Assembly (NCBI RefSeq): GCF_003722355.1
Contig: NZ_QWDD01000001.1
Coordinates: forward strand, 620,001-684,000
Origin: Methylocystis hirsuta
GTDB taxonomy: Bacteria; Pseudomonadota; Alphaproteobacteria; Rhizobiales; Beijerinckiaceae
Direction of reading: 5' to 3'
DNA: 64,000 nt
The notes under the pieces are model-generated. The model was not told the origin of the DNA, ran no database searches, and saw nothing but the letters and a program-made list of their open reading frames with translations. Positions 1 to 64,000 of this stretch are shown here, one piece after another. The stretch's first letter is position 1; every line of letters begins with the position of its first letter. Position numbers and translations under genes: made by a program.

Positions 1-339
1 GGCGACAAGAATGTTGGCGCAGGGCGCCTGACCATCGTCGACAGTCGGCCGAGCGAGCGCGTGGATCTCAGACTCGATATGCGTAAGCCCTTTGCCGCGG
101 CCAATGACGTGACCTTTTTTCTCGCTCCTGACGGCGAACTGACGAAAGGTCGCTGGCTCGCACGCACGCTAGGTTTAGGCGGCGATTCCGCAGCGCATAA
201 GACTCATGTCGTTTGGAGCATGTCCGGCAACGCCAGTCTCGCGAGCAAGGCGATGAACATCTTCGTCAGCCGCGACAAGATGATCGGCGATCAGTTCGAG
301 AAAGGCCTCGAAAATCTCGGCGCGCATCTCAGCACATAG
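1..339 (+). CDS. SRPBCC family protein, 3' part (5' end outside window)
   Basis: The frame is open from base 1, so the gene is truncated by the window edge; about 112 C-terminal residues remain. The sequence (GRLTIVDSRPSERVDLRL, then VVWSMSG, ending in KMIGDQFEKGLENLGAHL) matches the polyketide-cyclase/START-like SRPBCC proteins common in alphaproteobacteria, which form a cavity for hydrophobic ligands. The substrate is unknown. Assignment to the superfamily is confident; no specific function can be given. It is followed after about 125 bp by the membrane-protein gene at 466. Confidence 0.75.
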   Translation, partial: GDKNVGAGRLTIVDSRPSERVDLRLDMRKPFAAANDVTFFLAPDGELTKGRWLARTLGLGGDSAAHKTHVVWSMSGNASLASKAMNIFVSRDKMIGDQFEKGLENLGAHLST

Positions 340-465
340 CGACGGACCTCTGACCCGCGCGGCTCTTGCGTCGCGCTTTGCGAAACGCCATCTGGATGAC
401 GGCCGCAACGCGCTCGCCGATTCTGCGGCGCGACTCGCCGTGATTGATGCAGGTGATTGACTCGC

Positions 466-1152
466 ATGACCGAAATGTTCGAGGCCGCTTTGGCGGCGCT
501 GCGCCAGATCGTGACGCCGCCGTTCCGCGCGGTGCTGCTCAAGAGTCTCGGCATGACCTTCCTGTTGCTGGCGCTCGCCTGGGTGGGTCTCGATAAGCTC
601 GCCATGTCCTTCGTGATGGTTGAGCATCCGTGGCTGCGGACGGCTCTGACCTATGCGACGGGCGCCGGATTGTTCTTCCTGATGGCGTTTCTCATCGCCC
701 CCGTTTCCGTGCTGGTTTCGGGATTATTCCTCGACGATCTCGCCGATCACGTCGAAGCGGATCTCTATCCGCCGGGACAACACGGTCGCGCCATTCCGGC
801 GACCCAGGCGATTTTCATGGGACTGCGCTTCGCCGGGATTTCGGCGATCGTCAATTTTTGCGCGCTGTTGCTGCTCTTCGTGCCGGGAATCAACGCAGCC
901 GCCTTCCTCCTGGCCAACGCCTATCTTTTCGGGCGCGAATATTTTCTCTTCGCCGCGACGCGCTTTCGTTCGCTGCAAGAGTCGGAAGAATTGCGGCGTC
1001 GCCATGCGCCATGGCTCTTCGTCGCCGGACTGTTCATCGCCGTCTTCGTGGCGACGCCGGGACTGAACGTGCTGACGCCGCTCTTTGCCGTGGCCTTCAT
1101 GACCCGCATCCATCGGATGCTGCCGCCAAACCCGCGTGGGGAAGCGGCGTAG
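466..1152 (+). CDS. EI24/CysZ-like membrane protein
   Basis: 228 residues with four or more hydrophobic segments (roughly residues 25-45, 60-90, 125-155 and 180-210) and the pattern of the CysZ/EI24 family (FLMAFLIAPVSVLVSGLFLDDLADHVE, residues about 65-92). CysZ proteins are linked to sulfate uptake, but many alphaproteobacterial members are untested, so sulfate transport is only a family-level suggestion. I start at ATG 466 because AGGTGA lies 9 bases upstream; a TTG at 457 would add three residues. It converges on the minus-strand gene ending at 1187. Confidence 0.7.
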   Translation: MTEMFEAALAALRQIVTPPFRAVLLKSLGMTFLLLALAWVGLDKLAMSFVMVEHPWLRTALTYATGAGLFFLMAFLIAPVSVLVSGLFLDDLADHVEADLYPPGQHGRAIPATQAIFMGLRFAGISAIVNFCALLLLFVPGINAAAFLLANAYLFGREYFLFAATRFRSLQESEELRRRHAPWLFVAGLFIAVFVATPGLNVLTPLFAVAFMTRIHRMLPPNPRGEAA

Positions 1153-1186
1153 TCCGCCCGTCGGCGCTAGCTCGGACGCGACGTCG

Positions 1187-2218
1187 TCAACGCGATGCCG
1201 ATTCGCCCAGCCGCTGCGTCTGATACTGCCCGACTTTGCGGAAGCGATAGAGATAGGTCGGCACGATCGACTCGATCGATTGCGGATCGGCGATCCCGAG
1301 CCCTTGCAGCGTGCGCGCGTCCGCCTTGGCCGCGTCGCTGACGACATTGTCGTGCTTGAGCAATTCGACCTGATCTCGGGTCATGCGCAAAAGCTTCGGG
1401 AAAAGGCCCAGCGACAGCTTGGTCAGCATCTGCGTCACGCTGGCCATAAGCTTGCCGGGTCCGAAGGAGAGTTTCAGGATTCGGCGCTGGCGCTGCGTGA
1501 CCTTCAGAATATAGTCGACGATCTCCGCGAAGCTTTTGACCTCCGGACCGCCGAGTTCATAAGCGACGCCCGGCTTGGCCCGGCCGGCGAGCGCGATCGC
1601 CACCGCGTCGGCGACGTCGCCGACATAGACCGGCTGGAATTTCGTCTCGGCGCCGACGATCGGCACGACGGGAAAGTAGCGCGCCATCGTGGCGAAGCGG
1701 TTGAAGAAATCATCTTCCGGCCCGAAAATCACGGAAGGGCGCAGGATGACCGCGGAAGGAACCGCCGCAAGCACGGCGGCTTCGCCTTCCGCCTTGCTTC
1801 GGCCATAGGCCGAACGCGACTGCGGATCGGCGCCGATGGCGGAGATGTGGACGACATTGTCGATGCCGGCGGCTTTCGCCGCCTCGGCGATTACGCGCGC
1901 GCCGCCCGCCTGAACGGTCGCAAATTTCTGCGCGCCGGTTTCAGCAAGGATGCCGACAAGATTAACCACCGCCGAGGCGCCGCGCAGGGCCGCCGCAATC
2001 GATTCCGGGTTGCGCACATTCGCCTGCACCGCCATCACTTGGCCGACGCGGCCGAGCGGCTGGAGGTAGAAGGCAAGGTCGGGCCGCCGGCAGGCGACGC
2101 GCACGCGCCAGCCGTCGCGGGCCAGCGCCCGGACGACGTAGCGGCCGACAAAGCCGGAGCCGCCGAACACCGTCACCACCCGTCCTTCGCCAATGGTCTG
2201 GTTATTGTCGCCGATCAT
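1187..2218 (-). CDS. NDUFA9-like NAD(P)-binding epimerase-family protein
   Basis: 343 residues. An N-terminal Rossmann motif (VVTVFGGSGFVGRYVV) is followed by an atypical SDR core (HISAIGAD, YGRSKAEGE, ILRPSVIFGPEDDFFNRF), the signature of the complex I NDUFA9 subunit family. In alphaproteobacteria these are NAD(P)H-binding proteins thought to assist or associate with respiratory complex I. The start is set at ATG 2218, which has a GGAG about 12 bases upstream. The open frame continues upstream as far as 2512, but that extension would read backwards through tRNA-Leu and is not credible. Confidence 0.85.
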   Translation of the reverse strand: MIGDNNQTIGEGRVVTVFGGSGFVGRYVVRALARDGWRVRVACRRPDLAFYLQPLGRVGQVMAVQANVRNPESIAAALRGASAVVNLVGILAETGAQKFATVQAGGARVIAEAAKAAGIDNVVHISAIGADPQSRSAYGRSKAEGEAAVLAAVPSAVILRPSVIFGPEDDFFNRFATMARYFPVVPIVGAETKFQPVYVGDVADAVAIALAGRAKPGVAYELGGPEVKSFAEIVDYILKVTQRQRRILKLSFGPGKLMASVTQMLTKLSLGLFPKLLRMTRDQVELLKHDNVVSDAAKADARTLQGLGIADPQSIESIVPTYLYRFRKVGQYQTQRLGESASR

Positions 2219-2362
2219 CGCGATTTGCTCCGCTTGCGCCGCGCCGGCTCCCGCCGGAAAAATGGTCGCTATGGCTCTAGCGAAATTTGACGACGAAGGA
2301 AATGCGCGAGGCGGGCGCCTGCGCGACCTGGGCGGCCATGCGGTTTTTGCGGAAAGCGCGCA

Positions 2363-2391
2363 TTGACACGGGGCGTCCGCTGCCCCTATGA
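2363..2391 (+). promoter_or_regulatory. sigma-70-type promoter of tRNA-Leu
   Basis: TTGACA (2363-2368), a 17-bp spacer and CTATGA (2386-2391) place the transcription start near 2398, a few bases before the mature tRNA at 2404. The perfect -35 box and correct spacing make this a convincing promoter by inspection. Confidence 0.6.
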
Positions 2392-2403
2392 GACGCGCTC
2401 TAT

Positions 2404-2488
2404 GCCCAGGTGGCGGAATTGGTAGACGCGCTGGTTTCAGGTACCAGTGGTGAAAGCCGTGGAGGTTCGAGTCCTCTCCTGGGCACCA
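2404..2488 (+). tRNA. tRNA-Leu (anticodon CAG)
   Basis: The acceptor stem GCCCAGG pairs with CCTGGGC (2478-2484), followed by A and an encoded CCA (2486-2488). The anticodon stem CTGGT/ACCAG encloses loop TTCAGGT, giving anticodon CAG, which reads CUG. There is a long variable arm typical of a class II tRNA, and the T-loop GTTCGAGTC is present. The 3' end is the left attachment site of the adjoining integrated element. The tRNA is intact after integration because the crossover core lies in its last 14 bases. Confidence 0.95.
2475..2488 (+). repeat. attL core: 14-bp direct repeat in the tRNA-Leu 3' end
   Basis: TCTCCTGGGCACCA here is repeated exactly and in the same orientation at 19705-19718. 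Such a duplication of a tRNA 3' end, with a P4-type integrase starting 163 bp away, is the standard footprint of site-specific integration. Confidence 0.85.
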
Positions 2489-2601
2489 GTAGCACTTTTC
2501 ATGGCGCCGCATAGAAGCTCATAAATAACTTGAAATCAAACGTTTAGAATAGATTTTTGGCGTATGGCGCGTCATCGCGGAACATTGTTTCTCAGTGGTT
2601 T

Positions 2602-2651
2602 GGGGGTATTTTAGGGTATTCGCGGCTCTTTTCGGTGCGAGCGATACCCCC
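2602..2651. promoter_or_regulatory. Inverted repeat in front of integrase 1
   Basis: GGGGGTAT (2602-2609) and ATACCCCC (2644-2651) form a spaced 8-bp inverted repeat that ends at the int start codon (2652). A second partial copy, AGGGTATT, lies at 2613-2620. The position between att and int suggests arm-type recombinase sites or an autoregulatory operator; this is inferred from position only. Confidence 0.4.
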
Positions 2652-3845
2652 ATGCCCCTGACGCATTTTCAGCTCACGAACGCTAAGCCCGCGGCAAAGC
2701 CTTACAAACTTTCGGACGGCGGCGGGCTGCACATCATCGTCAAGCCGAGCGGGTCGAAACTTTGGCGACTCAAATATCGGTTCCTGGGAAAAGAGCGACT
2801 GCTCTCTTTCGGAGAGTTTCCGCTCTTCTCTCTCGCCGAGGCTCGGACGAAGCGGGACGAGGCAAAGAAGCTCTTGGCCTCGGGCGTCGATCCGAACGTT
2901 AAAAAGAAGCTCGACCAATTGGCCGCCGAGACGGCCGCACGAAACACCTTCGGGCTCGTGGCGGAGGAGTTTATCAATACCTACGACGCGCGGGGAGCGG
3001 CGGAAACTACAAAGTCCAAGCAGCGTTGGCTTCTACTCGACATCGCCGCCCCCCTCGCCCACCGGCCAATCGCGGAAATCACGCCGGCCGAAATCCTCGA
3101 CCTGCTGAAGCGCATCGAACGAAGCGGTCGCCGCGAAACCGCCCGCCGTCTCCGGTCGCGTTTGAGCGCCGTTTTTCGATATGCCATCGTGACGCTTCGC
3201 GCTTCCGCCGATCCCACCGTCGCACTGACTGGCGCAATCACGCCGCCCAAGGTCACGCATCGCGCCGCCATAACAGACGAAAGGCAGCTCGGCGGACTGT
3301 TACGCGCAATTGACGAATTCGAAGGTTGGCCAACCGTCAAGTCCGCGCTACTTTTTACGGCGCTCACTTGTGCGCGCCCTGGCGAAGTTCGCGGCGCGCG
3401 GCGATCCGAGATCGACTTTGCGAAAGCGCTCTGGCGAATTCCCGCCGAGCGCACCAAAATGCGACGGCCGCACGATGTCCCCCTTTCGCGTCAGGCAATC
3501 GACGTGCTTCGGGACATTTGGACATTCTCGCATCATGGAGAGTTGGTTTTCCCCTCGATCATCTCAAGTAAGAAGCTCCTTTCGGAAAACGCTTTGAACG
3601 GCGCTTTGCGGCGTCTCGGCTTTGGCCCGGACGAGATGACCGCCCACGGCTTCCGCGCAACGGCGAGCACGATCTTGAACGAGCGCGGTGCGCGACCCGA
3701 TGTGATCGAAGCGATGCTCGGGCACCAGAACGAGAACGCCGTGCGTCGCGCTTACAACCGCGCGAGCTATTGGCCGGAGCGGGTCGAATTGATGCAGCGC
3801 TGGGCGGACATGCTCGACGAGTTTCGGGCGTTGCCGATGGCGTGA
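2652..3845 (+). CDS. Tyrosine recombinase/integrase, P4 type (integrase 1)
   Basis: 397 residues. The N-terminal DUF4102 arm-binding domain (KPYKLSDGGGLHIIVKPSG, GKERLLSFGEFPLFSLAEAR) is followed by a SAM-like core-binding region and a complete catalytic domain: R242 (CARPGEVRG), H332-x-x-R335 (HGFRA), H358 (LGHQ) and Y368 (AYNR). It should catalyse integration and excision at the tRNA-Leu att site. Start ATG 2652 is chosen because P4-type integrases begin close to this point; no Shine-Dalgarno is visible. The gene is transcribed away from attL. A second, different integrase lies at the other end. Confidence 0.93.
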   Translation: MPLTHFQLTNAKPAAKPYKLSDGGGLHIIVKPSGSKLWRLKYRFLGKERLLSFGEFPLFSLAEARTKRDEAKKLLASGVDPNVKKKLDQLAAETAARNTFGLVAEEFINTYDARGAAETTKSKQRWLLLDIAAPLAHRPIAEITPAEILDLLKRIERSGRRETARRLRSRLSAVFRYAIVTLRASADPTVALTGAITPPKVTHRAAITDERQLGGLLRAIDEFEGWPTVKSALLFTALTCARPGEVRGARRSEIDFAKALWRIPAERTKMRRPHDVPLSRQAIDVLRDIWTFSHHGELVFPSIISSKKLLSENALNGALRRLGFGPDEMTAHGFRATASTILNERGARPDVIEAMLGHQNENAVRRAYNRASYWPERVELMQRWADMLDEFRALPMA

Positions 3846-3848
3846 CGA

Positions 3849-5030
3849 TCACGCCGCCTCCTTGAATTGTTCCCAGGCTTCTGGGAGCCAGCCGACCTTG
3901 GCGGCGGGGTCTGTGATACCGGTTTGCGTCGCTATCTCAAATGACGTTGGCCGAAGATCGTCGCTGGACGCGAGCCGCATCTTGGCGGCCGCGATCGCGT
4001 GCTCGGACTGATCGATTCCGACCCAGTTACGTTTGAGAGCCTGCGCGGCGACGAGCGTCGTGCCGGAGCCGGCGAAACAATCGAGGACGAGATCGCCTTC
4101 GTTCGAAGAGGCTTCGACGATCATTTTGAGCATGTCGAGATTCTTCTCAGTCGGGTAGCTCGGATATTGAGGGTCTTTGAACTCCCAAACGTCCTGCACC
4201 TTTCGCCCCCGGCCGCCGTCGGCATAAAGGCGCTTGCGCGGCACGCCATTCTTCGACCATTCGACGAGGCCTTGCCTATCCAACTCTTCGAGCACTTCGG
4301 GGGCACTGCGCCAGTGCCGGCCGGCCGGCGGCAATATTCCCCTCCAGGGTTCGCCGGTCTTGCCCTTGGTTTCGCCCGGCGCGTGAAGCGGGATCGTCGT
4401 GTAGCGGCGACCCTGAGCGTCGACCTTGTTGAAGCGGGTTTCGATGTCGGCGGCCTCTAACGGTGCGCGCGGATCGTTCCAGATTGGGCGATCGGTCTTT
4501 GAGTAGAAATAGATCACGTCCTTGACGTTGCCGAATGCCTTGCGATCGAAATTCTTTGGATTGCATTTGATGCGGGCAATGTCGTTGCGGAAATTCTCTC
4601 GGCCGAACACGTCATCCATGACGACCTTTACATAGTGACCGATCTTGCCATCGATATGGAGGTAGATCGATGCGTCGTCGGCCATCAGGTCGCGCAGCAG
4701 CACAAGCCGCTCATAAAGGAAGTTGAGAAAGTCGGCGTCTATCAGTGTGTCGCTGTAAGCGACCGCATCACTCTTGCTGGAGCTGATTGTCGAGACCCGA
4801 TCCACACCGATGCGGAAATGCGTTTTCGTGGCGAAGGGCGGATCGATATAGACCAGCTTGATCTTGCCGGCGATGCTCGGGTCATCGCGCAGCGCCCGGA
4901 GCACGTCGAGATTGTCGCCGGCGATCAGCTTATTGGGGCGACCCTCTCCCCCGGCCCGAGCGAGTCTTGCTCGCGCCCCATTGCGAATGTCGTCGACTGA
5001 TTTTCGGCTGCGATAAAAGTCGAGCAACAT
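3849..5030 (-). CDS. Beta-class site-specific DNA methyltransferase of a type II R-M system
   Basis: 393 residues. The catalytic motif IV, DPPF (63-66), precedes the AdoMet-binding motif I, DCFAGSGTT (317-325), the order of beta-class amino-methyltransferases (N6-adenine or N4-cytosine). The region between (about 150-300) is the probable target-recognition part. It lies 6 bp downstream of the endonuclease gene on the same strand, so the two form an R-then-M operon, and its product should protect the host from that nuclease. The stop is 3 bp from the convergent integrase stop. The recognition sequence cannot be read from the sequence. Confidence 0.9.
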   Translation of the reverse strand: MLLDFYRSRKSVDDIRNGARARLARAGGEGRPNKLIAGDNLDVLRALRDDPSIAGKIKLVYIDPPFATKTHFRIGVDRVSTISSSKSDAVAYSDTLIDADFLNFLYERLVLLRDLMADDASIYLHIDGKIGHYVKVVMDDVFGRENFRNDIARIKCNPKNFDRKAFGNVKDVIYFYSKTDRPIWNDPRAPLEAADIETRFNKVDAQGRRYTTIPLHAPGETKGKTGEPWRGILPPAGRHWRSAPEVLEELDRQGLVEWSKNGVPRKRLYADGGRGRKVQDVWEFKDPQYPSYPTEKNLDMLKMIVEASSNEGDLVLDCFAGSGTTLVAAQALKRNWVGIDQSEHAIAAAKMRLASSDDLRPTSFEIATQTGITDPAAKVGWLPEAWEQFKEAA

Positions 5031-5036
5031 AAGCGG

Positions 5037-5819
5037 CTAGAGCTGATACAAGAACTCGCGCAGCACGAGGCTGCTTAAAATGTTTTCGTCAGCGAGCGGC
5101 CCGTTCAAAGATTCATACATGCCGCTGCGTCCCCGAATGTAGAGAACGCCATCGAGGATTGCGACCTTCACCGCGTCGACGCCTACGGCATGGAGTGTCG
5201 AGAGCGCGTCTTGGAATTGCGCATTTTGATGGCCGCCGAAGTCGGTCAGGAATTTCGCCTCGCCGATTACATAGCGGCCATTGAAGCGCGCGACGAAATC
5301 CAGTCCTTTGTGGTGACGGTAGTTCAGATGCTCGCGCGCGAAGCGCAGCATCTCTGCGTCGCCGGCGTCGAGAATGGCGTTATCGGATGTGGCGATAAAC
5401 TCCTCCATGCGCACCGGCGGAACGCCCAGCGCCTGCGAGCGGAGCCAGCGCCGGAACAGAGGGCCAATCTGGCGGTTAGTTTCCTTCGGCTCCGAGCAGC
5501 GCTCGTAGATTTTGCCGAGGCCCATTTCATATAACCGGCCAGCGAGACGCGCGACCGTCGCCGGGTTGCGGGCGATCGCTCCCCGATCGCGCTTCAAATA
5601 GGCGACGTAGGAATCCTTGATCGGAAACAGATCGAAGGCGAAAAGCGTTTCAAGCAAGGCCACATTGTCGCGCGCATCGAAAGCGGCTTCCACTCTTTGC
5701 CAGCTATCAGCGTCGACGTTGCGAATGCCGTCGGGAATCGTCGGATAAACGTGAAAGAGATCGTCGAGGTAACTTCGCTGATTAGCGTATTCGATGCTCA
5801 ATCCGAGCCAATGGTTCAT
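5037..5819 (-). CDS. Type II restriction endonuclease, PD-(D/E)XK fold
   Basis: 260 residues. D174 (KGLDF), E187 and K189 (GEAKF) give D-x12-E-A-K, the catalytic core of PD-(D/E)XK nucleases. The following FLTDFGGHQNAQFQDAL resembles the Tsp45I-like family as I remember it; that family name is tentative. The partner methyltransferase begins 6 bp downstream. No controller (C) gene is visible in the operon. A TATCCT hexamer ends 8 bases before the ATG, so the message may be leaderless. Toxicity would be held in check only by the methyltransferase, consistent with an addiction role for the element. Confidence 0.82.
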   Translation of the reverse strand: MNHWLGLSIEYANQRSYLDDLFHVYPTIPDGIRNVDADSWQRVEAAFDARDNVALLETLFAFDLFPIKDSYVAYLKRDRGAIARNPATVARLAGRLYEMGLGKIYERCSEPKETNRQIGPLFRRWLRSQALGVPPVRMEEFIATSDNAILDAGDAEMLRFAREHLNYRHHKGLDFVARFNGRYVIGEAKFLTDFGGHQNAQFQDALSTLHAVGVDAVKVAILDGVLYIRGRSGMYESLNGPLADENILSSLVLREFLYQL

Positions 5820-5918
5820 ATGGCTTCAGGATACCATCCCCAGCCAGCATACTCCGCCCCGCTCCCCCGTATGGGGACAACGGCAAGGGGTGCGGCGAGC
5901 CGTTGTATACTGACGCCA
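5820..5918. promoter_or_regulatory. Divergent promoter region between R-M operon and HTH gene
   Basis: This 99-bp gap separates the endonuclease (leftward) from the HTH gene (rightward). CCCC-GTAT-GGGG (5865-5876) is a compact dyad in the middle. A rightward -10-like TATACT (5906-5911) lies 7 bases before ATG 5919, and a leftward TATCCT (5828-5833 on the minus strand) lies 8 bases before ATG 5819. The dyad is a candidate shared operator for the HTH protein; that is inference. Confidence 0.4.
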
Positions 5919-6608
5919 ATGCCCGACGAAGGCCGACAGCAGCAGCCCGACACAGCGCGCCCGAGCGCGACACGCTATTCCCTGACGCTGGACGAGACCG
6001 CCCGGCTCTTCGCCGAGGCGGGGCTTCCCCGCAACATTCGCTCGTTGCAGCGCTATTGCGTCGCCGGCCGGCTGGATTGCATCAAGGAGGAGACAGTCAC
6101 CGGCCTCACCTTCTTTGTCGATCCGGACTCCGTCGGCCGCGCGATTACGCAGCTTGCACAGCTGCATGGCATCACTGACGAAGTGCGACATGGCGCGGTC
6201 GAGCCCGACATGTCGCACAGGGTCGCTCCCGTCATTGAGCCAAGCCCCCACATCGACCAGCCGCGCGCGAGCGCGGCCGAGCGCGACACTGGCGCGCCGG
6301 AAAATCTGGAGCGACAGACGCCGCCGCAGTCCGACATGTCGCGCTATGTCGCACAGGTAGAAAGCGAAAACGCGATGTTGAAGGAGCACGTCGCATTCTT
6401 GAAAGATCAGGCGCAGGTGAAAGACACGCAAATCGCCGCGCTGTTGGAGCGCGACAAAGAGACAAACTATCTCGTGCGTGGTTTGCAGCAGATGCTCGCG
6501 CCGCTTCTGGGGAGGGGAGGCGAGCCGACGCCACCGACGCCGCTCGCGCATCACGAGGCGAGCGAGGAGCGAATGGGGGAGGAAGGGAGAGGCATCGCCC
6601 AAGGGTAG
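5919..6608 (+). CDS. Plasmid-style helix-turn-helix and coiled-coil DNA-binding protein
   Basis: 229 residues. Residues about 17-75 (SLTLDETARLFAEAG, NIRSLQRYCVAGRLDC) look like a MerR/excisionase-like winged HTH. About 130-200 (SENAMLKEHVAFLKDQAQVKDTQIAALLERDKE) is a charged coiled coil ending in RGLQQMLAPLLG. This arrangement is seen in plasmid and integrative-element partition or copy-control proteins; I cannot name a family. ATG 5919 is preferred: longer in-frame starts would overlap the divergent endonuclease gene. No Shine-Dalgarno is present; the -10-like TATACT lies 7 bases upstream. The unit DMSxxVA occurs twice (near 6209 and 6335), both coded by the palindrome CGACATGTCG. Confidence 0.6.
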   Translation: MPDEGRQQQPDTARPSATRYSLTLDETARLFAEAGLPRNIRSLQRYCVAGRLDCIKEETVTGLTFFVDPDSVGRAITQLAQLHGITDEVRHGAVEPDMSHRVAPVIEPSPHIDQPRASAAERDTGAPENLERQTPPQSDMSRYVAQVESENAMLKEHVAFLKDQAQVKDTQIAALLERDKETNYLVRGLQQMLAPLLGRGGEPTPPTPLAHHEASEERMGEEGRGIAQG

Positions 6609-6682
6609 CGATAGCGGCTAGGCATCGAGCACGTTCTATCCCCACAAGCGCCGCGTCACGCTTCTTCTGCGCGCCAGCGAGG

Positions 6683-6688
6683 TATAAT
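6683..6688 (+). promoter_or_regulatory. Perfect -10 box of a leaderless gene
   Basis: TATAAT ends 8 bases before ATG 6697, so transcription should begin at or within a base or two of the start codon. No Shine-Dalgarno fits in between, and no good -35 box is visible upstream. Confidence 0.5.
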
Positions 6689-6696
6689 GCGCCTAT

Positions 6697-7059
6697 ATGG
6701 AGCATGTCGCCGGCCGGCTCAGTGAGATCGCTCGCAATATTGAGATCGTCGGGGCCGATCCCGTCACGCGTCACGGCTTTACCCAAGTCCCCAATTTCAT
6801 CCTCACCAAGAAGGAGCTGACCGTCGGCGCGAAGCTCGCCTATGCCATGCTTCTCAAATACGCCTGGGCCGACGACGCCTGCTTTCCCGGACAATTGAAA
6901 CTCGCCGACGACATGGGCGCAGGGGAGAGGAGCGTGCGCACTTACCTGAAAGAGCTGGAGACGGCCGGCCTCTTGCAGATCACCCAGCGCGGGCTTGGAA
7001 AGACCAATCTCTACCGGCTGTTTCTGACTGTGGAAAAGCCAGCCCGCCGCCGGGCCTGA
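6697..7059 (+). CDS. HTH protein resembling a plasmid replication initiator domain
   Basis: 120 residues. The segment FTQVPNFILTKKELTVGAKL, then YAMLLKYAW and FPGQLKLADDMGAGERSVRTYLKELETAGLL, is a winged HTH of the HTH_36 type found in plasmid and phage replication proteins. The usual larger initiator C-terminus is missing, so it is either a minimal initiator or a regulator. Its stop codon is part of an 11-bp inverted repeat, directly followed by three 23-bp iteron-like units. That arrangement strongly suggests that the protein binds there. Translation is probably leaderless (TATAAT at 6683). Confidence 0.65.
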   Translation: MEHVAGRLSEIARNIEIVGADPVTRHGFTQVPNFILTKKELTVGAKLAYAMLLKYAWADDACFPGQLKLADDMGAGERSVRTYLKELETAGLLQITQRGLGKTNLYRLFLTVEKPARRRA

Positions 7060-7060
7060 C

Positions 7061-7129
7061 CGGCAAATTTTGCCGGTCAAGAACGGCAATCATTGCCGCT
7101 CTGGAGCGGCGGAATCTGCCGGTCTTTCT
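7061..7129 (+). repeat. Three 23-bp iteron-like units with internal dyads
   Basis: Units start at 7061, 7084 and 7107, an exact 23-bp period. Each begins with a 15-bp dyad of form CGGCAA-NNN-TTGCCG: CGGCAAATTTTGCCG, CGGCAATCATTGCCG and the degenerate CGGCGGAATCTGCCG. Units 1 and 3 continue with GTC. The period of about two helical turns and the position right after an initiator-like HTH gene match iterons of plasmid origins. Confidence 0.65.
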
Positions 7130-7262
7130 ATATAAGAATACGCATTTGAGAATACTCATATTGAAAAATACTCAGTCAGGGATGCGCTTTGAAAAAATGG
7201 GAAGACGGAATTCAAAATCACGATGATGCAGTCACTATCGCAATAAAGGACATCGACAAGGG
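7130..7262. other. AT-rich stretch with 9-mer repeats (candidate origin-opening region)
   Basis: Next to the iteron-like units is a clearly AT-rich segment in a GC-rich element. It contains GAATACGCA (7136-7144), GAATACTCA (7150-7158) and AAATACTCA (7166-7174), followed by A-rich tracts to about 7210. AT-rich short repeats beside iterons are the classic arrangement of a plasmid oriV. No DnaA box was confirmed by eye. Confidence 0.45.
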
Positions 7263-7289
7263 GATGGCTTGACAGAGCCGGTTTCTAGT

Positions 7290-7363
7290 GTCGCAAAATA
7301 TTCTTTTTCCGTCATGTTTTGCGACTCAACCCCGCCATACGCCCCGCCTTTAGGATAAGGCGG
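7290..7363. other. Two hairpin-forming inverted repeats
   Basis: GTCGCAAAA (7290-7298) and TTTTGCGAC (7317-7325) are a perfect 9-bp inverted repeat with an 18-base loop. CCGCCTT (7344-7350), loop TAGGAT, AAGGCGG (7357-7363) is a second perfect hairpin. There is no coding sequence here; the pair may be a terminator, an antisense RNA, or part of the origin region. Confidence 0.4.
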
Positions 7364-7404
7364 AGTAGACAGTGGAAAGAATGAGAAAGCACGGGCCGCG
7401 CGCG

Positions 7405-7566
7405 TCGGGCTACCCGCCCGACTCCGGGGCTTTTTCGGGCCGCGCGTGGGCGCGCGCCCGACTTCGGCTAGGGTGAAAAGCGTGGGCGCTTTTCGCACCG
7501 CCTTCGCCCTCGTCTCTTTTGGGAAAGAGCCTCGGGAAAAGCCCCGGAGTCGGGCGGGTATCCCGA
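7405..7566. repeat. 162-bp structured element: 30-bp inverted repeat enclosing three TGGG-loop hairpins
   Basis: Arms 7405-7434 and 7537-7566 are inverted repeats matching at 29 of 30 positions, with 24 contiguous (7411-7434 against 7537-7560). Between them lie three hairpins that all have loop TGGG: CGCGCG/CGCGCG (7441-7456, extended by CGGG/CCCG), GAAAAGCG/CGCTTTTC (7475-7494) and CTCTTT/AAAGAG (7514-7529). No target duplication flanks the arms, so a MITE is not supported. A mobilisation-like relic follows, making a transfer origin or single-strand origin the leading idea. Confidence 0.5.
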
Positions 7567-7602
7567 ACGGGATTGACATCGAGCATCATGCGGTAACATG
7601 GC

Positions 7603-7791
7603 ATGACGGAAAGCAGCGCCGACGCGCGCGGCCCTGTGGCGAGATCGACGCAAGGCGCGACGGAAAAGACGCGCATCGTCCTCTCACTCCCCCATCGAGC
7701 CAGCACCCCGACCGACTCGCCGATCATGGCACTTGGCCGGGCGCTTCCCTCAAGGCGACCCGCTGTGCGGGCGGCCGTCTGCCGGCCTTGA
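7603..7791 (+). pseudogene. Possible relic of a mobilisation (MobC-like) gene
   Basis: A 62-residue frame starts MTESSADARGPVARSTQGAT, continues KTRIVLSLPH and ends near ALGRALPSRRPAV. The last two stretches recall ribbon-helix-helix mobilisation accessory proteins as I remember them, but the usual middle part is missing and the frame stops early. TTGACA (7573-7578) and TAACAT (7594-7599) lie just upstream with a short 15-bp spacer. This is weak evidence; it could equally be a chance ORF in a non-coding stretch. Confidence 0.25.
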
Positions 7792-8115
7792 CCGAAGCGC
7801 CGGCTAGCGCCCACGCATAACCGTGTCGGCTCCAGGGGGAATGTCGCTCCATGTCTCACCAGGGGGAAATATTCACTTGGGCAGATGAAGCAGGCCCTAA
7901 ATTTGGGCGACGCGTTCGATGCGCCCCATTTCTCCATCCTTCGATGATGGCAGCTCGCTCTACCTCGTAGCTGTTGCGCCTTCTGGCGGGCTATGCTCCC
8001 GTTGCAGCCAAGGCCGATCATGAACTAAGTTTTACACCGGAGCATTCGCTAAGCGCCCGACAGGATCGCTGATTTCAGTGTAATGCGATGCGCGAAGCGC
8101 CATGGGGACGAAACT
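7792..8115. other. Non-coding stretch with a tandem 10-mer
   Basis: I see no credible gene here. CCAGGGGGAA occurs twice, at 7832-7841 and 7859-7868, 27 bp apart. This may be a remnant of an insertion-sequence end. The last bases supply GGGGACG (8104-8110), the ribosome-binding site of the DUF262 gene. Confidence 0.3.
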
Positions 8116-9801
8116 ATGGGTTATGCGGCTGTTTACATCCGTGAGATCGTTAGGAAATCTGTTGAGCACAGCTGGAGTATCCCCGAATTTCAACGAGGCT
8201 TTGTCTGGAAAACAACCCAGGTACGTGACCTAATCGAGTCGCTTTGGTTGGACTATCCCGTCGGCACGCTTTTGATTTGGGACAGCGCGCGTCCTGTCGA
8301 AACGAGGAGCGCTACGGACTCGCAAGGCCCGTCCCAGTGGGTGGTTGACGGTCAGCAGCGAACGACTGCGCTCTGCGTTTTGAGTGGCCGCAAACCTTAC
8401 TGGTGGGCATCATCTACCGATTGGGATCGACTGGTTCGGAAATACGACATCCGGTTCGACATCCATACTCGTGAGCCTCCCTATTTCGTCGTGGCGAACG
8501 CCGCCACGCGAAAAGTGGCGTCCAGCCGATATGTCCCCGTAAGAGACATCATGAATCTCGATACTGCGCCAGAAGACGACAAAAAGTTGCAGGAATACGC
8601 AAAGCGCGTGAAGCTTGATGGTCTCTGCGAAGGTATGGACGAGATGGCGGTTTATTCACGGCTAAATAGCCTCAGGAGGATTCGTGACAAAGAGGTCGTG
8701 CTTATCACCGTCGACAACGATCTTGAGGACGTGGTCGAAATATTTTCGCGGCTGAACAGCCGGGGCACGCGCGTCACAGAAGCAGACATCTATCTTGGCG
8801 TTGTCGCCGCACGTTCACCTGGCTGGGTGCGCGAAGAATATCTCCCCTTTGTGGAAAGCCTTGGAGTCGCGGGCTTCGACGTCTCGCCAAACCTCGTATT
8901 CCGAACCCTTACAGGCATTGGTCGCAAACGCATACGTTATAAAGAGATTGAAGACGATTTTTGGAGTGCTTCGAATATAAAGCCCGTGTGGGAGCGGACG
9001 AAGAAGGCGTGGAGCCTGATTATCCGCCACTTCAAAGACAAGGGTATCGGAGGAAATGCGCTCCTTCCATCCGATAACGCGTTGGTAACGCTGACCGCTC
9101 TGGCAGACAGATTCCCGGGGGAATCTTTCGACCAGACTTTTTTCTGGTTCATTCAAGCATCCCGCTTCGCTAGGTATTCGACATCATCGACTAGTTCGAT
9201 GGAGGAAGACCTGAAAGAGGTCGCCGAGTCGGCATCGCTAAGCGATGCACTGGAGAGACTTTTGGCGCGCATCCGTTATATGCCGGCAGTCACTGCGGAT
9301 GATTTCATGCGCGACTACGGCGATTCCCGATCCGGCCGCTTATTGCTATACCTATTGATACAAAAAAATGCAGCGATCGATTGGGATCAGACAGGAATCC
9401 GCATCGGTTTTGATTCAACCGGACTTCTGTCTGGCTTCACTCCGCAGTTCCATCACATTTTTCCCAAAGCCTTCATCGACGGTGCTCATCCCGAAGATTT
9501 GGTCAACGCGCTTGCCAATATCGCTTTGATAGGGCCAGCAATAAACATTCGGATTTCCAAGCAAAATCCAATGGACTATGTCGGACGCTACCAAATCTCA
9601 GACAAAAAACTCGAACAGCAATATATCGCGACTGACCTTGCGACAACGGCGCTCCCGGATTTTCCGCAATGGGTTCAAAGAAGGGCTCAGGGGCTTGCCA
9701 ATGCCGCAAACGACTATCTGTCAGCTCATCGCGGCGATCTCGTGTTGCCGGCAGCAACGAAACAAGAAGACGGCGCGGATCACGCTTACGATACTGTTTA
9801 A
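8116..9801 (+). CDS. DUF262/DUF1524 (GmrSD-like) defence protein
   Basis: 561 residues. The N-terminal DUF262 (ParB-like) domain shows FQRGFVW (25-31) and the nucleotide-binding signature VDGQQR (77-82). The C-terminal DUF1524 domain carries an HNH-type motif at H446-H447 (FHHIFPKAF) with a downstream N-rich stretch (NALANIALI). Single proteins with this pair of domains act as nucleotide-stimulated nucleases against modified phage DNA (GmrSD/type IV restriction). Start ATG 8116 is chosen for the GGGGACG site 5 bases upstream. Base composition is richer in AT than its neighbours, suggesting separate acquisition into the element. Confidence 0.85.
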   Translation: MGYAAVYIREIVRKSVEHSWSIPEFQRGFVWKTTQVRDLIESLWLDYPVGTLLIWDSARPVETRSATDSQGPSQWVVDGQQRTTALCVLSGRKPYWWASSTDWDRLVRKYDIRFDIHTREPPYFVVANAATRKVASSRYVPVRDIMNLDTAPEDDKKLQEYAKRVKLDGLCEGMDEMAVYSRLNSLRRIRDKEVVLITVDNDLEDVVEIFSRLNSRGTRVTEADIYLGVVAARSPGWVREEYLPFVESLGVAGFDVSPNLVFRTLTGIGRKRIRYKEIEDDFWSASNIKPVWERTKKAWSLIIRHFKDKGIGGNALLPSDNALVTLTALADRFPGESFDQTFFWFIQASRFARYSTSSTSSMEEDLKEVAESASLSDALERLLARIRYMPAVTADDFMRDYGDSRSGRLLLYLLIQKNAAIDWDQTGIRIGFDSTGLLSGFTPQFHHIFPKAFIDGAHPEDLVNALANIALIGPAINIRISKQNPMDYVGRYQISDKKLEQQYIATDLATTALPDFPQWVQRRAQGLANAANDYLSAHRGDLVLPAATKQEDGADHAYDTV

Positions 9802-10076
9802 TTGCGCAATACGGAATGAGAGTGATGGAGACACGTATCTGTTCCGGCTTTAAAAGGCGCTAGCTCAATTCGGGAGCTATAATCGCCTCAGGCCACCATC
9901 CCTTTTCGGATCGTGGCCGGAAACGAGCCGACAGTGAGCGGGGGGCTCGGCAGTCGCGTCATCACGCACAAATGACATCCGACGCCACGTAGCCCCGGCG
10001 CGCCTTCCGGGAAGAAGGCGCTGCCCGCACCACTTCCCTACTGCGATGCGCACGGCACGCCGGCTCTCTTCCGGCT
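9802..10076. other. Intergenic region with nested hairpin and -10-like box
   Basis: AGGCG (9855-9859) and CGCCT (9884-9888) enclose TAGCTC/GAGCTA, giving a nested hairpin that contains TATAAT (9878-9883). A second small hairpin, GCCGG/CCGGC, lies just before ATG 10077. The region probably holds the terminator of the DUF262 gene or the promoter of the ATPase gene. Confidence 0.3.
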
Positions 10077-11375
10077 ATGAACACGCAATCACACACACTC
10101 ACACTCGGCGCTCGCGCATCGGGCGAGTTTGTCGCGCTCGACGCCGACGAGCGCCGCCGGCATCTCTACATCGTCGGCCAGACCGGTACAGGCAAGAGCA
10201 CGCTCTTGCTCAATCTGTTGCGCCAGGATTTCGAGAGTGGCGCAGGCGTCGCCTTGCTCGACCCACATGGCGATCTCGCCCGCGCCGCGTTGGAACACAT
10301 CCCCCGCTCGCGCACGAACGATCTCGTCTATATCGACCCGGCCGACATCGAGCGGCCGATCGGCTTCAATCCCCTCTCGCGCGTGCCGCCCGACCTCGCG
10401 CCGATCGTCGCCGATGGGATCGTGTCCGCCTTCCGGCATGTGTGGCCGGACAGTTGGGGGCCGCGCCTCGAATACATCCTCACCAACGCTGTGCGAGCGC
10501 TGCTCGACGTTCCCGGCGCGACCTTGCTCATGCTCCCCCGCCTCTTGATCGACCAGCCTTACCGAGTACAACTCGTACATCGCCATGTCCGCGATCCGGT
10601 GGTGCGCGCCTATTGGCAAAACGAATATGCCGGCTATACGGAGAGCTTTCGACGCGAGGCGATCGCGCCCATTCAAAACAAGATCGGCAAGGTGTTAATG
10701 ACGCCCGCATTGCGCAACATGTTGGCGCAGCCGAGGAGCACGATCACCCCACGCCGGCTGATGGACGAGGGGGCGATCGTCATTTGCAATCTCTCAAAGG
10801 GCGCGCTCGGAGAAAGCACCGCGCATCTTCTTGGCGCGTTGGTGGTCACTGCGCTCGCGCAAGCGGCGCTCTCACGCGCCGACACGCCGGCCGCCGAGCG
10901 ACGCGTGTTCCATCTCTATGCCGACGAATTTCAATCCTTCGCCACAGAAAGTTTTTCGCTCATTCTGAGTGAGGCGAGAAAATATGCGCTGACCCTCACC
11001 CTCGCGCATCAATATCTCGACCAACTCCCGCTCCCCCTGCGTGCGGCGATCTTCGGCAACGCCGGCTCGGTCATCGCTTGCCGCACCGGCGCATCCGACG
11101 CGCCGATCCTCGCTGAACAAATCGGGCTTGGCGGCGACGATGCGCTTCTCGACCTTCGCAATTTTTCCGCCTGGGCGCGGCTCTTGCGCAACGGCACGCC
11201 CACGTCCCCTGTCCCCTTCGACCTATTCCCCGCGCCACGCCAGCCGCGCCCCTCCGCGCATCGGCTCATCGAGACGAGCCGTACCCGCTTCGGGCGCGAT
11301 CGAAAGGAGGTGGAGGAAAAGATTCGGCGATTCCTCGCCGTACGAGCGCGCAGCGATTGGGCGGTGAATTCATAA
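10077..11375 (+). CDS. VirD4/TraD-like DNA-transfer ATPase without membrane anchor
   Basis: 432 residues. Walker A GQTGTGKST (34-42), LLDPHGDLA (Walker-like loop, about 63-71), Walker B HLYADEF (279-285) and an arginine-rich tail place it in the HerA/VirD4/TraD group of hexameric DNA pumps. Ordinary coupling proteins begin with two membrane helices; none is seen here, and there are no channel genes nearby. Related soluble forms occur on plasmids and integrative elements. It may act as a mobilisation or DNA-packaging motor, or use a helper's secretion channel. No Shine-Dalgarno is obvious at ATG 10077. Confidence 0.78.
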   Translation: MNTQSHTLTLGARASGEFVALDADERRRHLYIVGQTGTGKSTLLLNLLRQDFESGAGVALLDPHGDLARAALEHIPRSRTNDLVYIDPADIERPIGFNPLSRVPPDLAPIVADGIVSAFRHVWPDSWGPRLEYILTNAVRALLDVPGATLLMLPRLLIDQPYRVQLVHRHVRDPVVRAYWQNEYAGYTESFRREAIAPIQNKIGKVLMTPALRNMLAQPRSTITPRRLMDEGAIVICNLSKGALGESTAHLLGALVVTALAQAALSRADTPAAERRVFHLYADEFQSFATESFSLILSEARKYALTLTLAHQYLDQLPLPLRAAIFGNAGSVIACRTGASDAPILAEQIGLGGDDALLDLRNFSAWARLLRNGTPTSPVPFDLFPAPRQPRPSAHRLIETSRTRFGRDRKEVEEKIRRFLAVRARSDWAVNS

Positions 11376-11566
11376 GCGCCACTGGGGATAGCCAATTCCG
11401 CTGTGCGATAAAAAGCTGCACTGGCGATGGTGCCGTCATGCGCAGCAATGCGCCAAAAAGCGGGCCTTCCTGCGAGGTTCCATAAAGGGTAATTATGCGA
11501 ACTAGGCTGTGGAATTCGAAAAAGTTGCGCGGGGAATGGTAGAACGTGTGTTGGCAAGGAGGCGCT

Positions 11567-12526
11567 GTGACAAATCAACAGGTAAGAGCCACCGAAACAC
11601 ACATCGTGGCTGATTTTTCAAATGGGGAATTTCCAACGATTCAGAAATTTCCCCATCCGATCCAGATGTCTGTCCTGCCCGTCGTTGCATATCGGTGCGG
11701 AGCCGAGTTTGTGCCACTCGGCACTTGCTTTACGGTTTCACCCCAAGGGTTGGTGTTAACAGCGCGTCATGTGATCGAGGAAATGACAGCCCTCAACGCA
11801 CGCCGAGACCAAAACTCGGAACAATGGTGGATTGGTTGCCTATACGTCGCCGAACCTGCACCTGAACATGAAGTACCTGACTTACTTGGTGGGATACTAC
11901 CTGCTCACAAAGTCTTTCTGTGCGACGATTTGGACATAGCTGCTATCCAATTGAATCTTCCGACCGATACGCGAACAGGCAAGACGCTACGCATGCCTGC
12001 ATCCCGAATTAGCCCCGGCCTGCCGCCAGTCGGCTCTTTTTGTTTTGCAGTTGGCTACCACTCAATGAGTTGGAAGGATTGTGCGGGCGCAGACGCACAG
12101 GTTTACCAAAATTTTTCCGCCTCCCGAGGGCTAATCAAAGTGCTGCATACGCCCTACCGAGACAAGGTAAGCCTGAACTTTCCTTGCTTTGAGACATCCG
12201 CGCGCTTCGATGGAGGGATGAGCGGAGGGCCAATAATGGGCGACAATGGCGCTGTTATCGGAGTTGTATGCTCATCGCTAGGGAATCCTGACGAGCTTGG
12301 TCACATCTCATACGGCTCATTGATCGGCCCGGCCTTGCTTCTCCAACTGGAAGCCAAGCAGCCCGATGGAGCGGAGGGCTTCGTCTTTCTCCACGATTTT
12401 GTCGTAGGCGGCGCGGTCGTCGTTGATGACACGATCAGCGGGCTAAAATCTCAACGATTAGAAGACAGACTGATTATTGATTTTGGTGATGGCAAGACAT
12501 TTCAAAACCTGCTTCGAAAGAGCTAG
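11567..12526 (+). CDS. Trypsin-like serine protease
   Basis: 319 residues. The triad is visible: H in TARHVIEE, D in CDDLDIAAI, S in GGMSGGPIMG, the order of chymotrypsin-fold proteases. There is no signal peptide, so it is probably cytoplasmic. GTG 11567 is chosen because AAGGAGG lies 4 bases upstream; a GTG at 11546 would add seven residues without a binding site. Its codon use and AT content differ from the flanking element genes. It stands alone between mobility genes; cytoplasmic trypsin-like proteases in mobile elements are often effector subunits of defence systems, but no partner sensor is evident here. Confidence 0.75.
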   Translation: MTNQQVRATETHIVADFSNGEFPTIQKFPHPIQMSVLPVVAYRCGAEFVPLGTCFTVSPQGLVLTARHVIEEMTALNARRDQNSEQWWIGCLYVAEPAPEHEVPDLLGGILPAHKVFLCDDLDIAAIQLNLPTDTRTGKTLRMPASRISPGLPPVGSFCFAVGYHSMSWKDCAGADAQVYQNFSASRGLIKVLHTPYRDKVSLNFPCFETSARFDGGMSGGPIMGDNGAVIGVVCSSLGNPDELGHISYGSLIGPALLLQLEAKQPDGAEGFVFLHDFVVGGAVVVDDTISGLKSQRLEDRLIIDFGDGKTFQNLLRKS

Positions 12527-12890
12527 TTGTCCGTAAGGTGTGCAAAAATCAACCCTTTCGCATAAAGCGGCCGCTCCCAAAAAAAAATGAGTAGTTTGCG
12601 ATGTGCAATAGATACTTGCAAAATTAGCGCGCGGTTTCGTCCAGCGCCGCTTTCAACTGGAAGGTCCGAGAAGGGTCAATCTGCACTGTCCGGCGCTATT
12701 CCAATGTGTCCGCGCTCTCCCTCGAAAAGCGCCAAGGGAGTGCAGCGTGAGTTAACAGGTCGCGCTCCAGCCCGCCCAACCCCGACACAGCCCGACCGAC
12801 CGCGTTGGCGCGCGGCATAGCCCGACATTGCTATTCGCCGCGCAACATACGTCGCCGGTCATCGCCTTTGACGATTGCTAGAATGAAAGC
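12527..12890. other. Intergenic region with CCCGAC repeats and a leaderless -10 box
   Basis: No credible gene is present. CCCGAC recurs several times between about 12770 and 12830, giving a short degenerate repeat cluster. TAGAAT (12879-12884) lies 6 bases before ATG 12891 with no Shine-Dalgarno, the same arrangement as at 5919 and 6697. Confidence 0.35.
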
Positions 12891-13104
12891 ATGGACGACC
12901 ATGCGTTAGACGCAAGCGCGCGCCGCCGGCCGCGTTTCCGCCGTGCGTCGGACGGGCCGGCCTTTCGGCTGACCGAAGACGACATCGCCATCGTCAGACA
13001 CATCGCGCGACATCGGTTCCTGCGCTCGACCCACGTCGCCGCGCTCGTCGGCCGTTCGCTCGACCGCACGAACGACCGCCTGTGCCATCTCTATCATGCG
13101 GGGT
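12891..13104 (+). pseudogene. Replication-relaxation family protein, truncated by IS21-family element
   Basis: The first 71 codons read LTEDDIAIVRHIARHRFLR, then STHVAALVG and RLCHLYHAG, the winged HTH at the N-terminus of replication-relaxation (PF13814-type) proteins of mobilisable elements. At about 13105 the frame enters the insertion sequence and ends at 13229 in unrelated residues. The rest of the gene is not on the far side of the element: a minus-strand gene ends only 22 bp beyond it. So the 3' part was deleted and the gene is presumably dead. Confidence 0.7.
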
Positions 13105-13201
13105 TGTCAACGGCGGCGACAAATTGTGCCAGATGGCGGCGTAAAAGTGTACCGTTCTGGTTGAGAGAAAAGGGCCGTGAAGCCCTTGTGAGTTGGGTTG
13201 T

Positions 13202-13252
13202 CGCGCGCATTGAGGCGCGCGGAGCGTAGCGAAGCGCGCTTCAATGCGCGCG
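13202..13252. terminator. Stem-loop downstream of istB
   Basis: CGCGCGCATTGA (13202-13213) and TCAATGCGCGCG (13241-13252) are a perfect 12-bp inverted repeat with a further GCGCGC pairing inside. It lies just after the istB stop on the minus strand. There is no U-run, so termination is only likely, not certain. Confidence 0.4.
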
Positions 13253-13259
13253 GCGGCGG

Positions 13260-14102
13260 TTAAATGTCTGCGTCGGCTTCTCCCTTGGTTCTTGGGCTTA
13301 CGCTAGGCTCGTCGGCATTGCGCCGTTGCGCCTTCCTGGCTGTCGCGAGACGATAGCTGTCGCCGTTCATCTCCAGAATGTGGACATGATGGGTGAGCCG
13401 ATCGAGCAGTGCGCCGGTGAGCCGTTCCGACCCGAACACCGACGTCCATTCATCGAATGGCAGATTGCTGGTCACCAGCGTGGCGCCACGTTCATAGCGC
13501 TGGCTGAAGACCTCGAAGAGCAGTTCAGAACCAACCGCCGTGAACGGCACGTAGCCCAGCTCATCGACGATCAGCAATTTGACGGTGTTGAGATGCTTTT
13601 GCAGCGCCCGCAGGCGGCGCTCGTCGCGCGCTTCCATGAGTTCGTGCACGAGAGCGGCGGCCGAGGTGAAGGCGACGCTGAAGCCCTTTTGGCAAGCGGC
13701 GAGCCCAAGGGCGAGCGCGACGTGAGTCTTGCCGGTTCCGGATGGACCCAGCGCGATGCAGTTCTGTCGCTTCTCTATCCATTCGCACCGCGCCAGCTCC
13801 AGAACCAGCGGCTTGTTGAGTGACGGCTGCGCGGCGAAGTCGAATGTGTCGAGGCTCTTGATCTGCGTAAAGCGCGCCAGGCGAATGCGACGCTCGACAT
13901 TGCGCCGCTCGCGATCGATGCGCTCCAGTTCGCACAGGCGCAGCAAATAGCGCGGATAATCGGCGCGATCTTGCGCCGATTCCAGCGCCACTTTCTCATA
14001 TTCGCGCGCGAAGGTGGGAAGCTTCAACGCCTTGAGGTGATTGCCCAGTAGCACCTGCGGCGCGACGATCGTTTGGGAGGTCGACTCCTGCGAGGCGCTC
14101 AT
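13260..14102 (-). CDS. istB: IS21-family helper ATPase IstB
   Basis: 280 residues. Walker A GPSGTGKTH and Walker B LLIVDELGY sit in a DnaC-like AAA+ domain, followed by TSNLPFDEW and DRLTHHVHI, all typical of IstB. It forms oligomers on target DNA and stimulates the IstA transposase. The start overlaps the end of istA (ATGA, 14099-14102), giving translational coupling. The gene looks intact. Confidence 0.95.
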   Translation of the reverse strand: MSASQESTSQTIVAPQVLLGNHLKALKLPTFAREYEKVALESAQDRADYPRYLLRLCELERIDRERRNVERRIRLARFTQIKSLDTFDFAAQPSLNKPLVLELARCEWIEKRQNCIALGPSGTGKTHVALALGLAACQKGFSVAFTSAAALVHELMEARDERRLRALQKHLNTVKLLIVDELGYVPFTAVGSELLFEVFSQRYERGATLVTSNLPFDEWTSVFGSERLTGALLDRLTHHVHILEMNGDSYRLATARKAQRRNADEPSVSPRTKGEADADI

Positions 14103-15625
14103 GCCGAAACTCGTGCACTTGGCTCGATAGCGGCTGCGTTGGCGACGAGCCCGAGATAGGCGCGCGGGTCTGTCGCGCCGACTGTCGCCACTGGCAGATA
14201 GGGATAGAATGTCAGATCGAGCCGGGCTGGCCGGTTCTCCAATTTGGCGAGCAGGAGCATCTTCACCGCGTCAAAACTGATTGCGCCAAGACGCAGCGCC
14301 TCCGCGATGGCCTGTTCGACGAGATGTTGATGGAAGTCCTCCATCAGCCGCAGCACCTGGATGAACTCGCGGCGCCCGCTGTTCCCCATGCGCGCCTCCA
14401 TCAGCCGCCGCAGACGATAGACGCAATCGGCGAGGCGCCAGTCGTCGAGCGGCGCGGCCTGATCGAGCGCCTGGCTCTTGTGTTCGAGCAAGGCGAGATA
14501 ATGCAGCGGATTATAAATGAACTCGGCCTTGTCGTAGCTGCGCGCATGCACGGCGACCGTCTCACCGCGACAGACAATCTCGACTCTGTCGACGTAACCC
14601 TTCGCCAACACCTCTTGATGGCCATAGCGGGTTGGAACCGAGTAATCGTTGTTGCGGTAGCGCACCAACGACATGGACGAGACGCGCGTCGCAATCTTGT
14701 GACAGGCGTCATAAGGGGTCGGCGGCAACGGCATGAACGCGGATATGTCCGACTGCATGCGTTCGCTGATCGTCATCGACTGGCCGCGCAATATTGCCTG
14801 TCGTCGCTTCGTGCAGGCGTCGAGGAGCCTTACGTTGAGCGCGTCGAAACTCTCCGCGACAGGCAGAGGCGTCATGAAGTTGCGCCGGACATAGCCGACC
14901 AGCCCCTCGACCTTGCCCTTGTCATTGCCTTTGCCCGGTCTGCCGAAGCGATCCTCAAACAGATAATGGCTTTGGAGTTCGGCAAACATTTGCGAACGCA
15001 GGCGCCTGCCGCCCTTCACGATCTTTGCAACGGCGAGCCGAGTGTTGTCGTATAAAATCGACTGCGGCACGCCGCCGAAAAAATCGAACGCCGCCACATG
15101 ACCATCGCAAAAGGCTTCCGCTGTCTCGGCGGGATAGGCCTTGACGAAGCAACTGTCCGAGTGCGGCAGGTCCACGCAAAAGTAATGAAAGCGGACCTTC
15201 TTGCCGGCGATGTAGCCGTCCGCCTCGCCAAAATCCGCCTGCGCCTGTCCGGGGCAATGGCTCAACGGAATAAACATCTCGCGCGACCGCAACAGCGCCC
15301 GCGCCACATACTCGCGAACGATCGTGTAGCCGCCGGAAAACCCCTCTTCGTCCCGTAACCGTTCAAAAATCCGCTGCGCCGTATGCCGCTGCTTTTTGTG
15401 AACGCTCCGGTCGCCCTCCAGAATATTGTCGATCCAGGCCATATACGGCCCCAGCTTCTTCGATGCCGGCCGCTCGCGCCGCCGATAGCCCGGCGGAATC
15501 GAATATTGGAGCATCTTCGTGATCGTGTTGCGATGAACGCCAAAGCGCTTAGCCGCCTCCCGCCGGCTCAGCCCGTCCGCCATCACTGCGCGTCGTATCG
15601 CGGCATAGAGTTCCACTGTGAACAT
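14099..15625 (-). CDS. istA: IS21-family transposase IstA
   Basis: 508 residues. An N-terminal HTH (SRREAAKRFGVHRNTITKML) precedes a DDE integrase core (YPAETAEAFCDGHVAAFDFFGGVP, then ILYDNTRLAV and RFGRPGKGNDKGKVEGLV with the final E). It cuts and joins the element ends. The reading frame appears full length, so the insertion may still be mobile. Confidence 0.95.
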   Translation of the reverse strand: MFTVELYAAIRRAVMADGLSRREAAKRFGVHRNTITKMLQYSIPPGYRRRERPASKKLGPYMAWIDNILEGDRSVHKKQRHTAQRIFERLRDEEGFSGGYTIVREYVARALLRSREMFIPLSHCPGQAQADFGEADGYIAGKKVRFHYFCVDLPHSDSCFVKAYPAETAEAFCDGHVAAFDFFGGVPQSILYDNTRLAVAKIVKGGRRLRSQMFAELQSHYLFEDRFGRPGKGNDKGKVEGLVGYVRRNFMTPLPVAESFDALNVRLLDACTKRRQAILRGQSMTISERMQSDISAFMPLPPTPYDACHKIATRVSSMSLVRYRNNDYSVPTRYGHQEVLAKGYVDRVEIVCRGETVAVHARSYDKAEFIYNPLHYLALLEHKSQALDQAAPLDDWRLADCVYRLRRLMEARMGNSGRREFIQVLRLMEDFHQHLVEQAIAEALRLGAISFDAVKMLLLAKLENRPARLDLTFYPYLPVATVGATDPRAYLGLVANAAAIEPSARVSA

Positions 15626-15753
15626 CCTTTCGGCCTCTCCATGCCTTTCAAAGACATCGATTCGGCCTATCAGGACCGGTACACTTTTGTCCCGCCATCA
15701 AAGCGGCAGATCAAAGCCGGTTCAGTGGTACACTTTGCGCCCGCGCTTTATAC

Positions 15754-17130
15754 TCATATCTCGACGCCCTCGTCATCATCGCCGCCGGGCTTATCATGTG
15801 CGCCATCGAAGGTGGCCAAGCCGCCGTCGCCTAAACCATTGGTATTGTCGAAGGCGTCCAAGACGGCCAAGGTTGCCAACGTGGCTACCTTCTCGTTTGG
15901 TTGTTGAAGGTGTCCAGCCTCAAAATCTTGGCCATCTTGGCCACCTTCGGGGAGCGTCCATTCCCACCCTCCGGTCAATCCGCTCTTCACTGACGCAATC
16001 CCGAGCGCATCTTTCGCTCGGCGAAGTGTCCGCGGCGAATGGCCCGCATCGCGCCCGGCACACTCTATTCCCTTCACCGGCTTTGATCCGTGGGCGAGGA
16101 AGTCCTTCAGGAAGTCTTTAGCCTCGCGGAGCGCCGATCCGCAGTCCTCTTCTGTGTTCGTCTCCGCCGTCGCCAGCATTGCCCGCGCAGTGCCTTCTAT
16201 GGCCTCGCCGAAAGCCGCGATGCTGGCGATGATGCGGTTGTCGCCCGGCATAGGCTCTTGGCGCAGCTCATAGGCGAAGCCGCCTTCGTCCGGGCCGATG
16301 TTGCTTTTCGCGCGGGCTAGGAAGCGACGCGGCGGCGTCCCGTCTTCGGTCTCGCCTTCCTTCGCGGCGATCATGACGACGCGAGCGAGAGCGCCAAAGG
16401 CGATCGAGCCGGTAATTCGCTCGATCGGCTCGCGGCCGGACGTTCCTTTGCTCAGATGCGTTATGCCGAGCAGCGCGGCATCGACGCTTGCGGCAAGATC
16501 GACGAGCGGCTGCAACGCCCGCCGTGTGTCGGCGTTCTTGTGACTGTCGCCAGCTACGGCGGATACAATCGGATCGACGACAATCAGGACACAGCCGCCG
16601 GCTTTCTCAATGGCCTCGCGCAACGGCTCCATATCCTTCGCCGGATCGAACGGTCTGCGCTCTTCTCCATGGGCGACGTCGCCGACGAAAAAGACGCGCT
16701 CGACATCGGCGCCAGACGCCAAAAGGCGCGGCAGAAGCGTATCGGCCGGGTCGTCTTCGCCAGACCAGATGATGACATTTCCCTGCGGCGCGCGTGAGCC
16801 ATCCGGCCATAGACCGGCGATCGTCGCCGTAGAGGCCATAAGCATGGCGAGCGTCGTCTTGCCCGCCCCAGGTTGCCCGCCGATGATGTGAAGCTTGCCC
16901 CGCGCCAACCACCCCCGCCAAAACCAGTCCACGGGTTCAGCCTTCAGAGTCGAGGCGCGGGTCAATTCCACTGTCGTCTTTGACTGTTGGATTCCTCCAA
17001 CCTGTATCGGGCGGTCGGATGCGCCCCCCCACCTTGGCGGAAGCGGAGGCGGCGCTCGTTCGGTCTCATTCTGATATTCTCGCGCAGCATCGGCGAATTG
17101 CGAGCGAGGACGGAAGGGCGGCTGTCTCAT
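15754..17130 (-). CDS. RepA-like AAA ATPase/helicase of integrated element
   Basis: 458 residues. Walker A GGQPGAGKTT (84-93), VIIWSGEDDP, Walker B VLIVVDPIVSA and GITHLSKG place it in the RecA-like AAA_25 family (RepA hexameric helicase type) common in P4-like islands and plasmids. The C-terminal part (about 360-410) reads as a winged helix (SPRTLRRAKDALGI), followed by an acidic tail. It is the last gene of a tight minus-strand operon with AlpA and two small genes, 3 bp after the preceding stop. It probably drives replication of the excised element. Confidence 0.8.
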   Translation of the reverse strand: MRQPPFRPRSQFADAAREYQNETERAPPPLPPRWGGASDRPIQVGGIQQSKTTVELTRASTLKAEPVDWFWRGWLARGKLHIIGGQPGAGKTTLAMLMASTATIAGLWPDGSRAPQGNVIIWSGEDDPADTLLPRLLASGADVERVFFVGDVAHGEERRPFDPAKDMEPLREAIEKAGGCVLIVVDPIVSAVAGDSHKNADTRRALQPLVDLAASVDAALLGITHLSKGTSGREPIERITGSIAFGALARVVMIAAKEGETEDGTPPRRFLARAKSNIGPDEGGFAYELRQEPMPGDNRIIASIAAFGEAIEGTARAMLATAETNTEEDCGSALREAKDFLKDFLAHGSKPVKGIECAGRDAGHSPRTLRRAKDALGIASVKSGLTGGWEWTLPEGGQDGQDFEAGHLQQPNEKVATLATLAVLDAFDNTNGLGDGGLATFDGAHDKPGGDDDEGVEI

Positions 17131-17133
17131 TGG

Positions 17134-17364
17134 TCAGCCCCTCCCCGGCGCATGTTCCAATCCGGCAAGGTCTTTGAACGTGGCGGTCGCGGCCCGGACA
17201 TGCAGGATCAACCGTCGCAGCTGATATTCGAGCCCGACGTCGTCGCCGAGTTCTGCATAGCGAACGACAATCTCGGCGTTGGCGCCGATGACACCGGCGA
17301 GTTCGGCGATGTGCTGACGGCACTGCGCGGCGGCGCTTGGGATGGCGATTGGCGCGGCGCTCAT
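17134..17364 (-). CDS. Small hypothetical protein in the element operon
   Basis: 76 residues, starting MSAAPIAIPSAAAQCRQHIA. It is predicted to be mostly helical with no recognised motif. The start overlaps the previous gene by 4 bases (ATGA) and its stop is 3 bp before the ATPase start, so coupled translation supports it as real. I do not recognise the family. Confidence 0.55.
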   Translation of the reverse strand: MSAAPIAIPSAAAQCRQHIAELAGVIGANAEIVVRYAELGDDVGLEYQLRRLILHVRAATATFKDLAGLEHAPGRG

Positions 17365-17618
17365 TGCCTCGTCTCCATCGCCTCGAAAGCGATCTCGGCG
17401 CGCGCGCGCGCCATTGGCTCGGCAACGCCATGGCGAGCGAGCAGCCACGCGATGCGCCGCGCCGTTAAGTCTGCGACTACAGAGTCGGCGACGGCGCTTA
17501 GCGATTGAAAGTTTGAGGGGGCTTGATTAAACTCGGAAACGTCAGCCTGCCAGCATGACAATTCCCGAGCCCGGCCCGCGTCAGCCCGCGCGGCCGGGTT
17601 CGATGTTTTGGAGGCCAT
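17361..17618 (-). CDS. Small hypothetical protein in the element operon
   Basis: 85 residues. The C-terminal half (ADLTARRIAWLLARHGVAEPMARARAEIAFEAM) is a likely helix pair. It sits 3 bp after the AlpA-like gene and overlaps the next gene by 4 bases. Function unknown. The spacing and conserved operon position are the main evidence that it is translated. Confidence 0.55.
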   Translation of the reverse strand: MASKTSNPAARADAGRARELSCWQADVSEFNQAPSNFQSLSAVADSVVADLTARRIAWLLARHGVAEPMARARAEIAFEAMETRQ

Positions 17619-17621
17619 GAT

Positions 17622-17861
17622 TCAAACAGCCTCCCCGAGCACGCGGCTAATTTCGCTAGCCGGAACTAACGTTCTCCCTGCCACTTTGACGAGGCGAATC
17701 TCCCCCGCCGCAGCAGCCTTGTAGATAGACGAACGCGAGATGCTAAGCGCCTTGCACGCCTGGTTGATGCGAAGGGCTCGTGGTTCGACGTCGCTTTGAT
17801 TTTGAGGTTGAGCGTGAGGGCGCGCATCGGCGAAGCCCTCGACGCGAGCGGACATGCTCAT
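17622..17861 (-). CDS. AlpA/excisionase-like HTH regulator
   Basis: 79 residues. RINQACKALSISRSSIYKAAAAGEIRLVKVAGRTLVPASEISRVL is the MerR-like winged HTH of AlpA/Xis proteins, which bend att DNA for excision or activate integrase transcription. AAAGGTG lies just before the ATG, unlike the leaderless genes of this element. It heads a four-gene operon with the RepA-like ATPase. Two 19-bp dyads upstream (17932 and 18099) are candidate binding sites. Confidence 0.78.
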   Translation of the reverse strand: MSMSARVEGFADARPHAQPQNQSDVEPRALRINQACKALSISRSSIYKAAAAGEIRLVKVAGRTLVPASEISRVLGEAV

Positions 17862-18282
17862 GTCGTCACCTTTGAAGGATTGCGGGATTCGCTCGCAGTG
17901 TCGCCGCGAACAGGCGAAGTCGTTTATTTAACGTCCTATGCGACAGGACGGTCGCGCGTGTCGTGCGCGGCCCGAGGCCGTGTAGTTTTACGTCCGCGGT
18001 GGGCTCAGACGGCTTCGCGTATCGTGCGAATGACGAGGACGCATATGGCGACGTCGCGCCAGCGCATATCGAGCGCTATCCGAAGCCGTCTTGTTTTGCG
18101 TCCCAGTCGGCAGGACGGGTCCGCGATTCGCGGAACAAGTTTGATACTAGGGCGAACAGCAGTATTTAGGCAAGCCCATCCACGCACCGGCGGTGATTTG
18201 CACTCATCAATAGACAGTGCGCAGGGAAACCGAGCGATGCATTCTCGGCTTGTCGGCTGGCCGGCCTATCCCCACGCGTTCA
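17862..18282. promoter_or_regulatory. Structured control region between AlpA and integrase 2
   Basis: No gene is seen. Two 19-bp dyads, CGTCC-N9-GGACG, lie at 17932-17950 and 18099-18117, 167 bp apart. TTTAACGTCC, TTTTACGTCC and TTTTGCGTCC repeat as direct copies ending at 17936, 17995 and 18103. An 85-bp imperfect palindrome with perfect 11-bp ends AGACGGCTTCG (18007-18017) and CGAAGCCGTCT (18081-18091) lies between. These look like binding sites for AlpA or the RepA-like protein. Confidence 0.45.
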
Positions 18283-19605
18283 TTATGCGACGTCGCCGCC
18301 TGTTCTCTTGAACGCCAGCACGTCTGCGCCGCCCAACTCTCTTGGTTCGCAATGCGTCGCCCATTGCTCCATCAAATGCCGGCGTTGTTCCAGAACGTCC
18401 GTTCGGCGATAAGCGCGCTCGACGCTCGTGCCGACGACATGGCCCATCGCCTCTTCGACGACGGCGTGAGGAAAGCGCGCAACCTCCTCGCACCACGTCC
18501 GAAAGGTCGCCCGGAAGCCGTGTGGGACGATCGGCTTGCCGTCGCTTGCGGGATCGATCCATTTCGTCTCGCCGCTGTTCATCCGCTTGAGCAGAACCAG
18601 CATCGCCATATTGCTCAAAGGCTTGCCGGTAGCGCTAGGGAAGACGAAGCGCGAGACCCGAACGGCCTCCAGCTCTTTCACTATCTCGACTGCGCGAGGC
18701 GCGAGCGGGATGCGGAAGGACTCCTTGCGGTGCTTCTTGTCCTTCAGCTTTGAGGGCGGAATCGTCCAGACGCGCGCGTCTAGATCGAACTCGCGCCATT
18801 CGGCATTGAGCGCCGTCCCTGTCCGCACATTCGTCAGGATTAGGAATTCGAGCAGCCGCGACGCTATGGCGTCTCGCTGGCGAAGCGCCGCTGTGAAGGC
18901 CGCCATTTGCTCGTAGGGCAATGACGGGTGACGGCCGCGCGACAATTGCGTCGGAGCGCTGAACCCCAGCGCTTTCAGATCGTCCCACCGAGCCGGGTTG
19001 TCTATGGAAAGGCCGTGCTGGTCACGAAGCACGATGCGGGCGCTTTCGAAAACGCGCCGGATGGCGGGATAGAGCTTGCGGGCGACCTCCGGCTTGCTGC
19101 GCCAGACGGGCTTGAGGACCGCCGCCACGTCGCTCGTCGTTATCTCATTGACCGGCCTTGCCAGCAGCAGCGCGCAGTAAGCCGGCCCGAGATGGCGCTC
19201 CCACTGATAGGCGACCTTGGCGTTGCTCGTCCTGGCCTGCGCCTCTGCGATCACATCTTTAGCAATGTCGGCAAAGGTAGGGATCGGCCGTGACGCCTTC
19301 CGGGCTTCTTCCCGCGCGGCCAGAGGGTCAACGCCCTGCGCGATTTTGGTCCGGGCGGAGAGCGCCGCCATCCGCGCCGCGGATAGGGAGGTCTCGGGAT
19401 AGGGACCCAGCCCCATGTCCCGACGCCTTCCGTCCATCTGATAGCGCAGAACCCATTTCCGTCCGCCGGCAGGCGAGACGACGAGATAGAGGCCGTCGCC
19501 GTCGGCATGCTTGCCCGGCCCTACGCTCCGCGCCGTCCTGTCCGTGAGCTTACCCACCTTGCCGGTCCCACGTTTGGTCCCACAAATCGACGTGGATTGT
19601 GACAT
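18283..19605 (-). CDS. Tyrosine recombinase/integrase, P4 type (integrase 2)
   Basis: 440 residues. A DUF4102 arm-binding domain (GKHADGDGLYLVVSPAGGRKW) precedes a catalytic domain with R261 (TNVRTGTALN), H362-x-x-R365 (HGFRA), H389 (MGHV) and Y399 (AYRR), so all key residues are present. It differs clearly from integrase 1. Its 5' end faces the right att copy about 100 bp away. In the excised circle the two integrases would diverge from a single attP. No Shine-Dalgarno is evident at ATG 19605. Confidence 0.93.
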   Translation of the reverse strand: MSQSTSICGTKRGTGKVGKLTDRTARSVGPGKHADGDGLYLVVSPAGGRKWVLRYQMDGRRRDMGLGPYPETSLSAARMAALSARTKIAQGVDPLAAREEARKASRPIPTFADIAKDVIAEAQARTSNAKVAYQWERHLGPAYCALLLARPVNEITTSDVAAVLKPVWRSKPEVARKLYPAIRRVFESARIVLRDQHGLSIDNPARWDDLKALGFSAPTQLSRGRHPSLPYEQMAAFTAALRQRDAIASRLLEFLILTNVRTGTALNAEWREFDLDARVWTIPPSKLKDKKHRKESFRIPLAPRAVEIVKELEAVRVSRFVFPSATGKPLSNMAMLVLLKRMNSGETKWIDPASDGKPIVPHGFRATFRTWCEEVARFPHAVVEEAMGHVVGTSVERAYRRTDVLEQRRHLMEQWATHCEPRELGGADVLAFKRTGGDVA

Positions 19606-19704
19606 ACAGTGACGGACAAGGGAAGACGCTATGCGCTAAGAAGCTATATATTTATTGTGATTTAGCAGACAGCCTGAAACAGTCTCGGACAGTAGTTAGG
19701 TGCT

Positions 19705-19718
19705 TCTCCTGGGCACCA
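19705..19718 (+). repeat. attR core: second copy of the tRNA-Leu end
   Basis: TCTCCTGGGCACCA, identical to 2475-2488 and in the same orientation. Sequence on either side is unrelated to the tRNA, so this is the right junction of the element. Confidence 0.85.
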
Positions 19719-20192
19719 AGCACTCATCTCAAACACGTCTTAAGACGTTTCGTTAGCCGTTTTCAGTATACGGAGGCGTCGCCGTGGACCCTCGCGCCGG
19801 GACTCGGAAGCCCGGCGGCGGTTATCCGACCCATCTGATATTTCATCGGGCGCGAGGGCCGCTGCGGTAGCCGCACGCGCATCGTTCGGCGTCAAGCTCG
19901 GCGAGCGCTGACGATCTCCGTAATGTAAAAATCGTCGACGTTGTGGCCGTAGACCGTCCCTCCCACGGGCGCTCCATCATACAGCTGGTCAAGAAAAACC
20001 GAGCGGCTGGCGCTGATGTTGGCGGCAGAATGCGAATTTTTTCAGCGCTCGCTGCCGCCCCTCAGGCAAAGCGCGCCACGCGAACAATTCCTCGTGAACA
20101 TTTCGCAAGCGCGCGTGTGCCTGGGCGAACTCCAGCGAAAGCCTGCCGTCCGGAGCGACTGAGCGACTCGCGCCATACGGCTTGGCTGTAGG
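19719..20192. other. Chromosomal flank between attR and the nas promoter
   Basis: No convincing gene is seen. ACGTCTTAAGACGT (19735-19748) is a perfect 14-bp palindrome a few bases past attR and may be the original tRNA-Leu terminator. A 71-codon minus-strand frame (19989-20204, MKAPPTAKPYG...) exists but would run out of the sigma-54 promoter and has no other support. Confidence 0.3.
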
Positions 20193-20208
20193 TGGCGCCT
20201 TCATTGCA
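20193..20208 (+). promoter_or_regulatory. Sigma-54 (-24/-12) promoter of the barrel-nasTS unit
   Basis: TGGCGCC-TTCA-TTGCA has GG (20194-20195) and GC (20206-20207) separated by exactly 10 bases, matching the RpoN consensus TGGCACG-N4-TTGCA at most positions. Transcription should start near 20219. This predicts NtrC-type control by nitrogen limitation. I did not find a clear NtrC palindrome by eye. Confidence 0.65.
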
Positions 20209-20245
20209 TCCGTTTGGCGCGAGGGCGTCGCTTGCGACGTCACCC

Positions 20246-20277
20246 GGTCCACAGAAGGGCCCCCAGCATCGCCGCTG
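20246..20277 (+). promoter_or_regulatory. ANTAR-type RNA motif (NasT target), leader 1
   Basis: Two adjacent hexaloop hairpins: P1 GGUCC-ACAGAA-GGGCC (20246-20261, one G-U pair) and P2 CAGC-AUCGCC-GCUG (20264-20277). Both loops have A at position 1 and G at position 4, the conserved bases recognised by ANTAR antiterminators. The 3' strand of P2 is also the 5' strand of the terminator that follows, so NasT binding would prevent termination. The cognate NasT is encoded in the same operon. Confidence 0.75.
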
Positions 20278-20320
20278 TCCTGAACGTCTGCTTCGCAGGC
20301 GTTCAGGCAGCGGCTTTTTT
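20271..20320 (+). terminator. Attenuator terminator overlapping hairpin P2
   Basis: The stem GCCGCTG-t-CCTGAACG (20271-20286) pairs with CGTTCAGG-CAGCGGC (20300-20314), capped by CTGC/GCAG, and is followed by six T (20315-20320) and another T-run. This is a strong intrinsic terminator lying 26-44 bp before the gene, in the position expected for an antitermination switch. Confidence 0.85.
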
Positions 20321-20363
20321 CGTTTTTGTGGCGCGCGCAGGCGAGATGCAGATGAGGTTCGCG

Positions 20364-21599
20364 ATGAAGAGAGCACAGTCCCAGCGATCGATGCGCCAAC
20401 AGCCGCCATGGCGCGGCGCAAGTTTGATAGTCGTGGCGGCCGCGCTCGTCGCGACCGGCGCGAACGCCGCGCCCCGCAAGAACGCGCCGTCCGAGGCGAC
20501 TTCGATACAACTTCAAGCGCCGCCGCCATCCCTCGCGCCGGCCGCGCCGCCTCCGCCGCCGCCGGCGCCCATGGGGGTGTTCGGCGCCGATATGCCGGCC
20601 GCCGGCAAACTCGTTTTCTCCATTACGCCGGTGTTCGCCAATCTGTCGGGCATCAAAATGGGAACGCGCACGGTCTCAAACGAATATATCGTCACGACGG
20701 TGCCGTTCTTTCTCAATCCCAAGCAGACTGTGCGTATTATTCCGCAAAACATTGCGGTCGCGACGCAAATTGCCGGATTGAGCTATGGCGTCACGAAAGA
20801 TTTCGCAGTGGTTCTCACGGCCGGCATGATCGAGAAAAATCTCAACGCGCTCACCTTCAAGGGCGCGTCGGGCATTCTGCCGCTTGGCAGGAGTTTGCCG
20901 GGAACGACGAGCCTTGCCGACGTCACCTTGTCGGGCGTCTATCGCATCTATCAGGACGACGTCCACCGCATCCAGCTCTCTCTTGGCATCTCGTTGCCCG
21001 CCGGCAGCTACACAGCCACATTCAAGGACTTTCTCCTGCCCGACGGAACCCGCCGCAACGTCCGTGCATTCTATGGCATGCAGCCCGGCACGGGCACATT
21101 CGATTTGCTGCCGGGCATCGTCTATGCAGGCTATCTGGGACCATGGTCATGGGGCCTCGGCTATCGCGGCCGCTTCCCCCTGGCCGCAAATTCACTGGGC
21201 TATTCCTGGGACTACCTGCTCGAATATCGCCTGCGCTTCCCGCTCGGCCCCAATCCTTCCGGGGGCTACCGCTGGGGCGATCTGCATGAATTCAACGCCT
21301 GGGGCGGCTACACCTGGACGCCCGGACTCACCACCACCTTCCGCTTGAGCGGTTCGACGCAGGGCCCGATTCGCGGCTTCGATCCGGAAATCCGCGGCCC
21401 CGCCGTGCCCGCCAATCCGGCCTTCTATGGCGGACAGCGGCTCGAAGTCTTCGGCGGCGCGACGATCAGCGGCAAATTTGTCGGCTATGAAAATGTGACG
21501 GTCGCGGTCGAGGCGGGTCTCCCCGTGTATCAGAATCTCAACGGTCCGCAGATCATGAAGAACTGGCAGGCGGGCATGTCGTTGCGGTTCAAGATATAA
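20364..21599 (+). CDS. Outer-membrane beta-barrel protein of the nas cluster (MetA-degradation-type transporter fold)
   Basis: 411 residues. A signal peptide (GASLIVVAAALVATGANA, cleavage near residue 35) leads to a proline-rich linker (PPPSLAPAAPPPPPPAPMG) and then alternating aromatic/glycine strands with a final phenylalanine-containing strand (SLRFKI), typical of the 'transporter' family related to PF13557. It should form an outer-membrane channel. Start ATG 20364 has GAGG 6 bases upstream; ATG 20346 is the alternative. It is first in the unit controlled by sigma-54 and NasT, so a role in nitrate or nitrite passage is inferred. Confidence 0.7.
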   Translation: MKRAQSQRSMRQQPPWRGASLIVVAAALVATGANAAPRKNAPSEATSIQLQAPPPSLAPAAPPPPPPAPMGVFGADMPAAGKLVFSITPVFANLSGIKMGTRTVSNEYIVTTVPFFLNPKQTVRIIPQNIAVATQIAGLSYGVTKDFAVVLTAGMIEKNLNALTFKGASGILPLGRSLPGTTSLADVTLSGVYRIYQDDVHRIQLSLGISLPAGSYTATFKDFLLPDGTRRNVRAFYGMQPGTGTFDLLPGIVYAGYLGPWSWGLGYRGRFPLAANSLGYSWDYLLEYRLRFPLGPNPSGGYRWGDLHEFNAWGGYTWTPGLTTTFRLSGSTQGPIRGFDPEIRGPAVPANPAFYGGQRLEVFGGATISGKFVGYENVTVAVEAGLPVYQNLNGPQIMKNWQAGMSLRFKI

Positions 21600-21696
21600 G
21601 GTGCGCTGGTCGCGGCTCGGCGGGCGGATCGCGGAGACTTATAGCGATGCGCCGCCGCTGGCGCGACCCATACATGCGCACACTGGACGCCGTGAA

Positions 21697-22269
21697 TTGA
21701 AGATCGTCATCGTCGACGAAAGCCCCATTCGCTCGTTGATCCTCGAGGAGGGACTGCGTGACGCCGGCTTCACGCAGGTCGAGCGCATCGGCGAAATGCA
21801 CAATCTGCTGAAGCACATCTACGCCAGCGACCCTGACGTCATCCTGATCGATCTCGAGAATCCTTCCCGCGATACGCTTGAACAAATGTTTCAGGTCAGT
21901 CGCGCCGTGCGTCGGCCGATCGCCATGTTTGTCGATCAGAGCGATACGGCGTCCATTCAAGCCTCGGTCGACGCTGGCGTCTCGGCCTATATCGTCGACG
22001 GGTTGAAAAAGGAGCGCATCAAATCGATCCTCGATCTGTGCGTGTCGCGGTTCAATGCCTTCTCGAAGCTTCAGGATGATCTCGATCAGGCCAAATCCGA
22101 TCTCGAGGAGCGCAAGACGATCGAACGCGCCAAAGGCATATTGATGAAGGCGAAGAAGCTTTCCGAAGAAGACGCCTACAAGATGATGCGCGGCGCCGCC
22201 ATGCGCGAAAACAAAAAGATTGTCGAAATTGCACGCTCGGTCATCACTGCGGCGGAGATGTTTAAATGA
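21697..22269 (+). CDS. nasT: Nitrate-responsive antiterminator NasT (receiver-like + ANTAR)
   Basis: 190 residues from TTG 21697, where the NasT-like sequence KIVIVDESPIRSLILEEGLRDAG begins; a GTG at 21601 would add 32 residues that do not look like NasT. The receiver-like domain (ILIDLENPSRDTLEQM, FVDQSD) is followed by the C-terminal ANTAR three-helix domain (ERAKGILMKAKKLSEEDAYKMMRGAAM). NasT binds paired hexaloop RNA hairpins and stops terminator formation. Without nitrate it is held by NasS, encoded next with a 4-base overlap. Targets: the leaders at 20246 and probably 23576. Confidence 0.88.
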   Translation: MKIVIVDESPIRSLILEEGLRDAGFTQVERIGEMHNLLKHIYASDPDVILIDLENPSRDTLEQMFQVSRAVRRPIAMFVDQSDTASIQASVDAGVSAYIVDGLKKERIKSILDLCVSRFNAFSKLQDDLDQAKSDLEERKTIERAKGILMKAKKLSEEDAYKMMRGAAMRENKKIVEIARSVITAAEMFK

Positions 22270-23414
22270 CCGGCGAAGCGCATGTGAAAATCGGCTTCAT
22301 TCCGCTCGTCGACGCCGCTGCGCTGTTGATTGCCGCGCATAAGGGATTCGCCAAGGCGGAAGGACTCGACATCGAACTGATCCGGGAAGCGTCTTGGGCG
22401 AATATTAGAGACAAGCTCGCCATCGGCCGTTTCGATGCGGCGCATCTTCTGGCGCCAATGGCGGTCGCGTCCACGCTCGGACTGGGCCATGTGCGAGTCC
22501 CGCTTGTCGCGCCGATGAATCTCGCGATGAACGGCAATGCGATCGCGGTGTCCACGGCGCTTTATGCCGAACTCGCCGCGGAAGGCGAGGTCGCGCATCC
22601 GGCGCAAACCGCGCGCGCGCTCGCCAAGCTCGTCGCGCGGCGAAGGGCCGAGGGACGTGAGCCTCTGACCTTCGGCATGACCTTTCCTTTTTCCATGCAC
22701 AATTATCAGCTGCGCTACTGGATGGCGGAAGGCGGCGTCGATCCGGATGAAGACCTGCGGTTGATCGTTCTGCCGCCGCCCTACATGGTCGAAAATCTGG
22801 CGCGCGGCCAGCTCGACGGCTTTTGTGTTGGCGCGCCCTGGAGTTCTGTCGCGGTCGACGCCGGCGTTGGCGTCATTCTGCATTTCGGCTGCGAGATTTT
22901 CGCGTGCGCGCCCGAGAAGGTCCTCGCTCTACGCGAAAGCTTCGCCGACGATGATCATAGTCTCGTCGCCGCGCTGATCCGTGCGCTCGATAGGGGCGCC
23001 GCCTTCGTCGACGAGCCGCAAAACCTGGGCGAGGTTTCGCAAATCCTCTCGCGACCGGAATATGTCGGCGTCGACGCCGAGATCATCCGCCGCGTGCTCA
23101 CGGGCCATTTGCGCGTTAAGGCGAGCGACGAGCGAAGCGACGCCAATTACCTCATCATCGGAAGAGACGGCGCCATGCGGCCGGATCCACGGCAAGCCGA
23201 GTGGATCTATGCGCAGATGCTCCGCTGGGGGCAGACGCGCCATTCGCCAGAGATGGCCGATCGCGCGAAGAGCGTCCTGCGCCCGGATCTTTTCGACGCC
23301 GCGATCGATTGCGCGCACATTCAGCGCGAAATCGGGGCCTTTGCGGGACCCTCTTTCGGCGGCCGAAGCTACGCCGACTATCTCGCCGGCTTCGATATCG
23401 GACAGCGCCTGTGA
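22266..23414 (+). CDS. nasS: Nitrate sensor NasS (NrtA-like, cytoplasmic)
   Basis: 382 residues of the NrtA/CmpA periplasmic-binding fold (KIGFIPLVDAAALLIAAHKGFAKAEGLDIELI, GQLDGFCVGAPW) but with no signal peptide, which marks it as the cytoplasmic sensor NasS and not a transport component. It binds nitrate/nitrite and in their absence sequesters NasT. ATGA overlap with nasT (22266-22269) couples their translation. No NrtB/NrtC permease genes follow, which supports the sensor reading. Confidence 0.87.
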   Translation: MTGEAHVKIGFIPLVDAAALLIAAHKGFAKAEGLDIELIREASWANIRDKLAIGRFDAAHLLAPMAVASTLGLGHVRVPLVAPMNLAMNGNAIAVSTALYAELAAEGEVAHPAQTARALAKLVARRRAEGREPLTFGMTFPFSMHNYQLRYWMAEGGVDPDEDLRLIVLPPPYMVENLARGQLDGFCVGAPWSSVAVDAGVGVILHFGCEIFACAPEKVLALRESFADDDHSLVAALIRALDRGAAFVDEPQNLGEVSQILSRPEYVGVDAEIIRRVLTGHLRVKASDERSDANYLIIGRDGAMRPDPRQAEWIYAQMLRWGQTRHSPEMADRAKSVLRPDLFDAAIDCAHIQREIGAFAGPSFGGRSYADYLAGFDIGQRL

Positions 23415-23445
23415 GCGCTGAATTGATGCTCAAAAGGGACAGCCG

Positions 23446-23464
23446 TTAGGCGCCTCGCGCCTAA
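23446..23464 (+). terminator. Hairpin after nasS
   Basis: TTAGGCGC (23446-23453), loop CTC, GCGCCTAA (23457-23464) is a perfect 8-bp stem 32 bp after the nasS stop. No T-run follows, so it may stabilise the RNA end or slow polymerase rather than terminate fully. Confidence 0.45.
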
Positions 23465-23549
23465 GCATTCGGCGCCGCAAAATGCCGCCTGCCGCCGTTG
23501 GTCGGCGCCAAACGCCCGCATTCCTCGGGAAAAACCACGCCGGCGCCTC

Positions 23550-23565
23550 TGGCCCGAAATGTGCA
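23550..23565 (+). promoter_or_regulatory. Second sigma-54 promoter, before the reductase operon
   Basis: TGGCCCG-AAAT-GTGCA has GG (23551-23552) and GC (23563-23564) 10 bases apart, close to TGGCACG-N4-TTGCA. The predicted start near 23576 coincides with the first base of hairpin P1 of leader 2. This gives the structural genes their own nitrogen-regulated promoter. Confidence 0.62.
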
Positions 23566-23575
23566 ATCACCCCAT

Positions 23576-23624
23576 CGGTCAACGACGACCGCCGGTCCGC
23601 CGGAACGAGCCCAAAGCTGGGCTC
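23576..23624 (+). promoter_or_regulatory. Second ANTAR-type RNA motif (NasT target), leader 2
   Basis: P1 CGGUC-AACGAC-GACCG (23576-23591) and P2 GAGCCC-AAAGCU-GGGCUC (23607-23624) are hexaloop hairpins with A at loop position 1 and G at position 4. They are separated by 15 bases. The GGGC of P2 can instead pair with GCCC at 23671-23674 around a long imperfect stem, a possible competing structure, but there is no U-run after it. So the motif is convincing while the output mechanism (attenuation or other) is less clear than in leader 1. Confidence 0.65.
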
Positions 23625-23741
23625 CGTCACAGAAGCGATTTCGCAATTTGCGTCGCGCTTTGGTCGTCTTGCCCGTTCTCATCACACTTAAGGCAATGCG
23701 ACCTGTGACCGGACCGTTCGGCCGTTCAGCAGAGTCGACAC

Positions 23742-24974
23742 ATGACTGGATTGAAGGATTGCAGTAGTCGCGAAAAGCTTGTCGTCGTCGGCGCCGGCAT
23801 GGCGGCCACGCGTTTCGTCGAGGAGCTGACGAACCGGGCGCCGGATCGATACGACATTCTCGTGATCGGCGACGAACCGCGGCTTGCCTATAACCGCGTG
23901 CTGCTTTCTTCGGTGCTGGCAGGGGAATTGTCGGTCGATGACATCGAGCTCAAGCCCCGGCAATGGTGGCGCGCCGCCGGCGTTGAGGTTCTGAGCGGCC
24001 GCAAGGTCATCAAGATCAACGCCGCGGCGCGGCGCCTCCTTCTCGATAATGGCGAGAGCGTCGACTATTCGAAAGTCGCGCTCGCCACGGGTTCGCGCGC
24101 GGCAAGGCTGCCGATCGAGGGCGCCGATCTTCCGGGCGTTCACGTATTTCGCGACGTGCAAGACGTCGAGGCGATGTCCCGGCTGGAAGGCAGAGGCGCT
24201 CGCGCGCTCGTCGTCGGCGGCGGCCTTCTCGGACTGGAGGCGGCCTATGGCCTTGCGCGACGCGGCGTCGACGTGACGCTCGCCCATGTCATGGATCGGC
24301 TGATGGAGCGCCAACTCGATGCGGTCGGCGCCGACATCCTGCGCCGGCTTGTCGAAGAAAAGGGCGTGCGCGTGCTTCTCAACGCCAATGCGACGCGCAT
24401 CAACGGTTCGGGCCGAGTCGAGAATGTAGAGTTCGCCGACGGACAAACGATTCCGGTCGACGCCGTGATTTTCGCCGTCGGCATTCAGCCCAACGCCGAC
24501 CTCGCGCGACAGGCGGGTCTTGACGTCGGGCGCGGCGTGAAGATCGACGATGGCTTGGAGACAAGCGAATCCGGCGTTTTCGCCATCGGCGAATGCGCTG
24601 AACATCGCGGCGTCTGTTACGGCCTCGTCGAGCCTGCCTATGAGCAGGGGCGCGTTCTCGCCATGCGACTCGCCGGACAAGAGGCGTCCTATGGCGGCAG
24701 CGTCGTCTCCACCAATCTGAAAGTCTCCGGCGTGCGCGTCTTCTCGGCTGGCGATTATCTCGGCGAGGGCGATGCGCGCCGCATCGTCTGCAAGGACCCG
24801 CGCATGGGAATTTATCGCAAGCTTGTCGTGCGCGACGACAGGCTCATGGGCGCGATCCTTGTGGGAGATACGAACGGAGCCGCAGATATTCTCGATCTCA
24901 TCCGCTCCGGCGCGGACATTTCCTCTCAGTGCGACGAATTGATGTTCGGACCGCCTATGCGAGAGGCCGCCTGA
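23742..24974 (+). CDS. FAD-dependent NAD(P)H oxidoreductase of nitrate/nitrite assimilation
   Basis: 410 residues. The FAD Rossmann motif VVVGAGMAATRFVEEL is followed by a second NAD(P) motif, ALVVGGGLLGLEAAYGL, and the FAD-contact stretch SGVFAIGECAEHRG, the arrangement of the N-terminal half of NirB and of NasB/NasC reductases. The C-terminal Fe-S and siroheme parts of NirB are absent, so it is a stand-alone electron-input subunit. It begins the operon behind leader 2 and is 1 bp from the nirA gene that it probably serves. Confidence 0.82.
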   Translation: MTGLKDCSSREKLVVVGAGMAATRFVEELTNRAPDRYDILVIGDEPRLAYNRVLLSSVLAGELSVDDIELKPRQWWRAAGVEVLSGRKVIKINAAARRLLLDNGESVDYSKVALATGSRAARLPIEGADLPGVHVFRDVQDVEAMSRLEGRGARALVVGGGLLGLEAAYGLARRGVDVTLAHVMDRLMERQLDAVGADILRRLVEEKGVRVLLNANATRINGSGRVENVEFADGQTIPVDAVIFAVGIQPNADLARQAGLDVGRGVKIDDGLETSESGVFAIGECAEHRGVCYGLVEPAYEQGRVLAMRLAGQEASYGGSVVSTNLKVSGVRVFSAGDYLGEGDARRIVCKDPRMGIYRKLVVRDDRLMGAILVGDTNGAADILDLIRSGADISSQCDELMFGPPMREAA

Positions 24975-24975
24975 A

Positions 24976-26730
24976 ATGTCCGTCGATTTCACGCTCGACC
25001 AGAAGCGCTATCTCGAAGGCTTTGCCGCCGGCTTCTCGGCGCGCGGCGGACAAAAGGCGCCGCCCGCGCAGGCGCAGCCGATGGGACCGGACGCCGCGCC
25101 TTTATCCGCGCAGGATCGCACCGTCGCCGCAGGCGGCAAGCTGACCGATCAGGAAAAATGGAAACGCGAAGAGCATCCATTCGACGCCTGGCCGCGGCTT
25201 GTCGCTCAGGCGAAAGAGAACGCGCCGCCAAAGCCCGCCGACAATTTCCGCTGGCGCTACTATGGGCTCTTCTATGTCGCGCCAGCGCAGGATTCCTATA
25301 TGTGCCGGCTGCGCATTCCCAATGGCGCGCTCAACCATTGGCAATTCGCCGGGCTTGCGGATCTCGCGGAAAATTATGGCGGCGGCTATCTGCATGTTAC
25401 GACGCGCGCCAATATCCAGATCCGCGAAATCGCGCCGCAAAACGCCACGAATATTTTGGAGGCGATTCAGGATCTGGGGCTGTGGAGCAAGGGCTCCGGC
25501 GCCGACAATATCCGCAACATCACCGGCACGCCGACCGCGGGAGTCGATCCGCAGGAACTCATCGACACGCGCCCCTATGCGCGCGCCATGCATCATCACA
25601 TCCTCAACGATCGCTCGCTTTACGGACTGCCGCGCAAGTTCAACATCGCCTTTGACGGCGCGGGATTGATCGGCGCGCTGGAAGACACCAATGACATCGG
25701 CTTTCAGGCCATCGTCGTAAAGGATGGTCACGGCGTCGCGCCGGGCGTTTATTTCCGTCTCGCGCTCGGCGGTATCACCGGTCACAAGGATTTCGCGCGC
25801 GACACGGGCGTGATCGTTTCGCCGGACGAAGCGGTGGAGGTCGCCGACAAGATTCTGCGAGTCTTCATCGAACATGGCGATCGCACCAATCGCGCCAAGG
25901 CGCGGCTCAAATATGTGCTCGACGCCTGGGGCTTCGACAAATTCCTCGCCGCCGTCGAGGAAAAGCTGGGCCGCAAGCTGCTTCGCGTAGACGCGGCGGC
26001 TATCGCCGTCCGCCCGCGTCAGGATCGCGCCGCGCATATCGGCGTGCATCCGCAAAAGCAGCCGGGCTTCAATTGGATCGGCGTAATGTTGCCGGTCGGT
26101 CGTTTCACCCCCGAGCAGGCGCGCGGTCTCGCCGAGATCGCGCGCCAATTCGGCGATGGCGGTCTGCGCCTCACGGTCTGGCAGAATGTGCTGATCACCG
26201 GCGTCGCGGATGAACACATCGCGGACGCTGTCGCGATGATCGAGGCGCTCGGCCTTTCGACGCAGGCTTCGACCATTCGCGCCGGACTCGTCGCCTGCAC
26301 GGGAAATTCCGGCTGTCGTTTCGCCGCCGCCGACACCAAGCGGCATGCTGAAGAGATCGCCGCCTATTGCGAGGCCGCGGCGCCGATCGACACGCCGATC
26401 AACATTCATCTCACCGGCTGCCACCATTCATGCGCGCAGCATTATATCGGCGACATCGGATTGATCGGCGCGCGCGTGCCGGTGAATGACGAGGGCGACG
26501 CGGTCGAGGGCTATCACATTCTCGTCGGCGGCGGCTTTGCGGAAGACGCCGGCATCGCCTCCGAGTTTTATCAAAATGTGAAAGCGGAAGAGGCGCCGGA
26601 AATGGTGGCGAAAATTCTGCGCGCCTATCGAAAGAACCGGGCGAACGCGGAAGAAACCTTTGTCGGCTTCGCGCGCCGTCACGACATCGAGACGCTGCGC
26701 CGTCTCGCCAATGAGGAGAGCGTGGCGTGA
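24976..26730 (+). CDS. nirA: NirA-type siroheme nitrite reductase
   Basis: 584 residues. Two ferredoxin-like half-domains and the 4Fe-4S/siroheme cysteines are seen in CTGNSGCRFA and GCHHSCAQH, the C-x5-C and C-x3-C pairs of nitrite/sulfite reductases. It reduces nitrite to ammonium in the cytoplasm. The N-terminus begins LDQKRYLEGFAAGFSA, a short segment also seen at the start of the following flavoprotein (RAWLSGFFAGFAA), suggesting a shared interaction motif. The next gene overlaps by 4 bases (26727-26730). Confidence 0.92.
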   Translation: MSVDFTLDQKRYLEGFAAGFSARGGQKAPPAQAQPMGPDAAPLSAQDRTVAAGGKLTDQEKWKREEHPFDAWPRLVAQAKENAPPKPADNFRWRYYGLFYVAPAQDSYMCRLRIPNGALNHWQFAGLADLAENYGGGYLHVTTRANIQIREIAPQNATNILEAIQDLGLWSKGSGADNIRNITGTPTAGVDPQELIDTRPYARAMHHHILNDRSLYGLPRKFNIAFDGAGLIGALEDTNDIGFQAIVVKDGHGVAPGVYFRLALGGITGHKDFARDTGVIVSPDEAVEVADKILRVFIEHGDRTNRAKARLKYVLDAWGFDKFLAAVEEKLGRKLLRVDAAAIAVRPRQDRAAHIGVHPQKQPGFNWIGVMLPVGRFTPEQARGLAEIARQFGDGGLRLTVWQNVLITGVADEHIADAVAMIEALGLSTQASTIRAGLVACTGNSGCRFAAADTKRHAEEIAAYCEAAAPIDTPINIHLTGCHHSCAQHYIGDIGLIGARVPVNDEGDAVEGYHILVGGGFAEDAGIASEFYQNVKAEEAPEMVAKILRAYRKNRANAEETFVGFARRHDIETLRRLANEESVA

Positions 26731-28325
26731 CCCATATGTCCTCTCCGCCTTTTCTCATTCCGCCGAACGCGCCTTTCACGCCCGAGCAGCGCGCCTGGCT
26801 CAGCGGCTTCTTTGCCGGCTTCGCCGCGCCCGATGACAGCTCGATCACGCCGCTCTCGCCAGAAGCCAACGCCGCCGTCATGGCTGGCGCCGATAGCGAC
26901 GATGGCGAGGCGCCGTGGCATGACCAGATGCTGACGCTCGAATCGCGCATGCAGCTTGCCCAAGGCCGTCCGCTGCGTCGCCGCCTGATGGCGGCCATGG
27001 CGCAGCAAGACTGCGGCCAGTGCGGCTACATTTGCGAGACCTATGCGGACGCGCTCGCGGCGCGCAAGGAGGCTCGCCTCAATCTCTGCGCGCCCGGCGG
27101 CAAGGATACGGCGCGCATGGTGAAGGCGCTTGCGGCCGAGCTGGATTCGCCAACGCCGGCCAATGTTACGCAAGCAGAATCGGTCATCACTACGCCTGCA
27201 GTCCTGTCGGCGCCCGGCTGCTCGCGCGATAATCCGGCGCGCGCGACATTCCTTTCACGCCGTCGGCTGAACAAGGAAGGCTCGGAAAAAGACACCTGGC
27301 ACATCGAGTTCGAACTCGGCGCCGGCGACATGAGCTACAAAGTTGGCGACAGTTTCGGCGTGTTTCCCAAAAATGATCTCGGCCTCGTCGATCAGATCAT
27401 CGCCATGCTCGGCGCCTCGCATGTGACGCCTGTGCGAGACAGGACTCTGCGCGAAGCATTGCTGAGCGACGTCTCTCTCGCTCCGGCGCCTGATGCGCTT
27501 TTCGAGCTGATCTCCTTCGTCACCGGCGGCGCGCAGCGGGAGAAGGCGCGTTTGCTGGCGCAGGGCGAGGATCCTGACGGCGACGCCGCCAAGCTCGACG
27601 TGCTCGCCGTGCTGCAGAAATTCCCCAGCGCGCGGCCGCATCCGGAAGCCTTCGTCGAAGCGTTGGAGCCGCTGCAGCCGCGACTCTACTCCATCTCCTC
27701 GTCCCCCAAGGCGACGCCGGGGCGCCTGTCGCTGACTGTCGACGCGGTTCGATATGTCGTCGGTAAGCGCAGGCGTCTTGGCGTCGCCTCGACCTTTCTG
27801 GCCGAGCGCATCGCGCCAGGCGACAGCCTTCCGGTCTATGTGCAGTCGGCGCATGGCTTCGCCCTGCCGGATGATCCCGCGACGCCGATCATCATGATCG
27901 GGCCTGGCACCGGCGTCGCGCCATTTCGCGCCTTTCTGCATGAGCGCGCGGCGACCCGCGCGCCCGGCAGGAACTGGCTCTTTTTTGGACACCAGCGCTC
28001 GGCCTGCGATTTCTTCTACGCCGACGAATTCGAAACGATGAAGGCGACAGGTCTGCTCACGCGTCTGTCGCTCGCCTGGTCGCGCGACGGCGCGGAAAAA
28101 TTCTATGTGCAGGACCGCATGCGCCAGTCCGGCCGTGAATTATGGGCGTGGCTTGCGGAAGGCGCGCATTTTTACGTCTGCGGCGATGCGCAGCGCATGG
28201 CCAAGGATGTCGAACGCGCGCTTGTCGACGTCGTCGCCGAATTCGGCGCCCGCAACGCCGATGAAGCGGTCGCCTTCGTCGCGCAGCTCAAGAAGAGCGG
28301 GCGCTACCAACAGGACGTCTATTGA
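26727..28325 (+). CDS. Sulfite-reductase-alpha-like flavoprotein with N-terminal Fe-S segment
   Basis: 532 residues. An N-terminal cysteine cluster, QDCGQCGYICETY then LNLCAPGG (about 92-130), resembles a 4Fe-4S binding domain. The rest is the FAD/NADPH-binding half of CysJ-type reductases (RLYSISSSPK, GPGTGVAPFRAFL, FFGHQRSACDFFY, HFYVCGDAQRMA, ending in DVY). The flavodoxin domain of true CysJ is missing. Position between nirA and nasA implies NADPH-to-nitrate or nitrite reductase electron transfer; which enzyme it feeds cannot be told from sequence. Confidence 0.82.
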   Translation: MTHMSSPPFLIPPNAPFTPEQRAWLSGFFAGFAAPDDSSITPLSPEANAAVMAGADSDDGEAPWHDQMLTLESRMQLAQGRPLRRRLMAAMAQQDCGQCGYICETYADALAARKEARLNLCAPGGKDTARMVKALAAELDSPTPANVTQAESVITTPAVLSAPGCSRDNPARATFLSRRRLNKEGSEKDTWHIEFELGAGDMSYKVGDSFGVFPKNDLGLVDQIIAMLGASHVTPVRDRTLREALLSDVSLAPAPDALFELISFVTGGAQREKARLLAQGEDPDGDAAKLDVLAVLQKFPSARPHPEAFVEALEPLQPRLYSISSSPKATPGRLSLTVDAVRYVVGKRRRLGVASTFLAERIAPGDSLPVYVQSAHGFALPDDPATPIIMIGPGTGVAPFRAFLHERAATRAPGRNWLFFGHQRSACDFFYADEFETMKATGLLTRLSLAWSRDGAEKFYVQDRMRQSGRELWAWLAEGAHFYVCGDAQRMAKDVERALVDVVAEFGARNADEAVAFVAQLKKSGRYQQDVY

Positions 28326-28333
28326 GGCCGCTC

Positions 28334-31114
28334 ATGCTCGATGAAGTCCTGGCGCCGGCGGCGCTTGAAAATCTGCACAACAGCATCGCGCCTGTTCAGG
28401 CGACGACGACGCGCTCGACCTGCCCCTATTGCGGCGTCGGTTGCGGCGTGCTCGCGTCCGCAAATGGCGCCGAAGTGATTGGCGATCCGGCGCATCCCGC
28501 AAATTTCGGTCGGCTCTGCTCCAAGGGATCGGCGCTTGGGGAGACGCTCGGGCTCGGCGGGCGCCTGCTCCATCCGATGCGCCGTCAGGCCGACGGCGCC
28601 TTCGCACGCGTGAGTTGGGATGTGGCGCTGGACGAAGCCGCCGGCGGTTTTCGTCGTATCGTCGACGAGCACGGTCCTGACGCCGTCGCGGTCTATCTCT
28701 CCGGCCAGCTGCTGACCGAGGATTATTACGTCGCCAACAAGCTGATGAAGGGCTTTATCGGCTCCGCCAACGTCGACACCAATTCGCGCCTGTGCATGGC
28801 CTCCACGGTCGCGGGCCACAAGCGCGCCTTCGGCGCCGACGTCGTGCCGGGCTGCTACGAGGATCTGGACGAAGCCGACCTCATTGTGCTCGTCGGCTCC
28901 AACGCCGCCTGGTGTCACCCCATTCTGTTCCAGCGCATCATGCGCAACAAGGAGGAGCGCGGCGCCAAGCTCGTCGTCATCGACACGCGCCGCACGCCGA
29001 CGGCCGAAAGCGCCGACCTGTTTCTGCAGATCGCGCCGGGCGCCGATCAGGCGCTGTTTTGTGGCCTGCTCGTCAATCTGGCGAAGGTCGGCGCATTCGA
29101 CGCCGACTATATTCGCCAATACACAACCGGTTTCGAAAGCGCTCTGACCGCGGCCCGGAACATTGCGCCGTCGATTGAAGCGACTGCAATGTCGACGCAG
29201 CTGCGTGAGGTCGATATTGCGGCCTTCTTCGAACTCTTCGCGCGAACGACGCGCACGGTGACCGCCTTCTCGCAGGGCGTCAATCAGTCGGCGCAGGGGA
29301 CCGACAAGGTCAACGCCATCATCAATTGTCACCTCGCGACAGGCCGCGTCGGCAAGCCCGGCGCGTCGCCCTTTTCGCTCACGGGTCAGCCCAACGCCAT
29401 GGGTGGGCGCGAAGTCGGCGGACTCGCCAACAGCCTCGCCGCGCATATGGGCTTCGAGCCCGCAAACATCGACCGCGTTCGCCGCTTCTGGAATGCGCCG
29501 CGCATGGCGCCGCGCGAGGGGCTGAAGGCGGTGCAGATGTTCGACGCCATCGCGCGCGGCGACATCAAGGCGCTGTGGGTCGTCGGAACCAATCCGGCGG
29601 CGTCGCTTCCAAACGCCAATGCCGCCCGCGACGCTCTTAGCAAGCTCGAACTCTTCATCGTCTCCGATAATGTGACGTCGAACGATACGATCAATAGCGG
29701 CGCGCATTTGCTCCTGCCGGCGCAGGCGTGGGGCGAAAAGAGCGGCGCGGTGACGAATTCGGAGCGCCGCATCTCGCGTCAGCGCGCCTTTATGCCTGCC
29801 CCGGGAGAAGCGCGCGCCGACTGGGCGATCTTCGCGGATGTCGCGCGACGCATGGGCTTTGCAGGCTTCGACTACGGAGTGGCCGCAGATGTTTTTCGCG
29901 AACACGCCGCGCTTTCGGCGTTCGAGAATGACGCAACGCGGGCTTTCGATATTGGCGGTCTCGCCCGGCTGAGCGACGCTGAATATGACGCGCTCGAGCC
30001 GACGCAGTGGCCAATCCGCGATGGCGACGGCAAGGGCCGCGCGCGCCTCTTCGCCGACGGCGCGTTCTTCTCGCAGGGCGGACGCGCCACATTCATCGCG
30101 CCGGCGAAGCCGACGTTGGCGACCACATTGACGAAAGACTTCCCGCTCCGGCTCAACACCGGCCGCATCCGCGATCAGTGGCACACCATGACGCGCACGG
30201 GCGCGAGCCCACGCCTTGCACGGCATCTTCCGGAACCCTTCCTGGAGATCAATCCGTCGGATGCGGCGGATCTTGGAGTAGAGGACGGCGGCTTCGCTCG
30301 CGTCGCGACGCCCTATGGGAGCTGCGTCTTGCGCGCGGTGGCGACGGATCGCCAGCCTGCGGGGCATGTTTTCGCGCCGATCCACTGGACCGATGAAACC
30401 GCCGAGGATGCGCGCATTGGCGCGCTCGTCGCGCCCTTCGTTGACCCCTTCTCGGGTCAGCCGGAATCCAAGGCGACGCCCGCCATCGTCACCCCTTTGC
30501 GCTTTGCGCGCCAGGGCTTCCTCCTCTCGCGCAACCCGATCACGCTGCCCGAGGGCGTGTGGTGGACGCGGGTCGCCGTCGCTGATGGCTACGGCTACCG
30601 CGTCGCCGCCGACCTGTCGGATGACGGCTGGACAGACATCATCCGCGCCGCTTCGGCGTGCGAAGACGTCGCACAATTGATCGATGAGACGAAGAGCCTC
30701 TTTTCGGGCGCCGCCTTCGTCGAGGACCGCGCAACGCTCATCTGGGCGCTGGCGCCTGTTTCGCCATCTTGGGATTTGGCGCTCGAACTCTTCGCCCGCG
30801 ATCGTCTCGATCAGTCAGAGCGGCTGTCGCTGTTGTCCGGTCGCTCGGGCCGACAGCTGACGGATGACGGTCCGCTCGTCTGTTCATGCTTTCGCGTCGG
30901 CCAAAAGCAAATCGAAGCTGCAATCCAGCAAGGCTGCCGCTCGGCGCCCGACGTCGGCGAGGCCACCCGCGCAGGCTCCAATTGCGGCTCCTGCCGACCG
31001 GAAATTCAGCGTCTCATCAAGATTTCTCTCGCCGCCGAGTCTGCGATGGATTTGGCGCGAGAGGATCAAACAAGCATGAAAGAAGGAGCATCTGATGAAA
31101 CTGTCGGATTTTAA
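28334..31114 (+). CDS. nasA: Assimilatory nitrate reductase, molybdopterin catalytic subunit
   Basis: 926 residues. The N-terminal 4Fe-4S ligands CPYCGVGC (30-37) with a later CSKG are followed by the bis-MGD oxidoreductase core (NTGRIRDQWHTMTRTG near the C-terminal cofactor domain) and a C-terminal BFD-like [2Fe-2S] domain (CSCF ... NCGSC). It reduces nitrate to nitrite in the cytoplasm; there is no Tat signal. ATG 28334 is preferred over TTG 28322 because GAGG lies 6 bases upstream, inside the end of the previous gene. The transporter gene begins within its last 20 bp. Confidence 0.93.
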   Translation: MLDEVLAPAALENLHNSIAPVQATTTRSTCPYCGVGCGVLASANGAEVIGDPAHPANFGRLCSKGSALGETLGLGGRLLHPMRRQADGAFARVSWDVALDEAAGGFRRIVDEHGPDAVAVYLSGQLLTEDYYVANKLMKGFIGSANVDTNSRLCMASTVAGHKRAFGADVVPGCYEDLDEADLIVLVGSNAAWCHPILFQRIMRNKEERGAKLVVIDTRRTPTAESADLFLQIAPGADQALFCGLLVNLAKVGAFDADYIRQYTTGFESALTAARNIAPSIEATAMSTQLREVDIAAFFELFARTTRTVTAFSQGVNQSAQGTDKVNAIINCHLATGRVGKPGASPFSLTGQPNAMGGREVGGLANSLAAHMGFEPANIDRVRRFWNAPRMAPREGLKAVQMFDAIARGDIKALWVVGTNPAASLPNANAARDALSKLELFIVSDNVTSNDTINSGAHLLLPAQAWGEKSGAVTNSERRISRQRAFMPAPGEARADWAIFADVARRMGFAGFDYGVAADVFREHAALSAFENDATRAFDIGGLARLSDAEYDALEPTQWPIRDGDGKGRARLFADGAFFSQGGRATFIAPAKPTLATTLTKDFPLRLNTGRIRDQWHTMTRTGASPRLARHLPEPFLEINPSDAADLGVEDGGFARVATPYGSCVLRAVATDRQPAGHVFAPIHWTDETAEDARIGALVAPFVDPFSGQPESKATPAIVTPLRFARQGFLLSRNPITLPEGVWWTRVAVADGYGYRVAADLSDDGWTDIIRAASACEDVAQLIDETKSLFSGAAFVEDRATLIWALAPVSPSWDLALELFARDRLDQSERLSLLSGRSGRQLTDDGPLVCSCFRVGQKQIEAAIQQGCRSAPDVGEATRAGSNCGSCRPEIQRLIKISLAAESAMDLAREDQTSMKEGASDETVGF

Positions 31115-32357
31115 AAAGGCCGGTCATTGGCCGACGCTGCTTGCGGCCTTCCTCTACTTTGATATCAGCTTCATGGCTTGGGTCTCGCTCGGCCCGCTGA
31201 TGATTTACATCAGCAAAGGCATGCCGATTTCCGTCGAGGACAAACTCTCGCTTGTCGCGATTCCCGTTCTCGGCGGCGCCTTCTTTCGCGTTCCGCTCGG
31301 CCTCCTCGCCGACGCGATCGGCCCGAAGATGACGGGCATCCTCGCGCAGGCGATCGTGATGTTCGCCGTATCTCTGGTGTGCGTCTTTGGCCTGAGCAGT
31401 TCGATCGCCATCGCGCTTTTCGGCTTGTCCCTCGGAGTCGCCGGCGCCTCCTTCGCCGTCGCCTTGCCGCAGGCCGGCCGCTGGTATCCGCCGCAATATC
31501 AGGGTCTGGTGATGGGCATCGCCGGCGCCGGCAATATGGGGGTCGTGCTCGACACGCTTTTTGCGCCCTCGATCGCCGAGGCTTACGGTTGGCAGGCCGT
31601 TTATGGCGTATTGCTCGCGCTGATGGTCTTGGTGCTGCTCATTTATTCGCTGGCCGCCAAGGACGCGCCCGGCGGCAAAACGACGATTGCTCTTGCCGAC
31701 TACGGCAGAATGCTCGCGGACTCTGACAGCCGCTGGTTCATGTTTTTCTACTTCATCACCTTCGGCGGCTTCGTTGGTCTTGCTTCGGCGCTGCCGCTCT
31801 ATTTCACGACGCAGTATCACGCCACCGGAGTCGCCGCGGGCCTCATGGTCGCGCTGATCGTCGCTTTCGGTTCGGGTTTCAGGCCCGTCGGCGGCTATAT
31901 CGCGGACCGCATCGGCGGGGTGAAGACGTTGTGCTTCCTCTTCGTTCTCGTTTCCGCCTGTTATTTCGCCGTCGCCTTTCTGCCGGCGGGACCGGCCCCG
32001 GCGAAAGGCGTTGCGGGATGGGGTCTGATGCAGCTGCCGCCTGTCGCCTTTGCAGCGGTGGCGCTGTTCTCTGTCGGCGTGTTATCGCTCGGCATGGGCA
32101 ATGGCGCGGTGTTTCAGTTGCTGCCGCAGCGTTTCCGCCGGGAGATTGGCGCGATGACTGGCCTCGTCGGCGCGGCAGGCGGTTTTGGCGGATTTTTTCT
32201 CGCCAAGACGCTCGCCTATTCCAAAGGAGCGACGGGCGGCTTCACCGCGGGGTTCGTCTTCTTCGGTTTCCTTGCGCTGCTCGGTCTCGTCGGTTTGATC
32301 TTCGTTAAGACGCGCTGGCGGACGACCTGGGGCGCCGTTTCCGGCGCGCGAATCTGA
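31095..32357 (+). CDS. NarK/NasA-type nitrate/nitrite transporter (MFS)
   Basis: 420 residues with about 12 hydrophobic segments. Nitrate signature-like glycine-rich stretches are present (GVAGASFAVALPQAGRWYPP and GAMTGLVGAAGGFGGFF), as in NarK-family carriers. It brings nitrate across the inner membrane, or exports nitrite. AAGGAG precedes ATG 31095. The start lies inside nasA, so expression is coupled to the reductase. Confidence 0.9.
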   Translation: MKLSDFKKAGHWPTLLAAFLYFDISFMAWVSLGPLMIYISKGMPISVEDKLSLVAIPVLGGAFFRVPLGLLADAIGPKMTGILAQAIVMFAVSLVCVFGLSSSIAIALFGLSLGVAGASFAVALPQAGRWYPPQYQGLVMGIAGAGNMGVVLDTLFAPSIAEAYGWQAVYGVLLALMVLVLLIYSLAAKDAPGGKTTIALADYGRMLADSDSRWFMFFYFITFGGFVGLASALPLYFTTQYHATGVAAGLMVALIVAFGSGFRPVGGYIADRIGGVKTLCFLFVLVSACYFAVAFLPAGPAPAKGVAGWGLMQLPPVAFAAVALFSVGVLSLGMGNGAVFQLLPQRFRREIGAMTGLVGAAGGFGGFFLAKTLAYSKGATGGFTAGFVFFGFLALLGLVGLIFVKTRWRTTWGAVSGARI

Positions 32358-32371
32358 GCTGAGGAACAGCC

Positions 32372-34078
32372 GTGTCGGTCCGCGTCGTTCATGATCTTCG
32401 AATCGAAGCGGGCTTTGCGACGCAAAAAGGCCGACGGCCCGACAATCAGGACTATGTCGCATTTTGCCTGGGTTCAGGCGGCGCCGGCGCCTTGCAGGGC
32501 GTCGTCGCCGCCATCGCCGATGGCGTCGGCGGCCACAAGGGCGGGCGCGCGGCGGCTGAGACCGCCGTCCGCGCCTTCATCGACGGCTACTATGCGCAGC
32601 CGGAGACTTTGGGCGTCAGTCGCGCCGCCGCCCGTTCGCTCGAAGCGGCCAACAGCTGGATCGCAGCTCAGTCGAGAGTCGATCCTTCATTGGAAGGCAT
32701 GGCGACGACGTTCAGCGCGCTGATCTTGTCGCGCCGAACGGCCTTTATTCTCCATGTTGGCGATACGCGCGTCTACCGACTCGCTGGCGCCAGCCTCGAA
32801 AGACTGACAAAGGATCACACCTTAGGTCGCGGCGATTTCGCACATGCGCTGCTTCGCGCTGTGGGCTTCGACGATGCGCTTTTGTTTGACCAAGGAATGC
32901 ATAGTCTCAATATCCATGATCGATTTCTACTGTGTTCGGACGGCGTTCACGGCGTGTTGCCAGACGCGAAGCTACGCGCGCTGCTCGCCGAAAGGGGCGG
33001 GCCGCAGGAAACGTCGGAGCGGATTGTTCAGACGGCGTTCGAGGCGGGCAGCCATGACAATGTCACCGCGCTTGTCGTTGACGTCGTCGATGTGCCGCCC
33101 GCCGACGAGCGCGCCCTGTCGCGCGCCTTCGCAGCCTTGCGGATTGGCGAGCTGCCGGCGATCGGAGATCTTGTCGACGATTTTCGAATTGACGGCCTTC
33201 TCTCCGAAGGGCGCTACAGTCGGCTGATGCGGGCGACGGATACGCAGAACGGAAAAGCGGTCGTTTTGAAATTTCCGCATCCGCGCGTCGCCGACGACGC
33301 CGCCTACCGGCTCGCCTTCGTCAATGAAGCCTGGGTTGCGGCGCGGGTGAGAAGTCCGTTCATCGGTGAAGTCGTCGAACTGCTCCCGGGCAGGCAAAGC
33401 CGGCTGTATTCGGTGATGCCATATTACGACGGCGAGACGTTGGAGCGGCGGCTGCGGCGCGAACCGCGCATCGACCTTGTTGAGGGCGCCTCAATCGCCA
33501 CGCGCCTGTCGCGCGCCATCGCGACCCTGCACCGCTGCGGCGTCATCCACCGCGACATCAAACCGGATAACATTATATTGCTCAAGGATGGCGGGCTGCG
33601 TCTCGTCGATCTCGGCGTCTGTCGCGCGCCGAATCTTGAGAATTTGTCGGAAGCGCATGCGCCAGGCACGCCGAGCTATATGGCCCCGGAGCTTTTCGAC
33701 GGCGCCGCCGGCGACGAAGCGTCGGATCTTTATGCGCTCGGCGTGACGGTCTATCGCATGTTCAGCCGTTGCTATCCTTACGGCGAAATCGAGCCCTTCA
33801 GCCGACCTCGCTTCACCAAGCCGCCGCCGCTCGCCCACAAGAGACCCGACCTTCCGTCCTGGCTGGACGCCGCCATCCTCAAAGCGATCGCCGTCGAGCG
33901 CGCCGATCGCTTCGGCGATGTGTTGGAGTTTGCCTTCGAGCTTGAAAACGGCTCGGCGCGCGCGCAGCCGTTGACGCTGCGCAAGAAATCCCTTTACGAA
34001 CGCAACCCTGTCCTATTCTGGCAAACGCTCTGTTTGCTGCTGGCGCTCCTGTTGGCGATCTCGCTTTTTTATCGCTAG
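32372..34078 (+). CDS. PP2C phosphatase-Ser/Thr kinase fusion with C-terminal membrane anchor
   Basis: 568 residues. The N-terminal PP2C domain (1-245) has DGVGGHKGG, GDTRVYRL, CSDGVHGVL and SHDNVTAL. The kinase domain (about 265-530) has VVLKF, HRDIKPDN, DLG in place of DFG, and GTPSYMAPE. A single hydrophobic helix near the end (TLCLLLALLLAISLF) anchors it with both enzymes in the cytoplasm. It lies 14 bp after the transporter in the same operon. Such fusions recur next to NarK-type genes, so reversible phosphorylation of the transporter or reductase is a reasonable but untested idea. Confidence 0.88.
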   Translation: MSVRVVHDLRIEAGFATQKGRRPDNQDYVAFCLGSGGAGALQGVVAAIADGVGGHKGGRAAAETAVRAFIDGYYAQPETLGVSRAAARSLEAANSWIAAQSRVDPSLEGMATTFSALILSRRTAFILHVGDTRVYRLAGASLERLTKDHTLGRGDFAHALLRAVGFDDALLFDQGMHSLNIHDRFLLCSDGVHGVLPDAKLRALLAERGGPQETSERIVQTAFEAGSHDNVTALVVDVVDVPPADERALSRAFAALRIGELPAIGDLVDDFRIDGLLSEGRYSRLMRATDTQNGKAVVLKFPHPRVADDAAYRLAFVNEAWVAARVRSPFIGEVVELLPGRQSRLYSVMPYYDGETLERRLRREPRIDLVEGASIATRLSRAIATLHRCGVIHRDIKPDNIILLKDGGLRLVDLGVCRAPNLENLSEAHAPGTPSYMAPELFDGAAGDEASDLYALGVTVYRMFSRCYPYGEIEPFSRPRFTKPPPLAHKRPDLPSWLDAAILKAIAVERADRFGDVLEFAFELENGSARAQPLTLRKKSLYERNPVLFWQTLCLLLALLLAISLFYR

Positions 34079-34084
34079 ATCGCG

Positions 34085-34122
34085 TTATCTGCATTTGGGC
34101 GGAATCGCCCAAATGCAGATAA
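34085..34122 (+). terminator. Strong stem-loop ending the nas operon
   Basis: TTATCTGCATTTGGGCG (34085-34101), loop GAAT, CGCCCAAATGCAGATAA (34106-34122): a perfect 17-bp stem 6 bp after the kinase stop. There is no long T-run, but the stem is very stable. Confidence 0.65.
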
Positions 34123-34143
34123 ATTGATCGATTTCCAAAGTTC

Positions 34144-34198
34144 AGAGCGCGCTCTACGCGAAAAACCGGTTCCCACTTTTTCGCGAGCCGCGCTCTAG
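34144..34198. repeat. REP-like palindromic element
   Basis: AGAGCGCG at the left and CGCGCTCT at the right enclose CGCGAAAAA-N10-TTTTTCGCG. The core (GCGAAAAACCGGTTCCCAC) resembles an extragenic palindrome I recall as very frequent in Rhizobiales genomes. Only one copy is in this window. Confidence 0.5.
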
Positions 34199-34339
34199 AC
34201 GAGCGGTCGTAGCTCAATCCAACGCTGCGGCGAATTCGCTCGAGCCGGGCGGTCTCGGGCGCTCGAGGCTTGTGCGTCGGCGCACAGCCCCATCGCGCGT
34301 CTCTCCTTAACTTCTGATCAACGCAGAAAGGAGAACGTC

Positions 34340-34468
34340 ATGGCACCGATCATCACAACAGGAATTTTCGGAGTCGTCGCCATCGCATTGGCCGCCGAAG
34401 CGCTCAACATCGCCATGGTCCTTGGCGAATTCAGTCACGTCGCCGCCTATAATGCGGGGCTCTTCTGA
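34340..34468 (+). CDS. 42-residue single-helix membrane protein
   Basis: The protein starts MAPIITTGIFGVVAIALAAE and ends SHVAAYNAGLF. One hydrophobic helix (about residues 5-29) is evident. A full AAAGGAG site lies 6 bases before ATG 34340, strong evidence that it is translated. I do not recognise the family. It stands alone between the nas terminator and a convergent gene. Confidence 0.6.
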   Translation: MAPIITTGIFGVVAIALAAEALNIAMVLGEFSHVAAYNAGLF

Positions 34469-34516
34469 CGCTTCGCAGTCGCGCGCCGATGACTCCTCTC
34501 GCCCTCGCGCAGATCG

Positions 34517-35365
34517 TCACCGATCGCGGCCGAGCGTGGGAAAGAAACCTTTGCCAACATGCCGGGCGGCGACGTCGCCCAGAAGATCGCGCCACATGCG
34601 ATAGGGATCCTTGAAAACGCCTTCTCCGAGATCCCTATCGGCGAGAGCCGCAGCCAAACACGCCATGGCCTGAGGCAAATCATGCGCATTCTCGAGATAG
34701 AGAAGCCGCGTGCCGACCGACGCTTCGCCCATCAACGACATGGCGGCGGCGATTTCGACATTGTCGCGACGTCCAAAGGCCACGCCGCAAACGCAGACGA
34801 GACAGGTTTCCCAGACGGCCGGGTCGGTCTCGTCGATGAAGCCGTGCAAGCCTCTGACGATGGATGCGTAGACCGCCTCTCCCACTGCGGTGATGATCTT
34901 TTCAAGTTCGACCTGAACCTTTTCGAGAGCTTCCGGGAGCTCCGCAGGCGTCGCCATCTGACCTGCGGCCCAGTTGACCGAGAGCTGAAGCAGCTGACCG
35001 AGAACGATTTGCGCGGGGGACACGAGTTCGGCAGGCAGCTCACGCGACAGACGCGAGACAGCGTCCTCCAGCGCCCTATTCAGGCGTACCGCTGCAAGCC
35101 GTGCGGACTCGATGTCCTTCCCGCGCACCAGGCGCGCCCAGGTTCCCTGGACGCCGATGACCGCATGCATCAGCGACTTGACCTGCGAAAGCCACGGCGT
35201 CGGCGGATAGGACTTTACGACCACGCCATGCTCGATGCGCCAGATTTCGCCTGTCCCGATCAATGTGATCGCAGAGACCGGCGTCGACGCGAACACCTCG
35301 TCGCGATTTGCGCCGTAAAGCATTCGGAAGGTGGCGTTGATCTCGCTGAACGGATCGTTCTGCAT
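34517..35365 (-). CDS. Conserved-looking hypothetical protein, mostly helical
   Basis: 282 residues. A small sensor-like start (SAITLIGTGEIWRIEHGVVVKSYPPTPW) is followed by a long helical region rich in Leu, Val and Ala (residues 80-240) with no catalytic motif that I recognise. ATG 35365 is preferred because GGAG lies 9 bases upstream; ATG 35392 would add nine residues and has no binding site. Function unknown. Confidence 0.55.
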   Translation of the reverse strand: MQNDPFSEINATFRMLYGANRDEVFASTPVSAITLIGTGEIWRIEHGVVVKSYPPTPWLSQVKSLMHAVIGVQGTWARLVRGKDIESARLAAVRLNRALEDAVSRLSRELPAELVSPAQIVLGQLLQLSVNWAAGQMATPAELPEALEKVQVELEKIITAVGEAVYASIVRGLHGFIDETDPAVWETCLVCVCGVAFGRRDNVEIAAAMSLMGEASVGTRLLYLENAHDLPQAMACLAAALADRDLGEGVFKDPYRMWRDLLGDVAARHVGKGFFPTLGRDR

Positions 35366-35531
35366 AGATTTCAGTCTCCCAATATCCGACATCCATCAAC
35401 AAGACCGCGCGCATCGTATCGCGCGCCGCAATCCTCAACGTCCAATCATTTAACCTGGCCATGTAACATAGCGGCAAGGGCAATCCAAAGATTACCAAGG
35501 AAACGCCCATGGCGCGGCGATTGCGGCGTCG

Positions 35532-37082
35532 TCATTTCCAGAATGGGCGGGTCTGTTCGAGATCTCTCCAAAGCGCCTTGGCGCCGATCCATCCCAATTC
35601 GGCGCGCGCCTGACTCGCCCCGATCATCCAGCCGATGGCGCGCTGTACCGATGGGACGTCGGCGCCGGGAACATCCGTTCCCGTGAACATGGCTTTCATT
35701 GTCGCGGCGTCGTTGAGGTCGCCAAACACGGTCTGCAGCTTTTTAAGACGCTTCAAGAAAGGATCGATTCGTTTCGCCGGATATAAGGAGCAAAAGAACT
35801 CGACTGCATAGCGCAGCTTTTTGAGTTCTTTGCGCAGCTCGTGGCGCTGTTCGACGGTCAGCGTCGCAAGTCCCTGAGCATGCTTTGCGGTCTTCTTCCA
35901 GCGCTTGTTGAGCGACTGGCGCGCTAAGGCCGCAATCGGCGCCGCCAGCCGCTCGGTCTGGCCGAAATCCTGCGCGACAAGCCAGCCGCGCGTCTCCACG
36001 AACCGCGCAAGATCAATGAGGAACGCCTGCACGCGCGCGCCGGCAAGAAGCTTGCGCAGCTGCTCGCGCCGTTCTCGCGCCTGCCGCGCGACCACATCGG
36101 CGAAGGCCGAAAGTCCAGGCTCGTCGGGATGAGTTTCGGCTTCCCGCCGCGCCATGTCGTTCGCCACCACATCGAGATCCCTCAGGCTCCCGACCTCCCG
36201 GCCAAGCCAACGCGCCTCGCCGTCGAGCCGTTTCATCGGCTCGTTTTCCAGTACGGATGCATAGACCGAGAATGCGCTGCGCAACCGCCGCAGGCCGACC
36301 CTTAGCTGATGCGGCCCTTCGTCGTCGTCCAGCTGGCGAACGACGAGCACATTCGTGGCGATCTGATCGAGGCATTCGCGCAAGACGTCACGCGCCGCTT
36401 GCTCGGCGGTTTGCGCCGGATCGAGCAAGATATTTTGAGCATTGCGCGGCGCGAGCGGCTGATCGATCCGCCCCTCTTCGGCTAACAAATAGCCGCGGGC
36501 GGCCTTGGATAGTCGGGAGAACTGCAACCCGCCATCGGGAACCAGGATTAGCGCAATGTCGAACAGTCCGCTTGCGTTGCCTGCGAGGAGTTCGATTTCC
36601 AGCTCGGAGAGTTCAGCAGAGCGTTCGCCGGCCCGAACTTCGCCAATGTCGAGCGCGAGCTCCGCGCGCGTGCCGTCCGAAAGCATCAGCTCGCTCGTCC
36701 TGCGCGTGATCACCGTCTCGCAAACGGGCTGAAGCGGGGCGCCGTTGACGCGGTCAACGATCTCCTCCCGAATCGATGAGTCGGAAATTGCATCGAGACA
36801 CAGGCGTCCGCCAGGCGCCGGGTTCTCGACCTCGCCGACTTGCGACAGGCCGCCATGCAATGTCGCCCTGGTTTTTACGCCCTGAATCCACCGCCGCCCA
36901 TCGCGCCTGAGCCTCAGCGCAATTCCTGCTTTGTTCAGCGCGTGCTCGGGCGTGTCGAGATAAATGCTTCTGAGCGTTCTCGTTACAGGAGCGCCGTGGG
37001 TCAGCTTCGATGCCTTCACACGCGCCCAAATCTCACTCGACTTATTCTTGTCCAGCAAGAGTTTTAGCTCGATCTCGCTCAT
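35532..37082 (-). CDS. CYTH-CHAD domain protein (inorganic triphosphatase type)
   Basis: 516 residues. The N-terminal CYTH domain begins with EIELKLLL and keeps the tunnel pattern (LRLRRDG, ELEIELLAG), as in YgiF-like inorganic triphosphatases. The C-terminal CHAD domain (about 215-500) is helical with repeated His and Lys/Arg positions (HQLRVGLRRLRSAF, HELRKELKKLRYAVEFF), which bind polyphosphate. It probably hydrolyses tripolyphosphate or acts on polyphosphate granules. Confidence 0.88.
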   Translation of the reverse strand: MSEIELKLLLDKNKSSEIWARVKASKLTHGAPVTRTLRSIYLDTPEHALNKAGIALRLRRDGRRWIQGVKTRATLHGGLSQVGEVENPAPGGRLCLDAISDSSIREEIVDRVNGAPLQPVCETVITRRTSELMLSDGTRAELALDIGEVRAGERSAELSELEIELLAGNASGLFDIALILVPDGGLQFSRLSKAARGYLLAEEGRIDQPLAPRNAQNILLDPAQTAEQAARDVLRECLDQIATNVLVVRQLDDDEGPHQLRVGLRRLRSAFSVYASVLENEPMKRLDGEARWLGREVGSLRDLDVVANDMARREAETHPDEPGLSAFADVVARQARERREQLRKLLAGARVQAFLIDLARFVETRGWLVAQDFGQTERLAAPIAALARQSLNKRWKKTAKHAQGLATLTVEQRHELRKELKKLRYAVEFFCSLYPAKRIDPFLKRLKKLQTVFGDLNDAATMKAMFTGTDVPGADVPSVQRAIGWMIGASQARAELGWIGAKALWRDLEQTRPFWK

Positions 37083-37158
37083 GTGACGAATTTATATCAT
37101 TTTTGTAGCGGCGTGTAGCGCTCGACAGGCGCTGCCGCGGCGGGTCGGTCCGGAGCGA

Positions 37159-37341
37159 CTATGGCTGTGTTTGCTCGGACCCTTTTCTCTGCTTCTTTTT
37201 CTTCAGCACGATCGTCAGCTTATCGCCTCTTTTTGACACCTCTACAGATTTCAACAGGCTCTCTCCAAGAGAGATGCTGCCGCCGACAGCCTCAATCCAC
37301 TGCTGCAAAATTTCCGCTTCGGTTTTGTCGCTCTCTGTCAT
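37159..37341 (-). CDS. 60-residue charged hypothetical protein
   Basis: It starts MTESDKTEAEILQQWIEAVG and ends in a lysine-rich tail (IVLKKKKQRKG). A GAGG site is positioned before ATG 37341. There is no known domain. It is not an obvious shadow of another gene. It could be a small nucleic-acid-binding or regulatory protein. Confidence 0.45.
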   Translation of the reverse strand: MTESDKTEAEILQQWIEAVGGSISLGESLLKSVEVSKRGDKLTIVLKKKKQRKGSEQTQP

Positions 37342-37436
37342 GTCGTCCTCTTGAACCCGTGACTTTGCAAGGAATTGATGGTCTGAGCCAAGTGTGCATC
37401 GGCCACGATCGATTACAGACGCAAGTTACGCCATCC

Positions 37437-39545
37437 TCAGCGTCCAAATAAGCCGCGCATCGCCGCAAAAAAGCCCTTCGACCGCTCCTGAGCGGGCGAC
37501 GTTTGCGCGAGGCCTTCGGCTTCGAGCCGCGCGGCGTCGAGTTCGACGCCGGCGCGCGCGACGAGCGCGGCGAGAGTCGGCGCTTCGTGCGGCGGCGTCC
37601 AGCCGCCGGCGCGCCGCACGTCAAGATAGGCGTTGAGCATGTCGGCGGCGTCCCTCGCGCCAGCTTCCGTGAAATGCGCGCGCGCCCGCTCGACCGCGGC
37701 GGCGTCGACGATCAGTCGCGCCGCCTTCGCCGCTTCGCGCCGGACGCCGTCGTCGATCGCCAGAGCGACGCGCGCCTCGCGCAACGCGGCGACGTCCGGC
37801 TCCTTCAAGAGCGCGCGCATGAGCCGCGCTTCTTGCGAGGCGTCGACGCCAGCCGGCGCCATGCCCTGGGCGCCGCAGGCGTCGAGATAGCGGGCAAGCA
37901 GAGAAGGCGCGCCGCGCGCTGGCGCGGTTTCGGCGGAAAGGCGCGCGGACTGCGCAAATTCGCCGCCTTCCGCAATCTCCGCCGCAAGCGCGGGATCGGC
38001 GCAGAAGGCGCCATAGCCGCCGAGCTGCTGCAAACGCGCGCGGGCCGGCCCCGTCTCGCCGATGACGAGCGCCGCGAAGCTCGCTTGCGCCAAAGGCTCG
38101 AGCGCATCCCACAGGCCCGGCGGCTCGAAACGCGCAGCGACTTCCGCGCGCGCCAGAGCGCCGTTCAGCGAAGCGACAAACTTGTCGCGCCGGCCTTTCA
38201 GACCGGCGGCGCGTTCGGCCACGGCGCGGGCGGCCGCGCCGGTCGCGGCGCGCGCGGCGTCGGCGGCGCGGCGCATGAGCTCGTCGAGAAGGCCGTCGTC
38301 ATCCGTCGCGCGGCGCGGCGCGAGCCCGTCGCCTTCAACGCGAAAAAGCCGCGCGAAGGCGGGCCCGCCCGGATCGAACGGGGCGATGCCGAGATCGCCG
38401 GGCCCCGCGGCCGGGCAAACGATGCCAACGTCATCGCCAAGGGCCGCGCCGTAAAACTCGATTTCCGCGGTTTCGCCCATGCCGGGGGCGCTTTTCTCGC
38501 GGCTGCGACGCAAAGCGATTCCGTCGACCTCAGCCTCTTCGGGATCGACAAGCAGCGCCAAAAGATTGCCGACGACGACCGGCTCCGCCGTTTCCGCCGC
38601 GTCCGGATGTTCATGCGGATCGCCCGTCGCCTGCCGCAGGTCGTCGAAGGTGAGCGGATCGACGGCCGGTTCTCCCACCGACCGCTGCTCGAGCGTCCAG
38701 CCTTTCAGCCGCCGGCGCTGGTTCATCGCCAGCGCGACGCTGCATCGGCCGAGCAACGCGGCGCTCTCTTCGATCGAATCGGGAATTCGCAGGCGGAGGA
38801 TAATACGCGGCGCGCCGGATTCGCGCAGCCAATGCTCCATGATGGCGAAGGGCGCCTCGCGCGCGTCGGCGGCCGCCGACGATTCGAACGGCGCCGCCTC
38901 CAGGACGAGTCGGCTTTGATAGGCCGGGAAGATGCGGCGCGCCGGCGCGAGGCGGATGACGACGGCGTTGTCGGCGCGTTCGACGACGCGGCGCTGGCCG
39001 ATCGCCCATACCAATCGCGCGCCGGCCGCCGCCGTCTGCTCGCGCGACAGCCGTTCGACGTCGCCCCGCGCCGGAAACGCCGCCAGCCGAAAGGCGACGG
39101 GGTCGGCGCCGCCGGCGTCCGGCAGCAACGTCAGGAGCAGACGCCAGTCGCCGCCCTGCGGCAGCTCGCGCTCCGCGGACAGCGCCAGGATGAGTTCGGC
39201 GCCGTCGGCGGCGGTCAGTCGGACGAATCGATGCTCAGGCGGCACATCAACGACAATGATGCGGGCGCGCCAGCGCGCGGCGCCGATGACGTCGACGAGC
39301 GTGGGCGCGCTCGAAAAGCGCTCGTCGCGCGCCGAGACGACCGTGAGTTCCGGCCGGACCGCCGCGCGTTCGGCGCCCTCGAACCAGCCGATGGCCAGCC
39401 GGCGCCGCCCATCCCAATAATAGTCGAACTGCTCTCTCCACATTGACGGCCGCGCCCGAGCGTGAGGCATGGCGCCGTAGCCATGCGAAGCTGAAGTCTG
39501 GGGAAGCATATCCGCGCGCGCAGCAATCATGCAATTCAGCGCCAT
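37437..39545 (-). CDS. Large hypothetical protein, 702 residues
   Basis: Very rich in Ala, Arg and Glu, with no signal peptide and no motif that I recognise. The N-terminal third has beta-like segments (RRRLAIGWFEG, ELTVVSARDERF, FVRLTAADGAELIL). The C-terminal half is helical (long Ala/Arg/Glu runs, residues 400-690). Several starts are possible (39545, 39509, 39443), none with a clear ribosome-binding site. Codon bias at third positions favours this strand over the equally long antisense frame. Function unknown. Confidence 0.5.
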   Translation of the reverse strand: MALNCMIAARADMLPQTSASHGYGAMPHARARPSMWREQFDYYWDGRRRLAIGWFEGAERAAVRPELTVVSARDERFSSAPTLVDVIGAARWRARIIVVDVPPEHRFVRLTAADGAELILALSAERELPQGGDWRLLLTLLPDAGGADPVAFRLAAFPARGDVERLSREQTAAAGARLVWAIGQRRVVERADNAVVIRLAPARRIFPAYQSRLVLEAAPFESSAAADAREAPFAIMEHWLRESGAPRIILRLRIPDSIEESAALLGRCSVALAMNQRRRLKGWTLEQRSVGEPAVDPLTFDDLRQATGDPHEHPDAAETAEPVVVGNLLALLVDPEEAEVDGIALRRSREKSAPGMGETAEIEFYGAALGDDVGIVCPAAGPGDLGIAPFDPGGPAFARLFRVEGDGLAPRRATDDDGLLDELMRRAADAARAATGAAARAVAERAAGLKGRRDKFVASLNGALARAEVAARFEPPGLWDALEPLAQASFAALVIGETGPARARLQQLGGYGAFCADPALAAEIAEGGEFAQSARLSAETAPARGAPSLLARYLDACGAQGMAPAGVDASQEARLMRALLKEPDVAALREARVALAIDDGVRREAAKAARLIVDAAAVERARAHFTEAGARDAADMLNAYLDVRRAGGWTPPHEAPTLAALVARAGVELDAARLEAEGLAQTSPAQERSKGFFAAMRGLFGR

Positions 39546-39828
39546 CGCGCGTGCGGCCGCGGGACATTCTTATGCAGCGCCATGACGTCGTTCCGCCATA
39601 GAGTCCGCGTAAACGGCTTGAGCGACAACCGCGCCTTTGCAATAGGGCTCGCCCTGGCGGGCGTGAGGGCGCGAAGCGGATTTGCGAAGTGCGCAGGGTG
39701 GATCTGACGCGCGTCATATCAAAATGAAATACAAATTATCAAATTAAGCGCCTGATAAGCCTATGAATTGTATGAAGCTGGAGTCTTGCATTTAACGCAG
39801 CGTGACACGGTCACAGAATAAGCCCCTC

Positions 39829-40518
39829 TCACTCGGACTCGATAAATCGGTAGCCGACGCCGGGTTCGGTCACGATGATTTTGGGCGTCGCGGCGTTTTC
39901 CTCTATCTTCGCTCGTAGCTGGCCGATGAAGACGCGTAAATATTGACTGTCGTTCTGATGCGCAGGCCCCCAAACGGTCTTGAGGATTTCCCGGTGCGTC
40001 AACGGTCGGCCCGAATGTCGCGTGAGAAACGCCAGAAGATCGAATTCCTTCGGCGTCAGTTTCACCGGCGCGCCATTTTTCGTCACCATGCGCTTATGCA
40101 GATTCACGACAAGCCCGTCGACCGCAACGCGTTCCGACTCCAAAGTCGTATCCTGTGAATGACGTAGGGCCGTGCGCATGCGCGCCAGCAGCTCCCCCAT
40201 CGCGAATGGCTTCTCGACGTAATCATCCGCGCCGAGGTCGAGCGCCGCGATCTTTTCGGATTCCCGGTCGCGCGCCGAGAGAACGATCACCGGCGTTCGC
40301 GTAAGGATTCGCAGCTTTCGCAGCACTTCCTTGCCGTCCATGTCCGGAAGGCCAAGATCGAGGATGATGAGCTCGGGCGAATGTTCGCCTACAGCCGCCA
40401 GCGCCTCGCGGCCTGTCGCCGCTTCGCGCACCTCATAGCCGCTCGCCGTCAGCGAAGGCCGCAAGACGCGCTGTATTTGAGGTTCGTCGTCGACGACGAG
40501 GACGCGCGCGCCGCTCAT
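39829..40518 (-). CDS. kdpE: Response regulator KdpE
   Basis: 229 residues. The OmpR-type receiver (VLVVDDEPQIQRVL, phospho-Asp in LDLGLPDMDG, GADDYVEKPF) and the winged-helix output domain (LTPKEFDLLAFLTRHSG, YLRVFIGQLRAKIE) are both complete. It activates kdp transcription under potassium limitation. It overlaps kdpD by 4 bases and ends the operon. Confidence 0.95.
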   Translation of the reverse strand: MSGARVLVVDDEPQIQRVLRPSLTASGYEVREAATGREALAAVGEHSPELIILDLGLPDMDGKEVLRKLRILTRTPVIVLSARDRESEKIAALDLGADDYVEKPFAMGELLARMRTALRHSQDTTLESERVAVDGLVVNLHKRMVTKNGAPVKLTPKEFDLLAFLTRHSGRPLTHREILKTVWGPAHQNDSQYLRVFIGQLRAKIEENAATPKIIVTEPGVGYRFIESE

Positions 40519-43214
40519 GCCGCCACGCCCCGCTTCGATTCGCGCGCGGCAGGAAAACGCATGATGAGTCTCGTGCCTCGACGGCGGGCGGCAGGGCTTT
40601 GCGCGACGATGGTTCCGCCCATGGCGCTGACCAGACCGCGGCAGATCGAGAGGCCGAGGCCAGTGCCGGCCTTGCGGCCGTCAACGCGCCCGCTGCGATA
40701 AAATTTCTCGAAAATGCGCTCGAGGTCGGCTGCTTTCACGCCGGGCCCCTCGTCGGTCACGGTGATGACGACGTCGCCGCCCTCGCGCCGGGCGTGAACG
40801 ATCGCGCCGGCAGGTCCGCCATATTTATGCGCATTGTCGATCAGATTGAAGAGAACCTGCCCGAGCAGATTGGCGTCGCCGCGAATAGGCGGAAGGTCGG
40901 GCGCGATGCTGATCGACGTATCCTTGCCTGAAAAAGTTCTCTTGGCTCTTTCGAGGACGCTACGGATCACCTCCGCCACATCGACGAGATCGCTGCGCGG
41001 CGCCAGCGCGCCCGACTCGATGCGCGACATGTCGAGCATATTGGCGATGAAGCGCGACAGGCGTCCGGCCTCTTCTTCAATCGACAGCAGAAGGTCTTTG
41101 CGATCCTCCAGCGGAAGCTTCTCGCCAAGTTCGCGCAGGCTCGTCACCGCGCCGGTGATCGAGGTCAGCGGCGTGCGCAGATCATGCGACAGGGCGGAGA
41201 GCAGAATCGTCCGCAATTTTTCATTTTCCTCGAGGGCCGCCGCCTTGACAGATTCGCCGACGAGCATCGAACGGTCGATCGCGATCGCGGTCTGTTCAAT
41301 CAATGAAGAAATCGTGCTTTCCGTGGCGGCGGAAAGCGGCTCCTCGGGCGTCTTGGGCTCGATCCCGCAAACGGCGACGACGCCGCGCGCCGTCGCGAGA
41401 GGCCGGAACTGAAAACGCACATTGGGCAGCGTGTCCGTCCGCCATCCGGCGGGCTCGGCTTTTTCCAGCGCCCAACGGGCGGCGGCAAGTTCGCCGGCGT
41501 CCATCCGATCGACCGGCGGCCAGGCCGCTGACACTTTCAAACCGCCCTCTTCGGGGATCAGCATGATGACGCTGGACGCTTCGCCGGCTTTCTGAATCTG
41601 CAGAGTGGAGGCCCAGAGAATGTCGTCGGGCGTCGCGATCGTGGAGAGTTTGCGAGAGAATTCGAACAGCGACTGCACGGCTTGAGACCGCTGCCGCATG
41701 TTTTGCGCGTAAGTGCGCATTTTGCTCGCGAGCATTCCCGTTATGACGGCGACCACCAACGCGACGACGAGCGTTAGAAATTCCTGCGGTTGCGAAATGG
41801 TGAGTTCATAGCGCGGACTGAAAAAGAAAAAGTCGCAGGCGAAAAAGGACAGAACCGCCGCAATGATCGCGGACCACATCCCGAGCCACACGGTGCAAAG
41901 CACGACGGGAAGCAAGAAGATGACCGAGGGATTGACGAGGCCGAGCCAGCGCTCGAGGCCATAGCCGACGAGGACCGTCATCAAGACGGAGACCGCAGCG
42001 CCGCCGAAGCCGAGCCATGTCTGTGACAAGGTCGGCAATTTCCGAGCCTGTCGGCTTTGCGGCGGGCTGTCCTCCTGCACGACGACGTGAACCGCGATAT
42101 CGGTCGACCGCCGAAGAATTTCGTCGGTCAGCGAGCGCCGCAGCAGTCGCGAAAAAGGCCGCGCGCGCGAGCGGCCCAAGACGATCTGTGTGATATTCTC
42201 GCGTCGCGCGAAACGCAGCGCTTCGCCTGCGAGATCGTCGCCTGGCGTGCGGGCGATTTCCGCCCCGAGCCGTTCCGCGAGCCTGAGCGCCTGGTCGACG
42301 CTTCTCACGACCTCAGCAGATTCTTCCTCCTGGCCGGCGCGTTCGACGTAAAGCGCAATCCAGGTGGCGTTGAGGGCCGTGGCGAGGCGCGCGCCGGCGC
42401 GAACCACCGCCTCCGAATTGGCGTCGCGGCCGACGCAGACGAGCAAGCGTTCCGCCGTCGCCCAGGGGCCTTCGATCGCCCCTTGCCGAAGGAAGTCGAC
42501 CATCTGATCGTCGACGCGGTCCGCGGTTCGACGCAGGGCAAGTTCGCGCAGCGCCGTGAGGTTGCGCGGCGTGAAGAAATTCTGCGTCGCGCGTCTCGCC
42601 GTCTCGGGAACATAGACCTTGCCATCCTTCAGTCGCTGCAGCAGTTCTTCCGGCGTGATGTCGACAAGGATGACGTCGGCGGCGTTCTGCAGGACGCGAT
42701 CCGGCACCGTCTCGCGCACCGCGACGCCGGTGACGCGGGAGACGACGTCGGCGAGGCTTTCCAGATGCTGAACATTGAGCGTGGTCCAGATGTCGATGCC
42801 GACATCGAGCAGCTCTTCGACATCCTGCCAGCGTTTGGGATGGCGGCTGTCGGGCGCGTTGGTATGCGCGAGTTCGTCGACGAGGATGAGCTGAGGCTTT
42901 CGCGCCAGCGCCGCGTCGATGTCGAATTCTTCGATGATCCGACCGCGATAGTCGCACTTGCGACGTGGCAGAGTCTCAAGACCGTTGAGGAGCGCTTGCG
43001 TCTCAGCGCGCCCATGAGTTTCCGCCACCCCTACGACAACATCGACGCCCTCAGCCTTGGCCGCTTGCGCGCGCGCCAGCATCGCGTAGGTTTTGCCGAC
43101 GCCGGGCGCAGCGCCGAGGAACACGCAGAGCTTCCCTTTGCTCTCCTTGTCGCTCAAGGCAAGGAGCGCATCGGGGTCAGGTCGGCGCTCGAAGTCTTCG
43201 TCGTCGCGGGCCAA
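40515..43214 (-). CDS. kdpD: Sensor histidine kinase KdpD
   Basis: 899 residues. The N-terminal KdpD domain has Walker A GAAPGVGKTYAML. A USP-like domain follows (LLVCVGRDANSEAVVRAGARLA), then four membrane helices (about 400-510), a GAF-like segment, the HisKA phospho-acceptor in ALSHDLRTPL, and an HATPase domain (NLIDNAHKYGG, DEGPGV, GTGLGLSI). It senses potassium/turgor and phosphorylates KdpE. The start is 27 bp after kdpC. Confidence 0.95.
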   Translation of the reverse strand: MARDDEDFERRPDPDALLALSDKESKGKLCVFLGAAPGVGKTYAMLARAQAAKAEGVDVVVGVAETHGRAETQALLNGLETLPRRKCDYRGRIIEEFDIDAALARKPQLILVDELAHTNAPDSRHPKRWQDVEELLDVGIDIWTTLNVQHLESLADVVSRVTGVAVRETVPDRVLQNAADVILVDITPEELLQRLKDGKVYVPETARRATQNFFTPRNLTALRELALRRTADRVDDQMVDFLRQGAIEGPWATAERLLVCVGRDANSEAVVRAGARLATALNATWIALYVERAGQEEESAEVVRSVDQALRLAERLGAEIARTPGDDLAGEALRFARRENITQIVLGRSRARPFSRLLRRSLTDEILRRSTDIAVHVVVQEDSPPQSRQARKLPTLSQTWLGFGGAAVSVLMTVLVGYGLERWLGLVNPSVIFLLPVVLCTVWLGMWSAIIAAVLSFFACDFFFFSPRYELTISQPQEFLTLVVALVVAVITGMLASKMRTYAQNMRQRSQAVQSLFEFSRKLSTIATPDDILWASTLQIQKAGEASSVIMLIPEEGGLKVSAAWPPVDRMDAGELAAARWALEKAEPAGWRTDTLPNVRFQFRPLATARGVVAVCGIEPKTPEEPLSAATESTISSLIEQTAIAIDRSMLVGESVKAAALEENEKLRTILLSALSHDLRTPLTSITGAVTSLRELGEKLPLEDRKDLLLSIEEEAGRLSRFIANMLDMSRIESGALAPRSDLVDVAEVIRSVLERAKRTFSGKDTSISIAPDLPPIRGDANLLGQVLFNLIDNAHKYGGPAGAIVHARREGGDVVITVTDEGPGVKAADLERIFEKFYRSGRVDGRKAGTGLGLSICRGLVSAMGGTIVAQSPAARRRGTRLIMRFPAARESKRGVAA

Positions 43215-43241
43215 AGACGTCTACCTTCTCGGGCATCGCCT

Positions 43242-43841
43242 CTATTGTAAGCGATCAAGAGCCATATTCAGCAAGAGCACATTTACGCGCGGCTCGCCGA
43301 TCGCGCCAAGAATGCGCCCTTCGACATTCGCTTCGACAACGGCGCGCACCTGCGACTCGCTGAGATTGCGTGCCTTGGCGACGGCTGCCGCCTGAGCCAG
43401 CGCGAACTGCGGCGAAATATGCGGATCAAGGCCGGAGGCGGATGTCGTCGCAGCATCGGCGGCCACGACGTCAATTCGGCCGGCGGAAAATTCCGCCTCG
43501 ATCGCCGCATTGATGCGGTCGACAAGCTTCTTCGACGTCGGCCCGAGATTGGAGCCCATCGAGTTCGCCGCATTGTAGGGCGCGTCGACGGTTTTGGAAG
43601 GATCAGCCGGGTCGGAGCCTGTCGTTGCCGAAGGCCGGCCGTGAAAATAGCGATCGGAGGCAAAGTTCTGTCCGATCAGCGCCGAGCCGATCACTGTTCC
43701 ATCGCGTTCGATCACGTTTCCATTGGCCTGCGCCGGCAGGGCGAGTTGCGCAACCCCGGTGATCGCGAGCGGATAGACGAGTCCGGTCAGCGCGGTGAAA
43801 AGAACGATCATGACGATCGCCGGACGAATGTGGGAGAGCAT
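43242..43841 (-). CDS. kdpC: Potassium-transporting ATPase subunit KdpC
   Basis: 199 residues with one N-terminal membrane helix ([24 protein letters not shown]) and the conserved [19 protein letters not shown] and [17 protein letters not shown] stretches. It is the periplasmic-facing subunit that stabilises the KdpFABC complex. It sits 11 bp after kdpB. Confidence 0.95.
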
Positions 43842-43852
43842 CCGAGAGCTCC

Positions 43853-45901
43853 TTACGCGAGATGAATGGCCGAGACGGCGAGGTCGATGAGCTTGATGCC
43901 GATGAATGGCGCGATCAGGCCGCCGAGCCCATAGATCAACAGATTTCGTCGCAATAAGGCGGCGGCGCCCACGGGCCGGTACGGGACGCCCTTCAGCGCG
44001 AGCGGGATGAGCGCGATAATAATGAGCGCGTTGAAGATCACCGCCGAGAGAATTGCCGACTGCGGCGAGGCGAGCTTCATGATGTTGATCGCCTCCAGTT
44101 CCGGATAGGCGACGACAAACAGCGCCGGGATGATCGCGAAATATTTGGCGACGTCATTGGCGATCGAGAAGGTGGTCAGCGAGCCGCGCGTCATCAGCAG
44201 CTGTTTGCCGATCGCGACGATCTCGATGAGCTTTGTCGGATCGCTGTCGAGGTCGACCATATTGCCGGCTTCGCGCGCCGCCTGGGTGCCGGTCTGCATG
44301 GCGACGCCAACGTCCGCCTGAGCGAGCGCCGGCGCGTCATTGGTGCCGTCGCCGCACATGGCGATCAGGCGGCCGCCCTGCTGCTCCTTACGGATATAGG
44401 CGAGTTTGTCCTCGGGCTTGGCTTGCGCGATGAAGTCGTCGACTCCCGCTTCTCCGGCGATCGCCGCGGCGGTAATGGGATTGTCGCCGGTGACCATCAC
44501 GGTTTTGACGCCCATCGCGCGCAAGGCGGCAAAGCGCGCCTTGATGTCCGGCTTGATGATGTCTTTGAGGTGAATGACGCCCAGCAGCATGCCGTTTTCC
44601 GACACGGCGAGGGGCGTGCCGCCCGAACGCGAGATGCGCTCGACAGCGCCTTCGAAATCAAGGGGAACGGACCTAGCATGCGCCGCGACCGCGTCGACGG
44701 CGCCCTTGCGCAGCGCCCGGCCGGGAAGATCAACGCCGGAAATGCGCGTGTGCGCTGAAAAGGGGACGATCTGCGCGTCCGCGCCGAGGTCCGGCGTCGA
44801 AAAGCCGAGAGCGCCCTTGGCCAACGCGACGATCGATCTGCCTTCCGGAGTTTCATCCGCGAGCGAAGCAAGAAGAGCGGCTTCGATGAAAACGCGCTCC
44901 GAAACGCCTTCGACCGGAACGAACTCGTCCGCCATGCGATTGCCGAAGGTGATGGTGCCAGTCTTGTCGAGAAGCAGCGTGTCCACGTCGCCCGCCGCCT
45001 CCACCGCGCGGCCCGAGGTGGCGATGACATTGAAGCGGATCAGCCTGTCCATGCCGGCGATGCCGATCGCCGACAGGAGACCGCCGATGGTCGTCGGGAT
45101 CAGACAGACGAGCAGCGCGATCAGCACGGTGACCGAAATCGCCGCGCCGGAGTAGATCGCAAGCGGCCAGAGCGTCACGCAGACGATGAGAAAAATGATG
45201 GTCAGCCCGGACAGGAGAATCGACAGCGCCAGTTCATTCGGCGTTTTCTGCCGCTGCGCGCCCTCGACGAGCGCGATCATCCGATCGATAAAGGTCGAAC
45301 CGGGCGCCGCGGTGATCTTGACCTTGATCCAATCGGAGAGAACCGTCGTGCCGCCGGTAACGGCGGAACGGTCGCCCCCCGCCTCGCGGATGACCGGCGC
45401 GGACTCGCCTGTGATCGCCGACTCGTTGACCGAGGCGACGCCTTCGATCACTTCGCCGTCGCCGGGGATGAGTTCGCCGGCCTCGACCAGCACCAGGTCG
45501 CCGAGTTTGAGATCGAGCGCCGAAACGCCTTCATAGACGTCCTTCATGCCGCTCTTGTCCTGCGGATCAATCAACCGCTTGGCGTGTGAATCGCTACGCG
45601 TCCTGCGCAAAGCGTCCGCCTGCGCCTTTCCGCGTCCCTCCGCCACCGCTTCGGCGAAATTGGCGAAGAGCACGGTGAACCACAGCCAAGCGACGATCTG
45701 GCCTGAGAAAAAGGCGGCGCCGTTCTGCGCAAGGAGATCGCGCACAAAGAACGCCGTGACCACCGCCGACACGATTTCCGTGACGAAGATCACCGGATTG
45801 CGGGCGAGGCGTCTCGGATCGAGCTTCCTGAAGGCGTCGACGGCGGCGCGCTTCGTGATCGCGGCGTCGAATAGACCGGGAGCGGCGACCTTATGCGACA
45901 T
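43853..45901 (-). CDS. kdpB: Potassium-transporting P-type ATPase subunit KdpB
   Basis: 682 residues. The P-type signature [10 protein letters not shown] (phosphorylated Asp), [15 protein letters not shown] and [17 protein letters not shown], plus the actuator motif TGESAPV, are all present. It hydrolyses ATP to drive potassium uptake through KdpA. No damage seen. Spacing to kdpA is 12 bp. Confidence 0.97.
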
Positions 45902-45913
45902 CTGACATGCTCC

Positions 45914-47623
45914 TTAGAAGGTTTTTCCAGCAAGCAGCGCGAAATGCTCGACGATGGGGCCGAGCGCGAACGCCGGGAAATATTGCAGCAGATAGAGGAT
46001 GACGATGACGCCGAGCAGCAGGCCAATGAAGAGAGGCCCATGCGTCGGGAAGGTGCCAACTGAAGCAGCGCCCTTCTTTTTCGCCGCGAAGGCGCCGGCG
46101 ATCGCCAACACGGGAATGACGAAGGCGAAGCGTCCGAGCAGCATCGCGACGCCGAGCGTCGTGTTGTACCAAGGCGTATTGCCCGTCAGGCCTGCGAAAG
46201 CCGATCCGTTGTTGTCCGTCGCTGAAGCGAATGCGTAAAGGATTTCGGAAAGTCCGTGCGGTCCGGCATTGTTCAGACTGGCGAGGCCGGTCTGAAGCAT
46301 GACTGAAACGCCGGTGAAGACAAGCACGCTGAGCGGATAGATCAGCACCGCCAGCATCGCGAGCTTCATCTCGCGCGTCTCGATCTTCTTGCCGAGGTAT
46401 TCCGGCGTGCGGCCGACCATAAGCCCGGCGATGAAAACGGCGATGATCGCCAGCACCAGAAAGCCGTAGAGCCCGGCGCCGACGCCGCCCGGCGCGATGC
46501 TGCCCATCAGCATGTTGAACAGGGGCACGAGACCGCCGAGCGGCATGAAGGAGTCGTGCATCGCGTTGACGGCGCCGCAGCTCGTGCCTGTCGTCGACGC
46601 GGCGAATAGCGCGCTCATCGCGGGGCCGAAGCGGACCTCCTTGCCTTCCATATTGCCGGGCGACGGATCGACGCCGATCTCGGTCAGCAACGGATTGCCG
46701 CCTGCCTCGGCCCAGTAAGCGACTGATACGCCCGCGACGAGCACGATCATCATGGTGATGGCGATCGCGCGACCCTGTCGATCATCGAAGACCGCACGCC
46801 CAAAGGCGAACGCCGTCGCAAAGGGGATGACGAGCAGAGCCCAGATCTCCAGCATGTTGGAAAGCGCATTGGGATTCTCGAAAGGATGCGCCGAATTGGC
46901 GTTGAAGAAGCCGCCGCCATTGGTTCCGAGTTCCTTGATCGCCTCTTGGCTGGCGACCGGGCCTATGGCCAGCGTCTGCTTGGCGCCCTCGAGCGTGGTC
47001 GCCTCGATCGAACCTTGAAGCGTCTGCGGAACGCCGAGAGCGACCAGGGCGAGCGCGACGACGATCGACATCGGCAGGAGCACGTAAAGCGTCGAACGGG
47101 TGAGGTCGACCCAGAAATTGCCGATTGTCGGCGATTCGGCGCGCGAGAAACCGCGCACCAGCGCAAACGCCATCGCAAGGCCGGCGGCGGCGGATAAAAA
47201 ATTGTGCACCGTGAGGCCGAGCATTTGCGTCAGGTGGCTCATCGTCGACTCGCCGCCGTAGTTTTGCCAGTTGGTGTTGGTGACGAAGCTCATCGACGTG
47301 TTGAAGGCGAGGTCGGCGGGAACCCCGCTAAAGCCCTGAGGATTGAGCGGCAGATAAGCCTGCAACCGTTGCAGCGCGTAAAGCGAAACAAATCCGACCA
47401 CGCTGAAGGCCAGCATGGCCATCGCGTATGCAAGCCAGTTTTGCTCCCGCGCAGGATCAACGCCGGCGAGTCTGTAGAAGACGCGCTCAAGGGGCGAGAG
47501 CGCGGGAGAGAGCAGGCTGCGCTCGCCCGCTAAGACGGCGGCTATGTAATTGCCGAGCGGAATAGCCGCGACAATAACGGCAAGCAGGACGATGGCGATT
47601 TGCGCCAGCCCAATGGACGTCAT
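45914..47623 (-). CDS. kdpA: Potassium-transporting ATPase subunit KdpA
   Basis: 569 residues with about ten membrane helices. Selectivity-filter-like glycine segments are visible ([48 protein letters not shown]). It is the channel-like subunit that binds and carries K+. It follows kdpF by 31 bp. Confidence 0.97.
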
Positions 47624-47654
47624 GGCGAACGCCCGGCATGCGCCGAGCCTCCCT

Positions 47655-47741
47655 TTAGAATTTTTCCGGATGGAGCAGCGTATAGGCGAGATAGGTGCCG
47701 AGAAGCACGGCGACGATCAGTCCAATGACAGGTTCAAACAT
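47655..47741 (-). CDS. kdpF: KdpF, small subunit of the Kdp complex
   Basis: 28 residues: a single helix ([18 protein letters not shown]) with the usual PEKF end. GGGAG lies before ATG 47741. It stabilises KdpABC in the membrane. It lies inside a longer open frame, whose upstream part overlaps another small gene. Confidence 0.88.
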
Positions 47742-47751
47742 GCGGTTCTCC

Positions 47752-47835
47752 CTAAAGGCGCCCGCAGGCCCGCGCATAGGCGCCAACGATCGCAAAAAGG
47801 AAAAGACCGAGGCCAACGTACAGAATATCGAGCAT
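47752..47835 (-). CDS. 27-residue membrane peptide upstream of kdpF
   Basis: It starts MLDILYVGLGLFLFAIVGAY and ends in ARACGRL. It has one helix and a GGAGAAG site before ATG 47835. It is 10 bp before kdpF on the same strand. It resembles KdpF in size and topology but not in sequence. It is possibly an additional Kdp accessory peptide. Confidence 0.55.
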   Translation of the reverse strand: MLDILYVGLGLFLFAIVGAYARACGRL

Positions 47836-47850
47836 GTGTCTTCTCCGCGC

Positions 47851-47964
47851 TTACCGGCGCCGTGAATCAATGCGCGCACGCCGTGCGCGCATCTCGTGAA
47901 CCAGATTGTTCGCGATCACAAAGATAAAGGCCGCGACGCCGAGGCCAATGAGAGATAGAGGCAT
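47851..47964 (-). CDS. 37-residue membrane peptide at the head of the kdp operon
   Basis: MPLSLIGLGVAAFIFVIANN is followed by a basic tail (MRARRARIDSRRR). It has one helix with positive-inside topology. It lies 15 bp before the 27-residue ORF. The ribosome-binding site (GAGA) is weak. It may be an operon-leader peptide or an accessory subunit. Confidence 0.45.
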   Translation of the reverse strand: MPLSLIGLGVAAFIFVIANNLVHEMRARRARIDSRRR

Positions 47965-47989
47965 GAACGCATCTCGCTTTAATGTCGCG

Positions 47990-48017
47990 TTCTCGCTTTG
48001 GTTTCACCAAACGAGAA
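47990..48017. promoter_or_regulatory. Inverted repeat upstream of the kdp operon
   Basis: TTCTCG-c-TTTGGT, loop TTC, ACCAAA-CGAGAA: 12 paired positions with one bulged base, 26 bp ahead of the first small ORF. It is a candidate KdpE operator or a hairpin in the leader RNA. Confidence 0.45.
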
Positions 48018-48168
48018 TGACGAACCGCAATTTGCGCGGGAATGATGTAAAGGCGCTATTAGGATTTCGTCGGGGGAGGCCGCTCACATGGCGCTCGCTC
48101 GCGGGTCGTCTTGGGTGGCAAGCAAATGGTAGATTAGGTGGCGATCAAACGATATTCGCATCGTAGAA

Positions 48169-48861
48169 TTAGTTTGAAGCGGTCCTGTTGCGACATCTCG
48201 TTGCAGCGCGCGAAGTTCCCTCTCGCCTGTATGCTCTCAAAAAAGCATCAATTCCGGCGTCGACCTTCGCGTTAACGGAGGCTTCGGCTCCCGGTTCGAG
48301 GCCGAGCGCTGTATGAAGCGGTAGATCCCCGCGGACAAGACTCAAAAAATGGCTAGCGGCTTCATTCGCGTCTGAGAACGTCAGGAGGCCGCGGTCTTTG
48401 GCCTCTTCGAGCAGCGCCGCGACGCGCATGAGTTCGTTTTTAGGCCCACTTTCAAAGAAGAGCCTGCAGAGTTGCGGAAAGCGCATGCGCTCACTGGAAA
48501 TCGCCTGAAAAAACGCCATCGACTCCGGCGTCAAATACACTTCCACAAATTGACGCGCGAAGCTTCGAAGCGCCTCGACAAGGCCGATATCGAGATCCGG
48601 CATCTGCAGCCTGCTCGCCTTCAGGCGGCATTCCGCTTCGATCAAATAGGCGAACAAAGCTTCCTTGCTGGGGAAATAAGCGTAAAGCGTCGCCTTCGAC
48701 ACGCAAGCGGACCGCGCGATCGCGTCCATGCTCGTCTCGGCGAAGCCCTGTTCAAGGAATAGTTTTCGCGCGGCCTCGATTACGGAACATTCCTTCCGTC
48801 CCGCAACATGCGCCTCCGTCGATCCTGCCGCCGTCTCATGATCCGTCGACGGGCTCTTCAT
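48169..48861 (-). CDS. TetR-family repressor of the adjacent efflux operon
   Basis: 230 residues from ATG 48861, chosen for the GAGG 8 bases upstream; longer in-frame starts (48888, 48951) lack a site. The HTH is ARKLFLEQGFAETSMDAIARSACVSKATLYAYFPSKEALF; the C-terminal ligand domain is of the AcrR/TetR_C type (FFQAISSERMRFPQLCRLFFESG). It is divergent from an RND efflux operon, with a 19-bp perfect palindrome over the operon promoter. It should repress the pump and be released by a pump substrate. Confidence 0.88.
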   Translation of the reverse strand: MKSPSTDHETAAGSTEAHVAGRKECSVIEAARKLFLEQGFAETSMDAIARSACVSKATLYAYFPSKEALFAYLIEAECRLKASRLQMPDLDIGLVEALRSFARQFVEVYLTPESMAFFQAISSERMRFPQLCRLFFESGPKNELMRVAALLEEAKDRGLLTFSDANEAASHFLSLVRGDLPLHTALGLEPGAEASVNAKVDAGIDAFLRAYRREGTSRAATRCRNRTASN

Positions 48862-49019
48862 GGCGGGTTCCTCGATTTCAGTCTTCATACCGGCGACGCC
48901 GCCGACTCTTGCTTCAAGGCTCTGCCCCCGCGCCATACGCTCATTCCCCATGCCTCCATCGAGGCTGAATCGGCAGCCGGTGGCGTGACCTATCTATCGG
49001 CCCACTTTCGAAAAGTTTC

Positions 49020-49093
49020 AAACTAAACGATCCAGTTCAATTTTAGCGTTGACAGGCGCCGAAGAGCAAGCATAAAACTGAACCGTTCAGTTT
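49020..49093 (+). promoter_or_regulatory. Efflux-operon promoter with two TetR-type operators
   Basis: TTGACA (49049-49054), 17-bp spacer, ATAAAA (49072-49077) form the promoter. The perfect palindrome AAACTGAAC-C-GTTCAGTTT (49075-49093) overlaps the -10 box and start site. A degenerate copy, AAACTAAACGATCCAGTTC, lies at 49020-49038 on the regulator side. Two sites would allow repression of both the pump and the regulator gene. Confidence 0.72.
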
Positions 49094-49236
49094 AACCTGG
49101 GTCCGATATGGGACGGAGGGCGCCTCAAATATTCCGGCCGTTGCTCAAAACGCTTATGGGGGATCGCCCCGCTGTTCGGCTGGAAAGGCCGAAGACGCGA
49201 AACATCGCCCAGAGCGATGGACGCCGAGGGACATTG

Positions 49237-50844
49237 ATGAGTTCAAAGGGTGGGGCGGCAGTGCTGGGGCTTCTGCTTGCCGCGTGTCTTTCCGGCTGCG
49301 CCGTGGGTCCCGACTTTGCCGCGCCCGACGCGCCCTTGGGCGCGGGCTATGCGGTGGGCAAGCCTGCTAACGTCACCCAATCGGCGGCCATCGCGGGCGG
49401 CGGCGCACAAAGGCTCGTTCCTGGCCGCGACATTCCGGGGGAATGGTGGCGACTGTTCCGCTCGAAGCAGATTGCGGCGCTCGTGGCCGAGGCGGTGAAC
49501 AATCATCCAAACATCGCGGCCGCGGAAGCGGCGCTTCGCCAGGCGCGGGAGACGACGGAAGCCGATGTAGGCTCCTTCTTTCCATCGGCCACTCTGACCC
49601 AGAGCGTGGCGCGCACGCAGATGACGACGGCGCAGTTCGGCGGCCTCGGGCAAAGCTCCTCGTCGAGCGGATCGCAAAGCTCCTCGTCGAGCGGGCCGAC
49701 GGCGATCATCTATACGCTCCATAATTCGAACGCCGCCGTGTCCTTCACGCCCGACGTCTTCGGCAAAACGGCGCGCACGGTCGAAGGCGATTTCGCGGCC
49801 TCGGAATATCAGCGATACCAGCTTGAGGCGACCTATCTGGCGCTGACCGCCAATGTGGTGACCGCGGCGATCGCCGATTCCTCCTACGCCTCGCAGATCA
49901 AGGTCACGCGCGTACTCATCGCCGACTATCAGAAGCAACTCGATATTCTGCAGAAGCGTTTCGAACTCGGCGCCGTGAGCGCGGCCGACGTCGTCTCGGA
50001 AAAGGCGCTCGTCGCTCAGGCGCAAGCGACGCTGCCGCCGCTCGAAAAGGCGCGGGCGCAGACGCGCAATCAGCTCATGGCCTATCTCGGCCGCTTTCCT
50101 AATGACGACAAGGGAGAGGCGATCGACATAGAGCATCTGCATCTCCCGCGTGATCTGCCGCTCAGCCTGCCGTCCAATCTCGTGCGCCAGCGTCCCGACG
50201 TGCTTTCGGCGGAGGCGCAATTGCATCAGGCAAGCGCCAATGTGGGCGTCGCCACGGCCAATATGCTGCCGCAGCTGACGTTGACGGGCAATGGCGGCAG
50301 TCAGGCTTCGAATTTCTCGCAATTATTCTTGCCGCAGACCTCGGTCTACAATCTTGCGACGCAGCTCTCCGGCCAGGCGTTCGATGCCGGCAGATTGTTC
50401 CACCAGCGCGAGGCGAAGCTCGCCGCGCTCGAACAGACGGAAGCGCAATATCGCGCGACCGTGATCAGCGCCTTCGAAAACGTCGCCAACGCCTTGCAGG
50501 CGATCAAGCATGACGCGGAGACGCTGCGTGCGCAGGTTGCGGCGGAAAAGGCCGCCGCTGAAAGCCTGGATATCTCGCAAGCGCAATATACGGCCGGCTC
50601 GACCACCTATACGACGGTGCTCAACGCCGAGCAGACTCTGCTCAGCGCCCGTCTCAATCGCGTCCAGGCGCAGGCCGCGCGCTTCTCCGACACGGCGGCG
50701 CTGATGCAGGCGCTCGGCGGCGGTTGGTGGAATCGCATCGACGAGACGCCGGCGTCGCTTCCCAAACCCACCGACCTCATTTCAACCCTGCCGATCGCGG
50801 CGGCCATACGCGCCGAGGCTGAGGAACGCTCCCGTGCCCGTTAA
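49237..50844 (+). CDS. Outer-membrane efflux lipoprotein (NodT/OprM type)
   Basis: 535 residues. A lipoprotein signal (AAVLGLLLAACLSGC, lipobox cysteine near residue 21) is followed by AVGPDF and two OEP repeats with long helices. A serine-rich insert (QSSSSSGSQSSSSSG, about 145-159) interrupts the first repeat. ATG 49237 is chosen because of the GAGGGAC site and the lipobox; upstream in-frame starts lack both. It is the exit duct of the tripartite pump. Confidence 0.9.
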   Translation: MSSKGGAAVLGLLLAACLSGCAVGPDFAAPDAPLGAGYAVGKPANVTQSAAIAGGGAQRLVPGRDIPGEWWRLFRSKQIAALVAEAVNNHPNIAAAEAALRQARETTEADVGSFFPSATLTQSVARTQMTTAQFGGLGQSSSSSGSQSSSSSGPTAIIYTLHNSNAAVSFTPDVFGKTARTVEGDFAASEYQRYQLEATYLALTANVVTAAIADSSYASQIKVTRVLIADYQKQLDILQKRFELGAVSAADVVSEKALVAQAQATLPPLEKARAQTRNQLMAYLGRFPNDDKGEAIDIEHLHLPRDLPLSLPSNLVRQRPDVLSAEAQLHQASANVGVATANMLPQLTLTGNGGSQASNFSQLFLPQTSVYNLATQLSGQAFDAGRLFHQREAKLAALEQTEAQYRATVISAFENVANALQAIKHDAETLRAQVAAEKAAAESLDISQAQYTAGSTTYTTVLNAEQTLLSARLNRVQAQAARFSDTAALMQALGGGWWNRIDETPASLPKPTDLISTLPIAAAIRAEAEERSRAR

Positions 50845-52015
50845 GACGCTTTTGCAAGACCGTCTCGGATCGATGTTCAAGCCCATGATGATCATGCTGG
50901 CGAGCGTCGCCCTCGTGTTCGCAGCTCTTTACGGCTTCGTCAGTTTCCGCTCGATGATGATTGGGCGGTTCCTCGCCTCCATGGCCAATCCGCCACAGAC
51001 CGTGTCGGTGACGACGGCCGCCTATCGGGAATGGCGCCCGAAGTTTTCAGCGATCGGCACTTTCCGCGCCGTCAATGGCGCGGACCTCTCGCTCGAAACC
51101 TCGGGCATCGTGGAGAAGATTTACTTCCAGTCGGGGCAGGACGTCGAGGCGGGGCAAATTCTCCTCGAGCTGCGCAAGGATACGGACAATGCGAGGCTTG
51201 AATCGCTGAAAGCCACGGCGGAGCTCAACGCCATCAATCTGCGCCGCGACCAGTCGCAACTCAAAATCAAGGCCGTGAGCCAGGCGACAGTGGATTCGGA
51301 CGTCGCCAATCTGAGAAGCGCCAACGCCCAAGTCGTGCAGCAGGAGGCGGTGATCGCGCAGAAGACTCTGCTCGCGCCCTTTGCCGGAAGGCTCGGCATC
51401 CGCCAGATCGATCTTGGCCAATATATCGGCGCCGGAACGGTGATCGTGACCTTGCAGGCGCTCGATCCGATTTTTCTCGACTTTGTCCTGCCCCAGCAGG
51501 ACTTGAATGGCGTTTCGGTCGGACAAACGATCGCCGCGACGGTCGACGCCTTTCCGGGCCAGAGCTTTACGGGCAAGATCGACGCCATCAGCTCCAAGGT
51601 GGATCTCGCGAGCCGCAACGTGCAGATTCGCGCGAGCCTCGCCAACGCCGAACGCAAGCTGCGTCCCGGCATGTTCGCTTCGGTGGAAATCGCGACCGGC
51701 AAGCCCCAGCGCCTCATCACGCTGCCGCAAACGGCGATCGTCTATGCGCCTTTCGGCAATTCGGTGTTCCTTGCGCAAAAAAGCCAGGAGAGCGCCGACA
51801 ACAAGGCGCCGCAAGGCTCTGGGCTCGTCGCGCACCAAGCCTTCGTTCGGCTCGGCGAGTTGCGCGGCGATGAAGTGTCGGTGCTCGAAGGGGTGCCCGA
51901 AGGCGCCACGGTCGTCACGGCCGGTCAGGTCAAGCTGCGCAACGGCGCGCCGCTCGCCGTGTCGCAAGAGCCGTCACCGCCTGTCGACGCCTATCCCAAG
52001 CCCGTGGATCAGTGA
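50834..52015 (+). CDS. RND efflux periplasmic adaptor (membrane fusion protein)
   Basis: 393 residues. One N-terminal membrane segment, then a split lipoyl domain (ETSGIVEKIYFQSGQDVEAGQILLEL ... LLAPFAGRLGIRQIDLGQYI), helical hairpin and beta-barrel domains (RPGMFASVEI, GVPEGATVVTAGQVKLRNGAPL). GTG 50834 overlaps the preceding stop by 11 bases and has GAGG upstream; ATG 50873 is an alternative. Confidence 0.92.
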   Translation: MPVKTLLQDRLGSMFKPMMIMLASVALVFAALYGFVSFRSMMIGRFLASMANPPQTVSVTTAAYREWRPKFSAIGTFRAVNGADLSLETSGIVEKIYFQSGQDVEAGQILLELRKDTDNARLESLKATAELNAINLRRDQSQLKIKAVSQATVDSDVANLRSANAQVVQQEAVIAQKTLLAPFAGRLGIRQIDLGQYIGAGTVIVTLQALDPIFLDFVLPQQDLNGVSVGQTIAATVDAFPGQSFTGKIDAISSKVDLASRNVQIRASLANAERKLRPGMFASVEIATGKPQRLITLPQTAIVYAPFGNSVFLAQKSQESADNKAPQGSGLVAHQAFVRLGELRGDEVSVLEGVPEGATVVTAGQVKLRNGAPLAVSQEPSPPVDAYPKPVDQ

Positions 52016-52031
52016 ACGGAGATTTCGCAAG

Positions 52032-55000
52032 ATGCGTTTCACAGACATTTTCGTGCGCCGCCCGGTGCTCGCCAGCGTGTTGAGCCTGCTGATCCTGGTG
52101 CTTGGCCTGAGATCGCTGGCGACTCTGTCCGTGCTGCAATATCCGCGCACGCAAAACGCCGTTGTCACCGTGACGACGTCCTATTTTGGCGCCGATCCGG
52201 CGACCGTCGCTGGATTCGTCACGACGCCGCTCGAAAACGCCGTCGCGCAGGCGAATGGCATCGACTATCTCACCTCGACGAGTCAGATCGGGGTGAGCAC
52301 GATCACCGCCAATCTGCGGCTGAACTATGATTCCGGCAAGGCGCTCACCGAGATCAGCACCAAGATCGATTCGGTGCTCAACCAATTGCCGCAGGCCGTG
52401 CAGCGTCCCGTCATCACCGTCAAGATCGGCCAAACGACCGACGCCATGTACATTGGCTTCAACAGCGACATCCTCTCGCCGAGCCAGGTGACGGACTATC
52501 TCATCCGCGTCGTGCAGCCGCGTCTGCAATCGGTGCCGGGCGTGCAGACGGCGGAGCTTATCGGCGGCAAGACCTTTGCGCTCAGAGCCTGGCTCGATCC
52601 GGTGAAGCTCGCCGCCTATGGACTCACCGCCAGCGAAGTGGCGGCGTCCCTCCAGAGCAATGACTATATCGCCGGCCTCGGCTCCACCAAGGGCCAATGG
52701 GTTCAGGTCAATCTCTCGGCGGCGACCTCGCTCCACTCGCTCGAGGAGTTTCGCAACCTCGTCGTCAAGCAGGTGAACGGCGCCAATGTGAAGCTGCGCG
52801 ACGTCGCCAATGTCACGCTCGGCGCGGACGACTATGAATCCTCGGTGTCGTTCGACGGCAAGCAGGCGGTCTATATCGGCATTCTCGTGGCGCCGAACGC
52901 GAATTTGCTCGATGTCGTCAAAGGCGTCAAAGACGCCTATCCCGACATTGTCAAAGCGCTGCCCCAAGGCTTGAATAGCGAGATCGTCTACGACACGACG
53001 AATTTCGTAAACAGCTCCATCGACGAGGTGGTTCACACGCTGATCGAAGCGGTCCTCATCGTCACCGCCGTCGTCTTCGTGTTTTTGGGATCATGGCGCT
53101 CGGTGCTGATCCCGATCATGGCGATCCCGCTTTCGCTCATCGGCTCGCTGACGTTTCTGCTCGCGTTCGGCTTCTCGATCAATCTGCTGACGTTGCTTGC
53201 GCTGGTGCTGGCGATCGGCCTCGTGGTCGACGACGCGATCATCGTCGTCGAAAACGTGAACCGGCATCTTGGCGAAGGCCTCACGCCTGTCGACGCCGCG
53301 CTGCTGGCGGCGCGCGAACTCGCGGGGCCGATCATCGCCATGACGATCGTGCTGATCGCCGTCTATGTGCCGATCGGCTTCCAAGGCGGCCTCACCGGCG
53401 CGCTCTTCGTCGAATTCGCTTTCACTCTCGCGGCCGCCGTCACCGTGTCCGGCATCGTCGCGCTCACTTTGTCGCCGGTCAGCTGCGCTTTGGCGCTCAA
53501 GCCCCCGAAGCGAGGCGAGGACACGCTTGAGTCCCGCATCATCGGCTACATCGACGCGCGGATGGACGCCGTCCGAGACCGTTATCATCGCCTGCTGGAC
53601 TCCTCTCTCAATTACGTGCCGGTGACGCTCGTCTTTGGCGGGCTAGTGCTTTCGAGCATCTATTGGCTCTACGCCAGCGCCAAGAGCGAACTCGCGCCAA
53701 ACGAGGATCAGGGCATCATTCTGGCGCAGGCGACCCCGGCGCCCAACGCCACTCTCCAACAAAAGCTGTTCTACGCCGATCAGGCATATAAAATCATCGC
53801 CAAGCATCCAGAGGCCGACAGCGTGTTCCAGATCAATTCGCCAGCGGCGAATCTGACTGGCGTCGTGCTCAAGCCTTCGGATGAGCGCAAGGTCGGGGCG
53901 GAGGACTTGCAGCATATGCTCCAGCAGGAGCTGAGCGCCGTTGCGGGCGTGCGCTTCGTCGCCTTCCAGCCGCCGCCGCTCCCCGGCTCGATGGGCTTGC
54001 CGATTCAATTCGTCTTCCAGAGCACCGACCCTTTCGAGAAGATGGACTCGATCTCCCGCGAATTCCTTTCGAAAGCTCTGGCGACGGGGAAGTTCATATT
54101 CCTCGACACAGATCTCAAGATTGATCAGCCGCAGTTGTCGCTTGTCATCGACCGCGAAAAGACCGCGCAACTCGGCCTGAGAATGATCGACGTCGGCGGC
54201 GCGCTCACCACCGCGCTGAGCGGCGGCTACACGCAATATTTCGGGCTCGCCGGCCGTTCGTACAAAGTCGTTCCGCAGGTCGGCCAGCAGTTTCGACTGA
54301 ACCCGGATCAGATTTTGAACTATTACATCAAGACGGCGGACGGCACCTTGGCGCCGCTTTCGACCGTCGCCAAGCTCGAAACCGCCATCGTTCCCGAATC
54401 GCTCAATCATTTCCAGCAGATCAATTCGGTGACGATTTCTGGCGTGGCCGCGCCTGGCGTGATCGCCGGCGAGGCGCTCGATACGTTGAAAGAGATCGCG
54501 CGCCAAACATTGCCCTCGACCTATACGATCGACTATGCCGGACCCTCGCGTCAGTTCATTCAGGAATCGAGCGGCTTCGCGGTGACGTTTGGCTTCGCCC
54601 TCATCATCATCTTTCTGGCGCTGGCCGCGCAATTCGAGAGCTACCGCGATCCGCTGATCATTCTCGTATCCGTCCCGATGTCGATCGCCGGCGCGCTGGT
54701 GTTCATCATGCTCGGCTTTGGCGGCGCGAGCATCAACATCTACACGCAGGTTGGCCTCGTGACGTTGATGGGCCTGATCAGCAAACACGGCATTCTGATC
54801 GTGGAGTTCGCCAATGAATTGCAACACGGCGGCATGTCGAAACGGGAAGCGATCCTGCAGGCCACGTCCATTCGCCTGCGTCCGATCCTTATGACCACCG
54901 CGGCGATGGTGCTCGGCGTCTTGCCGCTCATCATGGCGACGGGCGCGGGCGCGGCGTCGCGCTTCAACATGGGTCTGGTGATCGCCTCGGGCCTTTCCAT

Positions 55001-55115
55001 CGGCACCTTGTTCACGCTGTTTGTTCTGCCCGCGGTCTATCTCGTCCTCGCGGCGGACCATTCGGGGTCGCGGAAGAAGGCCGCGCTCGATCTTGTATCG
55101 CCAGCGCATTCATAA
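52032..55115 (+). CDS. RND efflux pump inner-membrane permease
   Basis: 1027 residues of the HAE1/AcrB class: an N-terminal MRFTDIFVRRPVLASVLSLL, then 12 membrane helices in two halves, and proton-relay aspartates in helix 4 (IGLVVDDAIIVVENV). MexF-like stretches such as GLVTLMGLISKHGILIVEFAN are present. An open frame extends upstream to 51507 but that part overlaps the adaptor in another frame. The gene is preceded by GGAG and lies 16 bp after the adaptor stop. Confidence 0.95.
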   Translation: MRFTDIFVRRPVLASVLSLLILVLGLRSLATLSVLQYPRTQNAVVTVTTSYFGADPATVAGFVTTPLENAVAQANGIDYLTSTSQIGVSTITANLRLNYDSGKALTEISTKIDSVLNQLPQAVQRPVITVKIGQTTDAMYIGFNSDILSPSQVTDYLIRVVQPRLQSVPGVQTAELIGGKTFALRAWLDPVKLAAYGLTASEVAASLQSNDYIAGLGSTKGQWVQVNLSAATSLHSLEEFRNLVVKQVNGANVKLRDVANVTLGADDYESSVSFDGKQAVYIGILVAPNANLLDVVKGVKDAYPDIVKALPQGLNSEIVYDTTNFVNSSIDEVVHTLIEAVLIVTAVVFVFLGSWRSVLIPIMAIPLSLIGSLTFLLAFGFSINLLTLLALVLAIGLVVDDAIIVVENVNRHLGEGLTPVDAALLAARELAGPIIAMTIVLIAVYVPIGFQGGLTGALFVEFAFTLAAAVTVSGIVALTLSPVSCALALKPPKRGEDTLESRIIGYIDARMDAVRDRYHRLLDSSLNYVPVTLVFGGLVLSSIYWLYASAKSELAPNEDQGIILAQATPAPNATLQQKLFYADQAYKIIAKHPEADSVFQINSPAANLTGVVLKPSDERKVGAEDLQHMLQQELSAVAGVRFVAFQPPPLPGSMGLPIQFVFQSTDPFEKMDSISREFLSKALATGKFIFLDTDLKIDQPQLSLVIDREKTAQLGLRMIDVGGALTTALSGGYTQYFGLAGRSYKVVPQVGQQFRLNPDQILNYYIKTADGTLAPLSTVAKLETAIVPESLNHFQQINSVTISGVAAPGVIAGEALDTLKEIARQTLPSTYTIDYAGPSRQFIQESSGFAVTFGFALIIIFLALAAQFESYRDPLIILVSVPMSIAGALVFIMLGFGGASINIYTQVGLVTLMGLISKHGILIVEFANELQHGGMSKREAILQATSIRLRPILMTTAAMVLGVLPLIMATGAGAASRFNMGLVIASGLSIGTLFTLFVLPAVYLVLAADHSGSRKKAALDLVSPAHS

Positions 55116-55607
55116 GTGCGGTCGGCGATCGCGCATAAGGCCGATCCATGGACGCATTGTTCGCGCGGCTTCGGAGCCTGATCTTTGTTACCGATCGGGC
55201 GCAATGTTCTGGCTCAAGATCGAACGCCCAGGGTTAAGCGCTCGCCAGCGAAAACGCCGCTGACGCCAACGGCTGCAAGGTCCCGACGCCGATCGGCGGG
55301 ACGGCGGGCGGGGTCAAGCTGTATAATTCCCAAGCGAGGGTGAAAAAATCCCGATTTACTTATCGGAACGCAGCGTGACGATATTAAACCCATAAAAAAC
55401 AGACTTCTCTTCAGAGTGCGTGACACAAATCTGACGGCGGGCGAACAGTATAGGATGCACGCGCCGCGATTTGAGCTTGACTGTGGAAACAGCTCCGCTA
55501 GCGTCGCGGCCCGGTGAGGCCGAAATCCATTGAGCGCCTCCGAAGGAATTTTTTGATGCTAAAGCGCGGCGGCTCCGAAAGAATCTCTGAAAAATTCGAA
55601 AATTAAG
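55116..55607. other. Intergenic region after the efflux operon
   Basis: GTCCCG (55280-55285) and CGGGAC (55297-55302) around CCGATCGG form a terminator-like hairpin. Beyond about 55320 the sequence becomes AT-rich, with possible promoter elements. A 16-codon ORF with an AAGGA site starts at ATG 55557 and stops at 55607; it may be a leader peptide of the next gene. No larger gene is seen. Confidence 0.35.
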
Positions 55608-56099
55608 GTGCTCGATTTGGATGTAAACAATCTAGGGAAACGAGCCTTCAAGGAATTTAAGACGATTGCTCTGGCCGGATTTATCTTGGTTTCGCTGCCG
55701 TTCTTTCTTTTATTCTGTATACTCGTTGTGGGGTTTGCTGTGCAATTATATAGTGACGCTAGAGACCGTTATTTTTGCGAGGATAGTAGACTGCTTCAGT
55801 CAGATGAAGCGGCAATTGCACTAGTTCAAAATTCTCAAGACGTGCAGCTCTTTCTAGAAAAATACACAGACGTCAGTCTATCTAAGGACTACATTTCAAA
55901 AAACAGGAATAAACATATTGAGTATGACGAAAGCAGCGGCTACTGGGTAGTTCATCGGGATGGCAATCACCATGAAGTAATATGGGTCGACTTTCTTTAT
56001 CACTTCGGGAATCCGCGTCACAGATCTCTAAATATTACGTGTTCCATGAGGGAATGCAACCCGCTTCCGGATTGTATCATGGATGGTCCGCGAGACTGA
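55608..56099 (+). CDS. Orphan membrane-anchored hypothetical protein, AT-rich
   Basis: 163 residues from GTG 55608. A hydrophobic helix (ILVSLPFFLLFCILVVGFAVQL, about 27-48) anchors a small soluble domain with four cysteines (CEDSRLL; CSMRECNPLPDC). The base composition and codon use (many AAA, ATT, TTA) stand out from the GC-rich surroundings, suggesting transfer. No family recognised. It sits between the efflux operon and an IS next to a type I secretion locus. Confidence 0.5.
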   Translation: MLDLDVNNLGKRAFKEFKTIALAGFILVSLPFFLLFCILVVGFAVQLYSDARDRYFCEDSRLLQSDEAAIALVQNSQDVQLFLEKYTDVSLSKDYISKNRNKHIEYDESSGYWVVHRDGNHHEVIWVDFLYHFGNPRHRSLNITCSMRECNPLPDCIMDGPRD

Positions 56100-56157
56100 A
56101 AGCAAAGTTAAGCTGCAGCGCAGGGGTTAACAATGGGCGATGGCTCGATAAGAATTA

Positions 56158-56995
56158 GGGCTCGGACCCATAAAGTTGTTGGCTTGAGCGCGACGTCGTG
56201 ATTCACAGCTTCCGAAAGGAAGCGCCAATGATTCCCGACCGTTTTTGGCTGACCGACGCCCAGTTTGCGAAGATTGCGCCGCACCTCCCCACTGACACGA
56301 GGGGCAAGGCGCGGGTCGACGATCGGCGCGTGATCAGCGGGATTGTCCACGTGCTGAAATCCGGCGGGCGCTGGATCGACGCGCCGTCGGAATACGGGCC
56401 GCGCAAGACGCTCTACAACCGTTATGTCCGGTGGGCGGCCAAGGGCGTGTGGGTCAATCTCTTCCACGCGCTCGCGCAAGCTGGCGGCCCGCCGCCGCAG
56501 CTTCTCATCGACTCCTCCGCGGTCAAGGCGCATCGCTCCGCCAGTGGCGGCAAAGGGGGGAGCGCGCCCAGGCGATCGGTCGATCGCGCGGCGGACGCAC
56601 GACCAAAATCCATGCGCTGACAGACGCTCAATGCCGACCCGTCGCCTTCATGCTCACGGGCGGCAACGTCGCCGATTGCACCGCTGGCGCAGAGCTTCTG
56701 TCGAAGATGCCCGCTTGTGACATCCTGCATGGCGACAAAGGTTACGACAGCGACGTCATCCGCCGGCAGGTCGAGAATGCCGGCGTGATGCCGAACATCC
56801 CGCCCAAGGCCAATCGCAAATGGAAAAACTGCTTCTCGCCTTTCCTTTACCGAAACCGAAACGCCATCGAGCGCATGTTTTGCCGGTTAAAGGACTTCAG
56901 GCGCATCGCCACGCGCTACGATCGAAGCGCGACTAACTTCCTTGCAGCCGTCTGCATCGCGGCGACAATCAGCTATTGGTTATGAGTCTGGACCC
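56158..56995. mobile_element. IS5-family (IS427-like) insertion sequence, 838 bp
   Basis: The ends GGGCTCGGACCCATAA (left) and, on the other strand, GGGTCCAGACTCATAA (right) match at 12 of 16. They are flanked by TA on both sides (56156-56157, 56996-56997), the usual target duplication of this group. The transposase is in two overlapping frames. The element lies at the broken 5' edge of an ABC transporter gene. Confidence 0.85.
56228..56985 (+). CDS. IS5-family transposase produced by -1 frameshift
   Basis: Frame 1 from ATG 56228 ([20 protein letters not shown]) carries the DUF4096-type N-terminus and the first catalytic Asp ([12 protein letters not shown]). The rest ([39 protein letters not shown] with the final Glu) is in the -1 frame and ends at 56985. 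The slip site is the run AAAGGGGGG near 56551-56560. This is the known strategy of the IS427 group, so the split is functional and not a mutation. Confidence 0.88.
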
Positions 56996-57944
56996 TAAGG
57001 CGGTTATCGACGGCGAGTTATCGGTTGGAGAGCTCGTCGCGTTTAACATGATTTCTGCGCAAGTTGCGCAACCCATCTTGCGGCTTTCGCAAATCTGGCA
57101 AGATTTTCAGCAGGTGCAGATCTCAATCGAGCGTCTGGGCGATATCCTGAATGCGCCGATGGAGCCATTAAATCTGGCGCATGGGAGTTTGCCGCCTGCG
57201 AAGGGCGAGATCGAGTTTAGAAACGTCACGTTCCGCTATCGGGCCGGTTCGCCTGAAATATTGAAAAACATCTCATTTACAATAAAGCCGGGAGAAGTCA
57301 TCGGAGTGGTCGGACGTTCCGGATCAGGCAAGTCAACCCTCGCAAAATTGATTCAGCGCTTTTACGCGCCTGAAGAGGGACAAATTCTTGTCGACGGCGC
57401 TGACATCCTGCAGGTTAACCCGGCGTGGCTTCGCTCGCAAATCGGAGTCGTGCTCCAAGAGAACCTGCTCTTCAACCGCAGTCTTCACGATAATATTGCG
57501 CTCGCCAATCCTGCGATGTCTCGGGCTCAAGTCGTCGCCGCGGCAAGAATGTCCGGGGCTGATGAGTTCATCAGTCGGCTTGCCAATGGCTACGACACCA
57601 TGGTGGAGGAACGGGGAAGCAATCTTTCCGGCGGACAGCGACAGAGAATCGCCATTGCTCGCGCGCTTGCGATCAATCCTCGGATCCTCATTTTCGATGA
57701 AGCGACCAGCGCCCTGGACTACGAAAGCGAACGCATCATCCAGAAAAACATGTTCGAGATCGTCAAGAGCCGCACCGTTATCATCATCGCTCATCGTCTG
57801 CAGGCCGTCCGGAGATGCGACAGAATCATCAGTCTCAGCGACGGGCGCATTCAAGAGATGGGCGCGCATGACGAACTCATCCGCAATCCCAACGGTCTCT
57901 ACGCTCACCTCTGGTCTCTTCAGAACGATTTGGAAAACGTTTGA
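56982..57944 (+). pseudogene. Type I secretion ABC transporter, 5' part lost at the IS
   Basis: About 316 native codons remain: the end of the membrane domain ([41 protein letters not shown]) and a full nucleotide-binding domain with Walker [10 protein letters not shown], signature LSGGQ, Walker [13 protein letters not shown] and the switch His (IAHRL). HlyB-type exporters are about 700 residues, so the peptidase-like domain and most membrane helices are gone. Translation can still start at ATG 56982 inside the IS, overlapping the transposase stop (ATGA). It cannot export by itself. Confidence 0.85.
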
Positions 57945-59437
57945 TGCGACTAAAGAGGAGAAGCAATCTTTCGGAGCCAAGCGCTGACGGTCTGCCTCGT
58001 CTTCGCGCTGCGGCGGAACGGCTCGCGCTCGTGAAGTGGGCGCGTTCCGACGGAGAGTTTCTTCCGGCAGCCATCTCGATTCTGGAAACGCCGCCCTCTC
58101 CGATACATATCGGTCTGCTCTGGGTAATCTGTTTGCTGTTGAGCGTCGCGCTGACGTGGATGTATTTCGGCCATATCGACATCATCGCAATTGCGCAGGG
58201 GAAAATTCAGCCTGCCGGCCGCGTAAAAACGATCCAACCGCTCGAGACCGGCCGCGTGGTCGCGATCCATGCAGAGAACGGGCGGCATGTCACTGCCGGA
58301 GAGGTCTTGGTGGAGCTCGATCCGGCGGAAGCCGCCGCGGACGAAAGGGGCTCCTCGATCGTCTACCTGGCCTATGTCGCGGAGAAAGCGCGCCGGAAGG
58401 CCGCCTTGAACGCGATCGCCAATAATTCTTACGACAAAGAAATAGCCGTTGAGTGGCCGACGGAGATTCCGGACCAGCTCAAGGAGCGGGAAGCTCGCAT
58501 CCTCAGAGGGGATTTAAGACAGCTTCTGAGTTCACTTAAGAGCATCGATGCGCAGCTTGATCAAAAGGAAGAGGAACAGAAGCGCCTCAAAAATACCATC
58601 GCGAGTCAGGAATCGCTGCTCGGGACTCTCAAAGAGCGCGTCCTTATGAGAAAGGGGCTGCTCGCCCGCGGCTCGACGCCTAGGGCAGCAGTCATCGATT
58701 CGATCGAGGCGCTGCAGGTCCAGCAAACCAATCTTGCAACCCAACAAGGGCAGCTCACCGAAGCTCAGGCCGCGAGCCGCGTGCTGCGGCAAGAGCGAAC
58801 AAAGCAAGTGGATGCATTTTTTGCTGAGAACGAACAAAAGCTGGGCGAAGCAGAGCGCCAGATCGATGATTTTGAACAAAGGCATAAGAAAGCGCACGAG
58901 AAAACCGAGCATATGACGATTAGGAGTCCAATCTCTGGGACAGTATTTGGCCTCTCGGTCACCACAAGAAATCAGGTTCTTACGACTGGCGAAGAACTCA
59001 TGCGGATCGTGCCTGATGACGCCGAGCTTGAGATTGAATGCTATGTCCAAAACAAGGACATCGGATTTGTAAAGAAGGACCAGCCAGCTGTTGTGAAGGT
59101 CGAATCATTTCCCTTCACGCGCTATGGCTCGCTTGACGCGACGGTGACGCGTGTTGCGCATGACGCGATACCTGAGCCTGACGCTCAAACGCTCGAAGGC
59201 AATCCGGCAAGGCCCGCCAAGAATAACTATTTCGGCGGCGCGCAGCGCACCCAAAATCTTGTCTTTCCGGTGACCCTTCGCTCGGAGCGTTCGACGATGA
59301 ATATCGATGGCGTCGACGTTCCGTTGTCTCCAGGCATGGGCGTTACCGTAGAGATAAAGACCGGACGGCGCCGTATTCTCGAATATTTGTTTTCTCCACT
59401 ACTCGAAGTGGCGTCTCGCGCGATGAAGGAAAGGTAA
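57944..59437 (+). CDS. HlyD-family type I secretion adaptor
   Basis: 497 residues. One membrane helix (IGLLWVICLLLSVALTWMYF, about 56-75), a lipoyl half (GRVVAIHAENGRHVTAGEVLVELDP), long coiled coils (about 170-330), a second lipoyl half (MTIRSPISGTVFGLSVTTRNQVLTTGEELMRIVP) and the C-terminal barrel. The ATG overlaps the ABC stop by one base, so its expression now depends on transcription and ribosomes arriving from the IS side or from readthrough. The gene itself looks intact. Confidence 0.92.
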   Translation: MRLKRRSNLSEPSADGLPRLRAAAERLALVKWARSDGEFLPAAISILETPPSPIHIGLLWVICLLLSVALTWMYFGHIDIIAIAQGKIQPAGRVKTIQPLETGRVVAIHAENGRHVTAGEVLVELDPAEAAADERGSSIVYLAYVAEKARRKAALNAIANNSYDKEIAVEWPTEIPDQLKEREARILRGDLRQLLSSLKSIDAQLDQKEEEQKRLKNTIASQESLLGTLKERVLMRKGLLARGSTPRAAVIDSIEALQVQQTNLATQQGQLTEAQAASRVLRQERTKQVDAFFAENEQKLGEAERQIDDFEQRHKKAHEKTEHMTIRSPISGTVFGLSVTTRNQVLTTGEELMRIVPDDAELEIECYVQNKDIGFVKKDQPAVVKVESFPFTRYGSLDATVTRVAHDAIPEPDAQTLEGNPARPAKNNYFGGAQRTQNLVFPVTLRSERSTMNIDGVDVPLSPGMGVTVEIKTGRRRILEYLFSPLLEVASRAMKER

Positions 59438-59447
59438 TTTTAACTCA

Positions 59448-60944
59448 ATGTGCAGGCTTAAAAAAACGCCAATGTGCGCGCGCGCGCCGAGCGATCAGCC
59501 GCGCCGGCGATATTTTCTTCTAGCCTGTATTGTGTGCTGTATATTTTATGCGCCGGCGCAGGCGCGTGGAGATACGATACACGGCGCGTTAGAGAAGGTT
59601 TACACGACAAACCCCGAAATCGACGAACAGCGAGCGAACGTTCGCGTGCATGACGAAGAGGTCTCAAAGGCCTATTCCAACGCGCGGCCAAAAGCGAGCA
59701 TATCCGCAACGGGCGGGCCGCAGAGAACGCTGATCCGCGCTCCGGCCGGGATTGATCAGTTCAGCAGCAGAAAATATCAGAGCGACAAATATTCGGGCAA
59801 GCCGCTTAATGCGACCTTCTCTTTTCAGCTGCCTGTGTTGGATGGCGGCAAGGCGAGCGCTAGTCTAGGTCAAGCGGAATCCGGCGTATTGGCCTCGAGG
59901 GCGACTCTTCGTGACGCCGAGCAGCAGGCGCTCTTAAAGGGCGCGACCGCGTATATGAATGTGCTGCGCGACGCCGCGGTCGTTCGTCTCAAGAAGAATA
60001 ACATCGGCGTTCTGCGCGAACAGTTACGGGTAACAGTGGATCGCTTCGATTTCGGCGAAGTGACCCGCACCGACGTGGCTCAAGCCGAAGCCGCGCTCGC
60101 CCAATCCCAAGCCGATTTCGCCGCCGCTTTCGGCGCCCTCGAAAATAGCGCCTCGGTCTATTATCAAACGGTCGGCGAGGAGCCAAAGCTGCTGCAACCG
60201 GCGCCCTCGCTTGAGGCGCTTCTTCCAGAAAGCCGCGAAGACGCAATTGCGATCGCTCTTGCCGATCACCCGTCCATCGTCGCCGCAGTTCGCCAGATCG
60301 ATGCTGGAGAATCGGCCGTCAAAATTGCGGAAAGCGCGATCCTGCCGACGGCGTCGGTCGGAGCTCAAGTCATTCAACAATTCGATTCATATTTTGGCTA
60401 TCCAAAAACCCGGCAGTTTGGCGCACAAGTGTTTGGTCAATTGAACGTGCCTCTGTATCAAGGCGGCGGCGAGTATTCGGCCATACGGCAGGCGAAGGAG
60501 CAGCTCGGTCAGGCGAGAATTCACGCTGACGTCATCAAGAGTTCTGTCAGAGCGGCGGTTATTCAGGGCTTCAGTCAATTCACGACAGCGAAGGCCGCCG
60601 TGTCATTCAACATGAAAGCCGTCAAGGCCGCTGAGGTGGCGCTGCGCGGGGTCAGAGACGAAGCCGCGTTCGGGCAACGCACGACGCTCGACGTGCTGAA
60701 CGCGCAACAAGCGCTGCTGACTGCTCGCGTGAATCTTGTGACGGCGCAACGAGACAGGGTTGTGGGCTCCTATGCGGCGCTTGCGGCGATCGGGCGCCTC
60801 TCCTATGCGACTCTCGACCTCGACGTTATGCCTTACGATCCATCGGCGCATCTGGAACAAGTTCAACATAAGTGGATAGGCGTCTCCGTTCCCGGGGAGC
60901 AGCAGAATGAAGCGCAGTCAATAGCCGATCGCTTCTTCCCGTGA
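59448..60944 (+). CDS. TolC-family outer-membrane channel of type I secretion
   Basis: 498 residues. A signal peptide (FLLACIVCCIFYAPAQA, cleavage near 40) is followed by two OEP repeats (GALEKVYTTNPEIDEQRANVRVHDEEVSKAY; AVKAAEVALRGVRDEAAFGQRTTLDVLNAQQALLTA). It completes the ABC-HlyD-TolC set. It lies 10 bp after hlyD. Confidence 0.92.
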   Translation: MCRLKKTPMCARAPSDQPRRRYFLLACIVCCIFYAPAQARGDTIHGALEKVYTTNPEIDEQRANVRVHDEEVSKAYSNARPKASISATGGPQRTLIRAPAGIDQFSSRKYQSDKYSGKPLNATFSFQLPVLDGGKASASLGQAESGVLASRATLRDAEQQALLKGATAYMNVLRDAAVVRLKKNNIGVLREQLRVTVDRFDFGEVTRTDVAQAEAALAQSQADFAAAFGALENSASVYYQTVGEEPKLLQPAPSLEALLPESREDAIAIALADHPSIVAAVRQIDAGESAVKIAESAILPTASVGAQVIQQFDSYFGYPKTRQFGAQVFGQLNVPLYQGGGEYSAIRQAKEQLGQARIHADVIKSSVRAAVIQGFSQFTTAKAAVSFNMKAVKAAEVALRGVRDEAAFGQRTTLDVLNAQQALLTARVNLVTAQRDRVVGSYAALAAIGRLSYATLDLDVMPYDPSAHLEQVQHKWIGVSVPGEQQNEAQSIADRFFP

Positions 60945-61216
60945 GCGCCAAAGAAAAGGCTCCCGTCTAGCGCGATCGATCTGCGGTTTGGGCATGGTGG
61001 CTGCGAACTGGGAGCAAAAACTGCGAGCGCGTCATGCTGCATTCGAAAGATGCGGATAGAACGTCGGAATCGAGCGGCGATTTCATTTGGAGAAAGGTTG
61101 ATTGACTATCGTCCGCCCTGCGACGCCGACGATTTCTGTGCAACGCGTAGTATATCACATTTTCGACTCCTTTGCCGACGAACATTATGAGTTCATTTCC
61201 TAATCTTTGAGGAAGA
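60945..61216. other. Promoter region of the cysDN/C operon
   Basis: No gene found. The TATATCAC stretch near 61150 and an AT-rich patch could hold the promoter. GAGGAAG lies just before ATG 61217. Confidence 0.3.
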
Positions 61217-62119
61217 ATGCCCCTCACGCCCCATCTGCGCCGGCTCGAAGCCGAAGCGGTTTTCATTTTGCGGGAAGCGATGGCCGAGTTCCAGCGTCCG
61301 GTGATGCTCTATTCTATCGGCAAGGATTCGAGCGTGATGTTGCATCTCGCGCTCAAGGCCTTCTATCCAGCCAAGCCGCCCTTTCCGCTGTTGCATGTCG
61401 ACACCACGTGGAAGTTTCGCGAAATGATTACGTTCCGCGACCAAACCGCGGCGCGCGTCGAAATGGATTTGATCGTTCGCACAAATGAAGATGGTCTCAA
61501 GCGCGGCGTCTCGCCCTTCACGTGCTCCTCATCCGCATACACGCAAGCAATGAAAACCGAGGCGCTCAGGCAAGCGCTGAACGAAGGAGGATTTGACGCG
61601 GCGTTCGGCGGCGCGCGCCGCGACGAGGAGAAAAGTCGGGCGAAGGAGCGAATCTTCTCGCATCGAACTGCTTCTCATGGTTGGGATCCTAAGAGTCAGC
61701 GCCCCGAGCTTTGGCGGATCTTCAACACTCGCCTCGGCGCCGGCGAGACCATGCGAATCTTCCCGCTGTCGAATTGGACCGAGACCGACGTCTGGGATTA
61801 CATCGCCGCGGAAAACATCCCGATCGTGCCTCTTTATCTCGCAAAGGAACGGCCGATCGTCCGCCGCAACGGCGCTTACATCATGGTCGACGATGAACGG
61901 TTTCCGCTCGCGCCGGATGAAGTGGTCGAAACGCGGCGCGTGCGCTTTCGAACGCTGGGCTGCTACCCGCTGACGGGAGCGATCGAATCGGAGGCGGATA
62001 CGCTGGAGGCGATCATCGCGGAAATGCGACATGCCTCGACCTCCGAACGTCAAGGCAGGCTGATTGATTTCGATGAGGCTGCGTCCATGGAGCGAAAGAA
62101 GCGCGAGGGCTATTTCTGA
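61217..62119 (+). CDS. cysD: Sulfate adenylyltransferase subunit 2
   Basis: 300 residues. The PAPS-reductase/ATP-pyrophosphatase P-loop ([11 protein letters not shown]) and the conserved [23 protein letters not shown] and [12 protein letters not shown] stretches are present. With CysN it makes adenylyl sulfate from ATP and sulfate. It overlaps cysN/C by one base (TGATG). Such modules serve cysteine synthesis or, as NodPQ, sulfation of secreted sugars. Confidence 0.96.
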
Positions 62120-64000
62120 TGACCGCCCCGTTTATCGCAGATGCGGACATCCTCTCGAAAGCCCAGCCGAACCCGCCGCGACCCACTTTACGGGTCTTGA
62201 CCTGCGGGTCGGTCGACGACGGCAAGTCAACGCTCGTCGGGCGTCTTCTCTATGAACGTCAGCTGATCCTCGACGATCAACTTGCCGCTCTGCGCAGCGA
62301 CTCGCTGCGGCATGGAACCTTGGGCGAGGAGATCGATTTCGCCTTGCTGGTCGACGGACTTGAGGCCGAGCGCGAGCAGAGCATCACGATCGATGTCGCC
62401 TACCGCTATTTCTCCACGCCCGCGCGTTCGTTCATCATGGCCGACGCGCCCGGCCATGAGCAATATACGCGCAACATGGCGACGGCAGCGTCAAACGCCG
62501 AGTTGGCCATACTGCTCGTCGACGCCCGCAAGGGTCTGCTGACTCAGACGCGGCGACATGCGACGATCGCCTCTCTCCTTGGCGTTCGGCACATCGTGCT
62601 GGCCGTCAACAAAATGGATCTTGTTGATTACGACCAAGCCGTGTTTGAAAGAATTGTCGGCGAATTTGAAAGCGTCGCCGCGTCGCTCGCCTTTCGCTCC
62701 GTCGAAGCAATTCCCATCTCCGCCCGCTACGGGGACAATGTCGTCGCCGGCTCGGCGAATATGCCGTGGCGTGACGGCCCCAGTTTCTTGACTTATCTCG
62801 AAAACGCCGACGTCGAGACGGATGGCGGCGATGCGCCGCTGCGGCTGCCGGTGCAATGGGTCAATCGCCGAAGCGACGCCTTCCGCGGCTTCGCCGGCGC
62901 CATCGCTTCCGGCCGCCTCCAGGTTGGCGATGAAATCGTGGCCGCCGCCTCGGGACGGAAAACCACAATCGCGCGTATCGTCGCCATGGGCGGAGACCTG
63001 TTCAGCGCCGCTGCGCCGGACTCGGTTATGGTGACCTTCGCCGACGAAATCGACGCGTCTCGCGGCGACGTTCTCTGCCATCCGACAACGCGCCCGAACG
63101 TCGCCGACCAATTTGCCGCGCATCTGATTTGGATGAGCGACGACAGCCTTCTGCCTGGCCGTTCCTATCTGATCAAGATCAACGGCCGGTCTCTTGCCGC
63201 GAGCGTGACAGAAATCAAGCACAGACTCGACGTCGACACTGGCGCAAAGAGCGCCGCCAAGACGCTGAGCCTCAATGAGATCGGCTTTTGCAACGTCGCG
63301 ACCGCCGCGCCCGTCGCTTTTGATTCTTACGATGAAAACCGCACGACGGGCGCTTTTATCCTGATCGATCGCTTCAGCAATGCGACCGCCGCTGCAGGGA
63401 TCATCGCCTTTCCTCTGCGCCGTGCGACGAATATCCATCTTCAGGAGCAATCCGTCTCCAAGGCGACGCGCGCACGTCTCAAACATCAGACGCCCGCGGT
63501 CCTATGGTTTACCGGGCTTTCCGGCGCGGGAAAATCGACGATCGCCAATCTCGTCGAATCGAAGCTTGTCGAACGTCACGCCCATACGCTGATGCTCGAC
63601 GGCGACAATGTGCGGCACGGCCTCAACAAGGACCTCGGCTTTACCGAAGCCGATCGCGTCGAAAACATCCGTCGGGTGGGAGAAGTCGCGAAACTGATGG
63701 TCGAGGCGGGCTTGATCGTGCTTTGCGCCTTCATTTCCCCCTTCCGCGCCGAACGGCGGATGGTGCGCTCGCTCGTCGGAGAACAGGAGTTCGTCGAGAT
63801 CTTCATCGACGCGCCCCTCGATGTATGCAAGGAGCGTGATCCCAAGGGATTGTATAAGCGCGCGCTCGCCGGCGAGATCAAGAATTTTACCGGCGTTGAT
63901 CAGCCATACGAAGCGCCGGAATCCCCGGAATTAAGGCTCAGTTCCGCCGAACACTCGGCCGAAGCCATTGCCGACCAGATTATCGCTTATCTCGAGGCGA
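62119..64000 (+). CDS. cysNC: Bifunctional sulfate adenylyltransferase subunit 1/APS kinase, 3' end outside window
   Basis: 627 complete codons in one open frame to the window edge. The GTPase domain has GSVDDGKST (30-38), [12 protein letters not shown] and NKMD. The C-terminal APS kinase domain has GLSGAGKS (466-473), [11 protein letters not shown] and [10 protein letters not shown]. CysN drives APS formation with GTP; the fused CysC phosphorylates APS to PAPS. The fusion is common in alphaproteobacteria. Few residues are likely to be missing. Confidence 0.95.

Follow-up and report, generated by a model that had tools for sequence, protein, structure and literature searches.

The leader described here has two close relatives in the literature. 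In the nasA system of Paracoccus denitrificans and the nosR system of Bradyrhizobium, as far as the accessible text of the reports goes, a receiver–ANTAR protein (NasT), an NMT1-type partner (NasS) and a hairpin leader respond to a nitrate signal (PMC3795266, PMC5424462, PMC6759348). Nitrate or nitrite is described as freeing NasT from NasS in Paracoccus, and NasT as binding the nasA leader (PMC3795266, accessible portion). The eut system of Enterococcus faecalis (EutV) is portrayed in the available excerpts as using two hexaloop hairpins with A at loop position 1 and G at position 4 (A1/G4), the second of them overlapped by a terminator (PMC3369931, PMC8934654); EutV action requires A1 and G4 (PMC3369931) and, in addition, a fixed linker (PMC3369931, PMC8934654).

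The stretch that we analysed, a 64-kb piece of the Methylocystis hirsuta genome (hereafter, the window), carries a leader of this type ahead of a gene for an outer-membrane beta-barrel. Unlike in the accessible accounts of nasA and nosR, the barrel gene comes first here, with nasT and nasS downstream of the leader; and unlike in eut, the candidate system combines a nitrate switch that has a partner protein, a promoter of sigma-54 type and a target in a Gram-negative outer membrane. The attenuator itself is of a known type, and an outer-membrane channel is an unusual gene for such control: searches of open-licence papers, to the extent of the text these make accessible, returned no NasT-controlled porin. 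The accessible text on nasA and nosR names no porin target; the Bradyrhizobium table lists one outer-membrane protein gene, blr1311, which is up (not down) in a nasT mutant. Nitrogen-regulated porins per se are not new, since NtrC affects several porins, as well as nasT, in Burkholderia cenocepacia (PMC5491218, accessible text). We put the probability that the first leader is a NasT-controlled transcription attenuator of the barrel gene at roughly 0.85, a figure that excludes the substrate of the channel.

Anatomy of the leader ahead of the barrel gene

The first leader and the genes behind it comprise the following features.

20193–20208, + strand: sigma-54 (−24/−12) promoter site, TGGCGCCTTCATTGCA (sequence, pattern count and conservation)
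20223–20241, + strand: extra 5′ hairpin (computed fold)
20246–20261, + strand: ANTAR-type hairpin P1, 5 bp, loop ACAGAA (fold and alignment)
20264–20277, + strand: ANTAR-type hairpin P2, the putative antiterminator, 4 bp, loop ATCGCC (parsing and alignment)
20271–20320, + strand: intrinsic terminator with stem 20271–20314 and T6 at 20315–20320 (computed fold; 5′ arm shared with P2)
20346–21599, + strand: outer-membrane beta-barrel gene, start ATG at 20346 or 20364 (signal peptide by eye)
21697–22269, + strand: nasT, receiver plus ANTAR, TTG start inferred (PF00072 and PF03861 above cut-offs)
22266–23414, + strand: nasS, NMT1_2-family sensor (PF13379 above cut-off)
23742–32357, + strand: nitrate/nitrite assimilation genes (NCBIfam/Pfam profiles)

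The sequence-only reading had proposed a −24/−12 site, two A1/G4 hexaloop hairpins and an overlapping T6 terminator, in that order, and this arrangement was borne out position by position. Bases 20271–20277 are common to P2 (3′ arm side) and the terminator, so that the two structures are mutually exclusive. The leader folds far more stably than its shuffled versions (z = −5.9; 0 of 200 shuffles equally stable). By script, four tandem A1/G4 hexaloop pairs were found in the 64-kb window, and a T run follows the pair of the first leader only; ten shuffled windows held one or two tandem pairs each, one pair in total being followed by a T run. The standard terminator scan of the window did not list the 20271–20320 terminator, probably because of a one-base bulge in the stem. 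Rfam models at gathering score identified tRNA only across the window, and at E up to 10 they gave eight matches to the first leader, all far under their gathering scores and none representing a matching family.

Sigma-54 promoters follow the consensus TGGCAC-N5-TTGCA, with a GG-N10-GC core. The pattern TGGCNCN5TTGCW occurs a single time in the window (chance mean 0.33), and by itself it is weak evidence because 27 of 100 shuffles contained at least one occurrence. Scored against the consensus, a GG-N10-GC site matching at least 8 of 11 positions lies within 90 nt upstream of all 26 distinct barrel leaders compared, at a distance of 29–36 nt in 25 and of 14 nt in one; a score of at least 9 of 11 was reached in 22 of these 26 leaders versus 19 of 4000 stretches of 90 nt drawn at random from the window.

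How such a leader would work can be drawn from published work on NasT and EutV, from which we infer NasT release, binding and antitermination at this site. Sigma-54 polymerase, presumably with NtrC, would initiate at 20193–20208 when nitrogen is limiting. In the absence of nitrate or nitrite, NasS would keep NasT, and the 20271–20320 terminator would halt transcription ahead of the barrel gene. Once nitrate or nitrite is present, NasT would be freed and would contact P1 and P2 at their A1/G4 loops; NasT-bound P2 would stay paired, thereby blocking the terminator and permitting expression of the barrel gene, nasT and nasS. In computed folds, a structure with P2 forced is dearer than the free fold by 7 to 15 kcal/mol in 26 of 26 leaders (in L042, a neighbouring hairpin was forced instead), which argues that termination would be the default state.

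The gene neighbourhood is one of nitrate use. NasT adjoins the NMT1-type NasS in the window, and the assimilation genes follow in the order NirB N-half-like FAD protein, NirA, CysJ-like flavoprotein, molybdopterin oxidoreductase and NarK-type transporter. Of these five, NirA and the CysJ-like flavoprotein scored above the NCBIfam cut-offs and the other three below, and it is as an under-cut-off match that the molybdopterin oxidoreductase is read as a nitrate reductase. Upstream of the leader, the genes at 13260–15625 and 18283–19605 resemble, by eye, a transposase pair of IS21 type and a tyrosine integrase; the nas cluster may lie at the edge of a mobile region.

Conservation and distribution of the leader–barrel pair

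The whole arrangement is repeated in Methylocystis and Methylosinus, upstream of barrel genes homologous to that of the window. We read the loop sequences of 26 distinct barrel leaders from an alignment (A7): all 26 have A1 and G4 in each of the two loops. Conservation of these bases in related genomes, one of two points that the sequence-only reading had named as able to refute it, thus held. The remaining loop 1 positions (2, 3, 5 and 6) all vary. In loop 2, position 2 is variable, position 3 almost fixed, and positions 5 and 6 as constant as A1 and G4; as G4, 5 and 6 of this loop are also part of the terminator stem, their invariance may be the terminator's doing, and loop 1 is therefore the cleaner evidence. 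The P1 pairs change compatibly (CG, TG or TA at pair 3; GC to AT at pair 4 in four leaders), with mismatches at pair 4 in one leader and at pair 5 in two, and the third pair of P2 is lost in two leaders (L040 and L136). The loop-to-loop distance from P1 to P2 is 11 to 14 nt in the leaders parsed, that is, a short linker.

An ordinary terminator of upstream transcription, with hexaloops arising by chance, would account for the strength of the 20271–20320 terminator in the computed fold. It would leave unexplained the invariant A1/G4 and the −24/−12 site, each in 26 of 26 leaders, and the overlap of P2 with the terminator, and we regard it as very improbable.

Barrel homologues were found in 15 of the 149 genomes of a family draw, our own included, with a leader directly upstream at seven loci by parsing and at an eighth (L040) by eye. 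The nearest named barrel loci are from Methylocystis, at 93 to 97% identity. A covariance model built from nine barrel leaders (R1) has two matches in the own genome at E 0.01 or better and, in a second family draw, matches in 54 of 199 genomes at E 0.01. Of its 14 rows at 69 bits or above, 13 lie before a barrel and one (G168) before an nrtA-like gene, a ranking that is partly circular because R1 was built on barrel leaders; two further barrel leaders (G151 and G177) score 46 bits each. Altogether, 15 genomes, the own one included, have the leader directly before a barrel gene. When 30 leader matches, three weak ones among them, were viewed in context, six preceded a barrel, 15 an nrtA-like gene—these encode binding proteins about 30% identical to NasS—and nine another or an unclear gene. 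Since R1 matches (54 of 199 genomes) far outnumber barrel leaders, the barrel is no general part of the NasT regulon; judged from these comparisons, it is a lineage-specific predicted target in addition to the usual one, the nitrate transporter.

Named records overlap with the genome draws (e.g. G135 with L126, G042 with L135), so that their counts are not additive. Among 41 named barrel loci, R1 matched before the barrel in 21 (in L127, before a separate barrel fragment), five are cut off upstream (L117, L125, L152, L154 and L155), and 15 gave no R1 match despite the presence of upstream sequence. Leaderless loci include L121, L132, L133 and L150, whose barrels are 57 to 83% identical.

Some leaders depart from the common form. 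A weaker one in the own genome (C1:62624–62711, L084:2625–2712; 40 bits, first loop TACGAC, with a −24/−12 site) precedes a small ORF and an MFS gene; upstream of this leader, a stretch resembling the MFS gene's start is repeated (by eye). The first loop begins with G in two nrtA-like leaders (GCCGAA in L039:7581–7665, GTCGAA in L130:9222–9304); the barrel leaders of loci L039 and L130 retain A at this position.

With nasT and nasS as the next two genes after the barrel, nasTS autoregulation enters the picture: in Methylocystis, readthrough should, from the gene order, raise nasT and nasS too. The accessible text of the NasT literature that we surveyed contains no description of a nasTS autoregulatory loop of this kind. 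Such autoregulation might even be what the leader serves, the barrel being first in the operon by mere happenstance, and the presence of nasT behind the barrel in 17 of 21 leader-bearing named loci (all but L122, L128, L131 and L135) would fit, as would the window's spacing of 97 bases from the barrel to nasT, counted to the inferred TTG start. However, five Methylosinus genomes (G042, G078, G128, G161 and G187; a single genus) have leader and barrel without an adjacent nasT. In these genomes nasT, 80 to 82% identical, lies a few kb from a separate leader before an nrtA-like gene (L090–L094), and in the three of the five that were read closely, the leader–barrel pair sits between acetate kinase- and phenylalanyl-tRNA synthetase-like genes (by eye). 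The retention of leader–barrel pairs where nasT sits elsewhere argues that the barrel is probably a NasT target in its own right, and we consider it unlikely that the leader exists for nasTS.

The barrel protein and its possible solutes

No Pfam or NCBIfam profile matches the barrel protein at E 0.001. Searching the own genome with PF13557 (Phenol_MetA_deg) at E up to 1 pointed to one other place and left the barrel unmatched, and with the barrel alignment as query, a sequence search of the PDB yielded two matches at chance level. COG4313 channels are 12-stranded barrels with an N-terminal plug; the AlphaFold model of the window protein is modest (pLDDT 63, pTM 0.63) and gives no firm strand count. 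Compared by structure, this model matched FapF and 4rl8 best, with 12–13% identity, and its predicted fold is closest to FapF and a COG4313 channel. From the COG4313/Phenol_MetA_deg channels and FapF, the window protein is set apart by this low identity, by the missing family-profile match and by its gene neighbourhood. In the accessible text, the authors of the COG4313 work doubt transport of hydrophilic solutes and tie these proteins to hydrophobic substrates (PMC4493636).

The sequence-only reading had cast the barrel as a nitrate- or nitrite-specific porin under NasS–NasT. Its regulatory half is well supported at the sequence level, given A1/G4, the overlapping terminator, the adjacent nasTS and the conserved leader–barrel pairs; its substrate half is a possibility to which neighbourhood and regulation point. 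The barrel is probably a channel in the outer membrane that supports growth on nitrate. It could just as well be under NasT and yet carry a different solute needed on nitrate, be it a nitrogen compound, a metal or a hydrophobic substrate, and to this we give an even chance. The fold relationship and the hydrophobic substrates of COG4313 proteins are in keeping with a different solute, as are the distant barrel homologues, several of which are Met/His-rich (by eye) and one of which is at the Phenol_MetA_deg cut-off. By contrast, the linkage of the barrel to nitrate genes and to a nitrate-sensing switch in two genera favours nitrate or nitrite; so does, as weak evidence, the charge of the mature barrel (30 K+R versus 20 D+E), which is compatible with anions.

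Two arguments on specificity were dropped: charge as a guide to the solute, for the weakness just given, and a lack of general porins, where one Porin_2 match at 23 bits against a cut-off of 22 is not decisive. In two barrel homologues (L042:6517–8445 and L043:8932–10884), a further outer-membrane barrel domain (PF13505) is fused on, and distant homologues in L147, L149 and L132 lie near genes for an NMT1-type binding protein or an ABC transporter.

A second leader ahead of the nirB-like operon

A further conserved element follows nasS, with these parts.

23550–23565, + strand: second −24/−12-like site, before the second leader (comparison of nasS–nirB gaps)
23577–23744, + strand: second leader (comparison and folding)
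23577–23590, + strand: first hairpin, GGTC-AACGAC-GACC
23607–23624, + strand: second hexaloop hairpin
23626–23632 with 23703–23709, + strand: helix
ahead of ATG 23742, + strand: possible Shine–Dalgarno sequence AGAG, then the start codon

This leader precedes the nirB-like/nirA (nitrite-reductase) operon and is present in Methylocystis and Methylosinus. We compared 25 loci in which nasS and a NirB-like gene are 100 to 700 bases apart, several organisms being represented twice: all 25 gaps contain a −24/−12-like site, and 24 contain GGTCAACGACGACC, with one base changed in L139. For the alignment (A5) we left out duplicates (L100, L126, L136 and L137), L119, which has two motif copies across an N, and the near-identical L118, L120, L125 and L134. 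The first hexaloop has A1 and G4 in 16 of 16 sequences; the second has G4 in 16 of 16 and A1 in 13. The linker, at 16 nt between 23590 and 23607 and with a possible mini-hairpin, is not of the short type. No T run was seen at this leader and no terminator was listed by the scan, the same one that missed the bulged terminator of the first leader.

Rfam at E up to 10 had no match to the second leader. At E 0.01, a model of it (R2) had matches in 11 genomes, from three genera, of a 199-genome family draw; at E 0.001, among 199 genomes drawn from the whole order, it matched the own genome only. The R2 match lies before a NirB-like gene in G017 and G105 too, and for a weak match in G084 no NirB-like gene was found beside it. 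The second leader is not universal: G114 gave no R2 match, and in L039 and L129 the stretch between nasS and the genes that follow carries a classical leader of R1 type instead.

Two folds of the second leader are close in computed energy, the forced first hairpin and a forced long-range helix lying less than 5 kcal/mol apart in 16 of 16 sequences. In the first-hairpin fold, the helix GTCACAG/CTGTGAC shows compensatory changes (GTCACAA/TTGTGAC in L117, GTCACGG/CCGTGAC in L165, TTCGCGG/CCGTGAA in L139), whereas the 13-pair long-range helix shows none (8 pairs never vary, 0 double changes). An automatic search recovered the neighbouring partner of the outer helix in 7 of 12 sequences, those in L040, L042, L089, L139 and L165 being recognised by eye only, and all 7 pairs of the inner helix in 9 of 12 (not in L042, L099 and L164). 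Compared with swapped arms, the helix arms form 6.6 versus 5.7 and 6.8 versus 5.8 pairs of 7, a comparison biased by a helix search that maximises pairing. The AGAG is partially paired in either fold. In most sequences from Methylocystis and Methylosinus, its mean unpaired probability is about 0.5 when the first hairpin is forced and about 0.25 when the long-range helix is. Of the 16 sequences, 14 have the higher value with the hairpin, L139 has equal values and L042 a lower one. Given these mixed pairing and covariation results, a NasT-driven translation switch at the second leader is a conjecture.

At its widest, the interpretation would have type II methanotrophs use two NasT RNA designs: an attenuator for a dedicated nitrate/nitrite channel (with nasTS autoregulation in Methylocystis) plus a bistable nirB leader in which NasT, bound to the two hexaloops, would select a fold that leaves the ribosome-binding site more open. 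We offer this tentatively, as a rather doubtful whole. The nearest described parallel to its second part, in the text available, is that of actinobacterial ANTAR RNAs that sequester the ribosome-binding site or the AUG, with hexaloops of A1/G4 type and a possible action on translation (PMC8164766); the second leader differs from these in having a mini-hairpin sequence between the hexaloops, alternative folds and a ribosome-binding site outside the hexaloops. It may be the more novel element of the two, and would be an opening onto ANTAR action on translation in proteobacteria.

For the first leader, NasT control of the barrel would place this unassigned barrel family of methanotrophs in a concrete, testable context, and it predicts that the sensor feeds back on its own expression. 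If true, nitrate-sensing antitermination would reach the outer membrane, such that entry would be tuned at the first barrier by the switch that governs nitrate use.
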